Shown here: one piece after another, positions 1 to 54,714 of the stretch | Numbering within the stretch: position 1 is the first letter of the stretch | Layout: each line of letters begins with the position of its first letter | NCBI GenBank assembly: GCA_036375715.1 | Contig: DASVBS010000023.1 | Span: 1-54,714, forward strand | DNA: 54,714 nt | Direction: 5' to 3' | Source: Longimicrobiaceae bacterium | Lineage (GTDB): Bacteria > Gemmatimonadota > Gemmatimonadetes > Longimicrobiales > Longimicrobiaceae | The notes under the pieces: generated by a model | What the model saw: only the letters and a program-made list of their open reading frames with translations | Told to the model about the DNA's origin: nothing | Database searches by the model: none | Translations under genes and position numbers: made by a program

Positions 1-66
1 AAGAGTTCACAAGAAGGTTATGAATATACCGAACGATGTGCGGGTGCCCACAGGATATCTGGAAAC

Positions 67-270
67 ATGGACATTTACAAGGCAATTCACGACCCACTCA
101 TGACCGCGGAGCAAGCCGGTGATTACCTCCAACTCGCCGAACAGACAGTCAGAGACATGGCCCACCGAGGCGAAATCCCGAAGGTGAAGATCGGGCGCGC
201 GCTGCGATTCCGCAGAAGTGATCTCAACGAGTGGATCCAGAAGCGCGTCCAGCACGCCACCGCCTCGTAG
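67..270 (+). CDS. Excisionase-like helix-turn-helix protein
   Basis: This 67-residue protein matches the MerR/HTH_17 excisionase fold. The segment MTAEQAGDYLQLAEQTVRDM forms the helix-turn-helix, followed by a short basic wing (KVKIGRALRFRRSDLNEWI). Such proteins bind DNA as excisionases or small regulators in phages, ICEs and plasmids. The ATG at 67 follows a purine-rich GGATATCTGGA stretch. It is the first complete gene of the element in this window. It ends with TAG. It could equally be a transcription regulator; the sequence does not separate these roles. Confidence 0.85.
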   Translation: MDIYKAIHDPLMTAEQAGDYLQLAEQTVRDMAHRGEIPKVKIGRALRFRRSDLNEWIQKRVQHATAS

Positions 271-341
271 GCATCCACCGCCGGGCGCCTGACGAACGCC
301 CGCGATTTTCCCGCAGTTCGAACCTGAACCCGAACGAAACC

Positions 342-1016
342 ATGCCTCTGCGATACCTCACCCCACGCGAGCGAGCGGCGCTCTCCGAGCGCCCCGACGA
401 GGCCGCCCGGCTGATCGCCACCGGACAGATCCGCTGTGATCGATGCAGCTCGGCGGCGCAGACCACCTGTCACGCCGAGGGCGTCACCGACGCCGTCTGT
501 TTCAGCTGCTCCCCGGCCTTCGCGCGAGGGAAGGCGGCCGAGACCCGGATCGCCGTGCGCCGAATGCTGGCGGGAGCGCTGGCCATGCTCGCGCTCACGA
601 TCGCGTGTTCTCCCATGCCCCCAGGCATCGAGCCCAGGCCGGCAGGCGGCGATGTGATCACGGTCCTGATCCGCAACTCGACCCCGCATCGGATGACGAT
701 CTACGCCTCCAATTCCCGAGCTCGTCTGGGGAGCGTCGAGGCGCTTTCGCAGGCCTGCATCCGCGTTCCCGCGACGGGGTCCGGCGTGGAGCTCTGGGCT
801 CGGCCGCAGGCCTCCTCGATGAAGATCAGCGCCGGCGTTCTGCACTTCTCTCGGATTGCTGCGGCGTCCTGGACCATTCAGACGGCGAGGACGTCCCCGC
901 TGAACGTGCTCGTGCCGGCGAATCCGTGCGGCTCCGAGCTCCCGCAGGATCGGGCCAAGGATCACTTCGACCTGCTCCATGGTCGCTCCCGGATTCCAGA
1001 CGCAGCCCACGTATGA
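342..1016 (+). CDS. Unknown protein: zinc-ribbon-like N-terminus plus membrane/lipoprotein segment
   Basis: The 224-residue reading starts at ATG 342. Residues about 32-60 hold two CxxC pairs (CDRC and CFSC) with an extra Cys between, suggesting a zinc ribbon. Residues about 75-89 form a hydrophobic stretch ending in LALTIAC, which looks like a lipoprotein signal (lipobox Cys). The rest resembles beta-rich periplasmic lipoprotein domains (VITVLIRNSTPHRMTIYAS). Either this is one membrane-anchored protein with a cytoplasmic zinc ribbon, or the true start is ATG 564, giving a roughly 150-residue lipoprotein. Neither start has a clear ribosome binding site. Its stop overlaps the next start (ATGA). 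Confidence 0.6.
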   Translation: MPLRYLTPRERAALSERPDEAARLIATGQIRCDRCSSAAQTTCHAEGVTDAVCFSCSPAFARGKAAETRIAVRRMLAGALAMLALTIACSPMPPGIEPRPAGGDVITVLIRNSTPHRMTIYASNSRARLGSVEALSQACIRVPATGSGVELWARPQASSMKISAGVLHFSRIAAASWTIQTARTSPLNVLVPANPCGSELPQDRAKDHFDLLHGRSRIPDAAHV

Positions 1017-1516
1017 CCACCGCTATCACGATAGGCGCGCCTCTGCCAAATGTCGCGCAAAAGACCTGTGATTTTTTGCGGCGGAAAAGGGCGGGTGAGC
1101 TGAGCGCACGAGACGCGGCGAGGCTGGCTGACATCCTCCGCGACGAGGCGGCACTCGAGCTCATGGCGGCATTCGAAGGCGTGAGTCACAAGCGCATGAA
1201 GGCCGCTGCGTTCCCGGGCGTGAGCCCCACCGGGATTTCCCGCGCGATGAACGGCGATCCGTCGAACCCACTCTCCCGGCTCGCCGCGGCCTTCCTGCTC
1301 ATGAGGAGGCTTGGCATTGACCGCAAGCGCGCCCTCAAGCTGTGGCTCTGGTTGCGGGAGGTGATCGATCAGATCTGGCCCCCAGAGGAAGCGGAGGATG
1401 AGGAGGGTCCGCACGATCCGCGTGCGGCGTTGGAGGCGGTGCGGATCATCCACGCGTTCGCGCCCCGCGTGATTGGGACGCTGCGGCGGCTCGTGGCCGC
1501 GGAGGCGATCAGGTGA
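1013..1516 (+). CDS. Unknown protein, possible HTH regulator
   Basis: This 167-residue protein starts at ATG 1013, inside the stop of the preceding gene (ATGA), so the two are probably translationally coupled. The middle part (GVSPTGISRAMNGDPSNPLS) looks like the recognition part of a helix-turn-helix of the Cro/CII kind, followed by a helical hydrophobic stretch (AAFLLMRRLGIDRKRALKLW) and an acidic patch (EEAEDEEG). I do not recognise the family. Its position early in the element and the HTH-like pattern make a phage regulator plausible. Confidence 0.6.
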   Translation: MTTAITIGAPLPNVAQKTCDFLRRKRAGELSARDAARLADILRDEAALELMAAFEGVSHKRMKAAAFPGVSPTGISRAMNGDPSNPLSRLAAAFLLMRRLGIDRKRALKLWLWLREVIDQIWPPEEAEDEEGPHDPRAALEAVRIIHAFAPRVIGTLRRLVAAEAIR

Positions 1517-1558
1517 TTGCCCGGAACCGAATGACCACCTCCACAGGAGCGAACTCCA

Positions 1559-1774
1559 ATGGAGCACGTGTGGGCTTTTCTCGATCCGATAGCGGTACCG
1601 CTGATCTTCGCTCTCCTGGCGGCCATCATCGGTTGGAGCTGGGGCTACCAGGTGGGACGTATCGACCAACGGGCGGCCGACAAGGAGCGGGAGAGATGGG
1701 AGCACCAGGAAGGGATCAGCGACATCGAGCGGGCGAGGATGGCCCGGGGAGGGGCTTCATGGCCGCGTGGCTGA
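1559..1774 (+). CDS. Small single-span membrane protein
   Basis: The 71-residue protein has one hydrophobic segment at about residues 12-29 (VPLIFALLAAIIGWSWGY), then a charged helix rich in Arg, Glu and Asp. ATG 1559 is preceded by AGGAG at a good distance. The layout, a membrane anchor plus a charged helix next to another tiny membrane protein, recalls phage spanin or holin-accessory genes, but no specific family is recognised. Its last 16 bases overlap the next gene. Confidence 0.6.
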   Translation: MEHVWAFLDPIAVPLIFALLAAIIGWSWGYQVGRIDQRAADKERERWEHQEGISDIERARMARGGASWPRG

Positions 1775-1890
1775 TCGGGGGCCTCGTCGTCGCCTTCGCC
1801 GCCGGAGCGGTGTGGGCCGCCCGCTCGCTCTTCCTGCCGCCGCTAAGGCGGTCGGTGCGGCCGGGTTGGAGGCCCGTCCCGAGAGACTGA
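1759..1890 (+). CDS. 43-residue membrane peptide
   Basis: ATG 1759 follows GGGGAGGGG and encodes a 43-residue peptide with a hydrophobic N-terminal half (WLIGGLVVAFAAGAVWAA) and a basic, proline-rich tail. It overlaps the end of the upstream membrane gene in another frame. The pair could be a lysis-type cassette; this rests only on size, hydrophobicity and location in the element. Confidence 0.45.
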   Translation: MAAWLIGGLVVAFAAGAVWAARSLFLPPLRRSVRPGWRPVPRD

Positions 1891-1905
1891 CGCACCAAAA
1901 AGAAA

Positions 1906-1932
1906 GCCGACCGCGCTGCGAACACGGTCGGC
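1906..1932. promoter_or_regulatory. Stem-loop, possible minus-strand terminator
   Basis: The arms GCCGACCG (1906-1913) and CGGTCGGC (1925-1932) are perfect inverted repeats around an 11-base loop. An A-rich run lies on its left side (1897-1905), which on the minus strand reads as a T-rich tract after the hairpin. It could therefore terminate transcription entering leftward, or act as an operator in the gap between two gene groups. Confidence 0.45.
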
Positions 1933-1935
1933 GAA

Positions 1936-1960
1936 CCCGGGGTGACGAGTCCCGGGGTGA
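1936..1960. repeat. Short direct repeat, 10 bases, two copies
   Basis: CCCGGGGTGA occurs at 1936-1945 and again at 1951-1960, separated by CGAGT. Because CCCGGG is palindromic, the two copies can also pair as a second small hairpin. Together with the stem-loop just upstream this makes a structured leader before the next gene (2007). It may be an operator; no bound protein can be named. Confidence 0.4.
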
Positions 1961-2006
1961 AACCCGAACGACGAAGAATGTAATGCCGAGCAGAGGACGA
2001 ATCAAC

Positions 2007-2228
2007 ATGCGGAGCCGGATCAGGCTGACCGTTGCCGCCCGCATCGTCGATGCGCGCGCCGCTGTGACCAACGCGGCGATGGCGATGGCGGAGAGCGGAC
2101 ACCTTCGGCGGGCAATGCTGTTCGCACGCGTTGCTATGATCCTCGACCGCCTCCGCGGCTACCGCGGCGTGTGGACCGCGCGGGAGTGGAGGCAAGCGCT
2201 CGCCTCCTACGCGGAGGTGGGCCGGTGA
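2007..2228 (+). CDS. Small basic helical protein, unknown
   Basis: This 73-residue protein starts at ATG 2007, chosen because AGAGGACGA sits at a normal distance upstream; an in-frame ATG at 1983 is the alternative. It is helical and Arg/Ala-rich (RIVDARAAVTNAAMAMAES), with no recognised domain. The basic character would suit nucleic acid binding, but this is only inference. Confidence 0.5.
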   Translation: MRSRIRLTVAARIVDARAAVTNAAMAMAESGHLRRAMLFARVAMILDRLRGYRGVWTAREWRQALASYAEVGR

Positions 2229-2297
2229 CGCGGACGCGCCGAGTGATCGCGATCGGCTGAGCCGAATTCCGAATTCATTCATGCAGCGGAACTGAAA

Positions 2298-3446
2298 ATG
2301 GCGAATAGCAGCACAGCGCTCGCGCGCACCGACAACGAGGATGTGACGGAGGAAGGGCGACAACAGCTTCAGCTGATCCGGCAGCAGGGGGCGTTAGCGG
2401 TCGAGAAGGCGAAGCTCACCCGCGGAATCGCCAAGCAGCTGGAGAACATGAGCTGGGGGTCCGGCTACTCGCTGGTGAAGGGAGAGGAGCTCCCGTCTGG
2501 CACCCGGTACGCCATCGCGCAGCTCTGCGCGATCACCGGCGCCAACCCCGCGCTCCATCTCTACATCCTTGGAGACCGGCCGTACCTCAATGCGGACTAC
2601 TGGGCGGAGAAGATCGCCGGTCAGGAGCGCTTCATCCGGTACGAGCAGTTCAACCTTTCGCTGTCGCACATCGAAGAGCTTCGCCGACTGGCGGACGAAG
2701 CGGCTGCGGATGGCGACCAGGATGACGCCATTCGGCTGCGGAGAGAAGCGCGCGACCTTGCGCAACGCCGCAGCCACTTCGCCCCGCCGGAATGGGCCAC
2801 ACACGTCTACGAGACCGTCATCTACCGGTACAGCGAGGCGGCCCCACTGGCGGCGATCCGCCGGGGCGAGGCGAACGCCTCGGACTGGATCGAGGTCGTC
2901 CGTGAGTGCAACTGGGCGGGCAACAAGCCAAAGGGGAAAACCGCTCAGGGGAAGGAATACGACGCGGATCCGGTCGGGAACGCCGAACCCGCCAAGACCG
3001 CGCGCAGCCGTTCGCTCCGCCGCGCCGCTGTCAAGGCATTCGCGGTCACCCTCGCGCCGGTCGAGGCCGAGCTCCGGAAGCTGGAGAACGCGATCGAGGC
3101 CGACTTCGAGGTCCTGCACGATGACCAGCAACAGGCCCGGGCGGCTCTGCCTGCCGCTGGAGAACCGCAGGCTGCCCGCACCGGCTCCGGCGAGCCGGCG
3201 GCCGCCAGAGCAGAGGGAGCGGAGCCGCTGCCGACTCAGGAGCTGCAGCCCCGTCGCAAGCCGCAGCTCTCCCCCGAGGCCAGGGCGGAGCGGGACAAAT
3301 ACGTCGAGGGCTGTCGCGTCCTCGACATCGACCCGGCCTCGCCTCGCCTGCTTGAGAAGATCGGTGGACGGACTCCCGAAACCGTCGAAGACTTCCAGGC
3401 ACTGAACGCCGCGCTGGCCGCGATCGCGGATGGAGGCGACCAGTGA
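2298..3446 (+). CDS. Putative phage single-strand annealing / RecT-like recombination protein
   Basis: The 382-residue protein has an N-terminal alpha/beta core (residues about 45-240) with a segment DRPYLNADYWAEK resembling the PY-x-DGY region of RecT/Bet-like annealing proteins. A later basic stretch, KTARSRSLRRAAVKAF, resembles the motif of annealing proteins in which a helix of Arg/Lys and Ala binds DNA. The C-terminal third is Ala/Pro/Glu-rich and likely disordered up to about residue 335. Its stop overlaps the next start (GTGA), and the partners downstream are SbcD- and SbcC-like. Annealing proteins pair with an exonuclease in phage recombination, so context supports the call. Family assignment from sequence alone is moderate. 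Confidence 0.55.
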   Translation: MANSSTALARTDNEDVTEEGRQQLQLIRQQGALAVEKAKLTRGIAKQLENMSWGSGYSLVKGEELPSGTRYAIAQLCAITGANPALHLYILGDRPYLNADYWAEKIAGQERFIRYEQFNLSLSHIEELRRLADEAAADGDQDDAIRLRREARDLAQRRSHFAPPEWATHVYETVIYRYSEAAPLAAIRRGEANASDWIEVVRECNWAGNKPKGKTAQGKEYDADPVGNAEPAKTARSRSLRRAAVKAFAVTLAPVEAELRKLENAIEADFEVLHDDQQQARAALPAAGEPQAARTGSGEPAAARAEGAEPLPTQELQPRRKPQLSPEARAERDKYVEGCRVLDIDPASPRLLEKIGGRTPETVEDFQALNAALAAIADGGDQ

Positions 3447-4666
3447 AAGGCGTCGCACTCTCCGACTTGCATCTTGGCTTTCGCGGCGCTGGCCGAGTCG
3501 TCGATGGTCGGAACCAGCGCGAGGTGGACGTCGAGACCGCCTGGGCGGCCGCGGTGGAGAAGATCATCCTCGAGCGGCCGGACATCGTCACGATCGCGGG
3601 CGACGTTTTTCATTCGGTCCGCCCCTCCATGCACGCCGTGAAGGCGTGGCAGGACGGTATCCAGCGCATCGCGGAGGAGAGCCCCGCCGCCATCATTGTG
3701 ATCGGCGGGAATCACGAGTCGCCGCGCACGGTCGAGACGCTCACACCCAACCTGGTCGCCGAGCGGGATGCCCGGATCATTACGGAGCCCTGCCGCCTCG
3801 ACCTCACCGTGGGGCGGACCGGTGAGCGGGTCTCCGTCGCATGCCTTCCGTTTGTCGCGATGCAGGAGGAGCGCTCCTTCCTGGTCGAGCCGAACCCGGC
3901 TGCCGACATCAACATCCTCCTCATCCACGCAGCGGTGCGGTCCTCGCTCGCCCCGCACGCGCTCCCGCCGATGTACGGGGGAGCGGCGGCGTATGACGTC
4001 GCCGCCGCGGAGGGCTTCGACATCGTCGCGTGCGGGGACTTCCACGAGTTCCGGGTGCTCTCCGCCCACGAGCCGCAGTGGATGTGGATCGGCGACCCGG
4101 AGAGCGAATCCCTCGAGCAAATCTACGATCTTCGCCGCGAAGGTGCGTTCGCGTTCTACAGCGGGTCGATCGAGCGCACGAGCTCGAACATCTGGGATGA
4201 GCACCTCCCGAAGGGGTTCGTGGTTTTCGACACGGACCTTCAGTTGGCTCGATTCGTCGAGATCCCGACCCGCCGCATGCTGCAGTGCGATCTCGGCGAC
4301 TTCGATCTTCCGCCTGGCGTCGGCGCGGAGGAAGTGAACCGCTGTCTCGCACAGATGGTCCAGGCGGGTCACCCCACGCTGGATCGAGACGCGTTGTTCC
4401 GCTTCCGGGTTGATGCTTTCCCTCGGTCCGAGCGTGACCTCATCGACTGGGCGGCCGTGCGCGAGCTCCGTGAGCGGCACGTCCACTTCCACCTCGACAT
4501 CCGCTGGGCTGACCGCGACACGCGCGAGTTCATAGATCGCCGCGAGCGGCCGAATCGCTCCCTGGCGGACGAGGCTGCGGCGTGGTTCGCCGATGACGAG
4601 CCGCCGGTGCGCAGCGCCGCGTTCCGCTACCTCGGTTTTGATCTTCCGCAGGAGGTGCCTGCGTGA
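3443..4666 (+). CDS. SbcD/Mre11-like metallophosphoesterase nuclease
   Basis: The 407-residue protein is a calcineurin-like phosphoesterase of the Mre11/SbcD group. Metal-binding motifs are visible: D8-x-H10 in LSDLHLG, GD54 in IAGDVFH, GNH91E in IGGNHES, and ACGDFHE further on. Mre11-type nucleases cut DNA ends and hairpins together with a Rad50/SbcC ATPase, which is encoded next. Start is GTG 3443, overlapping the annealing-protein stop; its own stop overlaps the sbcC-like start in the same way. The C-terminal 120 residues probably form the capping and partner-binding region. Phage versions of this pair (T4 gp47/gp46) act in recombination-dependent replication. Confidence 0.9.
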   Translation: MKGVALSDLHLGFRGAGRVVDGRNQREVDVETAWAAAVEKIILERPDIVTIAGDVFHSVRPSMHAVKAWQDGIQRIAEESPAAIIVIGGNHESPRTVETLTPNLVAERDARIITEPCRLDLTVGRTGERVSVACLPFVAMQEERSFLVEPNPAADINILLIHAAVRSSLAPHALPPMYGGAAAYDVAAAEGFDIVACGDFHEFRVLSAHEPQWMWIGDPESESLEQIYDLRREGAFAFYSGSIERTSSNIWDEHLPKGFVVFDTDLQLARFVEIPTRRMLQCDLGDFDLPPGVGAEEVNRCLAQMVQAGHPTLDRDALFRFRVDAFPRSERDLIDWAAVRELRERHVHFHLDIRWADRDTREFIDRRERPNRSLADEAAAWFADDEPPVRSAAFRYLGFDLPQEVPA

Positions 4667-7098
4667 AGATCAAGCGCATCCATCTCCGGAATTTCCGGCA
4701 GCACGCCGACTCCGAGATCCACTTCGGCGACGGGATCACCGGCATTCTCGGCCAGAACGGATCCGGGAAGAGCACGGTGATCGAGGCGATCGCGTTCGCC
4801 CTGTACGGTGCTGAGGCGATTCGCGGCACCAAGGACACGATCCGCTGGGATCGCGCGCCCGCGCGTCGCGTGGCGGAGGTCACCCTCACGTTCGACCTCG
4901 AGGGGAAGACGTACACGGTCACCCGGACCGAGACGAACGCCCGTCTGGAGGTCGGTGCAGGCGTCATCATCGCCGATGGCACCAGCGCGGTGAACGGCTA
5001 CATCCCGAAGCTGCTCGGTATGGGATGGAAGGAGTTCGCCTCCAGCCACCTGACCGCGCAGAAGGACCTGATGCGGCTCGCCACGATGGGGGCGACCGAG
5101 CGGCAGGCATTCTTCCGCGAGGTGATGGGCGTGAGCCGCGTGGACCAGGCGCTTGCAGCCGCCCGCCGAGAGAAGGCGGATCTCGCGCGAGAGCGCGATG
5201 GCCTCGCTGCCGGCCTCGGCGAGCGAGCCCCCCTCGCCGCTGATGTTTCGGAGGCCGAGATCGCGATCACACATGCGCAAAAGGCCCGGCAGTCGGCCGC
5301 AGAGGCGCTGGAGGCCGCTCGGGACGCTCTGGCCACGGCTGAGGAAGCGCTGCAGGTGCACCGCGAGCTGGAGGCAGCTGCAGCGCAGCGCAGGCGCGAG
5401 ATCGAGGAAGCGGAGAAGGAGCTTGCCAGAACATCCGCGGAGATCGGAACGCTGTCCGCCCGTATCCAGGCGGCTACAGAAGCAGGCAACCGAGCCGAGA
5501 CCCGAGCGGCGGAGCTCGATCGACTCGCCGATCTGCGGAAAGAGCGTGACGAGCTGCTGTCGCTTCGTGCGACGTCGGGCGAGCGGGCCTCGGTGACCGA
5601 AGAGATCCAGCGCGCGAAAGCCGATCTCGGGCGGCTTCGCGAGAAGGCGGTCGAACTGGAGGGGAAGGGTGCGGCATACGACGCTGCCGCACACGCAGCC
5701 GCGAAGGCGCAGCGCGAGCAGTTGATGGCCGAAGGCTCTGCGCTCGCGAACAAGCGTCGCGAGATCCGGGCTGCAGCGGAGGCCAACGCCCGGAACCTGG
5801 AGGCAGCGCGCAGCCGGGAGGAACGCAAGCTCAAGGCGATCCAGGACGCCGGTGAGGCGGGGTGCTGCCCCACCTGCTCCCGGGCCCTTGGTGAGCAGTT
5901 CGGCGCCGTCGTCTCCGCCATCCAGCAAGAGATCGCCTCGCTCACGGCTGCGCATTCCGAGGCCACCCGCACCGCACAGGAGACTGCCCGCCCCTCTGAG
6001 GCAGAGGCCGTGATCGCTCGCCAGATCGAGCAGCTCGACGCGGAGCTCCGGGAGCACGAGAGGCTCCGCGAGCAGTCCGCTTCCGCCGCCAGTGCTCTGA
6101 ATCTGGCCTGCGCCCGGATCCGGGCGACGGAGGAGTCTCTCAGCCGTCTGAAGGCGCGGCTTGAGGCTCTACCGGCTGCGGAATTCGACGCCGACTTGCT
6201 GGCTGAGATCGAGGTGGAGATCTCGCGGCTGGAGAAGGTGGCGCAGGAGGTCGCAGCTGATCGCGCACTCGCGGCGCAGCGGCAGGAGTTGGAGAGCGAG
6301 CGCCACCAGTGGCTGGAGAAGAACGGGCAGGCGGCGCACCGGTTTGCGGAGGCGAACGATGCGCTGTCGGCGCTCGGCTACGATCCCGAGGCGCACGAAG
6401 CCGCCCGTCGCGCGCACCAGGAGGCCGAGGCGCAGCGTCAGGCCGCTGCGATCGAGTTGGCACACGCTGAGGGAGCCGTAGCCGCCGCAGAGGACCGTCA
6501 CGTCCGGGCGGTGCGTGCCCTGGAGGCCTACGACGCCCGTGCTCGTCAGCTGACGGAGCTTGAGGAGCATCTACGTGTGGCAAGCACGGCGGCGGACCGC
6601 CTCGCGGACTTCCGGGTGGCCGTGGCGAGCGCCATCCGGCCGGAGATGGAGGAGCTCGTAACCGGCTTCGTGTCACTCCTCACCGATGGCCGGTACGAGG
6701 CAGTCACCATCTCGGAGGACTTCTCCTGCACCCTGCACCGCGACGGCGTGCCGGTCGAGGTGATCAGCGGCGGCGAGGAAGATGTGGTCGCGGTCGCGAT
6801 GCGGCTGGCCACGTCTCAGATGATCGCTGAGCGCGCTGGTCACCCGCTGTCCCTCCTCATCCTCGACGAGGTCTTCGGATCGCTCGACGACGTGCGGCGC
6901 GCGAATGCGCTCGCGCTGTTCCGCCGGCTGCGAGGGATTTTCGAGCAAATCCTCCTTATTTCGCACATCCCCGAGTCTCAGCACCAGGTCGATCACGTGG
7001 TCACGGTCGAGTTCGACCCGGCCCGGGGATGCAGTGTCGTACGCGGCGGATCCACGGAGGAGGCGGAAGTCGAGCCACAGCTCGCAGAGGTCGCCTGA
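4663..7098 (+). CDS. SbcC/Rad50-like SMC-type ATPase
   Basis: The 811-residue protein has Walker A at G30QNGSGKST, an N-terminal FRQH segment, two long coiled-coil arms, a zinc hook C402-P-T-C405 at their tip, a signature region ISGGEED, and Walker B LLILDEVFG with D735/E736. This is the complete Rad50/SbcC plan, shorter than cellular SbcC and closer to phage gp46-type proteins. It partners the SbcD-like nuclease directly upstream, with a GTGA overlap giving coupled translation. ATP binding closes the head and controls nuclease access to DNA ends. Confidence 0.92.
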   Translation: MKIKRIHLRNFRQHADSEIHFGDGITGILGQNGSGKSTVIEAIAFALYGAEAIRGTKDTIRWDRAPARRVAEVTLTFDLEGKTYTVTRTETNARLEVGAGVIIADGTSAVNGYIPKLLGMGWKEFASSHLTAQKDLMRLATMGATERQAFFREVMGVSRVDQALAAARREKADLARERDGLAAGLGERAPLAADVSEAEIAITHAQKARQSAAEALEAARDALATAEEALQVHRELEAAAAQRRREIEEAEKELARTSAEIGTLSARIQAATEAGNRAETRAAELDRLADLRKERDELLSLRATSGERASVTEEIQRAKADLGRLREKAVELEGKGAAYDAAAHAAAKAQREQLMAEGSALANKRREIRAAAEANARNLEAARSREERKLKAIQDAGEAGCCPTCSRALGEQFGAVVSAIQQEIASLTAAHSEATRTAQETARPSEAEAVIARQIEQLDAELREHERLREQSASAASALNLACARIRATEESLSRLKARLEALPAAEFDADLLAEIEVEISRLEKVAQEVAADRALAAQRQELESERHQWLEKNGQAAHRFAEANDALSALGYDPEAHEAARRAHQEAEAQRQAAAIELAHAEGAVAAAEDRHVRAVRALEAYDARARQLTELEEHLRVASTAADRLADFRVAVASAIRPEMEELVTGFVSLLTDGRYEAVTISEDFSCTLHRDGVPVEVISGGEEDVVAVAMRLATSQMIAERAGHPLSLLILDEVFGSLDDVRRANALALFRRLRGIFEQILLISHIPESQHQVDHVVTVEFDPARGCSVVRGGSTEEAEVEPQLAEVA

Positions 7099-7126
7099 GC
7101 ACACAACACCCGAACGCATCGGTCCC

Positions 7127-7936
7127 ATGATCTTCTTCGATCTCGAAGGTACCGGCCTCGACACCGCCAACGACCGCATCGTCGAGTTCGCCTTTGTCGC
7201 CCCGCTGCACCTAGCGGAGCCCTGGACGGAGCGCGTGAACCCCGGTGTGCCGATCCCGCCCGAGGTGTCCGAGATCCACGGAATCACCGACGCAGACGTG
7301 GCGGACCTGCCCGGCTTCAATCACTACGCCCCGCGCATCCAGCGACTGATCGACCTGGTCCAGCCCCTTGTGCTCTGCGGCTACAACATCCGGCGGTACG
7401 ACACCCTCCTCCTGGACGCGGAGCTCCGGCGCGCTGGCGAGCCGGGCCTGCCCCGGAAGGAAGATGGCTCGCTCGATGTGCTCGAGATCGACCTCTACCA
7501 GATCTGGTGTCGGTACGAGGGGCGGAACCTCGCCGGCGCCGCCAAGCGCTTCGCGGATCGGGACCTGGAGGGCGCGCACGCCGCCGACGCGGACACGGAC
7601 GTCCTCGCCGACATCCTGGAGGGGATGTGCCGCGCCTTCAGTCTGCCACTCGACGCGAAGGTGCTCGCTGAGCTGTCCGTTCCGGAAGGTGAGGTCGATC
7701 GGGACGGGAAGTTCAGGCGGCGGGAGGATGGGGTCATCCTGCTGAACTTCGGCAAGAACCGTGGCCGGCCGGCGAAGGATGACCCGGACTTTCTCGAGTG
7801 GATGCTCGGGAAGGATTTCAGCGCAGAGTCTAAGGCTGTCGCCCGCCAACTCTTGGAGGAGGTCTACCAGGAGGAAGAAGCCCGGTACGCCGCATCCAGT
7901 GCGGGCTGGGGCGACGAGGACGATCTGCCGTTCTGA
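7127..7936 (+). CDS. DEDDh 3'-5' exonuclease (DnaQ/ExoX type) with SSB-like C-terminal tip
   Basis: The 269-residue protein begins FFDLEGTG with D5 and E7 (ExoI motif), has an Asp in YNIRRYDTLL (ExoII) and HAADADTD (ExoIII H-x4-D), the full DEDDh set. Residues about 210-245 (LNFGKNRGRPAKDDPDFLEW) match the extra C-terminal domain of ExoX-like exonucleases. The last residues are WGDEDDLPF, an acidic tip ending in Pro-Phe like that of single-stranded DNA-binding proteins. It lies 28 bases after the SbcC-like gene, so it probably supplies processive 3' end trimming to the same recombination machine. ATG 7127 has no strong ribosome binding site. Confidence 0.88.
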   Translation: MIFFDLEGTGLDTANDRIVEFAFVAPLHLAEPWTERVNPGVPIPPEVSEIHGITDADVADLPGFNHYAPRIQRLIDLVQPLVLCGYNIRRYDTLLLDAELRRAGEPGLPRKEDGSLDVLEIDLYQIWCRYEGRNLAGAAKRFADRDLEGAHAADADTDVLADILEGMCRAFSLPLDAKVLAELSVPEGEVDRDGKFRRREDGVILLNFGKNRGRPAKDDPDFLEWMLGKDFSAESKAVARQLLEEVYQEEEARYAASSAGWGDEDDLPF

Positions 7937-7942
7937 GTTTTT

Positions 7943-8398
7943 ATGGTCGCCTCGTCCCTCCACCCCGCCTTCGAGCGCGCTCCCGCGCATCACCGCTGGA
8001 GCGGTCCCCTGCCTGAGCTTCGAGCGAAGCTGGAGGCGGAAGCGGCCAAGATCGCTCCCCGGTTTGCCTGGCGAGTCCTCGCCCACGGAGCGTGCGTGGC
8101 AATGCAGCGGCTGGACGATGTGCTGATCTGCCGGATCTCGCGCGACGTCGTCCCACCGCGAGGATCCGAGCGGAAGTGGGATCAGGAGCTCGCCACCTTC
8201 CGCCGGGAGCTGCGTCTCGACCGATGGGAGGAAGAGGATGCCCCGGAGGCGGTCGGTGTGGCGAGGCTGTTCCGCTGCCCCGTTGCCCTGCTCTGCGACC
8301 AGGGGTGCGGCCGGAAGATCTCGGAGATGGGCCAGCTCTTCGGCGGGAGCACCTGCGATCACTGTGCGCTGGCGTTGAAGCTCGGGAGGACGGCGTGA
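7943..8398 (+). CDS. Unknown cysteine-containing protein
   Basis: A 151-residue protein starting six bases after the exonuclease stop. The C-terminal third contains six cysteines (FRCPVALLC, QGCG, STCDHC), in a spacing that could bind zinc. The N-terminal part is helical and charged. I do not recognise a family. Its stop overlaps the start of the next gene (GTGA), so it belongs to the same transcription unit as the recombination genes and may be an accessory DNA-binding protein. Confidence 0.65.
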   Translation: MVASSLHPAFERAPAHHRWSGPLPELRAKLEAEAAKIAPRFAWRVLAHGACVAMQRLDDVLICRISRDVVPPRGSERKWDQELATFRRELRLDRWEEEDAPEAVGVARLFRCPVALLCDQGCGRKISEMGQLFGGSTCDHCALALKLGRTA

Positions 8399-9228
8399 GC
8401 CTCACCGTTGACCTGGCCGCCGAGCGAGCCCGCGCAGCAGAAAGGCGTAAGGCATGTCGACTCCGCACACGGGCTCGGATAATCCTCGCTGAGCGGTGGA
8501 ACGCCACCGAAAACGAGCTGCGGAATGCAATCGCGGAGGAATACCCGCGCATGGAGGCGAGCGAGGCCGCCGAGCTCCTGCGTGTCGCCCTTGAAATCCA
8601 GGAGAGGGAGAAGCCCCGGCGGGTGCCGGTGAGCGGCGTGGTTGACCTCCGGCCCCCCGAGGTTCCGGCGAAGATGCCGCCGCGCAAGAAGTACCGGCAG
8701 GAGTGGGATCAGCTGCTCAGCGAGCGGCTGCGGGATCGGGAGCCGGACCCGAAGCCTGAGTCCAAGCCCAAACCACCCAAGGAAAAACCAATGCCCGCAC
8801 CGAAGGTGAGCAGGAGGAGAGTCGGAGACGAAGTCGACATGCGCGCAATTAATGCCGACCTGCGCGCCAGGATAACGGCGGCGATCGACGCGGAGGTACA
8901 GCGCAACCCGGATGCGAAGTCTACCGACATTCGCCGGGCCGTGCGGGAGGCAACCGGAATCGCACTCACCGCGCGGCAATCCGACTACCTACGAGCGAAG
9001 GCACGGGGTCAGGTCAAAGGGCTCGCCCCGCGCCGAACGGACGAACCGAAACAAGCAGGGGACGTCATGCCCGCTGCGACGGCGGCGAAGAAAACGGATC
9101 TGCCGGAGGTCGGCTCTGGCGACTACATCCGGCTGGAAGAGGTAGACGGCGGATGGCTCGTGCAGGTGTCCATTCGGTTCAAGGACGCGGGGAGCGCCCG
9201 CAAGGCGATAGCAGGGTTGCTGGCGTGA
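8395..9228 (+). CDS. Unknown modular protein with Pro/Lys linker
   Basis: The 277-residue protein starts with GTG 8395. A helical, charged N-terminal module (about residues 1-75) is joined by a disordered Pro/Lys/Glu linker (PDPKPESKPKPPKEKP) to a second helical module (about 140-205, RARITAAIDAEV ... DIRRAVREATG) and a short beta-rich end (GGWLVQVSIRF). The two helical modules show a similar pattern and may be an internal duplication. In-frame ATGs at 8791 and 9067, each beginning MPA after a purine-rich stretch, could give shorter products. No function is assigned. Confidence 0.65.
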   Translation: MSLTVDLAAERARAAERRKACRLRTRARIILAERWNATENELRNAIAEEYPRMEASEAAELLRVALEIQEREKPRRVPVSGVVDLRPPEVPAKMPPRKKYRQEWDQLLSERLRDREPDPKPESKPKPPKEKPMPAPKVSRRRVGDEVDMRAINADLRARITAAIDAEVQRNPDAKSTDIRRAVREATGIALTARQSDYLRAKARGQVKGLAPRRTDEPKQAGDVMPAATAAKKTDLPEVGSGDYIRLEEVDGGWLVQVSIRFKDAGSARKAIAGLLA

Positions 9229-9335
9229 GCAATGCCGATCGCCGGTGCAGGATCGCGGCGGGCGAGGCGCACGAGCCCACGATGAGGTAGACGGCGAGCA
9301 GGAATTCACGAGAACAGGAGCCCCACGAGAGCTGA

Positions 9336-10067
9336 ATGGCCGAGTTAGCGATCGATCACCCGAAGCATGGCCCTCGGATCCGCTCTTCGCGGATCCTGCG
9401 ACCGGAGGAGCGCGACGCGCGAGAGGCCGTCGCGAACATCCGCAAGCAGCTGATGAAGCTGGATGCGCTGGACAAGGAGATGGTGGCGCGCCTGGAGGCT
9501 GCACTCGATGACTCCGAGGAGCTCGAGCGCCTCGCTGGTACTTACCTGTCGGACTCGGACCGGCTCCGACTCGGCTACTGGCCGGAAGGCAGAGCCTACC
9601 TTGTGCTCGAAGAGGCTGAGCTGATCGCCCGCTTCATCCGGGAGCGGTATCGGCCCGACCTGAATGGGTTCGCAATCGCGGTGATCTTCGAGAAGAAGCT
9701 CTCGCCCGTCCTTCGGCGCGGGCGCCTCGGCACGGCTGCCAAGCTACCGGGCAAGACCCGCTTCCTGACCGAGTTCGCCGCTCAGGGGGAAGGCGTGGCA
9801 TTCGACGCGGTCATCACTCTCGGCTTCCTGGACTGGGTATGCCTGACGGACGCGGACCGTCAGCGACTGGTGCACCACGAACTCGAGCACCTCGCCCCGG
9901 ACGGCGAAGGCGGGATCATGCTCGTCCCCCACGACTTCGAGGACTTCCGATCGATCTGGGAACTGTACGGGCCTGCGTCCGAGACGGGCGTCTTCAGCAG
10001 CGATTCGATCGGCAGGAAGGTGACCCTGACCGGGTCCCAGATGGACCTTATGGAAGAGGCGGTCTGA
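9336..10067 (+). CDS. Putative phage metallopeptidase (HExxH)
   Basis: The 243-residue protein carries H181-E182-L-E-H185 in the segment RLVHHELEHL, the zinc metallopeptidase motif, followed 16 residues later by a VPHDFEDF segment that may give a further ligand. The layout fits the phage metallopeptidase family known from many dsDNA phages, whose substrate is unknown. The N-terminal region (about 30-75) is helical. ATG 9336 follows GAGAGC. The 107 bases before it hold no convincing gene. The next gene begins three bases after its stop. Confidence 0.7.
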   Translation: MAELAIDHPKHGPRIRSSRILRPEERDAREAVANIRKQLMKLDALDKEMVARLEAALDDSEELERLAGTYLSDSDRLRLGYWPEGRAYLVLEEAELIARFIRERYRPDLNGFAIAVIFEKKLSPVLRRGRLGTAAKLPGKTRFLTEFAAQGEGVAFDAVITLGFLDWVCLTDADRQRLVHHELEHLAPDGEGGIMLVPHDFEDFRSIWELYGPASETGVFSSDSIGRKVTLTGSQMDLMEEAV

Positions 10068-10070
10068 TCG

Positions 10071-10412
10071 ATGGTTGCTTCGGACCTGCTGGATCGCTGG
10101 CGAGAACTCGCCGAGACACTGGAGCCGTTTGCGGCGGCGGCGGCGGAGGCGTACCGCCGAGCAGCGCAGGAGCTTGAGGACGCTCTACGTGCCGCGGCCA
10201 CCGAGCCCATTACTCCGCGCCAGGCGGAAGCCTAGGGCATCTGTGACGCGGAGACAGTGCGGCGCGCAGTTCGGGAGGGGCGGGCGACCAACGTCGGAAC
10301 GCCCGGCAGAATCCTGGTTCCCCGCAACCAACTGCCTCGCGGGCGTGGCCGAAGGCGATCATCCTTTGAGGAGATCGCCAGGACGGCGGTCAGACCCTCG
10401 AACAGGAGATGA
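10071..10412 (+). pseudogene. HTH/excisionase-like gene interrupted by in-frame TAG
   Basis: ATG 10071 opens a frame whose first 54 codons (helical, Ala/Glu-rich, ending PITPRQAEA) stop at TAG 10233-10235. The same frame then continues without another stop for 58 codons to TGA 10410-10412, and the continued part reads GICDAETVRRAVREG ... VGTPGRILVPRNQLP. Joined across the TAG, the sequence makes a normal HTH_17/excisionase helix-turn-helix (ITPRQAEA-x-GICDAETVRRA), where the missing residue is usually Leu; one T-to-A change in TTG would give TAG. The end overlaps the integrase start by ATGA, as expected for an intact coupled gene. Nonsense mutation, sequencing error or readthrough are all possible. 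Confidence 0.7.
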
Positions 10413-11611
10413 CCATGGGAAGGCTGGAGGTCCTGTACCGCAAGAAGGGGCGTGGATACACCGTCAGCCTCGTGAGGCGCTCGGACCGACCCGGGCTGTG
10501 GCTCCGCTGGTGGGACGGCTCGCTGCGGGATGGCCGGGGCGACTACGTGTGGCGCTGCCTGGATCACGAAGACGAGCTCCAGGCACGGAGGGAGTGCGAC
10601 CAATTGGCGGGGCTGAAGCTGGCCGGGCAGCTGGCCGCCGAGAAGAGCGACGAGATCTCGATCACTGCCCTGTTCTCCGCCTACGAGTCGGCAAAGACCT
10701 CCAGGAAGAAGCCTGATCAGGCCTACCGGGATCGGTACCGGATGAAGCTGTGGCAGCGGTTCCTTCGGGATCCGTCGCGGCCGGCGCTCTCGATCGATCC
10801 CGACACGGTCGAAGCCTACGCCGACTGGCGCCGGGAGCAGGGTGTGGGTGACACGACCATCGGGCACGAGATCGTGTTCCTCCGCGGGGTGCTCGATTGG
10901 GCGCTGACGAAGCGGACGCCAAGCGGGGAGCCACTACTCCGGTTTAATCCGATCGCGAAGGTCAAGCGGCTCCGCAGCCGGGATCCCCATGTGCCCGTCG
11001 CGTCGCCGAGGGATTTCGCCGCGGTGCTCCGCTACTCCGACCGCGTTGATCGCCAGAAGCTACTGCGACCGCTGCTCATCCTGGTCCACGAGCACGGCTG
11101 GCGTCTTTCTGCGTGGTGCCAGCTGCGAGCCTCGGATCTAGACCTCAAGCCCTTCGAGCCCGCCCCCGGCGTTGTGTGGCCTTACGGGCGGATTCGGAAG
11201 CGGAGCGAGACCGACAAGAAAGGCAAGGGCGCATGGGTGCCCCTGACCCCGCGCTCCAGGAAGGCCGCGGCGCTGCTGCTGCGCCGCTCAGCAGCGATCG
11301 GCGAGACCTACCTGTTCCGGGCGCCGCGGGCCAAAGGGCACTGGCAGGTCCAGCACGCCCTCGACCTGCTGCACCGAGCGGAGCGGCTCGCCACTGACGA
11401 GCTCCGTCGCGGTCACCTGATCGGTGAGGACGAAGAAATCCGCCTCGGCGGCTTCCACGCCCTGCGGCGGAAGTGGGGATCCGATCGCAAGGGTGAGCCA
11501 CTGGTCGATGTGGCGGAGGCCGGTCAGTGGCATCCGGCGACGCTGCTTCAGCACTACCAGAAAGCCGATCCGGAGACCACGCTCCGGGTCACGCTGAGGG
11601 CCCGAAAGTAG
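10409..11611 (+). CDS. int: Tyrosine recombinase integrase
   Basis: The 400-residue protein has the phage integrase C-terminal catalytic set: Arg in EHGWRLSAW (about residue 232), H-x-x-R in FHALRRKW (about 350), His in GQWHPATL and the nucleophile Tyr in LLQHYQK (about 383). Residues 60-180 would be the SAM-like core-binding domain. It integrates the element at the adjacent tRNA-Gln 3' end, only 72 bases downstream. ATG 10409 overlaps the split HTH gene; ATG 10415 (MGRLEV) is an alternative. It stops with TAG. Confidence 0.95.
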   Translation: MTMGRLEVLYRKKGRGYTVSLVRRSDRPGLWLRWWDGSLRDGRGDYVWRCLDHEDELQARRECDQLAGLKLAGQLAAEKSDEISITALFSAYESAKTSRKKPDQAYRDRYRMKLWQRFLRDPSRPALSIDPDTVEAYADWRREQGVGDTTIGHEIVFLRGVLDWALTKRTPSGEPLLRFNPIAKVKRLRSRDPHVPVASPRDFAAVLRYSDRVDRQKLLRPLLILVHEHGWRLSAWCQLRASDLDLKPFEPAPGVVWPYGRIRKRSETDKKGKGAWVPLTPRSRKAAALLLRRSAAIGETYLFRAPRAKGHWQVQHALDLLHRAERLATDELRRGHLIGEDEEIRLGGFHALRRKWGSDRKGEPLVDVAEAGQWHPATLLQHYQKADPETTLRVTLRARK

Positions 11612-11682
11612 GGAGAAACCAGAACCGAAACCAGAACCACGCGGATTAGGCGAAGTGCCATAGATGAAGGAATGAGAAGGAG

Positions 11683-11753
11683 TTCCCCCCGGAGGATTCG
11701 AACCTCCACTATGGGTTCCAAAGACCCGTGTGCTGCCATTACACCAGGGGGGA
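11683..11753 (-). tRNA. tRNA-Gln (anticodon TTG)
   Basis: Read on the minus strand, the acceptor arm TCCCCCC pairs with GGGGGGA, the D arm contains GTGTAATGGCAGCAC, the anticodon loop is CTTTGGA (TTG, reading CAA), and the T arm is GGAGGTTCGAATCCTCC. The 3' CCA is not encoded. The first anticodon-stem pair looks mismatched (C-A). It follows ispE by 45 bases on the same strand. Its 3' end faces the integrase and is the likely attachment site, kept intact by the element. Confidence 0.93.
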
Positions 11754-11798
11754 GCAGACCTTAAAGCTAACCCGCATCAGACAACAGGGTCAACCCGA

Positions 11799-12692
11799 CT
11801 ACCGCGGCTGCAACGCGGGTTCGGGGAGCGCCGTCAGAGTAGCCGCTAGCCACACCGTGAAGCCCTTCGCGTGCAGCTCGGGGGCGGCCGAGAGGGGCGG
11901 ACTCCGGTGGTCGAATACCGCGAAGATCGAGGCTCCGCTCCCCGCCAGCAGCGCGATGCGCGCGCCCGACCGACGCAGGATCTCCAGCCCCTCCCTCAGC
12001 CGCGGCAAGCGCTCGCACACCACATCCTCGAAATCGTTGTGCGCCCGCGCCGCAACTCCCTCCCATCCGCCCAGTTCGGCGAGCCGCACGAGGGAGGCGC
12101 GCGGCCGATACGCACCCCCACGGAGCTGCGCGATCCGCTGGAAGGCGCCCGCGGTCGACATGGGCTCTCGCGGGTGCGCTACCAGCACCGAAGCGGCGGG
12201 CAGCGGCGGTAGCGCGAACAGCCGCTCCCCGCGACTCCAACCCAGCGCGAGGGGCGACCCGCAGAGGAAAAACGGCACATCGCTCCCCAGCTCTATGGCG
12301 ATCTGCAGGAGCACTTCCTCGGCCAGCGGCCCCCCGAAGAGCCGGTTGAGGGCGCGCAGCGTGGCCGCGGCGTCTGAGCTTCCACCACCCAGACCCGCCG
12401 CGGCCGGAATTCTCTTGTGCAGCTCGATGGAAAGCCCCTCGTCCGGGCGACCCACTTCGTCTAGAAAGCGGCGCGCCGCCCGCACCACCAGGTTGTCCGT
12501 CGGCGGACCCGTCTCGATGCCGCCCTCCACTTGCAGGGTGATCCCCCGGCCGCCGCGGGCGATGGTCAGCTCGTCCGCCAGGTCGATGGCGCAGAAGAGG
12601 GTCTCGAGCGAATGATAGCCGGAGTCTTCCCGCGCCAGGATGTGCAGCCAGAGATTCACCTTGGCCGGGGCGTTGATCCGCACGACGCTCAC
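11799..12692 (-). CDS. ispE: 4-diphosphocytidyl-2-C-methyl-D-erythritol kinase
   Basis: IspE phosphorylates CDP-methylerythritol in the MEP pathway to isoprenoid precursors. The 297-residue protein shows the GHMP-kinase features: NAPAKVNLWLHI at the start, the ATP loop PAAAGLGGGSSDAA in the middle, SDVPFFL, and a C-terminal LLAGSGASIFAVF. The start is GTG 12692, overlapping the stop of the upstream flippase-like gene (GTGA); frames further upstream are not conserved in character. It is the last protein gene of the minus-strand run before tRNA-Gln. Confidence 0.95.
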   Translation of the reverse strand: MSVVRINAPAKVNLWLHILAREDSGYHSLETLFCAIDLADELTIARGGRGITLQVEGGIETGPPTDNLVVRAARRFLDEVGRPDEGLSIELHKRIPAAAGLGGGSSDAAATLRALNRLFGGPLAEEVLLQIAIELGSDVPFFLCGSPLALGWSRGERLFALPPLPAASVLVAHPREPMSTAGAFQRIAQLRGGAYRPRASLVRLAELGGWEGVAARAHNDFEDVVCERLPRLREGLEILRRSGARIALLAGSGASIFAVFDHRSPPLSAAPELHAKGFTVWLAATLTALPEPALQPR

Positions 12693-13753
12693 GCGGTCCC
12701 CTCCGCTCGCGACGCCGCCGACGAGCTGTCCGTGGCCTGTTCCACGGTCTCCTCGCTCCTGCGCACCGTGCGCCAGCCCAGTCCCAGGCGCCACACGTAG
12801 TAGATCCCGATCAGGGTCACCGGTATGAAGCCGGCTATGTGGTAGCCAACGGCAAAGGAGACCGCCTTCTGCGGCGCCACCTCCCACAGTGCCAGGCCCA
12901 CCCGAGCCGCCGCCTCGAAAGGCCCGAAGAACCCCGGCGAGGAAGGAATGGACACCGCGAGGGAGATGAGAGACTGGAGGAACACCGCTCCGGAAAAGGA
13001 CACTTCACCGATCCCGAACGAGCGGAACGCCAGCAGATAGGACAGCGCGGTAGCCAGCCACTGACCCAGAGCCAGGACCACGGAAATGACCAGCAGCCGC
13101 ACCTCCCGCAGTACCGTGAGGCCCTGGAGGAAGGCCTCCAGGCCGCGAACCACGGCCAGGCCGAGCGGTCGCGGCAGGATGCGGAGCATGACCGCTTCGA
13201 TCAGGCGAACGACGCGCGCCGGAGCAACGACCAGCAACAGCAGCGCCACCGCCGCCAGGCTCATCGCGACGCCGACCACCCGCGCCGCGGCGCGCGGGTC
13301 GACTCCGGCGATCGTACTCGCCACGGGAAAAGAGGGCGCCGCCATCGCCGCGAAGAGCAGGCCGACCAGGATGAGCCCGTCCAGGATCCGCTCGACCAGA
13401 AGGGTCGCGAGCGACCCGGCGACGCTCACCGGCGTGAGCCGCGACAATGTGAGTGCTCGCGCGAATTCGCCCACCCGTGCCGGCAGGAGATTGTTGGCCG
13501 CGAATCCGATCATCACCGCGGCGTAGCGAGGCCGGAAGGGCAACCGCTGCTGGAGTGGACGCAGCAGGACTCCCCAGCGAACCGCCCGTATGGCGAATCC
13601 GACCAGGGTGAGTGAGACGGCCAGTGTGAGCAGTGGAAGATTGGCTCGGGAGAGCTCGTGGCGCACTTCGGCGAGGGACACATCGCGCAGCACCCAGAGC
13701 AGCAGCAGGACGCTCAGGGTGACGCCGATCAGGGTTTTGAGGTGGGACCTCAT
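12689..13753 (-). CDS. Lysylphosphatidylglycerol synthase TM-region (flippase-like) protein
   Basis: The 354-residue protein is a multi-span inner-membrane protein of the LPG_synthase_TM family: hydrophobic helices throughout, with the typical segments IGFAANNLLPARVGEFARA near residue 85 and SIPSSPGFFGPFEA near 275. The catalytic aminoacyl-transfer domain found in MprF is absent, so it is the stand-alone membrane type, usually tied to lipid or glycan transport. Its substrate is unknown. Genes on both sides overlap it by four bases. Confidence 0.85.
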   Translation of the reverse strand: MRSHLKTLIGVTLSVLLLLWVLRDVSLAEVRHELSRANLPLLTLAVSLTLVGFAIRAVRWGVLLRPLQQRLPFRPRYAAVMIGFAANNLLPARVGEFARALTLSRLTPVSVAGSLATLLVERILDGLILVGLLFAAMAAPSFPVASTIAGVDPRAAARVVGVAMSLAAVALLLLVVAPARVVRLIEAVMLRILPRPLGLAVVRGLEAFLQGLTVLREVRLLVISVVLALGQWLATALSYLLAFRSFGIGEVSFSGAVFLQSLISLAVSIPSSPGFFGPFEAAARVGLALWEVAPQKAVSFAVGYHIAGFIPVTLIGIYYVWRLGLGWRTVRRSEETVEQATDSSSAASRAEGTA

Positions 13754-14481
13754 TCCTCCGGGGCGCCCCCCGCTGCCGCGACCTCCAGCAGATCGAAGAG
13801 CTCACGGAGACTTCCCGCCAGCTCCACCTCGGCGCCGGGCACCTCGCGCACGGCCCGCTCGATCTCGTCGCGCATGGCGAGCGCCTCCCGCAGCGCCCCT
13901 TGCCGATCCATTAACAGGGTTTCGATCGGTACGGGTTCCTGCAATGCCGCTGCGGTGGGGTGACTCATCTCGGCCTCGTGATCGGGCGTCAGGACGTGGG
14001 GGCCCTCGTCGTCGTAGAAGAGAGCCTCGATCTCGACCGGCTCTACCGGGGCTGCTTCCACCAGAGACACTGCGCGGCTTCCTCCGACATCCACGGGCTC
14101 CGACGCGCTCGGCTCTTCGGAGTGTTCGACCCGATCCCAGCGGGCGATAGCGGCACGAATGCGCTCGTCGTCGATCTCGCCCCAGCGCTCCGAGGCGCGC
14201 ACGAGGAGCTTCAGGTCACGCACCGTGCGCAAGGAGAGCTCGCGGATCTCCTCGCTCCACGAGACCTGCGCCGCCTCCACCGAGCGCAACGCCTCTTCCA
14301 GGCGCTCCGCCAGTGCGCCAACGCTCTCGGCGCCGGCCATCTGCGCGCTGCCGCGCACGCCGCCCGCCAGACGGAGCAGCAGGGAGAGATGCGGTGATCC
14401 GCCCGCCGAGAGCTGCGCCTCCAACTGGTCCAGGTAGTCGGCCGCCTCCAACGCGAAGTATCGGTCGAGCTGGTCCGACAT
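13750..14481 (-). CDS. HPt-like protein lacking the phospho-histidine
   Basis: The 243-residue protein starts MSDQLDRYF at 14481. Residues 1-65 match a histidine phosphotransfer helix bundle: ADYLDQLEAQL ... LLRLAGGVRGSAQMAGAESV. In true HPt domains the motif is A-H-x-x-K-G; here the His is Gly and Lys is Arg. A second, acidic variable part follows, then a C-terminal helical region (about 185-235). It lies between pdxJ (two bases upstream) and the flippase-like gene (overlap). It may be a structural or sequestering relative of HPt proteins, like the degenerate ones in chemosensory systems; no partner kinase is nearby. Confidence 0.6.
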   Translation of the reverse strand: MSDQLDRYFALEAADYLDQLEAQLSAGGSPHLSLLLRLAGGVRGSAQMAGAESVGALAERLEEALRSVEAAQVSWSEEIRELSLRTVRDLKLLVRASERWGEIDDERIRAAIARWDRVEHSEEPSASEPVDVGGSRAVSLVEAAPVEPVEIEALFYDDEGPHVLTPDHEAEMSHPTAAALQEPVPIETLLMDRQGALREALAMRDEIERAVREVPGAEVELAGSLRELFDLLEVAAAGGAPEE

Positions 14482-14483
14482 CT

Positions 14484-15215
14484 TCAGATCCCGCCCCGCG
14501 CGCGGCGCATCACCTCCGCCATTTCGCGCACCGCACGCTCCAATCCCACGAAGATCGCATGGCTCACGATGGAGTGGCCGATGTTGAGCTCCTCGACCTC
14601 CTGGATCGCGGCGATCGGCCCGACGTTGAGATAGGTAAGCCCGTGACCGGCGTGCACCGCGAGGCCCAGCGATCGACCGAGCGCGGCCGCGCGTGCGAGC
14701 CTCCGGAGCTGCTCGGCTCTCTTCTCCCCACCGGTGTTGGCGTACTCGCCCGTATGAAGCTCGATGGCCTCGACGCCCAGGTCGGCGGAAGCACGAATCG
14801 CGTCCTCCTCCGGATCGATGAAGAGGGACGTGCGGATCCCCGCCCCGCGCAGGCGTTCCACAGCCCGGCCGATGTCCCGCCTCGCCTGCTCGGTGGCGAG
14901 CATCAGCCCCCCTTCGGTGGTGACCTCCTCCCGTCGCTCGGGGACCAGCGTGGCCTGGTAAGGCCTCCAACCCACCGCCAGCTCCACGACATCCGAGACG
15001 GCGGCCAGCTCCAGGTTCAGGGGTGTGCGGATGGTTCGGACAAGGAGGTCGACATCGCGATCCTGGATGTGGCGACGGTCCTCACGCAGATGAACCGTGA
15101 TGCCATCCGCCCCGCCCAGCTCGGCGAGCACGGCCGCTCGCGCCGGATCGGGCTCGTCCGTGCGGCGAGCCTGCCGCACGGTGGCGACGTGATCGATGTT
15201 GACGTAGAGTCTCAC
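14484..15215 (-). CDS. pdxJ: Pyridoxine 5'-phosphate synthase
   Basis: PdxJ condenses 1-deoxy-D-xylulose 5-phosphate with 3-amino-2-oxopropyl phosphate to make pyridoxine 5'-phosphate (vitamin B6 pathway). The 243-residue protein is of normal length and carries [15 protein letters not shown] at the start, [23 protein letters not shown] and HAGHGLTY, the signature segments of the TIM-barrel family. It overlaps the next upstream gene by four bases and is two bases from the HPt-like gene. Confidence 0.97.
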
Positions 15216-16102
15216 GCTTTCGCTCGGAGCAGTTGCGCCACGACCTGCGCGGCCTCCTCGTCGAGGCCGCGCTGGCCGGCGATTTCCAGCGTCGCAAGGG
15301 CGAGCACCGAATATAAGTGCGCGTCGGAAGGCGACAACTGCGAGAGATGCGCCCGCACGGTGCTCGCGTCTCCCCGCACGACCGGACCCGTCAGCGCGTC
15401 GACGGGCCCCAGTCGGGCCACATTATCCACTGCGCCGCTCGCCAGCGCGCACAGGGCGAAGCGCGCCTCCTCGCGCGGAATTCCCGCCTCGCTCATCCAG
15501 CGCTCGGACACGCTCAGGAGTGTCACCACGAAGTTGGACGCAGCCACCGCGGCAGCATGGTATAGAGCCTTCGCTCCCTGCGGAACGGCGAGAACCTTCC
15601 CGTCGAGGTGCTCGGCCAGTCGCTGCGCGGCGGCGACCGCCTCCGTGTCGCCCTCGACCGCGTACCAGGCGCCATGCAGTCGGGCGGCTGCCCCGGCGTC
15701 GGGGAGGGCGACGAGGGGGTGTAGCGACCCGACGTGACACCCGTGCTCCGCCAGTGGCCTGAGAACCTCGGCCCCCATCGCGCCGCTGAGGTGCAGACAG
15801 ACGGTTCCAGCAGGGAGTGGTAGAGAGGCGAGCGACGCGGCGACCTCCCCCAGCGCGGAGTCTGGAACCGCGAGGATCAGGGTTGATGGAGGATTTGCGG
15901 CGAGTGCTTCGTAACTTGCGCGGTACGCGACGGAGGAGGCGAAGGAGCCGGACGGCTCGAGGAGCGGGTGCTCGGGGGTGGAAGGTGATCGACCGATGAC
16001 GGTCAGCCGGCGGGCGGCGCCGACGCCCGCCAGGGCGAGACCCAGCGCGAGCCCGGCCCGTCCCGCTCCGAGGATGGCGAGGTGATCGAGGGCCTCACGC
16101 AC
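15212..16102 (-). CDS. DUF2520 / Rossmann-like oxidoreductase
   Basis: The 296-residue protein opens with a Rossmann dinucleotide-binding loop ([16 protein letters not shown]), followed by [14 protein letters not shown] and [15 protein letters not shown], then [11 protein letters not shown], the typical start of the second domain. The C-terminal half is the helical DUF2520 domain ([18 protein letters not shown]). Related proteins are often called F420- or NAD(P)-binding reductases, but the reaction is unknown. It overlaps both pdxJ and hflX, suggesting one transcript. Confidence 0.85.
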
Positions 16103-17402
16103 CGTCGTGGATCTTCACCCCCGGGTGCTGGCGGAGGCGCCCGAGGACCGCTTCCGGGAGGCGAGCGCGCAGGCTGATCCCGTTCCCCTCGACCTCCCGG
16201 CCGAGAACCTCACCCTCCCGATAGATCTCCGCGAGCATGCCTCCGCTGGTAACCGGCAGCAGGATCTCCACCTCGCGATTGCGGCCGCGAACCCGGTCGC
16301 GCAGCAGGTCCCGCAGCGGTTCGACGCCTCCCTCTTCCATGCTGGTCACGAACACGGACGGGCGAGTGAACAGCGCGGCGGCACGCTGTCGCCAGACCTC
16401 TTCCTCCGCGTGGGTCAAGCGGTCGACCTTGTTGAAGACCAGCACCTGCGGGCGGTGCGACAGCCCGAGGTCCTCGAGTACCTCGTCCACGACTTCCTTC
16501 TGCTCCTCCCATCCCGGGTGGGAGATGTCGATCACGTGCAGAAGCAGGTCGGCGTTGAGGGTCTCCTCCAGGGTGGCTCGGAAGGAGGCCACCAGGTGGT
16601 GCGGCAGCTTGCGGATGAAGCCAACCGTGTCGGTGACGAGCGCTTCGTACCCGTCACCCAGATCGACCAGGCGGGTAGCCGCGTCGAGGGTGGCGAAGAG
16701 ACGGTCCTCGACGAAGGCGTCGGTCCCGGAGAGCGAGCGCAGGAGCGACGACTTGCCTGCGTTCGTGTATCCCACCAGCGCCGCCTTGAAGATCGCCTCC
16801 CGGCCCTTGCGCTGGGTCTCACGGCGACGCCCCACCCGCTCGAGCTCCTCCCTCAGGCGGCTGATCCGATGATTGATCATACGCCGGTCGGTCTCGAGCT
16901 GGGTCTCACCGGGGCCTCGCATGCCAATACCACCCCGTACGCGCGAGAGGTGCGCCCACATCCGGGTGAGGCGCGGCAGCATGTACTGTAGCTGGGCGAG
17001 CTCTACCTGGAGCTTCGCCTCCGCGGTACGCGCCCGGGTTGCGAAGATGTCGAGAATCACCTCGGCGCGGTCCATCACCCGGGTGCCCAGCAGATCCTCG
17101 AGGTTCTTTCCCTGAGCGGGGGTGAGCTCCTCGTCGAAGATCACCAGCGTGCCCCCGACCTCCTTCACCAGGTCGCGCAGCTCCTCCGCCTTTCCCTCAC
17201 CGAGAAAGTACTTCGGATGCGGGGAGTCCAGCCGCTGCAGCAGCTTACCCACGACCTCGGCACCAGCGGTATCAACCAGGCGCTCCAGCTCCTGCAGGTG
17301 CTCTTCTGCCAGGCGCGGAGGCACCGTCTTCAAGGGAGCGCCGACAAGCACTGCCTTCTCTCGGGGCTCCTCGAGCTCTATCAGATCACGCCGACCTACC
17401 AT
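16095..17402 (-). CDS. hflX: Ribosome-associated GTPase HflX
   Basis: HflX splits stalled ribosomes under stress. The 435-residue protein has the HflX N-terminal domain (residues 15-125, including YFLGEGKAEEL and VIFDEELTPAQGKNLE), a Gly-rich linker (VRGGIGMRGPGETQLETDRR), and the G domain: G1 GYTNAGKSS, G3 DTVGFI, G4 NKVD. ATG 17402 follows AGGAG at five bases and excludes a poorly conserved upstream extension. It overlaps the DUF2520 gene by eight bases. Confidence 0.96.
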   Translation of the reverse strand: MVGRRDLIELEEPREKAVLVGAPLKTVPPRLAEEHLQELERLVDTAGAEVVGKLLQRLDSPHPKYFLGEGKAEELRDLVKEVGGTLVIFDEELTPAQGKNLEDLLGTRVMDRAEVILDIFATRARTAEAKLQVELAQLQYMLPRLTRMWAHLSRVRGGIGMRGPGETQLETDRRMINHRISRLREELERVGRRRETQRKGREAIFKAALVGYTNAGKSSLLRSLSGTDAFVEDRLFATLDAATRLVDLGDGYEALVTDTVGFIRKLPHHLVASFRATLEETLNADLLLHVIDISHPGWEEQKEVVDEVLEDLGLSHRPQVLVFNKVDRLTHAEEEVWRQRAAALFTRPSVFVTSMEEGGVEPLRDLLRDRVRGRNREVEILLPVTSGGMLAEIYREGEVLGREVEGNGISLRARLPEAVLGRLRQHPGVKIHDGA

Positions 17403-17448
17403 ATCACTCCTGTACTCCGGTGCCGGGGGCCGTTGCTTGGCAGCGGGA

Positions 17449-17946
17449 TTATTGCGACCCCAGCAGGGACACCGTGCCGCTCTTGCGGAACGGCACCGCC
17501 CGTCCACCCAGGGGTGTGCGTACGTTCACGGTTCCGGTCGCACGATAGGTGAAGGTGCCGGCGCGCATGAGCGACTGGCTCGCCGCCCCCAGAGCAGAGT
17601 AGCTGAACTCGACCGGGATCTGGACCTCCGCCGTGTCCCGTGCCCCTACGGTAAAACCCTGGGCGTAGGTTCCGGTGGCGAAGTCGATCCACGTCGTGTC
17701 CCCAGGCGTCGCAGCCGGATCGCTGACCGAGAGCTGGTAATTGAGCTCGTCGGCGCCCAGGGAAAAGCGGTTCGGATTGATGACCTGCACGTTGACCAGC
17801 AGGGTCCCTCCCCGGATCCCCAGACCACCCACCTGCACTGACTGGAGTGTGACTTCCGGCTGGTGAAAGACCGATCCCGCGCATGCCCCCAGCAGCCCGG
17901 GGACGAGTGTCACCAGGAGAGGACGCAAGTAATTCCGCAAGCTCAT
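17449..17946 (-). CDS. LEA type 2 family lipoprotein
   Basis: The 165-residue protein begins with a lipoprotein signal (LVTLVPGLLGAC, lipobox Cys at about 22) and continues as one LEA2/WHy-type beta domain (LLVNVQVINPNRFSLGADELNYQL), typical of small periplasmic lipoproteins. The WHy pattern NPN followed by alternating hydrophobic residues is clear. Role unknown, thought to be stress- or envelope-related. It lies 46 bases upstream of hflX on the same strand. Confidence 0.85.
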   Translation of the reverse strand: MSLRNYLRPLLVTLVPGLLGACAGSVFHQPEVTLQSVQVGGLGIRGGTLLVNVQVINPNRFSLGADELNYQLSVSDPAATPGDTTWIDFATGTYAQGFTVGARDTAEVQIPVEFSYSALGAASQSLMRAGTFTYRATGTVNVRTPLGGRAVPFRKSGTVSLLGSQ

Positions 17947-17986
17947 AGATGCATCGGTTCAGTTCTCCCCCGCCACGCAGGGCCAA

Positions 17987-18712
17987 TCAGGAGACCTCGA
18001 GAGCGGGTGAGGAGGTCCAGCGCTGCCACGCTTCCCCTTCGAGCGGCTTGGCAGCCCCTTCGGGGGCAAGGAGCAGGCCGCGCTGACAGTGCCGGGCCAG
18101 GAAGCCAAGATCGTGGCTCGACATCAGGAGCGCGGCTCCCGCGGAGCGTCGCGCGTCGAGCTCCTCCGTCAACCGCTCCGTCGAAGCCTGGTCGAGCCCG
18201 TTGAACGCCTCGTCCAGCACGATGAGCTGCGGCCTGTGCAGCAGCGCGATGGTCAGCGCCACCTTCCGCCCCATTCCCTGCGACAGCTCCCGACAGACCA
18301 GCGACTCCGCCTGCGCCATTCCCAGTAGGGAAAGGAGCCGCTCCCCCTCTCGGCGCGCCTCATTACGCGGGAGACCTCGAGCGTCAGCAACGAAATCCAG
18401 GATCTCCCCGACGGTCAGCTCCCCGTACAGAAACGGCTGCTCGGGAACGAATCCCATACACTCCGCCGCCCGCACCGGATCCGAGAACGGGTCGACGCCG
18501 CAGACGCGGACCTCCCCGGCGTCAGGGAGCCGATCGCCGGTGACACAACCCAGCAGGGTGGACTTCCCGGCACCATTGCGGCCTATGACGGCCACAGCCT
18601 CGCCCGCCGCGACGACCAGGTCGACCCTGCGCAGAACAATCCGCTTTCGATAGCCCTTCACCAGGCCCCGCACCTCGAGCCTCGGAGACCCCTGCGCCCG
18701 ATCCACCCTCAC
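17987..18712 (-). CDS. ABC transporter ATP-binding protein
   Basis: The 241-residue ATPase has Walker A GRNGAGKST, Q-loop segment FVPEQPFLYGELT, signature ELSQGMGRK, Walker B LIVLDEAFNGLD and the switch His in SSHDLGFLARH. Start is GTG 18712, overlapping the stop of the membrane gene (GTGA), which marks them as a pair. The signature has Gly-Met-Gly in place of GGQ-type residues, as in many export ABC ATPases of the CcmA type. Substrate unknown. Confidence 0.92.
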   Translation of the reverse strand: MRVDRAQGSPRLEVRGLVKGYRKRIVLRRVDLVVAAGEAVAVIGRNGAGKSTLLGCVTGDRLPDAGEVRVCGVDPFSDPVRAAECMGFVPEQPFLYGELTVGEILDFVADARGLPRNEARREGERLLSLLGMAQAESLVCRELSQGMGRKVALTIALLHRPQLIVLDEAFNGLDQASTERLTEELDARRSAGAALLMSSHDLGFLARHCQRGLLLAPEGAAKPLEGEAWQRWTSSPALEVS

Positions 18713-19968
18713 CTCCGCCCCGCTGCCCCCACGGACGCGGCGGCGGCGAGCGCGGAAGTCCCTCCCGCCGCTACCACCCAGATCCACCCTCGCCCCATCC
18801 CCGACCACCAGGTCCACGCCAGGGCGAGCGGGATCGTCATCCACAGGGAAATCCCCCACCCCCACGCCCACCGGCCGACGAACCGCGCAGCAATCGAGAA
18901 ACCCACCATGCGATCGATCCAGCGGGGTCCGCGGCGCTCCAGACGTCCGAGGCCAATCGCGGCCGCACCCTGGAGGACGAGCACCGCCACGGCGGCCGAC
19001 ACCACCCACCCACGGGGGCCCGGAGACTCCCCCCAGCGCGCCAGCGCCACCAAAGAGAAGGCCACCACCGGCCAGACGACCCGCGTCGCCCAGGCGTAGC
19101 GGCGGGATGCAACCACACCGTCACGCGCCCACACCGCCGCCGCGCGACGGGGAAGCACGCGCGCCAGGCCCCGACGGCGTCTGAGCTCGTTCCCCTCGCC
19201 TACCGGCGGTGGCGCGAAGCTCATCTCCAGTGCCTGCGGAGCGAAGCGGGGGAGCGCCCGCTCATACAGCCGGCGCGCGAGCACCGCGGCCGATACCGCG
19301 ACCGCACCGATCGCCGAGATCACCCATGCGGCCCCCGCATCCACTCCCGCGACCACCCCACCCACGAGCGCGCCCGCCGCGAGGGCCGGCACCGGCGCAT
19401 AGACCAGCGGCGCCGCGCCTGCCACCTCGCGGTCCCACATCCCGATAGTCAGGCATCCCCGCCCTGTACCCGTACTACCGGGGGGCCGGCCGGCCATGGA
19501 ATGCGCGGCCGCGGAGGTGGCCAGCAATGCCGCGCCCCAGCTCGTGAGTACCACCGGTATCCCCAGCCGGAGAAGCTTGCGGTACTCCACACCGCCCGCC
19601 GCGTGAGCACATCCCGCGAGGAACCCGATCGCCAGCACCCAACCCAGCAGCCGGAGTGCACGCTCCCGGAACAGTGCGCCAGGGGCAACACCCAGCCGGC
19701 GCACAAAGGCGTCATCGCTGCCGCGGAAGAGAACGGGATAGGCGAGGAAGGCGACCGCCCCGGAGATGAGCACACCGAACGTCACACCCCCTTCGATCGA
19801 CGAAAGCTCGAGGGAGCTCACCGAGCCGACTGCCACCACCCCGGCCACCAGGAGAGCGGCCGGGAGGCAGACGCCCACCCAGAACGCCGCCGTGGGGCGC
19901 AAAACCAGTGCAGCCAGCCGTCGCGCGTCGGCGCGCAACAAGGCACCGACTCCATCGGGTGCAGTCAC
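18709..19968 (-). CDS. Multi-span membrane protein, ABC partner
   Basis: The 419-residue protein has about ten hydrophobic segments spread over the whole length, with an Arg-rich cytoplasmic loop near residue 265. No family motif is recognised. Four-base overlaps with the ABC ATPase downstream and with rarA upstream make it the likely permease of that transporter. The protein is unusually rich in Ala, Gly and Trp. Confidence 0.7.
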   Translation of the reverse strand: MTAPDGVGALLRADARRLAALVLRPTAAFWVGVCLPAALLVAGVVAVGSVSSLELSSIEGGVTFGVLISGAVAFLAYPVLFRGSDDAFVRRLGVAPGALFRERALRLLGWVLAIGFLAGCAHAAGGVEYRKLLRLGIPVVLTSWGAALLATSAAAHSMAGRPPGSTGTGRGCLTIGMWDREVAGAAPLVYAPVPALAAGALVGGVVAGVDAGAAWVISAIGAVAVSAAVLARRLYERALPRFAPQALEMSFAPPPVGEGNELRRRRGLARVLPRRAAAVWARDGVVASRRYAWATRVVWPVVAFSLVALARWGESPGPRGWVVSAAVAVLVLQGAAAIGLGRLERRGPRWIDRMVGFSIAARFVGRWAWGWGISLWMTIPLALAWTWWSGMGRGWIWVVAAGGTSALAAAASVGAAGRR

Positions 19969-21338
19969 CGGTCGAGTTGCCCTCGCTCGCGCATCCGCTC
20001 GGCGATCTCCTGCTCGTAGCCGAGCTCCCCGGGCTGGTAGAAGTCACCTTGCGTGACCTCTTCGGGAAGGCAGCGCATCTCCACGTAACCGCCCTCGTAG
20101 TCGTGCGCGTACTTGTAGCCCTCGTGGTAGCCCCACTCCTTCATCAGCCAGGTGGAGGCGTTGCGCAGGTGCAGAGGCACCGGGGCATTGGCGGTTGCCT
20201 CCGCGGCCTCCATCGCCGCGTTCATGGCAACGTAGGCACGGTTCGACTTGGGCGCGCTCGCCACGTACACGATGGCGTTGGAAAGCGGCAGAAGGCCTTC
20301 AGGCAGCCCGAGCCGCTCGAAGGCAATCATCGCCTGCGTGGCCACCATCCCCGCACGCGGATCGGCGAGGCCCACGTCCTCGTACGCCGCCGCGACCAGC
20401 CGGCGGAAGAGAACCAGGGGATCCTCACCCGACCGGATCATGCGCGCCGCCCAGTACAGTGCCGCCGAAGCCTGGCTAGCCCGCAGCGACTTGTGGAAGG
20501 CGGACAGCATCTGGAAGGCGGTGGTCGTATCGTACTTCGAAATCGGCACCTGCAGGGCCTCCCGCACCTGCTCCAGCGTGACCCTACCGCCCTCCCCCAC
20601 CAGCTGTGCGGCGATCTCCAGAACATTCAGCGCCTGGCGGGCGTCGCCGCCCGCGGCGTCGATGATGGCACGCTCGGCGTCCGCCTCCAGTTCCAGATCG
20701 AGCTGGCCGAGGCCGCGCTCCGGGTCCTCGAGTGCCCGCCGTAGGAGGGTACGCAGGGACTCGTCGTCGAGCGGTTCGAGGACGATCACCCTCGCCCGGG
20801 AGAGAAGCGCGGCGTTGACCTCGAAGGCGGGGTGCTCGGTGGTCGCTCCGATCAGGGTGAGCAGCCCCGACTCCACGTAAGGCAGCAGGAAGTCCTGCTG
20901 CCCTTTGTTCAGGCGATGGATCTCGTCGACGAAGAGGATCGTGCGCCGCCCCGCTTTGCGGTGCTGCTCCGCGGCCTTCACGATCTCACGCAGCCGCGGC
21001 ACCCCCTCGCTGACGGCGCTGAAGGGGACGAACACCGCGTCGGTCTCGCGCGCCAGGACGTAGGCGAGCGTCGTCTTGCCGCTGCCGGGCGGACCGTGGA
21101 GGATCAGGCTGGGAAGCGGGCCCGGGTGCAGCAGCCTGCGCAGGGTGCCGTCGGGGCCGACCAGATTCGGCTGACCGGCGATCTCGTCCAGGGTGCGGGG
21201 ACGCATCCGCTGAGCGAGGGGAGCGTGCGCAACGTCCCCGGTCGCGGCTGGCGACGAACGGTCGCCGGGCACGGCAGGGGGCGCGGGTTCCGCGGCCGGG
21301 TCGCCGGGAAAGAGGGGGAGCGTGTCGTCGGACATCAC
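19965..21338 (-). CDS. rarA: Replication-associated recombination protein A (RarA/MgsA)
   Basis: RarA is an AAA+ clamp-loader-like ATPase acting at stalled replication forks. The 457-residue protein has Walker A GPPGSGKTT (about 80), Walker B LFVDEIHR with sensor residues, GATTEHP, and the C-terminal RarA tetramerisation region (EDVGLADPRAG ... WGYHEGYKYAHD). The N-terminal extension contains DDTLPLFPGD, whose LPLF may be a sliding-clamp-binding motif. A second ATG (MSDDT) is one codon in. It overlaps the membrane gene by four bases. Confidence 0.95.
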   Translation of the reverse strand: MMSDDTLPLFPGDPAAEPAPPAVPGDRSSPAATGDVAHAPLAQRMRPRTLDEIAGQPNLVGPDGTLRRLLHPGPLPSLILHGPPGSGKTTLAYVLARETDAVFVPFSAVSEGVPRLREIVKAAEQHRKAGRRTILFVDEIHRLNKGQQDFLLPYVESGLLTLIGATTEHPAFEVNAALLSRARVIVLEPLDDESLRTLLRRALEDPERGLGQLDLELEADAERAIIDAAGGDARQALNVLEIAAQLVGEGGRVTLEQVREALQVPISKYDTTTAFQMLSAFHKSLRASQASAALYWAARMIRSGEDPLVLFRRLVAAAYEDVGLADPRAGMVATQAMIAFERLGLPEGLLPLSNAIVYVASAPKSNRAYVAMNAAMEAAEATANAPVPLHLRNASTWLMKEWGYHEGYKYAHDYEGGYVEMRCLPEEVTQGDFYQPGELGYEQEIAERMRERGQLDR

Positions 21339-21346
21339 CTTCTCGC

Positions 21347-22069
21347 TCAGCCGTGTCCCAGGATCAGGTGGGCCACGAAGTACAGCGCCACTCCGAGAAA
21401 GACCGACCCTGCGAACTGCAGGCCACGCTCCTTCTGTACCTCCGGAATCAGATTGGAGGCGGCTACATAGATGGTAACGCCCGCGCTGAGCGCCAGCCCG
21501 TGGGTCTCGAGCGGCTCGAGGTAGGCGGTAAGGAGGACGCCGACCACGGTGGAGAGGCCGAGCAGGATCACGCTGCCGAGGGCCCTCCCCGAGCTGTTTC
21601 CGGAGGCGATCATGATCGAGGCGATGGTCACGCCCTCGGGAATCTTGTGCAGCAGGATGGCAGTGAAGATGAGCAGGCCCAGCTCGGTGCTCACCCCGAA
21701 CCCGCTGGCGATGGCGACACCGTCGAAGAAGGTGTGGAGCAGCAGACCAAGCAGGGCGGCGATCCCCACCCAGCGGCCGACCATCTCGTGGCCGTGGGTC
21801 TCCTCACCGAAGTGGAAGTGGCGGACGAAGACGTGCTGGGTCAGGTGGACCAGCAAGTAGCCCACGAGCATGCCGACGGCACCGCCCGATCCCTCGGCGA
21901 GGGCATGGGGCGCCATCGCCAGGAAGGCGACCGCCAGCATGAATCCCGCGCCGAACCCGATCAGCAGGCGCTGGCTGAGTCGACCCCGGGGGGAGGCGGT
22001 CGTGATGACCAGCCCGCCGGCCAGGTTGGCCCCCGCGGCGACGAGGGCGTAGACCAGCGCTGCGTTCAA
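21347..22069 (-). CDS. ZIP family metal transporter
   Basis: The 240-residue inner-membrane protein has about eight hydrophobic helices and the two ZIP metal-site motifs LLLHTFFDGVAI and LLHKIPEGVTI. A His-rich loop (VFVRHFHFGEETHGHEM) precedes the first, as usual for zinc or iron ZIP carriers. It takes up divalent metal, probably zinc. It lies eight bases upstream of rarA on the same strand. Confidence 0.92.
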   Translation of the reverse strand: MNAALVYALVAAGANLAGGLVITTASPRGRLSQRLLIGFGAGFMLAVAFLAMAPHALAEGSGGAVGMLVGYLLVHLTQHVFVRHFHFGEETHGHEMVGRWVGIAALLGLLLHTFFDGVAIASGFGVSTELGLLIFTAILLHKIPEGVTIASIMIASGNSSGRALGSVILLGLSTVVGVLLTAYLEPLETHGLALSAGVTIYVAASNLIPEVQKERGLQFAGSVFLGVALYFVAHLILGHG

Positions 22070-22147
22070 CGGCTAGACGCGTGAGAGGGAATTCGGAAAA
22101 CGAGCGCACGGAAAGTGACGTTCGCGGGAAGGAGTGTCAACCGGACG

Positions 22148-22525
22148 CTAGCCCTCGACGACCACGAAAGCGGCGGCCACGTCGCCGCTGTGGGTCAGGG
22201 ACACGTGGACGCGGCGCACTCCCAACGCATCCGCACGCCGGCGAGCGCCCCCGTGCAGCTCGAGGTGCGGCGCTCCGCTGGGAGCGGAGACTACCTCCAC
22301 CTCCGTCCAGGTGACCCCCTGTCCCCAGCCACGCCGCACCGCTTTGAAGAAGGCTTCCTTCGCCGCGAAGCGGGCCGCGAAGGACTGCCCCGGGCGGGAA
22401 GTCGACGTGCAGTACGCGATCTCGCGCGGAGTGAACAGGCGCTCATGCGCGCGCCCGGGATGCCGCTCCAGAAGGCGCTCGAGACGGGGAATGTCGGTCA
22501 GATCCAGCCCGATTCCGAGAATCAT
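22148..22525 (-). CDS. acpS: Holo-[acyl-carrier-protein] synthase
   Basis: AcpS transfers 4'-phosphopantetheine from CoA to acyl carrier protein. The 125-residue protein is of normal length and has IGLDLTDIPRLE at the start (metal-binding Asp), RFAAKEAFFKA in the middle (catalytic Glu/Lys) and VSLTHSGDVAAAFV at the end. ATG 22525 is chosen because it gives the family length, though no strong ribosome binding site precedes it. It is the most upstream gene of this minus-strand run. Confidence 0.95.
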   Translation of the reverse strand: MILGIGLDLTDIPRLERLLERHPGRAHERLFTPREIAYCTSTSRPGQSFAARFAAKEAFFKAVRRGWGQGVTWTEVEVVSAPSGAPHLELHGGARRRADALGVRRVHVSLTHSGDVAAAFVVVEG

Positions 22526-22659
22526 GCGTTGCGGGTCGCGGGGGCACGAGCGAGCGCGTAGAATACGGGAAAACCCGACTGGACTACAAGGCTGCGGACG
22601 GCACACTCCTCGCAAGCTGTACATCCGGCAGGACAGGACGACCGAAGCGGAGGGCGGCG

Positions 22660-22773
22660 GTGGCTCGATCGAGATCGACGCGTGGGTTCACTGCAATTAT
22701 GGTGGTATTGGCAGGGGCAATCGCCGGCATCCTCATCGGTCAGCTTCTGGTCTATCTCCTTATCGCCCGGTAA
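22660..22773 (+). CDS. 37-residue putative membrane peptide
   Basis: GTG 22660 after CGGAGGG encodes 37 residues: a basic start (MARSRSTRGF) and one hydrophobic helix (VVLAGAIAGILIGQLLVYLL). It sits alone in the 377-base gap between the divergent acpS and dacB genes, which otherwise shows no gene. The hydrophobic pattern recalls the start of small DUF4321-type membrane proteins, though it is shorter. Support is the ribosome binding site and the helix only. Confidence 0.45.
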   Translation: MARSRSTRGFTAIMVVLAGAIAGILIGQLLVYLLIAR

Positions 22774-22902
22774 GCCGGTAAGAGGATCTTCCACCGACCT
22801 GCTCCGGTAGCAACCCTCGCCGGATCCTCCGCACGTCGCCTGTCCTGACCGAGCGGCTATCCGCTCTCGCTTCCGACAACCCGAACCGACGGTAGCACCA
22901 CC

Positions 22903-24504
22903 GTGAGGCGTCTGCTTGCTCCCCTGTTCCTGCTGCTACTGCCCCTCGCGACGGCGTCGGGGCAGCTTGCGCGTCCAGCCGAAGCTCGCTCTGCCGCGGA
23001 TCAGCAGCTTGCAAGCGCGCCCGCGCCAGAGGTGGAGAGTCTGCGGAGGGATCTCGCCAGGATCATCGACGCTCCGGGCTGGCGGGGGGACGACTACGGG
23101 GTGCTGGTAGTTTCGCTGGACCGCGGTGATACACTTTTCGCGCTCAACCCCGACCTCCCCCTGGCCCCGGCCAGCAATACCAAGCTTTTCAGCACTGCGG
23201 CTGCGCTCTACTACCTCGGGCCGGACTACCGCTACACCACCTATCTCCTCGCGGACGGACCGATCCTCGGCGGCGTGCTCGAGGGAGACCTGATCCTCTA
23301 CGGCACCGGCGATCCTTCCATATCCCGCCGCGTGTACGACGACCCGCTGGCGCCCTTTCGAGCCCTGGTGGACTCATTGGTAGCGGCGGGCGTGCATAGG
23401 GTTCAGGGGGACGTGGTGGGTGACGGAAGCTACTTCGACGACCAGTGGGTGGGGCCAGGCTGGGAGGAGCGCGACCTCAACGCGTGGTACGGCGCTCCCG
23501 TGGGGGCACTCTCGTTCGGGGAGAACGTGGTGACCCTTCGCTTGCGGCCGAGCTCGCCCGGCCGGCCAGCGCGCGTGATCACCTCCCCTGCCACGGCGGG
23601 GCTCGCCCTGGAGAACCGGGTGATGACGGTGCGCAACGGCCAGAGTGGCGTCAGCTTCGAGCGCGTGGACGGTCGGCTGGTGGCGGTCGGGCAGGTGCGA
23701 AGCGGTACCGCCGGCATCGCCCGCACACTGCCGGTGGTCGATCCCGCGAACTACGCCGCCGCGGTCCTGCGCGCGCTGCTGGCAGAGCGAGGGATCAGCG
23801 TCGGGGGCCAGGTGCGATCGGTGCGAGATCCGGCCGCATCCCGGGTGCGCTTCGCCAGCCTCGGCGCGGAAAGCGGTGCATCCGTCCCGCGGGTGATCGG
23901 TAGCCACCAGTCGCCTCCCCTCGCCGAGATCGTCTCGGTCACCAACCACGTGAGTCACAACCTCTTTGCCGAGGCGCTTCTGAAGACGGTGGGGCGAGCA
24001 GCGTGGGGAGAAGGCAGCTACCGGGCCGGGGCGGCCGCTGTGCAGCACTTCCTCGAGGAGGAGCTGGGGCCCGAGCCCGTGTCCATCTCCCAGGTGGACG
24101 GCTCGGGTCTCTCGCGCAACAACCTGCTCACTGCGCGCACGGCGGTGCGGTTACTCGGCTACATGCCGGAGAGCGACGTGTGGGACAGCTACTTCGCTTC
24201 GCTACCGGCCGCCGCGGTGCCCCGAGGCCTGGAGCACCGCATGCGGGGCACCGCCGCCGCCGCCAACCTGCGGGCGAAGACCGGGACGATCCGCCGGGTG
24301 TCGGCGCTCTCGGGGTACGTGCGGACGGCGGACGGTGAGCTGCTGGCCTTCAGCATCCTTGCCAACGGGGTCCCCTCCACCGCGCGCGCGAAGCAGTCGG
24401 AAGACCAGATCGGTGCTCGCCTGGCGGCCTTCTCGCGCGGCGACGGGGCCGCCGGAGAATCCGTGGCCGCGACGCGCACGAGCTCCCCGGGCCTGGAGGA
24501 GTGA
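22903..24504 (+). CDS. dacB: D-alanyl-D-alanine carboxypeptidase/endopeptidase, PBP4 type
   Basis: The 533-residue protein is a class C penicillin-binding protein that trims peptidoglycan in the periplasm. It starts with a signal peptide (MRRLLAPLFLLLLPLATASG) at GTG 22903. Active-site motifs are S-x-x-K in PASNTKLFS, S-x-N in NHVSHNLFAE, and KTG in RAKTGTIRR; the long insertion between the first two is typical of PBP4/DacB. Convergent with the NlpC/P60 gene downstream. Confidence 0.95.
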   Translation: MRRLLAPLFLLLLPLATASGQLARPAEARSAADQQLASAPAPEVESLRRDLARIIDAPGWRGDDYGVLVVSLDRGDTLFALNPDLPLAPASNTKLFSTAAALYYLGPDYRYTTYLLADGPILGGVLEGDLILYGTGDPSISRRVYDDPLAPFRALVDSLVAAGVHRVQGDVVGDGSYFDDQWVGPGWEERDLNAWYGAPVGALSFGENVVTLRLRPSSPGRPARVITSPATAGLALENRVMTVRNGQSGVSFERVDGRLVAVGQVRSGTAGIARTLPVVDPANYAAAVLRALLAERGISVGGQVRSVRDPAASRVRFASLGAESGASVPRVIGSHQSPPLAEIVSVTNHVSHNLFAEALLKTVGRAAWGEGSYRAGAAAVQHFLEEELGPEPVSISQVDGSGLSRNNLLTARTAVRLLGYMPESDVWDSYFASLPAAAVPRGLEHRMRGTAAAANLRAKTGTIRRVSALSGYVRTADGELLAFSILANGVPSTARAKQSEDQIGARLAAFSRGDGAAGESVAATRTSSPGLEE

Positions 24505-24536
24505 TGGCACCCTGACCCCAGGATGCCTCGCCAACC

Positions 24537-25598
24537 TCAACCACCGTCCGCGGCCTCAATGAGCCTGCGTGCACAGACGAAGAGGCTCCGCATCTCCTCC
24601 TCGAAGCCCGAACCGCCGTTGAGGTCGTTGAGGGCGACGCCCCCGTTTCCGATGGCCGCATGGATGATCCGGCCGCCTCCCCGTGAGATGGCCACGTGCG
24701 AGATGCGCGGGCCCTCCTCCGCAAAAAAGAGTAGATCCCCCGCCCGCAGCGCGCTGAAGTCCGGACCAGGATCCACCGGGTCGCCCAGGAGCGCTTGCTG
24801 ATCGGAATCGCGGGGCAGCTCGAGCCCGTGCGCGCGGAAGACGACCTGTACGAGGCCGGAGCAGTCGACGCCGGCGCGGGTGACGCCTCCCCAGACGTAC
24901 GGGGTTCCCATCCACTCCCGAGCCGTCTCCACGATCCGGTTCCCGATCAATGGAAACCGACGTGCTCTCTCCGACTCCCGTACGAGCTCTCCCTCGGCCC
25001 GCACCTCGCGCCCGTCGGGCAGTCGCACACGCCCGTTCTCGAGGGCCAACACGCGGGCACCCCAGGGTAGAAGTGCCAGCCGCACCCCGTGGTCATCGAT
25101 CGCTACGGCCTCGAGCGCCATACAGGGTTCCCCGCCGACACCCATCAGCCAGTCCCGCGCCTCGACCTCATCCACCAGGCGCAGGTAGCCGCGGTGAAGC
25201 CAGCCCAGGTAACCGTCCTCTGAGCGGCATTGCAGCCAACGACCGTGCTGGCGATAGACCAGCAGGCGCTGCCCGAGCACGACCTGCGATACCTGCGGAT
25301 CCCCGATGAACGGTGCGCTCAGCATCGGGGCGAGAGCAGTCACGCAGAGCGCGTGGGTGAGCCGCTCCTCGTCCAGCGGCAGGCGCACCACCTCGACCCG
25401 GAGCGGCCGCTGGGCGTCGATTCGTCCGATCCGCTCGTTCAGCGCTTCAGCCGCCGCCGGCTCGGAGGTCACGCCCACGACGACGACCGCCTGCCCCTCC
25501 TCCATCACCTCGACCTCGAAGATCGCGGTGCGCGGATCGGCGGCGAGCTCCGACCTGACGGCGGCGACGATCCCCTCGAGCCTCTGGATCAGGTCCAT
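24537..25598 (-). CDS. NlpC/P60 (C40) peptidase with BON-like and SH3-like regions
   Basis: The 353-residue protein ends in an NlpC/P60 domain with catalytic Cys in GVDCSGLVQ, His in ISHVAISRG and a further polar residue in the RIIHA strand. Before it lie SH3-like segments (GQRLLVYRQHGRWLQCR ... GYLGWLHRGYLRLVD). The first 75 residues (IVAAVRSELAADPRTAIFEV) resemble a BON-type fold. No signal peptide is seen, so how it reaches the cell wall is unclear. The family cleaves peptide bonds in murein. It overlaps the aminotransferase gene by ten bases. Confidence 0.88.
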   Translation of the reverse strand: MDLIQRLEGIVAAVRSELAADPRTAIFEVEVMEEGQAVVVVGVTSEPAAAEALNERIGRIDAQRPLRVEVVRLPLDEERLTHALCVTALAPMLSAPFIGDPQVSQVVLGQRLLVYRQHGRWLQCRSEDGYLGWLHRGYLRLVDEVEARDWLMGVGGEPCMALEAVAIDDHGVRLALLPWGARVLALENGRVRLPDGREVRAEGELVRESERARRFPLIGNRIVETAREWMGTPYVWGGVTRAGVDCSGLVQVVFRAHGLELPRDSDQQALLGDPVDPGPDFSALRAGDLLFFAEEGPRISHVAISRGGGRIIHAAIGNGGVALNDLNGGSGFEEEMRSLFVCARRLIEAADGG

Positions 25599-26767
25599 CC
25601 CTCCCTGCTGCTCGCCGTCAGCACCTCAAGGGCGATGCCGACGTCGGCTTCGTCATTGTAGAAGTGGGGCGACAGCCGGATCGCCCCTTCCCGGCGCCCG
25701 CAGGTGATCCCGGCTGCCTGAAGGCGCGCCAGGACCCGCTCGATCCCCGGGGTTCGGAAGGCCAGGATGGCAGATCGGTGGCGCTCGTCGGGAGCGCTCA
25801 CGAGCTCCACGTCGTCCCGCGATTCGATCCATTCGAGCACCGGGGCGAGGAGCCGGCGGGTATGCGCGGCGATCCGCCCGACGCCGACCTCCTGAAGCAG
25901 CTCCAGCGAAGCCGTGAAGCCCGCGAAATCATGAAACGGAAGGGTCGCCACCTCGAAGCGCCGTGCGTCCGAGCGCAGCCCCCAGCGGTAGTCCGTCAGC
26001 GCCGCCAGGTCGGAGCTGGCAGTCATCCCGGTCCACCCGATCAGCACGGGGTCGATCCGCTCCAGCAAGGCTCGGCGAACGTAGACGAAGCCGGTTCCGA
26101 ACGGAGCGCAGAGCCATTTCTGCCCACCGGTGGCGAGGATGTCGATGCAGGCGACATTCACGTCGATCGGCAGCTGACCGAGCGACTGGATGGCGTCGAC
26201 CACGAAGAAGATCTCACGCTCCCGGCAGAAGCGGCCGAACTTTTCCAGATCGGCCCGATAGCCGGTGGCGAACTGCACGGAAGAGAGGGCGAACACTCCG
26301 ACGTCGCCCCGGTCGAGCCGCTCGAGGAGCCTCGCCTCGTCGGGACGCCCCTGGGAGTCGGTGGGTACGATCTCCAGCCGCGCTCCCGGCGCCGCCATCC
26401 AGGGGTAGACGTTGCTGGGGAACTCGCGGTCGCTCACCACGATCGTCGACCCCGAGCGGATCGGCAGCCCCAACGCCGCGAGGTTGATCCCGAAGCTGGT
26501 ATTCCACCCCAGCGCGATCTCCTCGGCGCTCGCGCCAATGAGCCTGGCTGCCGCGGCGCGTGCCCTTGCGAGCACCTCTACGAGCTTCTCGTCAGGGAGC
26601 CCGCAAGGGTCGGCACGGAGCGCGTTCAGCTCCTCCATGGCGCGACGCGCCCGCAATGGGAGGGGCGTGAAGCTCGCCGCGTTCAGATAGCCCGGAGAGA
26701 GCTCCGGGAACTCGGCGGCGCGAAGGGCTTCGACGTCGAACGGCGGGCGCAGGGTCAGCTCGGTCAT
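25589..26767 (-). CDS. Class V aminotransferase-like PLP enzyme
   Basis: The 392-residue protein belongs to the aminotransferase class V / cysteine desulfurase-like group. The PLP Lys lies in ATGGQKWLCAPFGTGFVY and the PLP-pairing Asp in FFVVDAIQSLGQ; the N-terminus has GYLNAASFTPLPLRA. Small relatives include IscS, isopenicillin-N epimerases and phosphoserine transaminases, so the substrate is open. It probably shares a transcript with the NlpC/P60 gene, which it precedes. Confidence 0.85.
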   Translation of the reverse strand: MTELTLRPPFDVEALRAAEFPELSPGYLNAASFTPLPLRARRAMEELNALRADPCGLPDEKLVEVLARARAAAARLIGASAEEIALGWNTSFGINLAALGLPIRSGSTIVVSDREFPSNVYPWMAAPGARLEIVPTDSQGRPDEARLLERLDRGDVGVFALSSVQFATGYRADLEKFGRFCREREIFFVVDAIQSLGQLPIDVNVACIDILATGGQKWLCAPFGTGFVYVRRALLERIDPVLIGWTGMTASSDLAALTDYRWGLRSDARRFEVATLPFHDFAGFTASLELLQEVGVGRIAAHTRRLLAPVLEWIESRDDVELVSAPDERHRSAILAFRTPGIERVLARLQAAGITCGRREGAIRLSPHFYNDEADVGIALEVLTASSREGWT

Positions 26768-26917
26768 GAAACAGATGCGGGGTTCGGTAAGCGGCGGACA
26801 GCTTACGTCGGCGTCGTTGCGAGCTCAAGCCGAAGGCACGTAAATACTGTCCTGGTGTATGGCTGCGTGCGTTCAACGCATTCCTCACGCCGCGGGTCGG
26901 ACGAGGCCGCAGCGTCC

Positions 26918-27565
26918 ATGAAAATAGTCGCAATCGAGAAGGTCGCGGGCGCTCGCGAGCGGGTGCGACTGCGGCTTGACAGCGGCGAGGCGGTGGAGCT
27001 CGCGGCCGAGGTGGTCTACCGGGCGGGATTCCGTGACGGGGAGGAAGTCGCGTCGTGCGTGCTGGAGGAGGCTCTGCTGCAGGACCTGGCGTGGCGCGCG
27101 CGTGAGGCGGGGTTACGCCTGCTGGCGCACCGGCCTCGCACCGTGTCGGAATTGCGGCTGCGGCTTGCGCGCAAGGGCTTTCCGCCGGAGGTGGTGGAGC
27201 GCTGTCTGGAGGAGCTCGCCGGCAAGGGCTTACTGGACGACGGCGCTTTTGCAGAGATGTTCGCGCGGGACCGCGTGCGCTTGCAGCCGCGAGGGCGTAG
27301 GCGGGTGCTGGGCGAGCTGAGAGCGAAGGGGGTCCAGGCCGAGACCGCCGATGCCGCCCTCGACCAGGTTTTCGCCGAGGAGGAGGTGGACGAGCTCTCG
27401 CTCGCGCGGCAGGCTGCGCGGCGGTGGCGGCGGCGATCCGGCGAGGACCCGCGCCGCGCACGTCAGCGGTTCATGGCCTTTCTCGCGCGTAGAGGCTTCC
27501 CTTCCGAGGTGGCCCGTCGGGTCGCGGAGGAGGTGCTCGGTTCCGAGGAAGCCGCTGACTGGTAA
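26918..27565 (+). CDS. recX: RecA regulator RecX
   Basis: RecX caps and disassembles RecA filaments. The 215-residue protein has the three-helix repeats of the family: LAHRPRTVSELRLRLARKGF (first), LLDDGAFAEMFARDRVR and GRRRVLGELRAKGVQ (second), RQRFMAFLARRGF (third). A beta-strand N-terminal extension (KIVAIEKVAGARERVRLRLD) is as in Gram-positive type RecX. recA is not adjacent. The start is ATG 26918; upstream open frame is antisense to the aminotransferase. Confidence 0.93.
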   Translation: MKIVAIEKVAGARERVRLRLDSGEAVELAAEVVYRAGFRDGEEVASCVLEEALLQDLAWRAREAGLRLLAHRPRTVSELRLRLARKGFPPEVVERCLEELAGKGLLDDGAFAEMFARDRVRLQPRGRRRVLGELRAKGVQAETADAALDQVFAEEEVDELSLARQAARRWRRRSGEDPRRARQRFMAFLARRGFPSEVARRVAEEVLGSEEAADW

Positions 27566-27573
27566 GCAGGCAA

Positions 27574-27849
27574 TCACTCGAACATGTCCCACGCGTGCTC
27601 GAGATCCTTCCGAGAGTAGACCCGGAAGGCAGTGAGGGTATTGGTCCGCTCGATCCCCGGGACGCGCGCGATCTCCTCGGTGACGACCTGCGCGACCTGC
27701 TCGAATTCCTGCACCCGGACAATCGCAACCAGGTCGTATTCGCCTGAAACCGAGTAGACCTCCGCCACTCCCTCGATGTTGGCGATCCGTCGCGCCAACG
27801 AGGGGATGTCACCGGGGACTGCACGGATAAGGACGACTGCTGCCAGCAT
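27574..27849 (-). CDS. Stand-alone Lrp/AsnC ligand-binding (RAM) domain protein
   Basis: The 91-residue protein consists only of the RAM/ACT-like domain of Lrp/AsnC regulators (AAVVLIRAVPGDIPSLARRI ... GEYDLVAIVRV ... GIERTNTLTAFRVY). The DNA-binding HTH is absent. Such single-domain proteins bind amino acids and may act with full-length Lrp proteins. ATG 27849 follows a purine-rich GATGGAGGTACC sequence. Convergent with recX, eight bases apart. Confidence 0.88.
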   Translation of the reverse strand: MLAAVVLIRAVPGDIPSLARRIANIEGVAEVYSVSGEYDLVAIVRVQEFEQVAQVVTEEIARVPGIERTNTLTAFRVYSRKDLEHAWDMFE

Positions 27850-28058
27850 TCTGGTACCTCCATCGAGGCGATGATGGGCGGACGGACCGCCGCGGTTGCG
27901 GCACGCGCACCGGGTGAGTGACGGCAGGCCACGCGCCGCGCGTCTGACATAGGGGAAAGCAAGAAAATGGCCGTTCAGAGCCCCTGGCCCCGGAAGGCCC
28001 GGCCGCGCATTCTACACTGCCACGCGGCCCCAGACTACAGTCCGATCAAGAAGGAGAG

Positions 28059-28997
28059 ATGAGCGACATTCTGTTCGCGGACGACGATCCGGCAATGCGG
28101 GAGATGGTTTCCCAGGTCTTCGGGTCCGCCGGCTATCGCATCCGCCTTGCCGAAAACGGGAACGAAGCGCTCGCGGAGCTGCGACGGGCCGAGCCTGCCA
28201 TCGCCGTGCTCGATTACCGGATGGGCTCGCCCGACGGCCTGGAGGTCTGTCGCCAGATCAAGTCCAACCCCCGTCTCCAGCACCTTCCGGTTCTGATCCT
28301 CACCGGTGAGAGTGAGATCGAGAGCCGCCTCGCCGGCTTCGAGGCCGGCGCCGATGATTATCTGGGCAAACCCTTCGATCCCCGCGAGCTTCTCGCTCGC
28401 GTGCGTGCGATGCTCCTCCTGGCCCAACGCGGATTGGACCGTAACCCGACCAGCGGCCTTCCCGGCGGTGAGGCCATGTACCGGGAGTTCGAGCGGCATC
28501 GCCAGCAAGGGAAACCCTTCTGTATCTGCTACCTGGACCTCGACCACTTCAAGCCCTTCAGCGACCGGTTCGGCTTCGCGGCCGCGGACCAGGTGATCCG
28601 TGCGGTGGGGTCGATCCTGATTCGCGTGACCCCGTCGGGGACCTTCGTCGGTCACGTGGGAGGGGACGATTTCGTCGTCTTCGCGAAGTGCTCCGATGCG
28701 CGGGCGCTGATGAAAGAAGCGCAACGCCTGCTTCGAGAAGCGCTGCGCGAGATCCTTCCCAACGGAGAAGGCAACAAGGAAACCTATCGCGGCGTCGATC
28801 GGGAGGGGGTCACGCGCGACTTCCGGTTGACCAGGCTCACTGCCGCCATCATTGAGGTGGACCCGCGGGGCATGGATTCCATGTTCGACCTCAGCCAGAT
28901 GGTGGCCGAGGCGAAGCGGCGGGCGAAGCACCCGGCGGGAGACGGGATCGCGGAGCTGAAGTATTCGCGAGTCGCGTCAGATCCACGTCGCTCCTGA
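28059..28997 (+). CDS. Response regulator with degenerate GGDEF domain
   Basis: The 312-residue protein has a REC domain (residues 1-125) with DDD, phospho-acceptor Asp in AVLDYRM, and Lys in YLGKPFDP. A linker leads to a GGDEF-like domain. Its active-site loop reads GGDDF, the usual DxLTGLPN is NPTSGLPG, and NDxxGHxxGD is SDRFGFAAAD. Cyclic di-GMP synthesis is doubtful; it may bind GTP or act as a receptor. AGGAG lies before ATG 28059. Confidence 0.9.
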   Translation: MSDILFADDDPAMREMVSQVFGSAGYRIRLAENGNEALAELRRAEPAIAVLDYRMGSPDGLEVCRQIKSNPRLQHLPVLILTGESEIESRLAGFEAGADDYLGKPFDPRELLARVRAMLLLAQRGLDRNPTSGLPGGEAMYREFERHRQQGKPFCICYLDLDHFKPFSDRFGFAAADQVIRAVGSILIRVTPSGTFVGHVGGDDFVVFAKCSDARALMKEAQRLLREALREILPNGEGNKETYRGVDREGVTRDFRLTRLTAAIIEVDPRGMDSMFDLSQMVAEAKRRAKHPAGDGIAELKYSRVASDPRRS

Positions 28998-29004
28998 GCG
29001 GGGC

Positions 29005-29811
29005 TCAGGCCAGTTCCCCCGGCTTCTGCCCGCCAGTCAGGCGCCTTCCCGCGCGCATCAGCTCCGGAAACTCGTAAACGATCACCCCTTCGTCGGTCAC
29101 CTCCGAAGTCACCCGCAAGCCATCATCCATCGACTGAAGCACCTTCTCGGCCCGCTTCATCGTCCATCCCAGCTCCGCCGCCACCTCTGACACGGTCAGC
29201 TGACCGCCCTTCCGGCCGGCCAGTTGGAGAACGGGGAGCTGCAGGGCGCTCAGCAGTGCCTCCCTGCGCCGCTCCCGATCGTGCGCGGCCGCTTGCTGCA
29301 GGGCGATGCCCGCCGTTGCCGCCAGGCCCGCACCGACGATCGGCCCGATCTCGGAGACCGCGATTCCGAGCACGACCAGGAAGGCGGCAAAGAGATAGGC
29401 GATGATCGACAGTGCCTGCTTGCCGCCACCCGAGCTCACCGGCACCGGCGGCGGCGCAGGCTGAGACGGTTGGGCGGCGTGGACCAGCGCCACCACTCCG
29501 TCCTTCCCCCAGCCTCGTCCGCAGCGAGGGCAGACCAGGTGGTCGCGGCGAATCAGGTAATAGATCAGCCCACCCACCCCCATGATACCGGAGGTGAGCA
29601 GGGTGATGCCGATCGCGGCCGCCACGTGGGTGCCGCGGGAGAAGTAGGGAATTCCCTCGCCACGGTAGCCGCAGCGGGGACAGATCGCTGCAGCCACTGG
29701 GGACCGCCCGAATCGCGGAGCTTCTGCAAGCCGCCGGTCCGTCAGGGCCCCGCAGGTGTCACAGCGCGTCCGTCCCTCTACCAGCCGTGCTCCGCAGGTT
29801 GAACAGTACAT
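29005..29811 (-). CDS. Zinc-ribbon membrane protein with C-terminal winged-helix-like region
   Basis: The 268-residue protein has three pairs of CxxC: CSTCGARL with CDTCGAL near the start, CPRCGYRG near residue 43, and CPRCGRGW near residue 93. Hydrophobic segments lie at about 63-88 and 130-175. The last 75 residues (GGQLTVSEVAAELGWTMKRA) look like a winged-helix fold. The family is unknown; a membrane-linked sensor is possible. Convergent with the response regulator, seven bases apart. Confidence 0.7.
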   Translation of the reverse strand: MYCSTCGARLVEGRTRCDTCGALTDRRLAEAPRFGRSPVAAAICPRCGYRGEGIPYFSRGTHVAAAIGITLLTSGIMGVGGLIYYLIRRDHLVCPRCGRGWGKDGVVALVHAAQPSQPAPPPVPVSSGGGKQALSIIAYLFAAFLVVLGIAVSEIGPIVGAGLAATAGIALQQAAAHDRERRREALLSALQLPVLQLAGRKGGQLTVSEVAAELGWTMKRAEKVLQSMDDGLRVTSEVTDEGVIVYEFPELMRAGRRLTGGQKPGELA

Positions 29812-29923
29812 TCAGCTCCACTCCGATTCGCCCCGAGTCGCAGCGATACCTCCTCTTCACTACGCTGCAGGGGGCGGAAAGATTCGCTTGCCTGCGGGGC
29901 CGGAGCGAGCGGCGCAACACCCC

Positions 29924-31447
29924 CTACCAGCGGACGCGCGCCCCTCGCACGTCGATGTGCACGAACGGCCCATGGTAGGCGTTCGCCTCGTACAGTCCCG
30001 CACCGCCGGTCAACTCCGGGTAGCGCTGCTCGACCCGCTCGACCGCGCGCAACAGCACCGCCGCGTCGGCGATGTCGTGCCTTCCATCCCCGTTCAGGTC
30101 GTCGATGTAGCCGTCGTGATCTCCATCGACCCAGACGTCGGCCGCATCCCCGTACATGTGACGGGATAGCGCGGCGCGCCCGTCCCCGCCGGGACCGTTG
30201 TATTGCGGCGTGCGAAAGCCGCTCATCACATGCATATCCAACGCCCTCACGCCCATGCGATTCAGCTCCTGGAGCACCAGCTCGAGCTTGTCGATCAGGC
30301 GCATGTTCAGAACGAGGTACTTCGGCCAGACGTCGAACTGATCCTTGGTGAGGAACTGGCGCAGCCGGAAGTGCTCCGAGATCTGTAGATCCTGGTTCTC
30401 GGGAGTGACCTCGATGAAAGAGGACGGTGGCGCGTAGTTGTCGGAGCGAGAGGTGCCCTCGGTCGGGTAGTAACCGACGTGGTATCCGTTCAGGTAGGCT
30501 CCGCGCTTCGCCGAGAAGGGCACGGTGGTTATGAACGCAAGCCGCTCCGCCGCGTCATCCTCTTCAGCCCCGCCCCCCTCGGACCGCAGCAGCCAGACGC
30601 CGGGGTCATCCGGAGCGACCACCATGTTCCTGGCCACCGGCTCTCCCAGGACATGAGGACGATCCGTGCCGCCCACCGGCTCCCCCAGAACCCCAGGGCG
30701 CTCCGCGTCACCGGCCGGCTCTCCCCGCGCTCCCGGACGCTCCCCACCGTCTACCGGCTCGCCTAACAAAGCAGGGCCTTCGGTATCCCGAAGCGGCTCG
30801 CCCGGCAAAGCGGGGCCTTCGGTGTCGCCCACGGGCTCTCCCAGCACACGGGGCCGGTCCGGATCACCAGCCGGCCCCCTCTCTAAACCCCGACCCTCCG
30901 CGCGGCCTACCGGCGCCCCCAGCAGGGCAGGGTCTTCCGCGCCGCCGACCGGGCTGCCCAGCACACGAGGCTGGTCCGTGCCGCGAACTGGCTGCCCCAG
31001 CAGGGAGGGGCCTTCGGTGCGGTTCAACGGCTCGCCCAGCAATCCCCGATGCCCGGTGCCGTACACCGGCTCCCAACGCACCGCACCCGGCTCGGCTCCG
31101 AGCACCGTCACCAGCGGTTCAGCCAGTGGTCGGCCGTTCGTGATCACGGCCGCGCGCAGCGCGCCGCTGATCCCGAACACCTGCCTTTCCGCCACGGCCC
31201 TCGCTCGCGCCGCCTCCGGTGATTCGACCCCCTCACTCGTGGCGGGAGCGTTCCCCTCCGCCACACCGCTCGAGGGCGAGACCGAGAACACCGGCTCGCT
31301 CACGGGGGTCCCCAACGGGGTAGCGCCTTCAGAGCCGGGCAGGACGGCCGGATCTGGCGCCACGCTCTGCGCCGAAGCGTCGGCAAGCCAGAGCGAGCAG
31401 AATACGCAGGCGAGCGACAGGAACGAGGAGCGTCGGATCATCGGCAT
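29924..31447 (-). CDS. Secreted M15-like peptidase with 13-residue tandem repeats and Ca-loop insertion
   Basis: The 507-residue protein starts MPMIRRSSF with a signal peptide ending around ADASAQ; ATG 31441 is an alternative start. Residues about 122-272 consist of 13-residue repeats rich in Gly, Pro, Glu and Asp (LGEPVGDTEGPAL type). The C-terminal 150 residues match the YcbK/M15 peptidase group: S-R-H-x-x-G-x-A-x-D in SRHMYGDAAD, and HGPFVHIDVRG. Between these lie two acidic loops (DGDHDGYIDD, DLNGDGRHD) with a dockerin-like helix. It would act on murein peptides in the periplasm or outside. Divergent from gpmI. Confidence 0.8.
   Translation of the reverse strand: MPMIRRSSFLSLACVFCSLWLADASAQSVAPDPAVLPGSEGATPLGTPVSEPVFSVSPSSGVAEGNAPATSEGVESPEAARARAVAERQVFGISGALRAAVITNGRPLAEPLVTVLGAEPGAVRWEPVYGTGHRGLLGEPLNRTEGPSLLGQPVRGTDQPRVLGSPVGGAEDPALLGAPVGRAEGRGLERGPAGDPDRPRVLGEPVGDTEGPALPGEPLRDTEGPALLGEPVDGGERPGARGEPAGDAERPGVLGEPVGGTDRPHVLGEPVARNMVVAPDDPGVWLLRSEGGGAEEDDAAERLAFITTVPFSAKRGAYLNGYHVGYYPTEGTSRSDNYAPPSSFIEVTPENQDLQISEHFRLRQFLTKDQFDVWPKYLVLNMRLIDKLELVLQELNRMGVRALDMHVMSGFRTPQYNGPGGDGRAALSRHMYGDAADVWVDGDHDGYIDDLNGDGRHDIADAAVLLRAVERVEQRYPELTGGAGLYEANAYHGPFVHIDVRGARVRW
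30632..31080 (-). repeat. 39-base coding repeats, about 11 copies
   Basis: Within the M15-like gene, eleven 13-residue units plus a partial one follow in register. Examples are RWEPVYGTGHRGL (degenerate), LGQPVRGTDQPRV, LGSPVGGAEDPAL, LGEPVGDTEGPAL and LGEPVGGTDRPHV. Each unit keeps GxP and a later acidic residue and Pro. The copies differ at the base level, so the array has been under selection rather than freshly expanded, and it is likely a stalk or spacer. Confidence 0.85.
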
Positions 31448-31662
31448 GCGGCTCAGGATCGTCTCGCTGGACGGAAAGTATCGACCTGTGCGGTGAGACC
31501 CGCTCGTACAATACCTCGCCGTGTGGGTTCCGTCGATCGGCACCAATCGGCGCCCCGGGGTAGGAGTCAGGTGGGCGGGGTGGCAGCGGTTCGTACCCCC
31601 GGATAGATTCGTCGCACCCCGCGGCGGGGGATTCGCCTTTCAGTACCGAGCCTACGCGACTC

Positions 31663-33267
31663 ATGGAACACAGTGATACCAATGCATCCACCGGCCGCGA
31701 TCGGCCGCGCGCCTGCCTCGTAATCCTCGACGGCTGGGGGCTGCGGGAGCCGGCGGACGACAACGCCGTGACTCTTGCGCACACGCCGACGTGGGATCGC
31801 CTCTGGGGTAGCGGCGACTATCCCCGCGGGAAGCTCACGACACATGGCCCGGCGGTGGGCCTGCCCGAGGGGCAGATGGGCAACTCGGAGGTCGGGCACC
31901 TGAACCTCGGCGCCGGCCGCGTGGTGATGCAGACGATCCAGCGCATCTCGCACGCCATCGAAACGGGGGAGTTCTTCCAGAACGAGCCGCTGGTGAAGCT
32001 GATGCGGCAAGCGAAGGAGAACGGTCGCACCGTGCACCTGATGGGACTGGTCGGACGCGGGGGCGTGCACGCCATCGACAGCCATCTGCTTGCGCTGGTG
32101 GAAATGGCCGACCGCCACCAGATCCCCCGGACGCGCATTCACGCCTTCCTCGACGGGCGGGATACCCCTCCCCAGTCTGCGCGCGACTTCGTCACCGAGC
32201 TGGTGGGCCGCTGTAACAACAATCGCGATTGCCTCGTTGCTTCGGTGATGGGCCGCTACTGGGCGATGGACCGCGATAAGCGCTGGGATCGGACGCAGCG
32301 CGCCTACGACGCACTCGTGTACGGACGCGGACGGCACGTGCACGACCCGGTGAAGGCGATCGCCGACGCGTACGACCAGGGAGAGACGGACGAGTTCGTA
32401 CAGCCCTGTGTAGTGGTGGGAGAGGACGGAAAGCCCGTCGGGCTGATCGAAGACGGGGATGCCGTGGTCTTCTTCAACTTTCGTGCGGATCGCGCCCGTC
32501 AGCTCACCCATGCGCTGGCGTCGAAGGGCTTCGACAAGTTCGACCGCGGAGAGAACCCTCCGCGCATCGAGATCGTGACGATGACGCCGTACGACGAGGA
32601 GCTGCCATTGGAGGCGGCGTTCCCGCCGCAGTCGATGGAGAACATCCTCGCGGACGTCCTGGTGGCCAACGGCCGCACCAGCTTCCGTACGGCGGAGACG
32701 GAGAAGTACCCGCACGTGACCTACTTCTTCAACGGCGGGAAAGAGGAGGCTCCTCCTGGAGAGGAGCGTCGGATGGTGCCCTCCCCTCGCGTCGCCACCT
32801 ACGACCTGCAGCCGGAGATGAGCGCCGAGGGCGTGGCGGACGGGCTGGTCGAGGCAATCCGGGAGCGCCGGCACGACCTCTACGTGTGCAATTTCGCCAA
32901 TCCCGACATGGTCGGGCACACCGGCGTGCTCGAGGCGGCGATCAAAGCGGTCGAGACCGTCGATGCCCAGCTCGCGCGGGTGGTGCAGGCCTGTGAGGAA
33001 ACAGGGACCGCGCTGTTGGTGACCGCGGATCACGGCAACTGTGAACAGATGTGGGATCCCGAGACCAACGGTCCGCACACCGCCCACACCACCAACCGGG
33101 TGGGAATCGTCCTGGTCGAGCCGGAGGGCCGCCGCACCGCGACCGAGCTGGCGGACGGGGCGCTGTGCGACGTGGCTCCCACCCTGCTCGGCCTGCTGCG
33201 GATTCAGCAGCCCAAGGAGATGACGGGGCGCGACTTGCGGCGCGGGGCGGCGGAGGTGGCGGCGTGA
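31663..33267 (+). CDS. gpmI: 2,3-bisphosphoglycerate-independent phosphoglycerate mutase
   Basis: GpmI interconverts 3- and 2-phosphoglycerate using manganese. The 534-residue protein has LVILDGWGLRE at the start, MGNSEVGHLNLGAGR (catalytic Ser), FLDGRDTPP, DADGAV-type loop VFFNFRADRARQ, NFANPDMVGHTG and TADHGNCEQM, all the family's metal and substrate motifs. ATG 31663 begins a short non-conserved leader. It overlaps the next gene by four bases (GTGA). Confidence 0.97.
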   Translation: MEHSDTNASTGRDRPRACLVILDGWGLREPADDNAVTLAHTPTWDRLWGSGDYPRGKLTTHGPAVGLPEGQMGNSEVGHLNLGAGRVVMQTIQRISHAIETGEFFQNEPLVKLMRQAKENGRTVHLMGLVGRGGVHAIDSHLLALVEMADRHQIPRTRIHAFLDGRDTPPQSARDFVTELVGRCNNNRDCLVASVMGRYWAMDRDKRWDRTQRAYDALVYGRGRHVHDPVKAIADAYDQGETDEFVQPCVVVGEDGKPVGLIEDGDAVVFFNFRADRARQLTHALASKGFDKFDRGENPPRIEIVTMTPYDEELPLEAAFPPQSMENILADVLVANGRTSFRTAETEKYPHVTYFFNGGKEEAPPGEERRMVPSPRVATYDLQPEMSAEGVADGLVEAIRERRHDLYVCNFANPDMVGHTGVLEAAIKAVETVDAQLARVVQACEETGTALLVTADHGNCEQMWDPETNGPHTAHTTNRVGIVLVEPEGRRTATELADGALCDVAPTLLGLLRIQQPKEMTGRDLRRGAAEVAA

Positions 33268-33962
33268 GAGTACGGAACCGCGCCGCCGCTCTCCTGCTGG
33301 CGGCGGCCGCACTTTCGACGGCCGAACCGTACGCCGCCGAAGCCCAGCACATTCCCTCACCCTATCGGCACATCGAGCCGGCGCAGTCGCTCTCGCTTTA
33401 CAGCGGTTACCTCTCGACCAGCCGGGGCGACGTCGGGATCGGGCTGGCCTCGGGTCCGACGATCGGGCTTCGGTATGCGGGCCGTATCGCCGCTCCGGTC
33501 GCGGGAATCGCGCGCCTGTCGATGACCCCGAGCGAACGGACGATCTTCGGCCGCGAAAACGTCAACGACCCGGCGTCGCCCCTGACTGAGCTGGGGGAGG
33601 TCTCGGCGACGATCGTGGCGGCCGAGGCGGGGCTGCGGCTCCTCCTCACCGGCCCGCGTACCTGGCACGCGCTCGCGCCCTACATCGAGGCCACCGGTGC
33701 ACTGGTCTCCGTCTCGGGATCCCGTACTGAGGAGGAGCGAGAGCTTCCCACGAACCAGGTCGTCGACTTCGGCCCCTCGTTTGCGGTGGGAGTGGGTACG
33801 GGGACCGATTGGTTCCTCACCGATCGCCTCTCCATCAACCTCGGATTGCAGGGACTGCTCTGGCGGCTGTCGATCCCGGAAGGGCTATCGTCCACGGGCC
33901 GCGAAGATTCGGAATGGACTCGCAACTACGGGGTGACGGTCGGGGCGGCGTACCACTTCTGA
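33264..33962 (+). CDS. Outer-membrane beta-barrel protein
   Basis: The 232-residue protein begins with a signal peptide (LLLAAAALSTAEPYAAEAQ) at GTG 33264. The rest alternates polar and hydrophobic residues as in transmembrane strands and ends in AYHF, the terminal aromatic typical of barrel insertion. Unknown role. It is translationally coupled to gpmI. Confidence 0.75.
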   Translation: MRVRNRAAALLLAAAALSTAEPYAAEAQHIPSPYRHIEPAQSLSLYSGYLSTSRGDVGIGLASGPTIGLRYAGRIAAPVAGIARLSMTPSERTIFGRENVNDPASPLTELGEVSATIVAAEAGLRLLLTGPRTWHALAPYIEATGALVSVSGSRTEEERELPTNQVVDFGPSFAVGVGTGTDWFLTDRLSINLGLQGLLWRLSIPEGLSSTGREDSEWTRNYGVTVGAAYHF

Positions 33963-33976
33963 AGGCGGTTGAACCG

Positions 33977-34468
33977 ATGGCCAGGCAGCACGGCGGCGAA
34001 CTCTTCGACTTCGACAACATGAGCGACGACGAGATCCGGACCGTCGTCGTCGAACACCTGCGGGAGTACCCGAACCTCAACGAGGCAGGCATCGAGGTCG
34101 CCGTGCGGGATGGCCATGTGATCCTCAGCGGCCGGGTCGGCACGGACGCGGAGGTCCAGGAGGCCGAGGCGGTCCTCGACGACGTCCTGGGGATCGACAG
34201 CTACACCAACGACCTCGTCGTCGACGAGTCGATGCGCTACGAGCTTCCCGAGGCAGTGGACGATGCAGCCGCGGCGGAAGAGGAGCTGGACGACCAGTTT
34301 GGAGAATCGACCGAACAGCAGTCCGATACCGCGGAGCACCTGACCGAGGATCTAGAGGCGCAAACCTACGGGACGCACGACATGGACGAGGCGATCCGCG
34401 ACGGGGCCACCTACATTCCGCCGGACCGCCCGGTTTCGGACGGGTACGACTCCCGGGAAAACCACTGA
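33977..34468 (+). CDS. BON-domain protein
   Basis: The 163-residue protein holds one BON domain at about residues 15-80 (DEIRTVVVEHLREYPNLNEAGIEVAVRDGHVILSG split in strands, then VGTDAEVQEAEAVLDDVLG), a lipid-linked or phospholipid-binding fold often seen in osmotic stress proteins. The C-terminal half is acidic and disordered. No signal peptide. It lies 14 bases after the barrel gene. Convergent with another BON gene. Confidence 0.85.
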   Translation: MARQHGGELFDFDNMSDDEIRTVVVEHLREYPNLNEAGIEVAVRDGHVILSGRVGTDAEVQEAEAVLDDVLGIDSYTNDLVVDESMRYELPEAVDDAAAAEEELDDQFGESTEQQSDTAEHLTEDLEAQTYGTHDMDEAIRDGATYIPPDRPVSDGYDSRENH

Positions 34469-34481
34469 GGAGAGCGGGCGC

Positions 34482-34523
34482 CTTCCATCTTGCCTCTCGC
34501 TCTGAGCGAGGGCGAGATGGAGG
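34482..34523. terminator. Strong stem-loop between convergent BON genes
   Basis: An inverted repeat (34485-34500 with its partner 34505-34520, extended by flanking pairs) folds into a stem of about 17 pairs with one bulge and a tiny loop. It sits exactly in the 57-base gap between two convergent genes, the place for a bidirectional terminator. A T-tract is lacking on both sides. Confidence 0.6.
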
Positions 34524-34525
34524 TC

Positions 34526-35431
34526 TCATTCGGGATCGGTCTTGTCTCTGTCGGCGGCGCGCGGAGCTTCCGGCGAGGTTTCCGCTACCGTGTCGGTCGC
34601 GTCCCCGGTGACGGACCCCTCTCGCGGCGCGGGGTGGGCAACGGTGAGCTTGCTGATCACTCCGCGCACGCCGGGCGCGTCCCAGGCATCGTCCCAGGCG
34701 TAGCGCGCCTCCATGTAGTCCGCCACCTCACCCCGCAGCGTCACGACCCGATCCTTCACCTCGACCCGGATCTTCCCGGCATCGAGGAAGCCATCGCTGG
34801 CAAGGCTCTGCCGGACCGCTTCGTACACCTCCCCGTCGGTCGGCTCGTCCCATCCCGGATAGGGATCTTCGAAAGCGGGGAAATCGTCGGGATCTCCTTC
34901 GTCGATATCGTCGAAGTAGCCCTCGATGCCCTCGTCGGAGTAGACCTCTGGCCGCTCCCACCTCTCGCTTCGACGCCATCGGCGCCAGGCGCTCTCCGGC
35001 TGATCTGCCCACGCGTTCAGATCGTCAGGGTATCGGTCGAGCGAGGCCCGTCCATACGCCCGCCGCCAGGGAGAATCCTGCCACCGTCCCGGATCGTCGT
35101 ACGCGCGCCTCCACCCTTCACCGTACCGCCCCCGAGACATGGGCTCGCGGATGTCGAGCTCGTCGTAGGCGCCGCGCCGGGAGGTGAAGGAATCCGGATA
35201 CCTGAAGGGGCGAGCACCCTGCTGCTCCCACCGCCCGCGGCCGGGGTATCCGCCGTAGCGTTCGAAGCCCCTCGGACGGCCCCAACGTTGGTACAGCTCC
35301 TCATCGTAGGGTGCCCACCCGCGGCGATACGGGCGGCGGCTCGCCGGACCGCGGCGGTAGAGCCTGTCGTACGGCACTGACGCCGAGGGGTAGTGGTAGC
35401 CCTGATTCCAGCCCCGGTCGTACCGGTGCAT
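34526..35431 (-). CDS. BON-domain protein with Arg/Tyr/Gly-rich disordered N-terminus
   Basis: The 301-residue protein has a BON domain at about residues 200-265 (GEVYEAVRQSLASDGFLD ... VTLRGEVADYMEARYA). The first 140 residues are rich in Arg, Tyr, Gly and Trp (RRGPASRRPYRRGWAPYDEE), typical of disordered, self-associating or nucleic-acid-binding tails. An acidic stretch (DDIDEGDPDDFPAFEDPYPG) links them. No signal peptide. Its function is unknown. Confidence 0.75.
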   Translation of the reverse strand: MHRYDRGWNQGYHYPSASVPYDRLYRRGPASRRPYRRGWAPYDEELYQRWGRPRGFERYGGYPGRGRWEQQGARPFRYPDSFTSRRGAYDELDIREPMSRGRYGEGWRRAYDDPGRWQDSPWRRAYGRASLDRYPDDLNAWADQPESAWRRWRRSERWERPEVYSDEGIEGYFDDIDEGDPDDFPAFEDPYPGWDEPTDGEVYEAVRQSLASDGFLDAGKIRVEVKDRVVTLRGEVADYMEARYAWDDAWDAPGVRGVISKLTVAHPAPREGSVTGDATDTVAETSPEAPRAADRDKTDPE

Positions 35432-35453
35432 CTGCTCCTCCTGTGGCCGTTAT

Positions 35454-35481
35454 CGCTCGCCGAGAACCACTATGGCGAGCG
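35454..35481. promoter_or_regulatory. Inverted repeat in divergent promoter region
   Basis: CGCTCGCC (35454-35461) and GGCGAGCG (35474-35481) are perfect 8-base arms around a 12-base spacer. They lie between the divergent BON gene and mobA, where an operator would be expected. No known regulator site can be named. Confidence 0.4.
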
Positions 35482-35585
35482 GTTCCAAGGGAGCAAGAGC
35501 TGTTCCGAGCGTGCTTGCTGCGCTCCTGCGCGCCCGGTAGCTTCTGCCGACGCGAACGTGCCGCCTTCACGCCAGGGGACCTCCC

Positions 35586-36254
35586 ATGCGCCAGGATCTC
35601 AGCGACGGTCCCAGACCGGGCTCTCTTCGGCTGGGTGCCATCCTGGCGGGAGGCCAGAGCCGGCGCTTCGGTTCGCCGAAGGCGCTAGCGATGATCGGCG
35701 GGGTGACGCTGGTGGAGCGTGTTGCCAGACCTCTCATGCAGGCAGGAGCTCGACCGGTGTTGATCACCGGTCCCCATCTTCCCGATCTCAGCCACCTGCT
35801 GCCGTGCCGGAGTGATCTGCGACCCGGGCTCGGGCCCCTGTCGGGATTGCACACGGCGCTCGTCTGGGCGCGCGAGCTGGGGCTGAGCGGGACACTGTGC
35901 GTTGCCTGCGACATGCCCTTCCTTTCCGCCGGTCTCCTGCGCCGGATCGCCGAACTGGGAGAGGCGTCGCACGACACGGTGATCGTTCCCGAGAGCGGCG
36001 GGCCCCGCGGGATCGAGCCACTCTGCGCCTGGTATCCGGCCTCCGCCGCTCGGGTCGTGCTGAGGCAACTCGAATCGGAGGTCCGTACGATGGCCGCCCT
36101 GCTGGCGCAGATCCGCTTTCAGGTGCTACCCCTGGCAGAAGTGGCCGCTTTCGGCGATCCCGCGAGGCTATTTTACAACGTCAACACCGTCGAGGACCGC
36201 GACCGGTTCGGTCCGGCTATGCTGGATGCGGAGGAGGGGAATGGACGAGGTTGA
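35586..36254 (+). CDS. mobA: Molybdenum cofactor guanylyltransferase
   Basis: MobA attaches GMP to molybdopterin, forming the bis-MGD precursor. The 222-residue protein has the nucleotide-binding start GAILAGGQSRRFGSPKAL, the central GPLSGLHTAL and CVACDMPFLS (Asp for metal), and FYNVNTVEDRDRF at the end. ATG 35586 has AGGGGA upstream. It overlaps mobB by 14 bases. Confidence 0.94.
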   Translation: MRQDLSDGPRPGSLRLGAILAGGQSRRFGSPKALAMIGGVTLVERVARPLMQAGARPVLITGPHLPDLSHLLPCRSDLRPGLGPLSGLHTALVWARELGLSGTLCVACDMPFLSAGLLRRIAELGEASHDTVIVPESGGPRGIEPLCAWYPASAARVVLRQLESEVRTMAALLAQIRFQVLPLAEVAAFGDPARLFYNVNTVEDRDRFGPAMLDAEEGNGRG

Positions 36255-36813
36255 TCGCCCGCCGATCATCTGCTTCGTGGGGAAGAAAAACAGCGGGAAG
36301 ACCACGTTACTGGTTGCGGTCGCGGCGGAGCTGAAGCGGCGCGGACTGCGCATCGCTACAGCCAAGCACGGTCACCACGAGCTCGAGATCGACCAGCCGG
36401 GGCGCGATAGCTGGAGGCACTTCCATGAAGGCGGCGCGGAAGCGGTGCTGATCCTGTCGTCGAGAAAGCTCGCTCTGGTCATGGATACGCTCGGCGAGGA
36501 GCCGGACGTGCTGGAGGCCATCGATCGGCATTTCGGGGGGCGGGCCTACGACGCGGTGCTGGTGGAGGGCTACAAGCACGGCAACCTGCCGAAGATCGAG
36601 ATCTACCGCTCCCGGGTGCACTCGCGGCCGGTGCACGATCCCATGAACCCGGATGCTGCGGCCACCTTCCTGGCGCTCGTCACCGATGATCCCAGTGTGG
36701 CCGCGAGCTGTCCGGTGATCCCGCTCGACGGGAGCGGACCCGATGGCGGGCACGTGCAGGCGGTGGCCGACCTGGTCGAGCAACGGATCAGGAGGAATCG
36801 GGTGAATGGCTGA
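36241..36813 (+). CDS. mobB: Molybdopterin-guanine dinucleotide biosynthesis adapter MobB
   Basis: MobB is a GTP-binding protein that assists MobA. The 190-residue protein has a Walker A loop in CFVGKKNSGKTTLL, then IATAKHGHHELEIDQPGRDSW, the conserved MobB segment, and VLVEGYKHGNLPKIEIYR. ATG 36241 is preferred over 36226 because GGAGGAGGGG lies just before it. It overlaps mobA and moeA. Confidence 0.93.
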   Translation: MDEVDRPPIICFVGKKNSGKTTLLVAVAAELKRRGLRIATAKHGHHELEIDQPGRDSWRHFHEGGAEAVLILSSRKLALVMDTLGEEPDVLEAIDRHFGGRAYDAVLVEGYKHGNLPKIEIYRSRVHSRPVHDPMNPDAAATFLALVTDDPSVAASCPVIPLDGSGPDGGHVQAVADLVEQRIRRNRVNG

Positions 36814-38095
36814 GCGGCGCGCAGACTGGCTGTCCGTGACGGAGGCTCGCGAGCGGGTGCTCGCGGGGGTTGCCCCGCTGCCGCCGGAGCGGCGCCCGCT
36901 CGAGGACAGCCTCGGGTACGCGCTCGCGGAGACGATCACCTCGCCGATCGACCTTCCTCCCTGGCACAATAGCGCCATGGACGGCTACGCCGTGCGCGCC
37001 GACGACGTGCGCGGGGCGAGCGAGCAGAAGCCCGTCGTGCTGCGCCTGATCGATGACGTCCCGGCCGGCGGCTTCGCCAGACACTCCGTTTCTCCCGGAA
37101 CCGCCATCCGGGTCATGACCGGGGCGCCGGTACCGGACGGCGCTGACACGGTCGTTCGCGTGGAGCACACCGACGGGGCGGCGCTGGCAGGAGACGAAGC
37201 GCGGGTGCGCATCTTCCGTGACGACGACGCGGGACGCAACGTGCGCCTGCGCGGCGAGGATCTTCGCCATGGCGCTACGGTGCTGGAAGCCGGCACGCGC
37301 CTCAATGCGGCCGCGCTGGGAGCCGCAGCGTCAGTGGGAAAGTCGCACCTCTTCGTGCACCGCCGGCCGGTGGTGGCGATCGCCTCCTCGGGCGACGAGC
37401 TGGTCGAGGTGGACCGCTTCGACGAAGTGCTGGCCGGGCGGAAGATCGTCGCTTCGAACGGGTATTCCCTGGCTGCCCAGCTTCGCGAATCGGGCATGGG
37501 AGTGCGCCACCTGGGAATCGGCCGCGACGACCCGCAGGCGCTACGAGAGCTCCTCCTCGGGGCGAGGGGCTGCGACGCCCTCATCACCACCGCGGGCATC
37601 AGCGTTGGGGCGCACGATCACACCCGCGCCGTGCTCGAGAGCCTCGGCGTGCGCGTTGAATTCTGGCGGGTGAAGATCAAGCCAGGCTCCCCCGTGGCTT
37701 TCGGCTGGGTAGACGGGCTGGGAGGAATCCCCTGGTTCGGCCTGCCGGGCAACCCGGTTTCCGCCATGGTGACCTTCGAGCTTTTCGTCCGGCCGGCGCT
37801 CCTGCGCATGGCCGGCCACGAGGCGCTCTTCCTTCCTACGAAAGTCGTCCGGGTCACCGAACCGTACCGCAAATCGCCCGGACTGACCCACTTCGTGAGG
37901 GTGCGACTCGGTCGCGTCGAGGACGGTTGCGTGGCGAGCCTCACCGGAAATCAGGGCTCCGGCATCCTCTCCTCCATGGCCGCCGCGCACGCATTGTTGG
38001 TGGTGCCGGAGGAGTCGGATGGGATAGCCGCCGGCAATCATCTGCGGGCGATCGTGCTGGGGGGAGCGCCCCTGCGGCGATCCCCGGGCTACTAG
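36806..38095 (+). CDS. moeA: Molybdopterin molybdenumtransferase MoeA
   Basis: MoeA inserts molybdate into molybdopterin-AMP. The 429-residue protein has PPWHNSAMDGYAVRADD at the start, RVMTGAPVPDGADTVVRVE, and the catalytic domain segments ITTAGISVGAHDHT and FGLPGNPVSAMVTFELFVRP. ATG 36806 follows AGGAGG. It ends with TAG sharing CTAG with the convergent dodecin stop. Confidence 0.96.
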   Translation: MAERRADWLSVTEARERVLAGVAPLPPERRPLEDSLGYALAETITSPIDLPPWHNSAMDGYAVRADDVRGASEQKPVVLRLIDDVPAGGFARHSVSPGTAIRVMTGAPVPDGADTVVRVEHTDGAALAGDEARVRIFRDDDAGRNVRLRGEDLRHGATVLEAGTRLNAAALGAAASVGKSHLFVHRRPVVAIASSGDELVEVDRFDEVLAGRKIVASNGYSLAAQLRESGMGVRHLGIGRDDPQALRELLLGARGCDALITTAGISVGAHDHTRAVLESLGVRVEFWRVKIKPGSPVAFGWVDGLGGIPWFGLPGNPVSAMVTFELFVRPALLRMAGHEALFLPTKVVRVTEPYRKSPGLTHFVRVRLGRVEDGCVASLTGNQGSGILSSMAAAHALLVVPEESDGIAAGNHLRAIVLGGAPLRRSPGY

Positions 38096-38298
38096 TCCTC
38101 CAGCTCGAACCAGAGGCGCACCGTCACCTGGAATTCCTGCACGTCGCCGCCCTTGATGTACGCCCGCTGGTCCATCACCTCCAGCCAGCGCAGGCCGCGC
38201 ATCGTCGCGCTCGCCCGCTTCACCGCGAGTCGAACCGCCTCGTCGAAGCTGTCGGGGGAGACACCAACCAGCTCGATCGACTTGAACACCTGCGCCAT
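38092..38298 (-). CDS. Dodecin
   Basis: Dodecin is a small flavin-binding protein that forms a twelve-subunit shell. The 68-residue protein starts MAQVFKSIELVGVSPDSFDEAV and has the strand LRWLEVMDQRAYIKGGDVQEF with the Trp and Gln-type flavin contacts of the family, then VTVRLWFELED. It ends opposite moeA with stop codons overlapping in CTAG. Confidence 0.93.
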   Translation of the reverse strand: MAQVFKSIELVGVSPDSFDEAVRLAVKRASATMRGLRWLEVMDQRAYIKGGDVQEFQVTVRLWFELED

Positions 38299-38369
38299 GG
38301 CTACCTCCCGTTCGCGGTACGTTGCCCCCGGCGAGGACAGGGCCCGCAAGCCACATTCCAGCGACGGGC

Positions 38370-39203
38370 TCAGCTCGCCTTTCGCCGGGCCAGGATCTCC
38401 TCGGTCTGCACCACCGCGTCACCACGCTCTCGGGCTGACCAGCAGCCCATCGCCGCCTCGTGGACTCGTCCGTTGGTCGCCAGAGAAGTCGTCCACGCCC
38501 CCACCGCTTCCCCACCGAGGCTGGTGAACCTGCCGCCGGCCTCGTGGAGGATGGGAATCAGCGGCAGATAGTCCCACGGCGCTCCGGTAGCGGGGTCTAC
38601 CATGATCTCTGCCCGTCCCGTCGCCACCAGCATGTAGCCGTAGCAGTCCCCCCAGGTCCGGGCGAAGCGAGCCTGGCCCACCAGCCGCGTCCACCCCTCC
38701 CTTCCCTCGGGCGTGGCCCAATCGCGCCAGTACTCCAACCCGGAGCTCACGACCCGCGCCTGGGACAGGTCATCCACCTCCGAGACGCGCACCCGGGTAC
38801 CGTTCCACCACGCGCCGGCCCCTTCCGCGGCAACGACCGTGTCGCCGAGCGCCGGCAGGTGGCAGCAACCCAGGACCGGTCGCCCATCGACCTCGAGGGC
38901 AATCAACACCCCGTAGAGGGGCACCCCCGAGGAGAACGAGCGGGTGCCGTCGATCGGATCCACCACCCAGCGGCGGCCACTGCGCGATACGGCCGAGCCG
39001 CCCTCTTCCCCCAGCACCCCATCCTCGGGAAACTGCTCCGCCAGCCGTTCCAGGATGAAGGCCTCGGACTCGCGGTCGGCGGCGGTGACCTCACTGCCGT
39101 CGCTCTTTCGCTCGGTAGCCACGCGGCCGAAATGGCGCAGCGTGATCTCGCCCGCCTCCTGCGCCGTTCGCACCGCGAAATCGATCAGGTTGTCGAGATC
39201 CAT
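38370..39203 (-). CDS. hisN: Inositol monophosphatase family, probable histidinol-phosphatase
   Basis: The 277-residue protein has the IMPase metal sites: LGEEGG, VVDPIDGTRSF, and PWDYLPLIPILHEAGGRF at the end. The N-terminal LIDFAVRTAQEAGEITLRHFG and the segment VPLYGVLIALEVDGRPVLG resemble HisN-type histidinol-phosphate phosphatases, which complete histidine biosynthesis. Other IMPase substrates remain possible. It lies 19 bases downstream of the glycosylase. Confidence 0.82.
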   Translation of the reverse strand: MDLDNLIDFAVRTAQEAGEITLRHFGRVATERKSDGSEVTAADRESEAFILERLAEQFPEDGVLGEEGGSAVSRSGRRWVVDPIDGTRSFSSGVPLYGVLIALEVDGRPVLGCCHLPALGDTVVAAEGAGAWWNGTRVRVSEVDDLSQARVVSSGLEYWRDWATPEGREGWTRLVGQARFARTWGDCYGYMLVATGRAEIMVDPATGAPWDYLPLIPILHEAGGRFTSLGGEAVGAWTTSLATNGRVHEAAMGCWSARERGDAVVQTEEILARRKAS

Positions 39204-39222
39204 CGGGTTCGTGTGTTTGAGG

Positions 39223-39894
39223 TCAACGCCGACTCGGGGTGCGATGTGCGGAAACAGAGGGAGAATCCAGCACCCAGAAGCGCAGCGGATGCTCCACCGC
39301 GCGGGTGATGCCGATCCTCGGTCCGCGGCCAACCCGATCGTCGGGGAGCGACGCCCCGAAAGTGATCCGTAGCGGCGGCTCGAGCAGGTCGTGCCCGTTC
39401 AACCGCCCGTCGATCCCCATCGCGCGGCAGAGGTTTCCCGGCCCGCGAAGGAGTTCCACGTCCCGACGCCCAGGGCGGTGTCCGCGCATGGTCGCGAGCC
39501 CCTCGCGAGGCGCCGCAGCACGGATCAGAACCGCGGCCGGGTACTCCTCCGCGTCGGTCACCGCGTTCAGGCACCAGTGCATGCCGTAGATCAGGTAAAC
39601 GTATGCCAGACCCGGCCGGCCGAACATCATCTCGTTGCGGGCAGTGCGGCCGAAGCGCTCCGCGGCGTGGCTCGCCTCGTCGTGCGGACCCACGTACGCC
39701 TCGGTTTCCACGATCTCCGCCACACACCGATCGTGGTCGAGCTGGCGCACGAGGTATCGGCCTAGCAGGTCGCGCGCGACGATCTCCGCCGGGCGCGCAT
39801 AGAACTCGAGCGGTAGCGTCGCGTACGGATCGCCGGCAAAGCGACGGCGCCGCATCCCGTCGGGTGCGGCGCCGTGTTCGTTCCGGTGAGCCAT
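39223..39894 (-). CDS. aag: DNA-3-methyladenine glycosylase, Aag/MPG family
   Basis: The enzyme removes alkylated purines by base excision. The 223-residue protein has LARDLLGRYLVR-type start (EIVARDLLGRYLVRQL), the catalytic VAEIVETEAYVGPHDEASHA, MFGRPGLAYVYLIYGMHWCLN with the Tyr that intercalates, and LLRGPGNLCRAMGI. Its ATG shares an A with the stop of the NYN gene, so both are probably expressed together. Confidence 0.94.
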   Translation of the reverse strand: MAHRNEHGAAPDGMRRRRFAGDPYATLPLEFYARPAEIVARDLLGRYLVRQLDHDRCVAEIVETEAYVGPHDEASHAAERFGRTARNEMMFGRPGLAYVYLIYGMHWCLNAVTDAEEYPAAVLIRAAAPREGLATMRGHRPGRRDVELLRGPGNLCRAMGIDGRLNGHDLLEPPLRITFGASLPDDRVGRGPRIGITRAVEHPLRFWVLDSPSVSAHRTPSRR

Positions 39895-42539
39895 CAGCTC
39901 GATGGAGTCGTCTCCTTCTTCCGGCGCCCTCCGCCACGGCTGCCTCTCCCCCCGCGCTTGGGGCTTGCCGCTGTGGAGGAGGCAGAAGCCTTGGTCGCGG
40001 GAGCCGCCTTGGCGGCCGACTCTGCTTTTCCGGACGTCGCCCGGGAGCCCGACCGGCCGGAGGAGCGACGGTTTGCCGTCCTCGCCTTCGCGGAGGCCTT
40101 CGTGGGTTCCGCCGGCTTCACCGACCTGGCCGGAGCCGCGGGGGCAGCCTCCTGCTCGGCCTCGCCCGAGGCGCTACGACCGGCGACATCTGCCCTCCAC
40201 TGCTCGAGCACGGCGCCCGCCCGGCGCGGGCCGATCAACTCGCGTACTTCGTCCGCCTGGCTCTGCAGCGCCCGGAAGGTGCCCTCGCCGAAGCGATCGT
40301 AGAGGGCCTCCGCCGTTTTGACCCCCACCCCGCGATAGGCGCTGAGGTGAGCGACGATGCCCTCCCGATCGACCGGGAGGCCGGAGAAGGCCGCCGCCTC
40401 CGCGGCAGCGGGCGTGGTCTGCTCTGCGGCCTTCCTCCCCCTGCCACGCCCGCGTGACCTGCGCGCGGGCTGCTGCTTTTCCTCTGCCGCCTGCTGGGCA
40501 GCGGCGGGAGCGGGTTTCGCCGCCTGGCCGGGCAGGATGGGCGGGACGCCTACCGCCTCGTCCGCGTCGCCCCGGATTGCACGGGCACGCCGAGCCCGAG
40601 CCGTGATCTTGTCGATCGGCCCCTCGGGCGGCAGAGCGCGCTTGGGAGTCTCCGCAGCAGGCTTTTCCTTTCCGGCCTCGGCGGCTGGCTCTTCCTTCGC
40701 AGCGGCCGCGGCGGCTTTCTGCTTCGCAGGCTTTGCGGCCCGGGTCTTCGCCTCCGGCTGCGGGGCCTCTTCCGTGGTCCGGGACACCGCGTTCGAAGCC
40801 TCCGCTTCCGCCCCACGTCCACGACCGCGGCCGCGACGACCCCGCCGAGACTTCTTGCGCGCCTCCTCCGCGGCGGGGGCAGCCTCGTCAACTGCCGCGG
40901 CTGCCGACCCGCCGGTTGCCTCGGGCGAGGGGTCATCGACTACGGGGACTGCCGCTGCGTCCTGCTCCGCGGCAAGGCGCGTTGCCGGTGCCACCACCTG
41001 CCCCGGCAGGATGGGCGGCGGCCCCGCCAGCGCACCGGGCCGCCCGGCGCGACGTCCACGGAGTGCACCCACCCCAACCGTGCGGATCGTTGCCGGCGTG
41101 CTCTCGGCCGCTGCAGCGGCGTCCGGCGCCGTTGCCCCCTCGGCCGCAGCTGGCGTCGCTTCCGGCAACTCCGCCTTTGGCTCTGCCTTCTCTGCTACCG
41201 CCTCCGCCGCCGTATTCTTCCCGGCGCGCGCCTCCGCTGCCGGCCGGGCCGGCGGGGCCGACACGCTCTTTGGCGGGGGCAGGCGCTTGCCGCTGGCGGG
41301 CAACGCGACCTCGTAGTTGCCGCCGTTCGACCGCTGCAGATCGATCACTTCGGCGTCGTGCGCCTGCCGCAGGAACCGCGTGAACTTGCTGAAGCCGAGG
41401 ACGGCCTCATCGAAGCCGGGCGAGAGGTCCAGCATCTTGCGCTTCACGTCGCCGTCGCGCACGGCCTTCGCGCCACCCGAGGTGAGCTCGCGAAGAGCCG
41501 CCTGCAACAGTGCATAGGCCTGCTCGATTCCCGTGCCGTCTTCGGCAAGAGCGGTTTCCCTGTCCGCCCCGACGACGGGGGGAGCTTCGGCAACCGGCTG
41601 GAGCACCTCGGTCGCCTCGGCCTCCTTTTCGGTAGCCGTTTCCGCAGCGACTTCCTCCTGGCGGGGGCTCGGCGTGTGGCGCCCATCGCGACGAGGCTCG
41701 CGTTCCCGCTCGCGGCCGCGGCCGCGGCGGGGCTCGACGCCTTCAGCCGCCTCGGGCGCAGCCTCCACCTCGTCGCTCGGCACCAGCTCGTACTGTCCGT
41801 TCTCCCCCTTGCGCAGCCGGACGATCCCCTTGTTGGCGGCCTCCTGCACGAAGCGCGAGAACTTGCTGTAGCCGAGCTTCTTCTCGTCGAAGGCAGGGTC
41901 CAGATCGAGCATCACCTGCTTCAGCCGATCCGTTCGCATGACGTCGCCGTTCGCCTCCATCTGCTCGGCGGCGCGCCTCACCAGCACCCAGGGATCCTCC
42001 GTCGACTCCTGCACCTCGCCCGTCCGGGTCAGCCCCGAGAGCGAATGGTACGAGTAGTACTCGTCGCAGTTCTGGATGAGGAGGTCGCTGGAGGATTCAC
42101 GCATCCCCACGCCGATGACGTACTTGCCGTACTCCTTGAGCTTCAGCACGCAGCTCGAGAAGTCGGAATCGCCCGTCATGAGGATGAAGGTCCCGATCTC
42201 CGGGCGGGTGAAGACGAGCTCGATCGCGTCGATCGCCATGCGGAGGTCGGTCGCGTTCTTCTTGGACGACCCGTAGGCGGGCGCGAAGATGAGATCGATC
42301 GAGGATTCGGCGAGGGGAACGATGTACTGCGGATAGCGGCGCCAGTCGGCGTAGGCTCTCTGCACCGCGACCTTGCCGCGGATCACGTCCGAGTTGAGCA
42401 GCGCCTTGAGCTCTTTGCCCAGGTCGCTGCGAATGCCCATCGTGACGTTGTCGAAATCGATCAGAAGCGCCGCGTTCGGCGCATGGGAGTAGCCGGCGGT
42501 CCCCGGAAAGGGGGAGCGCTGGCCGGATGGAGAAATCAT
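39894..42539 (-). CDS. NYN nuclease with two OST-HTH/LOTUS domains, RG-rich linker and HhH end
   Basis: The 881-residue protein has an N-terminal NYN (PIN-like) RNase domain with acidic residues in ALLIDFDNV, KNATDLRMAIDAIEL and LMTGDSDFSSC (about 25-155). Two OST-HTH/LOTUS domains follow (about 180-255, KLGYSKFSRFVQ; about 335-410, VLGFSKFTRFLRQ), which bind RNA. A 350-residue disordered, Ala/Pro/Glu-rich linker carries an Arg-Gly stretch (RRGRRGRGRGRG) and two copies of PPILPGQ. A helix-hairpin-helix region (LSAYRGVGVKTAEALYDRFG) and a basic Gly/Arg end close it. Start is ATG 42539; GTG 42548 is an alternative. It overlaps aag by one base. Confidence 0.85.
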   Translation of the reverse strand: MISPSGQRSPFPGTAGYSHAPNAALLIDFDNVTMGIRSDLGKELKALLNSDVIRGKVAVQRAYADWRRYPQYIVPLAESSIDLIFAPAYGSSKKNATDLRMAIDAIELVFTRPEIGTFILMTGDSDFSSCVLKLKEYGKYVIGVGMRESSSDLLIQNCDEYYSYHSLSGLTRTGEVQESTEDPWVLVRRAAEQMEANGDVMRTDRLKQVMLDLDPAFDEKKLGYSKFSRFVQEAANKGIVRLRKGENGQYELVPSDEVEAAPEAAEGVEPRRGRGREREREPRRDGRHTPSPRQEEVAAETATEKEAEATEVLQPVAEAPPVVGADRETALAEDGTGIEQAYALLQAALRELTSGGAKAVRDGDVKRKMLDLSPGFDEAVLGFSKFTRFLRQAHDAEVIDLQRSNGGNYEVALPASGKRLPPPKSVSAPPARPAAEARAGKNTAAEAVAEKAEPKAELPEATPAAAEGATAPDAAAAAESTPATIRTVGVGALRGRRAGRPGALAGPPPILPGQVVAPATRLAAEQDAAAVPVVDDPSPEATGGSAAAAVDEAAPAAEEARKKSRRGRRGRGRGRGAEAEASNAVSRTTEEAPQPEAKTRAAKPAKQKAAAAAAKEEPAAEAGKEKPAAETPKRALPPEGPIDKITARARRARAIRGDADEAVGVPPILPGQAAKPAPAAAQQAAEEKQQPARRSRGRGRGRKAAEQTTPAAAEAAAFSGLPVDREGIVAHLSAYRGVGVKTAEALYDRFGEGTFRALQSQADEVRELIGPRRAGAVLEQWRADVAGRSASGEAEQEAAPAAPARSVKPAEPTKASAKARTANRRSSGRSGSRATSGKAESAAKAAPATKASASSTAASPKRGGRGSRGGGRRKKETTPSS

Positions 42540-42645
42540 CTGATGCACTCTGTCTCGTCTGTTGGATTCGACGAGACCCCTCCGTCTCTCCCCGCGCCCC
42601 GCGCGGGGGACGACGGGAGGAGCCTCGTCCTGTTACTGTCCTGCT

Positions 42646-44247
42646 TCATGCCCGCCGGCTCGACTCCTCCGCGCTGATGATGCGCGCGAGCTCGACCCGA
42701 CGGACCTTACCGCTCCCCGTCATGGGGAAGCCGTCGAGAAATCGCACGAGGTCCGGGACCTTGTAGTCGGCCATCACTTCCCGGCAGAACTCCTTGATCT
42801 CCTCGCCGGTTACGATGGCACCCTCCACCGGCACCACACACGCGCACGCCACCTCGCCGAGGACCTCGTGCGGGAGCCCCACCACCGCCACATCCAGTAC
42901 GGCCGGATGAGCGTGCAGGCGGTCCTCCACCTCCCGCGGGTACACGTTGAACCCGCCGCGGATGATCACTTCCTTGCGTCGACCGAGGATGTGGAGGTAG
43001 CCCTCCTCATCGATCATCCCCAGGTCACCCGTAAGGAAGTAGCCATCCTCGGTGAACGCGTGGGCAGTCTCCCCGGGCTGCCGATAGTAGCCCTGCATCA
43101 CCCCCGGCCCTCGCACCACCACCTCACCCACCGACTCGACGGGAAGGGGAGTGCCGTCCAGGTCGAGGACCTTCAACTCCACCCCGTCGAGCGGGCGCCC
43201 CACCGTGACCAGCGCTTTCGCCTCCGGATCGTCAGCGCGGGTGATGGTGACGGTGGAGCCCGTCTCCGTCAGCCCGTAAGCGATCCGGGCATCCGGAACG
43301 AGCTCGCGCCGGATGCGGGCGATCAGATCTTCCGCTACCGGCGCGCCCGCCACGATCCCCGTGCGGATCGACGACAGGTCCCTGGTGGGAAGAGTCGGCT
43401 CATGGAGGTCGAGAATGAAGCTGGTCGGCACTCCATGATACACCGTAACCCTCTCTCGTTCCACCACCTCCAGGGCTTCGGCGGGGTTCTGATCTTCCTG
43501 CAGCACCAGCGTGGCACCCGCGGCAGTCGTCCCCAGTACCCCGGTGGCCAGTCCGAAGACGTTGAAGAGGATGGTGATGCCGAACACCACGTCCTCAGGG
43601 ACCAGCGAGATCGCGTCGGCGGTGGCGGTGGCGGTCCAGAGGAGGTTCGTGTGGGTGAGGGAAACCCCCTTCGGCTTCCCCATCGTCCCGGAGGTATAGA
43701 CGATGGCGAAGACGTCTTCATCGGGATTGATGTCGGGGCGGGGGTATTGGCGTCCTTCTCCGCTCGAGACGAGGTCCTCGAACTGGTAGATCCGATCGTC
43801 GTACCAGAGGTCCTCTTCTCCCACGGAGACGACGTACTGCAGATCCGGAAGTGAGGTGAGGAAGTTCTCGAACCGGGCGAGGTAATCGACTCCGTCCCAG
43901 GTCTCCGCTGTCACCACCACCACCGACTCGGAATGCCGCAGCATGTACTGCAGCTCGGGGGTGGTGTACTTGGGATTCAGCGGAACGATGGTCGCGCCGA
44001 GCTTGGCCGCGGCGAACATCGCGACGATGTACTCGGGCCAGTTGGGGAGGTTGAGGGCGATGCGGTCACCGGCTTCGATTCCAAGCTCATACAGTGCAGC
44101 CGCGAGGGCTTCGGCCTTCGATTCGACTTGGCCATATGTCAGTCGACGGTCTCCTAGGACCACCAGTGGGTGGTTGGGAGCCTCCGACGAACGTACGCTC
44201 AGAACCTCGGCAACCGACCGCCCTCGAAAGCGCTCGGCAAGCGCCAT
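42646..44247 (-). CDS. Acyl-CoA synthetase / AMP-dependent ligase
   Basis: The 533-residue protein activates a carboxylic acid to acyl-AMP and then to the CoA ester. It has the AMP-binding loop [45 protein letters not shown] and the acyl-ligase Lys in SGKVRR near the end. It is a long-chain fatty acid type by overall pattern. GGAGGTG lies before ATG 44247. Divergent from the helicase gene, 146 bases apart. Confidence 0.92.
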
Positions 44248-44393
44248 GACACCTCCAGCCCGGGGATGTAAACCGCTGGTGCAACGCGGGGAAGATAACT
44301 TCCACCGCAGGGCTCGTCAAACTTTGACTCCACCTGATTTCAGGCCTATCTTCCGGCCTCCTTCGCCGGAAAATTTTCCTGGAAAGACGTCCT

Positions 44394-46574
<2,181 letters not shown>

Positions 46575-46617
46575 GGCGGTTGCCAGTCTGAGAAATTCCA
46601 GTGGGGGCTCTCGTTCG

Positions 46618-46659
46618 CGTGCAATCCGTGCGCGGCGAGCTATCGGTCAGGATTGCGCG
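46618..46659. terminator. Possible hairpin between convergent uvrD and aroB
   Basis: CGTGCAATCC (46618-46627) can pair with GGATTGCGCG (46650-46659), a 10-pair stem with one wobble and a 22-base loop that covers the aroB stop. No T-tract follows. It is the only obvious structure in the convergent gap. Confidence 0.35.
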
Positions 46660-47777
46660 AAGTCCCCCAGCACCCCCATCACCTCCACATCCTCCACCGC
46701 CACACTCCACCGCCCACCCGCCGGGTACGCCGCGCCGATCCGCTCGATCAGGGAATACTCCACCCGACCCGATCGAGCCTTCTTGTCGGTGCGGGTAGCC
46801 GCAACGACGGCCGCGGGATCCATCCCCTGCGGAAGAGAGACCGGCATCTCCATGCGGGCCAGCAGCGTGCGCAACGCCTCGGCGGTCCCTGCCACGGTGA
46901 TTCCCAGCGCCTCCCCCAGGCGCGCCTCCGCCACCAGACCGATGGCGATCGCCTCCCCGTGCAGGAGCGAAAAGCCGGACAGAGCCTCCACGGCGTGACC
47001 GATCGTGTGGCCGAAGTTCAGGGTCTTCCTCAGGCCGCCCTCGCGCTCGTCGCGGGTCACCACGTCGGCCTTGATCTTCACGGAACGGGAAACGAGGTGG
47101 GCCACCGCATCGGGACGCAGCGCGAGCACGGCCGGGAGCTGCGCCTCCATCCACGCGAAGTACTCGGTATCGGCGATCGCCCCGTGCTTCACCGCCTCGA
47201 CCAGGCCCGCTAGCAGCTCGCGCGCCGGCAGGGTCTTCAGCACGGCCGTGTCCGCGAGCACGAAGCGCGGCTGGAGGAACGCACCGATCAGATTCTTACC
47301 GGCGGGTGTGTCGACTCCGGTCTTGCCCCCCACGGAGGAGTCGATCATTGCCAGCAGCGTCGTGGGGATCTGCACCAGCGGCAGGCCACGCATGTAGGTG
47401 GCGGCAACGAACCCGGCCAGGTCTCCGGTCACGCCGCCACCCAGCGCCAGCACCGCAGCGTCACGACCCAACCCCGCGTCGAACAGCGCGTCCGAGAGTC
47501 GCTCCCAGCTCGCGCGGGTCTTGTGCACCTCTCCAGCGGGAAAGGTGAAGAGGTCAGCCGTGATCCCCGCGGCGGCCAGGCTCTGCCTTACTTTGTCCCC
47601 GTAGAGCCCCGCCACCCGGTCGTCGGAGATCACGGCATACCGGTGCGCCGGGCAGTGTGCGCGGAGCAATTCAGGGAGAAGCGAGAGCACGCCTTCCCCG
47701 ATGATGATGTCGTATCCTCGTTCTGGAACTTCCGGTAGGTCGACCCGTACGCGCGTTTCGCTGCCCGACCGCTCCAT
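46647..47777 (-). CDS. aroB: 3-dehydroquinate synthase
   Basis: AroB converts DAHP to 3-dehydroquinate in the shikimate pathway. The 376-residue protein has the NAD loop LALGGGVTGDLAGFVAATYMRG, QIPTTLLAMIDSSVGGKTGVD, the zinc-binding VEAVKHGAIAD and LNFGHTIGHAVE. ATG 47777 follows GGGGCAAGAG. It lies 78 bases downstream of folK. Confidence 0.97.
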   Translation of the reverse strand: MERSGSETRVRVDLPEVPERGYDIIIGEGVLSLLPELLRAHCPAHRYAVISDDRVAGLYGDKVRQSLAAAGITADLFTFPAGEVHKTRASWERLSDALFDAGLGRDAAVLALGGGVTGDLAGFVAATYMRGLPLVQIPTTLLAMIDSSVGGKTGVDTPAGKNLIGAFLQPRFVLADTAVLKTLPARELLAGLVEAVKHGAIADTEYFAWMEAQLPAVLALRPDAVAHLVSRSVKIKADVVTRDEREGGLRKTLNFGHTIGHAVEALSGFSLLHGEAIAIGLVAEARLGEALGITVAGTAEALRTLLARMEMPVSLPQGMDPAAVVAATRTDKKARSGRVEYSLIERIGAAYPAGGRWSVAVEDVEVMGVLGDFAQS

Positions 47778-47855
47778 GCTCTTGCCCCTTCCCGGTAAAT
47801 GCCTCGAGCGAGATCCGACGGTAACCCGCGGTCACCGCCCCTCGCAAGCGCAGAA

Positions 47856-48353
47856 TCAGTCGACGTGCGGAAGGGGTCCCATCCACTCGACACGTCCCGC
47901 CGAGGGAAGCAGGGCGAGCAGCTCCGAAGCCGTGAGGTCGAGCACCGGATGGCGCCACAGGGGGGCGATCTCGGCGAGGGGAACCAGCACGAAGGGGCGC
48001 TCGTGCATGCGGGGATGGGGGAGGGTCAGCGTGGCGGATTGATAGCTTCCCCCCGCTCGATCGAGCAGGTCCACGTCGATCGTGCGGGGTGCATTCCTGA
48101 AGGTGCGTACTCGACCGATCTCCGCCTCCACCCGGGTGATCTCCGCGAGCAGCTCCTCCGGCTCCAGCGCGGAACGCCCCTGCAGCACGACGTTGTAGAA
48201 ATCCGGCTGGGCACGAAATCCCACCGGTTCTGTCCGGTAAACGGAGGAGATCCGGTCCACCTCCACCGTCCTGCTCAGCGAGCGGATGGCCGCGGCGAGT
48301 TGCTCGCGGGGACGTCCGAGATTCGCGCCGAGCCCGAAGAGGACCTGATGCAT
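47856..48353 (-). CDS. folK: 2-amino-4-hydroxy-6-hydroxymethyldihydropteridine pyrophosphokinase
   Basis: FolK makes the pyrophosphate of the pterin in folate synthesis. The 165-residue protein has FGLGANLGRPREQL, VYRTEPVGFRAQPDFYN, the metal-binding RTFRNAPRTIDVDLL and LPHPRMHERPFVLVPLAEI. It is 20 bases from the metallopeptidase gene upstream. Confidence 0.96.
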   Translation of the reverse strand: MHQVLFGLGANLGRPREQLAAAIRSLSRTVEVDRISSVYRTEPVGFRAQPDFYNVVLQGRSALEPEELLAEITRVEAEIGRVRTFRNAPRTIDVDLLDRAGGSYQSATLTLPHPRMHERPFVLVPLAEIAPLWRHPVLDLTASELLALLPSAGRVEWMGPLPHVD

Positions 48354-48373
48354 GAAGCCCTTCGACCCCGCGG

Positions 48374-50059
48374 CTAACGACCGACGGGCACCCGCTGGGT
48401 GGCGCTCCGCAATCCGTCGGAGTAGGAGAGCTCCAGCTCCGCAGCCCGCGAGCTGACACGGGCCCGGCCGCCGCGCGCGAAGGCCAGCACCTCACCCGTC
48501 GCCGGGTCGCGCACCATCACCATCGGATTCCGATCCGCATCCCAGGACAGCTCCACCGTTTCCGCATCGACCCGGCGCAGCGGTGGGCGGGCGTCGGGAA
48601 CCCGCAGGCGGGACTCGGACGGCTCCACGGGGTTGGCCGAGACCGACGCGGACCGACCCTCACCCGTGACCCGCAGCGTCGCCAGCCGATCCGCGACGTC
48701 GCCGTCGACCGGCAGGCGCAGCGCGAAGTTCCTCGCGCCCGGGCGTCCGTCGCTGACCGTTGTCGGGGCAAACGCATACGAGAAGAGCGAATTTCCGGCC
48801 GCATCGAGACCCTCCACCCGATAGTCCCCACGCGGCGCCGGCATCGACCCCGGTCCGTCGACCTGGAAAGCGGGTTCGAGCACGATCCCATCGTCCTCGA
48901 TGCGCCCCCACACCAGCAACGAAGACCGGGAGGTCGAGGATGGCGGCCCGTCATTCTGTAGACGGTAGTTCAGGACGGCCTGAAAGGTGTAGTCACTGAT
49001 CCACCAGCTCGCCTCGCAGTACCCCATGATATCGGTGAAGCTGAACGGAGCCTTGATCTCCGCAGTCTCCACATCCATGCCGTAAACGCCCACAAACCCC
49101 TGCAGGTACGGGTACTGGGGGTCGGCACCGCCTGCGTCACCGCAGGGTGCGTGACGTCGTCCGAAGTTGTGCCCCAGCTCGTGCGCCATCGTCTCCGGAG
49201 CATCGGGGAAGCGATCCCAGCCCAGCGCCGTACGACTGGGGATATCGTTGGCGATCCCCACAACCCCTCCCCCATTGTAGGGCGGGTTTACCACGCCGTA
49301 GTAGTAGACCGGGTCACCGGCTTCTACCTGCCGTACTGCCTCCAACTCAGCGACTATCCGCTCCCAGATCGTTCCCTCGGTATTCAACGGCGGGGTATTG
49401 GTCGTATACGGCGCCCGGAGCGTCACCTCCAGCTCACTGATCGGATAGAGCTTGCGTAACAGGGTGAGGAACCGTTCGAGATTGGTGCTCGTGACCCTCC
49501 CCCTGAGCCCGGTGGACGTCTGATGTACGGGGACGATCGTCAACCGCAGCGGCGGCATCTCGTGCACGGTGATGTCCAGAGGCGTGCACCCCGCCGGATA
49601 GCAGTTGTCGCTGTCCGAGACCTCAGCGATCTCATCGTCCGGGTCTACCTCCACGAGCAACCGCAATCCGGGCTGGATGAGCTCACCCGGCACCTTCGTG
49701 TTCCACGATGTGACCGCGTTTTCCTGATCGACTCTCTGCGGAACGAATGGACTCCTTGCGGGCAGGTCGTAGACCGCCACTTCCTCCGTGCCGTGGTAGA
49801 GTCGAACTCTGACCTGCGGCGCAGCGTCTTTGAGGGAATCGTTCGAGAGCGCAAACACGCGCACGTAGGCGTCGCGATCGGCCACCAGCGGCACGGTCCC
49901 GCCGCGTGTCTGGGCCGTCTGTACGAGGTAGGCGGTTTCGATCCGCAGGTTGAAACCCTCGGGGTCGTCGCCCGTCGGGCCGCCGTCGTCTCCACACGCC
50001 CCAAGAAGAAGCGCGGCAAGGGCGAGCAGCGAGCGGCTGGTAGGTTTGAACTTCATCAC
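48374..50059 (-). CDS. Secreted metallopeptidase lipoprotein (HExxHxxxxxH)
   Basis: The 561-residue protein begins with a lipoprotein signal (LLALAALLLGAC). A CARDB-like N-terminal part (VRVFALSNDS ... VEVDPDDEIAEVSDSDNCYP) leads to a metzincin-like zinc site H-E-L-G-H-N-F-G-R-R-H in MAHELGHNFGRRHAPCG, with a Met turn FTDIMGYC. The C-terminal 200 residues are beta-rich. It is likely outer-membrane anchored and cuts extracellular proteins. It lies between susD and folK on the same strand, 144 bases after susD. Confidence 0.85.
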   Translation of the reverse strand: MMKFKPTSRSLLALAALLLGACGDDGGPTGDDPEGFNLRIETAYLVQTAQTRGGTVPLVADRDAYVRVFALSNDSLKDAAPQVRVRLYHGTEEVAVYDLPARSPFVPQRVDQENAVTSWNTKVPGELIQPGLRLLVEVDPDDEIAEVSDSDNCYPAGCTPLDITVHEMPPLRLTIVPVHQTSTGLRGRVTSTNLERFLTLLRKLYPISELEVTLRAPYTTNTPPLNTEGTIWERIVAELEAVRQVEAGDPVYYYGVVNPPYNGGGVVGIANDIPSRTALGWDRFPDAPETMAHELGHNFGRRHAPCGDAGGADPQYPYLQGFVGVYGMDVETAEIKAPFSFTDIMGYCEASWWISDYTFQAVLNYRLQNDGPPSSTSRSSLLVWGRIEDDGIVLEPAFQVDGPGSMPAPRGDYRVEGLDAAGNSLFSYAFAPTTVSDGRPGARNFALRLPVDGDVADRLATLRVTGEGRSASVSANPVEPSESRLRVPDARPPLRRVDAETVELSWDADRNPMVMVRDPATGEVLAFARGGRARVSSRAAELELSYSDGLRSATQRVPVGR

Positions 50060-50203
50060 GGGAAACAGGTCTTGGCGGGCCGGCCGCGCAGCCGGAAGAA
50101 TCGCTGCAAGTAACCCCTTCGCACGATTGTTGTTCCGCCCCCTTCCCCGCGCTCGGACGGGGGAGAACCTCCTGCCGGCTCTCTCCCGTCCGTTGCCCGT
50201 GCC

Positions 50204-51574
50204 TCACTCCTCGTCCAGGCAGGCTCCTGAATAGTTCGGGTTGTTTCGTTCGTCGAAGGGTACGGGCAAGCTGGTGTCCTCGCCGTAGGTCTCGCCCTGG
50301 ATCGCATTGCCGATCGGGAAGACCTCATTGGGCGCAAACCCGTACTCCCTTACCATCCGCCTCAGATCCCCCAGGCGGTGCGCCGTGATCCAGAGCCAAC
50401 GCGCCCGCTCTTCGTAGAACTGGAGCACCCGTTCCGTGGGCGATCCGGGGTCCGCCAGCGGCGCCAATCCGACCGACGAACGGAGGTCGTTGAGCGATCC
50501 GAGGTATGCCCCGCTGGATCCTCCCGCGAGCTGGGCCTCCGCCTCGATGAGGCGGGCTTCGATGCCAGTGGCCAGCGGAAGCGGGCTGTCCGGACCTGTG
50601 TACAGCCCCTGTGAGTAGAGGGGGGTCTCCGTTCCCAGGCCGTCGCCGCTGGAATCGGCCGGAACTCGCGGGTCGATCGTGTTGTCGGAGTCTCCCCGCG
50701 CGAAGAAGCGCAGGCCGTTCTGGCCCTCCTCAGTCGCCGCGGAGATGCGGCTCGCTGAGTTGGTGAAGTACCAGACCGCATTGTTGGGTTGCGGCGGAAG
50801 GCCGAACGGCAGGGAGTAGACGAAGTCGTTCGGCACGTCGGCGACCGCCGCCGGGGCTTCGTCGAACCGCCCGAGGTTCAGGAGCACGCGCCCCCGTCCC
50901 ACCCGCGCGAGATTCGTCATGTCGGCGTCCTGGTGAGAACCTGCCGTGGCGAGCGCCGCGTCGAAGTGGGCCAGGGCTCTCTCGAGGGTCTGCGTGGTGG
51001 TGAGTTGCTCGCCGAACTCGATGTCGCCGCTGAACTCTGTCACGCTGAAGGGAACACCGGAGCAGAAATTCTCCGCGAACAGCACGTAGGCGAACCCCGC
51101 CAGGCTCAGCATCTCAGCGTGTTGGGCACTGTTCGCGCGTGGCGACTCGGCGAACAGAGCGGCGGTTCGCTCGGCGAGGTTGCGAGCTCGCTGCATGTAG
51201 CGGTAGGCGATGAGCAGCTCGCCGTTCGTATCGAGGATGCGTCGTGCATCGATCTCGTCGAGCGTGCTGAAGGTACTGGCGTGCCAGAACTCGTCGGCCA
51301 GCAGACCGCCGAGGTGGATCAGGCCGGGTCCGGCCGTGCTCGCGTTCGATGCCTCGCCGCCGTACGCCCGGGCAAACTCGAAGACGACGCCGTTCGCAAC
51401 GATTGGCAGGTTCGCCGTGTCGGCCACTACCTCGGGCGTGATCAGATCCGGATTGGTCAGCTCGACGATGCTGTCGACATCGCAACCCGACAGGGCCGTC
51501 GCGGCAAACCCCGCGAGCATCGCCTGCCCCGCTCGAACCCGCCAGCTCCAGAGCGCATTCAGTTTCGGATTCAT
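50204..51574 (-). CDS. RagB/SusD-like nutrient-binding lipoprotein
   Basis: The 456-residue protein has a lipobox (GFAATALSGCDVD), helical TPR-like segments (YRYMQRARNLAERTAAL, LSLAGFAYVLFAENFCSGVP), and a C-terminal EERARWLWITAHRLGDLRRM typical of SusD/RagB. It sits on the outer-membrane surface and hands substrates to the SusC-like porin encoded 12 bases upstream. Start ATG 51574 follows AAAGGGG. Confidence 0.92.
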   Translation of the reverse strand: MNPKLNALWSWRVRAGQAMLAGFAATALSGCDVDSIVELTNPDLITPEVVADTANLPIVANGVVFEFARAYGGEASNASTAGPGLIHLGGLLADEFWHASTFSTLDEIDARRILDTNGELLIAYRYMQRARNLAERTAALFAESPRANSAQHAEMLSLAGFAYVLFAENFCSGVPFSVTEFSGDIEFGEQLTTTQTLERALAHFDAALATAGSHQDADMTNLARVGRGRVLLNLGRFDEAPAAVADVPNDFVYSLPFGLPPQPNNAVWYFTNSASRISAATEEGQNGLRFFARGDSDNTIDPRVPADSSGDGLGTETPLYSQGLYTGPDSPLPLATGIEARLIEAEAQLAGGSSGAYLGSLNDLRSSVGLAPLADPGSPTERVLQFYEERARWLWITAHRLGDLRRMVREYGFAPNEVFPIGNAIQGETYGEDTSLPVPFDERNNPNYSGACLDEE

Positions 51575-51586
51575 GAGGGGCCCCTT

Positions 51587-54500
51587 TCAGAAGTTCGCGT
51601 CGACACGGATCGTGAACACCTTATTCGGGGGCAGCGTACCGGCATCCCCAGAATTGAAGTTGGCCTGTCCGGCGAAGCTCACCTCCGGGTCGAAGCCGCT
51701 GTAGTCGGTCCAGGTCGCCAGGTTGCGACCCGCGAGCGTGACGTTCAGTCCGGAAACCGCACCGACTCGCTGCACCAGGGACTGCGGGAGGCTGAAGGTG
51801 ATCGCCACCTCCCGCAGCTTCACGAAATCAGCAGCCTCCACGTAGCCGGCCATCGAACCGTAGACGTTCCAGGCGATGTTGGCGGCCTGGACGTCAAGCG
51901 GCGTGGACAGGTCGTACATGTCGCTGCAGACGGCATTCGGCAGCTCGCACCGGCTCATGTGCGTGAAGTTCATGATCTCGTGCCCACCCTTGTAATCGAG
52001 CAGGGCGGATACCCGGAACCAATCCCGGAAGGAGAGGGTCGAGGAGATCGACAGCTCTCGGTCGGGGAAGGGATTGCCGAGGAACACCACCGTGTCCGGA
52101 TCGACCGCGACTTCTGCGGGGCTCAGGAGCCCGTCGCCGTTTTCGTCCGAAAAGCCGGTGATCGGCAGATGGAACCAGGCGCCGAGCGGGAACCCTTCGC
52201 GATGCCGCTGCGTGTCGCCGAGCAACCCGAAGACGATGTCCGGTAGGTCCTCGCCCTCAGCGTCCTGCCCCAGCTCGATCAGCTCGTTCTTGATGGTCGA
52301 CCCCGAAAGGGTAAAGTCCAGCGCGAGATCAGACGTACGCAGCGCCTGCGCGTTGAGCAGCACCTCGACGCCCGAGTTCTTCACTTTGCCGAGATTCTCG
52401 AACCGACTGGTGCTGGCACCCAGGGACGGCGCGAGCGGTCGACTCACCAGGGCGTCCCTGGAGGTCTTGTTGAAGTAGGTGAACTCGAGCCCCAGGCGAT
52501 CATTCAGGAAACCGCTCTCGAAGCCGAGCTCCCACTCCGTCACCACCTCCGGTCGGAGGTCTGGATTGCCGATCTCGTCGAAGACGATTCCGGGCGAAGC
52601 TTCCCCCGTCGCGGCGACGGGCTGGATCACCGGGCCGAACGACTGCAGGGCGTCGGTGGGTCCAGGGCGCAGACCGGACTGCCCCCAGGCTGCGCGCAAG
52701 CGGAGGTTGGAGAGAGCGCTCGACTGCGGAAAGAAGGGCTCCTCGGCGATAACCCACGAGGCGCTGAATGAAGGATACCACACCCAGCCCAGGTTCCGAC
52801 CGAAGGCGCTGTTCTGATCACCCCGCAGCGCTCCGCTCAGGAACACACGATCGCGCCATCCCAGGCGCTGTTGCGCATATGCCGAGACGGTGGCGTTGAG
52901 GGTGTTGTCCTCGAAGGCATCGTGGAACGCGGTGGCGCCCGCCAGCGACTCCTCGACCCCGGGCGTCAATACCGAACCGAAGGCATATACCCGGTGCAGC
53001 GTCTCACGCAGGTACTGCGATCCCACCGAAGTGGTGGAGACCAGCTCCTCCGTGAGATCGAAGATCGCGGTGGCGCTGCCGTTCGCGGTGAGGTTGTAGA
53101 TGTCGTAATCGAAATTCTGGATGAAGCCGTCCTGGAACGGCGGACCGAAAGCCCCGTAGACCGTGTTGCGTGGCAGGCGGTTGACCTCCTCGCGGGCATA
53201 TCGATCCAGGCCGACGGTTCCGTTCAGCGCCAGCCAGGAGATCGGCCGGTACTCGGACTGTACGCTCCCGGTGAAGCGGCTCAGGTCCTGGAAGGTCATC
53301 CAGTCGAAGGCGAACTGCGGGTCGGCGAGGAAGCCGTCGTTCGTCTCGACGTTGTCGGGCGTGGGAAGCCCGTAGAGCCCCATGGGGAAGATCCCGAAGA
53401 GGGCATTGTCGCTCTGAGGAATCTGGATGTCGCTCTCCAGGAAAGAGATGTTGACCCCGACGTCGAGGTTGTCGCCGACCGTCCCCGAAGCGTTCGCCTG
53501 CATGCGCAGGCGGCGCAGATCGTTCTGCGGCAGCAGGCCGGTCTCGCCCTCGTATTCACCCGAGACATAGAAGGTCGCGTCTTGCCCACCACCCGACACC
53601 GATGCGCCCAGCACCTTGCGGTCGGCGTCGCGCAGCGGACTGGTCGGGGCTTCGAGCGGATTGTAGCGGAATTCTTCCGTCACGCCCGTGCAGACGGTGC
53701 CCGCCGCGCCCTCGTTCCCCAGCGCACGACGGATCAGGTCGCAGCGGCCGGTCGGCGCGGAGCCTCCCTCCAGAGTTCCGATCGTCAGAACGTTCTCCGG
53801 AAATTCCACCGCCCGCTCGAGGATCCCGTATTCGGACCAGGCGCGCACGTCCGTCATGCCCGCGCGGCCGCGGCGGGTGGTGATCTGGATGACCCCGTTC
53901 GCGGCGGCGGTGCCGTACAACGCGGAGGCGGCGGGTCCCTTGAGGATCTCGATGCTCTCGATGTCCTCGGGGTTGAGATCGTTGAGGCTGGAGGGCGACT
54001 GCCCGCCCACCTCGAAGCCCAACCGCTCCTCGGCGTCGTAGACGCGCACCCCGTCCACTAGGATCAACGGGTTGTTCGCGAGGGACATGCTGTTCGCGCC
54101 GCGGATGCGAATGCGCGATCCGCCGCCCGTGGTGCCGCTGCTCTGCAGCACGACCGTCCCCGCACTCCGGCCCTGGATCAGCTCGGACATGGACGTCACC
54201 GGCGCCAGCGCGACGTCGTCCACGATGATCTCGGATACGGTGTTGCCGAGCTCCCGGGTACGCTGCTCCTGCCCTGTCGCCGTCACCACCACTCCGCCGA
54301 TCTCGAGGGCAGTCTGTTGCAGCTCGAAGTTCGCCGTCGCTGTACCGCCGGGGGCAACCGTCACCGCCTGCCGCCGCTGGCCGTAGCCGAACAGCGAGGC
54401 GGTGACCTCTCGGGGCCCCGGCGGCACGTTGGTGATGCGGAACTCACCCTGCTGATCGGTGAGACTGCCGAGAGCCGTCCCCGAAACTGTCACGGACGCA

Positions 54501-54631
54501 CCTACCAGCGGACTGCCGGTGCCGGCGTCGGTGACCCGGCCGGTCACCACGCCGCGCTGCTGTGCTGACGCCGCCGGCGCCAGCGCAAACATGACAGCCG
54601 CGATCAGAAGCAGACGTGTCATCTCGCGCAT
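51587..54631 (-). CDS. SusC/RagA-type TonB-linked outer-membrane receptor
   Basis: The 1014-residue protein has a signal peptide (LLLIAAVMFALAPAASAQ), a carboxypeptidase-regulatory-like beta domain (GVVTGRVTDAGTGSPLVGAS), the plug with IRIRGANSMSLANNPLILVDG, KGPAASALYGTAAANGVIQI, and a long barrel ending in KVFTIRVDANF. It imports oligomers with the SusD-like partner, driven by TonB. ATG 54631 follows a perfect AGGAGG at seven bases. Substrate cannot be told. Confidence 0.95.
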   Translation of the reverse strand: MREMTRLLLIAAVMFALAPAASAQQRGVVTGRVTDAGTGSPLVGASVTVSGTALGSLTDQQGEFRITNVPPGPREVTASLFGYGQRRQAVTVAPGGTATANFELQQTALEIGGVVVTATGQEQRTRELGNTVSEIIVDDVALAPVTSMSELIQGRSAGTVVLQSSGTTGGGSRIRIRGANSMSLANNPLILVDGVRVYDAEERLGFEVGGQSPSSLNDLNPEDIESIEILKGPAASALYGTAAANGVIQITTRRGRAGMTDVRAWSEYGILERAVEFPENVLTIGTLEGGSAPTGRCDLIRRALGNEGAAGTVCTGVTEEFRYNPLEAPTSPLRDADRKVLGASVSGGGQDATFYVSGEYEGETGLLPQNDLRRLRMQANASGTVGDNLDVGVNISFLESDIQIPQSDNALFGIFPMGLYGLPTPDNVETNDGFLADPQFAFDWMTFQDLSRFTGSVQSEYRPISWLALNGTVGLDRYAREEVNRLPRNTVYGAFGPPFQDGFIQNFDYDIYNLTANGSATAIFDLTEELVSTTSVGSQYLRETLHRVYAFGSVLTPGVEESLAGATAFHDAFEDNTLNATVSAYAQQRLGWRDRVFLSGALRGDQNSAFGRNLGWVWYPSFSASWVIAEEPFFPQSSALSNLRLRAAWGQSGLRPGPTDALQSFGPVIQPVAATGEASPGIVFDEIGNPDLRPEVVTEWELGFESGFLNDRLGLEFTYFNKTSRDALVSRPLAPSLGASTSRFENLGKVKNSGVEVLLNAQALRTSDLALDFTLSGSTIKNELIELGQDAEGEDLPDIVFGLLGDTQRHREGFPLGAWFHLPITGFSDENGDGLLSPAEVAVDPDTVVFLGNPFPDRELSISSTLSFRDWFRVSALLDYKGGHEIMNFTHMSRCELPNAVCSDMYDLSTPLDVQAANIAWNVYGSMAGYVEAADFVKLREVAITFSLPQSLVQRVGAVSGLNVTLAGRNLATWTDYSGFDPEVSFAGQANFNSGDAGTLPPNKVFTIRVDANF

Positions 54632-54714
54632 ACAGGGACCTCCTGAATGAGTGCCTGCGGAGCTTCCTGCCCTCGTGGGGGGCGCTTACGCCAACCGTCT
54701 CGATCGCCAGCCCG

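Follow-up and report, generated by a model that had tools for sequence, protein, structure and literature searches.

Work on LOTUS-NYN proteins has dealt with animal germ cells and with plants, and the locus described here raises the question of what such a protein does in a bacterium, and of whether the long arm attached to it serves as a scaffold. The window, by which we mean the whole stretch of 54,714 nucleotides that was analysed (contig DASVBS010000023.1 of a Longimicrobiaceae bacterium), encodes on its reverse strand (39894-42539) an 881-residue protein in which an NYN domain is followed by two LOTUS/OST-HTH domains, a disordered arm of about 300 residues, a folded domain of the (HhH)2 type and, at the end, a basic tail. 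A preliminary description had read this as a possible RNA-processing scaffold with a plan like that of RNase E, and the interpretation is partly supported: the domains, the glycosylase neighbour and the conservation of an arm motif all hold, but there are closer comparisons than RNase E. We favor, with moderate confidence, a reading in which the protein functions in the manner of MARF1 and represents a version of the bacterial LK-nuclease (NYN) plus OST-HTH family elaborated in this lineage. The arm and the DNA-repair neighbour, judged from the sequence, suggest that it may have a specific job.

The NYN-LOTUS core and its distribution

The open reading frame starts at an ATG, with a GTG nine bases upstream at 42548, and the features of the protein given below all lie on the reverse strand. 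The N-terminal NYN (LK-nuclease/PIN-like) domain (residues 23-163, 42051-42473) is recognized by Pfam (E 2.6e-24), and its fold matches those of VPA0982 (2qip) and the MARF1 NYN domain (5yaa), the central part of the AlphaFold model being of low confidence. None of its three acidic motifs, LIDFDN, KKNATD and GDSDF, varies among the aligned relatives. Pfam OST-HTH matches two further stretches (1.5e-9), corresponding to a first LOTUS domain (residues 182-256, 41772-41996) and a second (residues 340-414, 41298-41522; pLDDT about 90), a duplicated copy of it (hhalign 99.6%, 32% identity). Both are well predicted by AlphaFold and match the TDRD7 LOTUS domain (3rco, TM 0.81 by target) and NE0665 (2kpm) in Foldseek comparisons, and they are separated by a disordered linker (41523-41771; pLDDT about 30-36) that is variable in the alignment and contains an RGRGRERERE block (41697-41729). 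Pfam, hhalign, the models and the fold searches thus bear out the domain order first proposed, NYN, LOTUS, LOTUS, Arg-Gly arm and HhH. A chance or artefactual reading frame antisense in high-GC DNA can be dismissed, because orthologues in the relatives and across the phylum conserve the protein and the arm motif varies at third codon positions.

An N-terminal NYN/DUF88 domain with conserved acidic residues, followed by one or two OST-HTH domains, is the composition of the bacterial LK-nuclease/OST-HTH family (Pfam PF01936 and PF12872) described in 2010 by Anantharaman et al. (PMC2848206), such that the pairing was rightly called a known one. In the available portion of that paper, an RNA role is predicted for the family and no conserved linkage with known RNA-processing genes is reported. 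The window protein differs from the description given there in its (HhH)2 end, its long Arg-Gly arm and its conserved motif, and also in that a DNA glycosylase gene is linked to it across the class, whereas the same portion of the paper describes no conserved neighbourhood with known RNA-processing genes. The conserved motif of the arm, the terminal HhH and the linkage to a glycosylase across the class are new relative to that part of the family description, and the core is that of a known family.

RNase activity is the family prediction for the window protein, and in the MARF1-like reading the NYN domain would act as a Mg-dependent endoribonuclease. Both NYN and LOTUS are supported by sequence and by fold, and the NYN domain of human MARF1 is an endoribonuclease in a protein that binds the decapping factors (PMC6294520). 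MARF1 (Limkain b1) of human and mouse shares the NYN endoribonuclease fold and LOTUS domains with the window protein and contacts the decapping complex, but it differs in having RRM domains, eight LOTUS domains, no HhH and different partners. The two LOTUS domains would select RNA, probably G-rich or structured; LOTUS domains, those of bacteria included, are reported to bind G4 RNA (cited in PMC12247748). We have also considered a catalytically idle RNA-binding or silencing factor, in which NYN only binds RNA and the Arg-Gly arm forms RNP condensates. An RG-rich disordered arm together with LOTUS domains is indeed a feature of RNP granule proteins, but a dead enzyme has no need of acidic motifs that are invariant across the aligned relatives, and we regard this as highly improbable.

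The NYN-LOTUS gene is near-universal in one class of Gemmatimonadota. The core is present in 232 of 249 sampled Gemmatimonadota genomes, as a single copy in all except one, and in 58 of the 61 genomes drawn as relatives. One family outside the class (f10) was sampled with six genomes, none of which has the core. A single core per genome with this near-universal occurrence argues for a housekeeping rather than a mobile gene; a mobile defence gene was rejected on these grounds and because PADLOC returned no defence match for it. The named relatives are Gemmatimonadota, mostly metagenome bins, with Longimicrobiales and Gemmatimonadaceae among them. A contig labelled Gammaproteobacteria (L088, JAHEKL010000027) also carries the gene in a form typical of Gemmatimonadota (77% identity), and is probably a mislabelled or mixed metagenome bin. 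More distantly, plasmid NYN proteins of Burkholderiales (Eleftheria terrae WP_301260509 and Caballeronia WP_244818731) are about 30% identical over NYN and the region following it and share Arg/Ala-rich basic tails with the window protein, but they are shorter (390-497 residues), without HhH or LOTUS matches in Pfam and without a glycosylase neighbour.

A literature search joining 'NYN domain' with Gemmatimonadota returned nothing, and one joining it with helix-hairpin-helix returned only a HEPN survey; no bacterial LOTUS-NYN member with a described function was found in the literature searched.

The disordered arm, its short motif and the scaffold question

The arm (residues 415-713, 40401-41297) is composed of 29% Ala, 12% Pro and 10% Arg, carries a net charge of +14, and contains no Phe, Tyr, Trp, Met or Cys. 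Within it are an Arg-Gly block, SRRGRRGRGRGRG (40812-40850), and exactly two copies of PPILPGQ, the first of which is canonical (LRGRRAGR...GPPPILPGQ, 40998-41063, with PPILPGQ itself at 40998-41018), and the second of which (40524-40544) has a weaker basic context and is mostly absent from relatives. PPILPGQ represents one variant of a short linear motif, RRGxRGR-x5-PP[LI][LF][PE]GQ, in which the basic RRGxRGR is separated by about five residues from the PP[LI][LF][PE]GQ element, with small hydrophobic residues thereafter. Scanned for across the 4.4-Mb genome as a strict DNA pattern, PPILPGQ has no third site, and the idea that other proteins encoded there share the motif in this form was set aside since only these two sites are matched.

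The motif, searched as P.[LIVFAM][LFMI][PEADQ]GQ, is present in 35 of the 53 HhH-bearing orthologues, whereas 1000 shuffles of the arms give 0.026 on average and never more than one, which rules out a low-complexity coincidence. The 49 copies, in which P, G and Q are fixed by the search pattern itself, are encoded by 44 distinct DNA sequences that differ at third codon positions, indicating that selection acts on the protein. Relatives have between zero and three copies and usually one, so the pair in the window reflects a local duplication; the twin motif noted in the preliminary description is an accurate account of this protein, but it does not define the family. That description had also tied its case to conservation of the linker and motif, and here the motif is kept but the linker is not, since the arms of relatives range from about 0 to 395 residues and do not align apart from the motif. 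In five orthologues (L047, L062, L067, L071 and L095) the arm is reduced to about zero residues and the motif is absent, and both are thus dispensable for core activity.

A motif profile gives one further clear match (L126) and weak ones in families lacking the HhH (L113 and L146). In the arms of five HhH-less relatives (L096, L113, L128, L146 and L151) there is a block, RRGxRG...PPE(L/I)..xGVV, at the position of PPLLPGQ; its profile score is too weak to prove a common origin with the PPLLPGQ motif, and the resemblance is suggestive of an ancestral class-wide motif. In the MARF1-like reading the long Arg-Gly arm would add non-specific RNA affinity, and the conserved motif, with its basic stretch and PP[LI][LF][PE]GQ, would dock one protein partner. 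The motif points to one specific partner, whose identification could reveal the first bacterial LOTUS-nuclease pathway.

The C-terminal scaffold of RNase E in E. coli and Pseudomonas resembles the window protein in that a nuclease is followed by a long disordered arm with Arg-rich blocks and short motifs. RNase E arms use Arg-rich and short motifs that can be duplicated (PMC11964227), and a scaffold-like mode of working is therefore plausible, with scaffolding like that of RNase E being possible by analogy. The disordered arm with conserved short motifs is however a resemblance of plan and not of homology: the nuclease is NYN rather than an RNase E/G catalytic domain, to which it is unrelated, and RNase E has neither LOTUS nor HhH. 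The RNase E-like plan thus stands as far as the arm and its conserved motif are concerned, but MARF1 and the LK-nuclease/OST-HTH family are closer.

The same genome encodes elsewhere an RNase E/G of 516 residues without a C-terminal scaffold arm, and it encodes RNase Y; RNase J (TIGR00649) was not found in it. An armless RNase E/G fits the scaffold reading loosely, in that it leaves room for a possible separate scaffold. A degradosome-like hub, in which the arm motifs and Arg-Gly blocks assemble RNA-decay enzymes and so compensate for the armless RNase E/G, would fit this complement of enzymes and the role of Arg-rich and short, sometimes duplicated motifs in the assembly of RNase E scaffolds (PMC11964227), as well as a motif number that ranges from zero to three. 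Only one conserved motif type was found, however, as opposed to the several partner sites of RNase E, and five orthologues are entirely without an arm, and we consider such a hub unlikely.

The C-terminal HhH domain and the glycosylase neighbour

The C-terminal domain (residues 716-795, 40155-40394) scores 0.014 with Pfam HHH_5 in the window protein, which is below the cut-off, but an alignment of 28 orthologous ends, in which GVGxKTA is nearly invariant and the GxG core invariant, yields an AlphaFold model (pLDDT 91) of a five-helix (HhH)2-like domain. It has the GxG hairpin between helices and the two packed HhH-like units that characterize the (HhH)2 superfamily, the second unit being degenerate. 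When solved structures are searched with the HhH profile, the leading matches are archaeal XPF (2e-5), Topoisomerase V and a 3-methyladenine DNA glycosylase, and fold comparison identifies RuvA, NusA, FAAP24, Hel308 and XPF at moderate Z (VIA-align values of up to 7.7 to RuvA, and 6-7 to XPF, NusA and FAAP24). These matches mark an HhH of the nucleic-acid type, compatible with RNA, DNA or protein as its ligand, and in the MARF1-like reading the domain would hold structured nucleic acid or a second partner. The protein ends with a basic disordered tail (39897-40154) terminating in RGGRGSRGGGRRKK.

In the order to which the window belongs, a phylum profile of the HhH domain matches 68 of 74 genomes by our count. 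The six without a match comprise four in which a contig end truncates the gene and two that are without the core. The profile also matches families f7 and f9, where the matches checked fall in the same gene as the core; none was seen in f4 or f6, and one of the two matches in f5 (G184) is on a different contig from the core. Matches in the outgroup family f10, which is without the NYN core, are probably to another protein such as RecD2. Orthologues of the Gemmatimonadaceae type have NYN, LOTUS, a LOTUS-like domain and an Arg-Gly arm, with the HhH absent. At the C-termini of L128, L133, L047, L067 and L071 there is a short aromatic/basic helix-like stretch (ESFWSKVKRGL, SGLFGLFRQGRRSR), which from its sequence might serve as an amphipathic anchor to a membrane or a partner.

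The gene immediately downstream (39223-39894, reverse strand) encodes a methylpurine-DNA glycosylase (MPG/AAG; Pfam PF02245, 2.9e-64), which the preliminary description had recognized as a DNA glycosylase. Of the 71 loci that could be scored, 61 have the two genes side by side and in the same direction, with a median distance to the aligned glycosylase start of 32-40 bases. In the window the glycosylase ATG and the NYN stop codon share one base within TGATG (39892-39896), and this overlap together with the conserved gene order leads us to infer that the two genes are co-transcribed. In lineages lacking the HhH, the glycosylase is linked in 17 of 19 loci and the upstream acyl-CoA synthetase in 7 of 17, such that the glycosylase linkage outlasts general gene order. 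The linkage is lost in some loci in which the NYN gene is intact. At L091, L092, L098, L108, L141 and L145 the glycosylase is missing and a gene for an antiporter-like membrane protein is directly downstream, which suggests that a conserved gene order has lost its glycosylase. The conserved DNA glycosylase link provides a second testable handle on function.

Several observations weigh against the MARF1-like reading, namely that some orthologues are without the arm and motif, that the central part of the NYN model is of low confidence, that the HhH resembles those of DNA-repair proteins (XPF, Topoisomerase V and 3-methyladenine glycosylase) as much as that of the RNA-related NusA, and that the adjacent gene encodes a DNA glycosylase. 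The last two raise the alternative of a DNA- or R-loop-directed nuclease acting in base-damage repair with the adjacent MPG, with the HhH placing the nuclease on damaged or branched DNA, which would account for the leading profile matches of the HhH and for a linkage more persistent than that of the acyl-CoA synthetase. However, in other systems LOTUS and NYN domains have been seen to act on RNA, a few loci keep the NYN gene without an adjacent MPG, and the linkage persists in families without the HhH, so that the HhH does not explain it; we consider this alternative rather improbable. A broader proposal, which we advance only as speculation and believe to be distinctly doubtful, is that an RNA-decay or RNA-damage hub has evolved independently on an NYN-LOTUS nuclease in this class of Gemmatimonadota, in which the motif would recruit one conserved partner, the (HhH)2 domain would serve as an anchor for nucleic acid that is branched or damaged, and the operon with the glycosylase would connect RNA clearance with base-damage repair.

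No RNA family was found near the NYN gene, and no terminator-like site on its strand. Farther downstream in the window are an inositol-monophosphatase-family gene and a gene for dodecin, and the cluster is adjoined by molybdenum-cofactor-type genes (35586-38095, forward strand), MobA-, MobB- and MoeA-like by sequence, that converge on dodecin.
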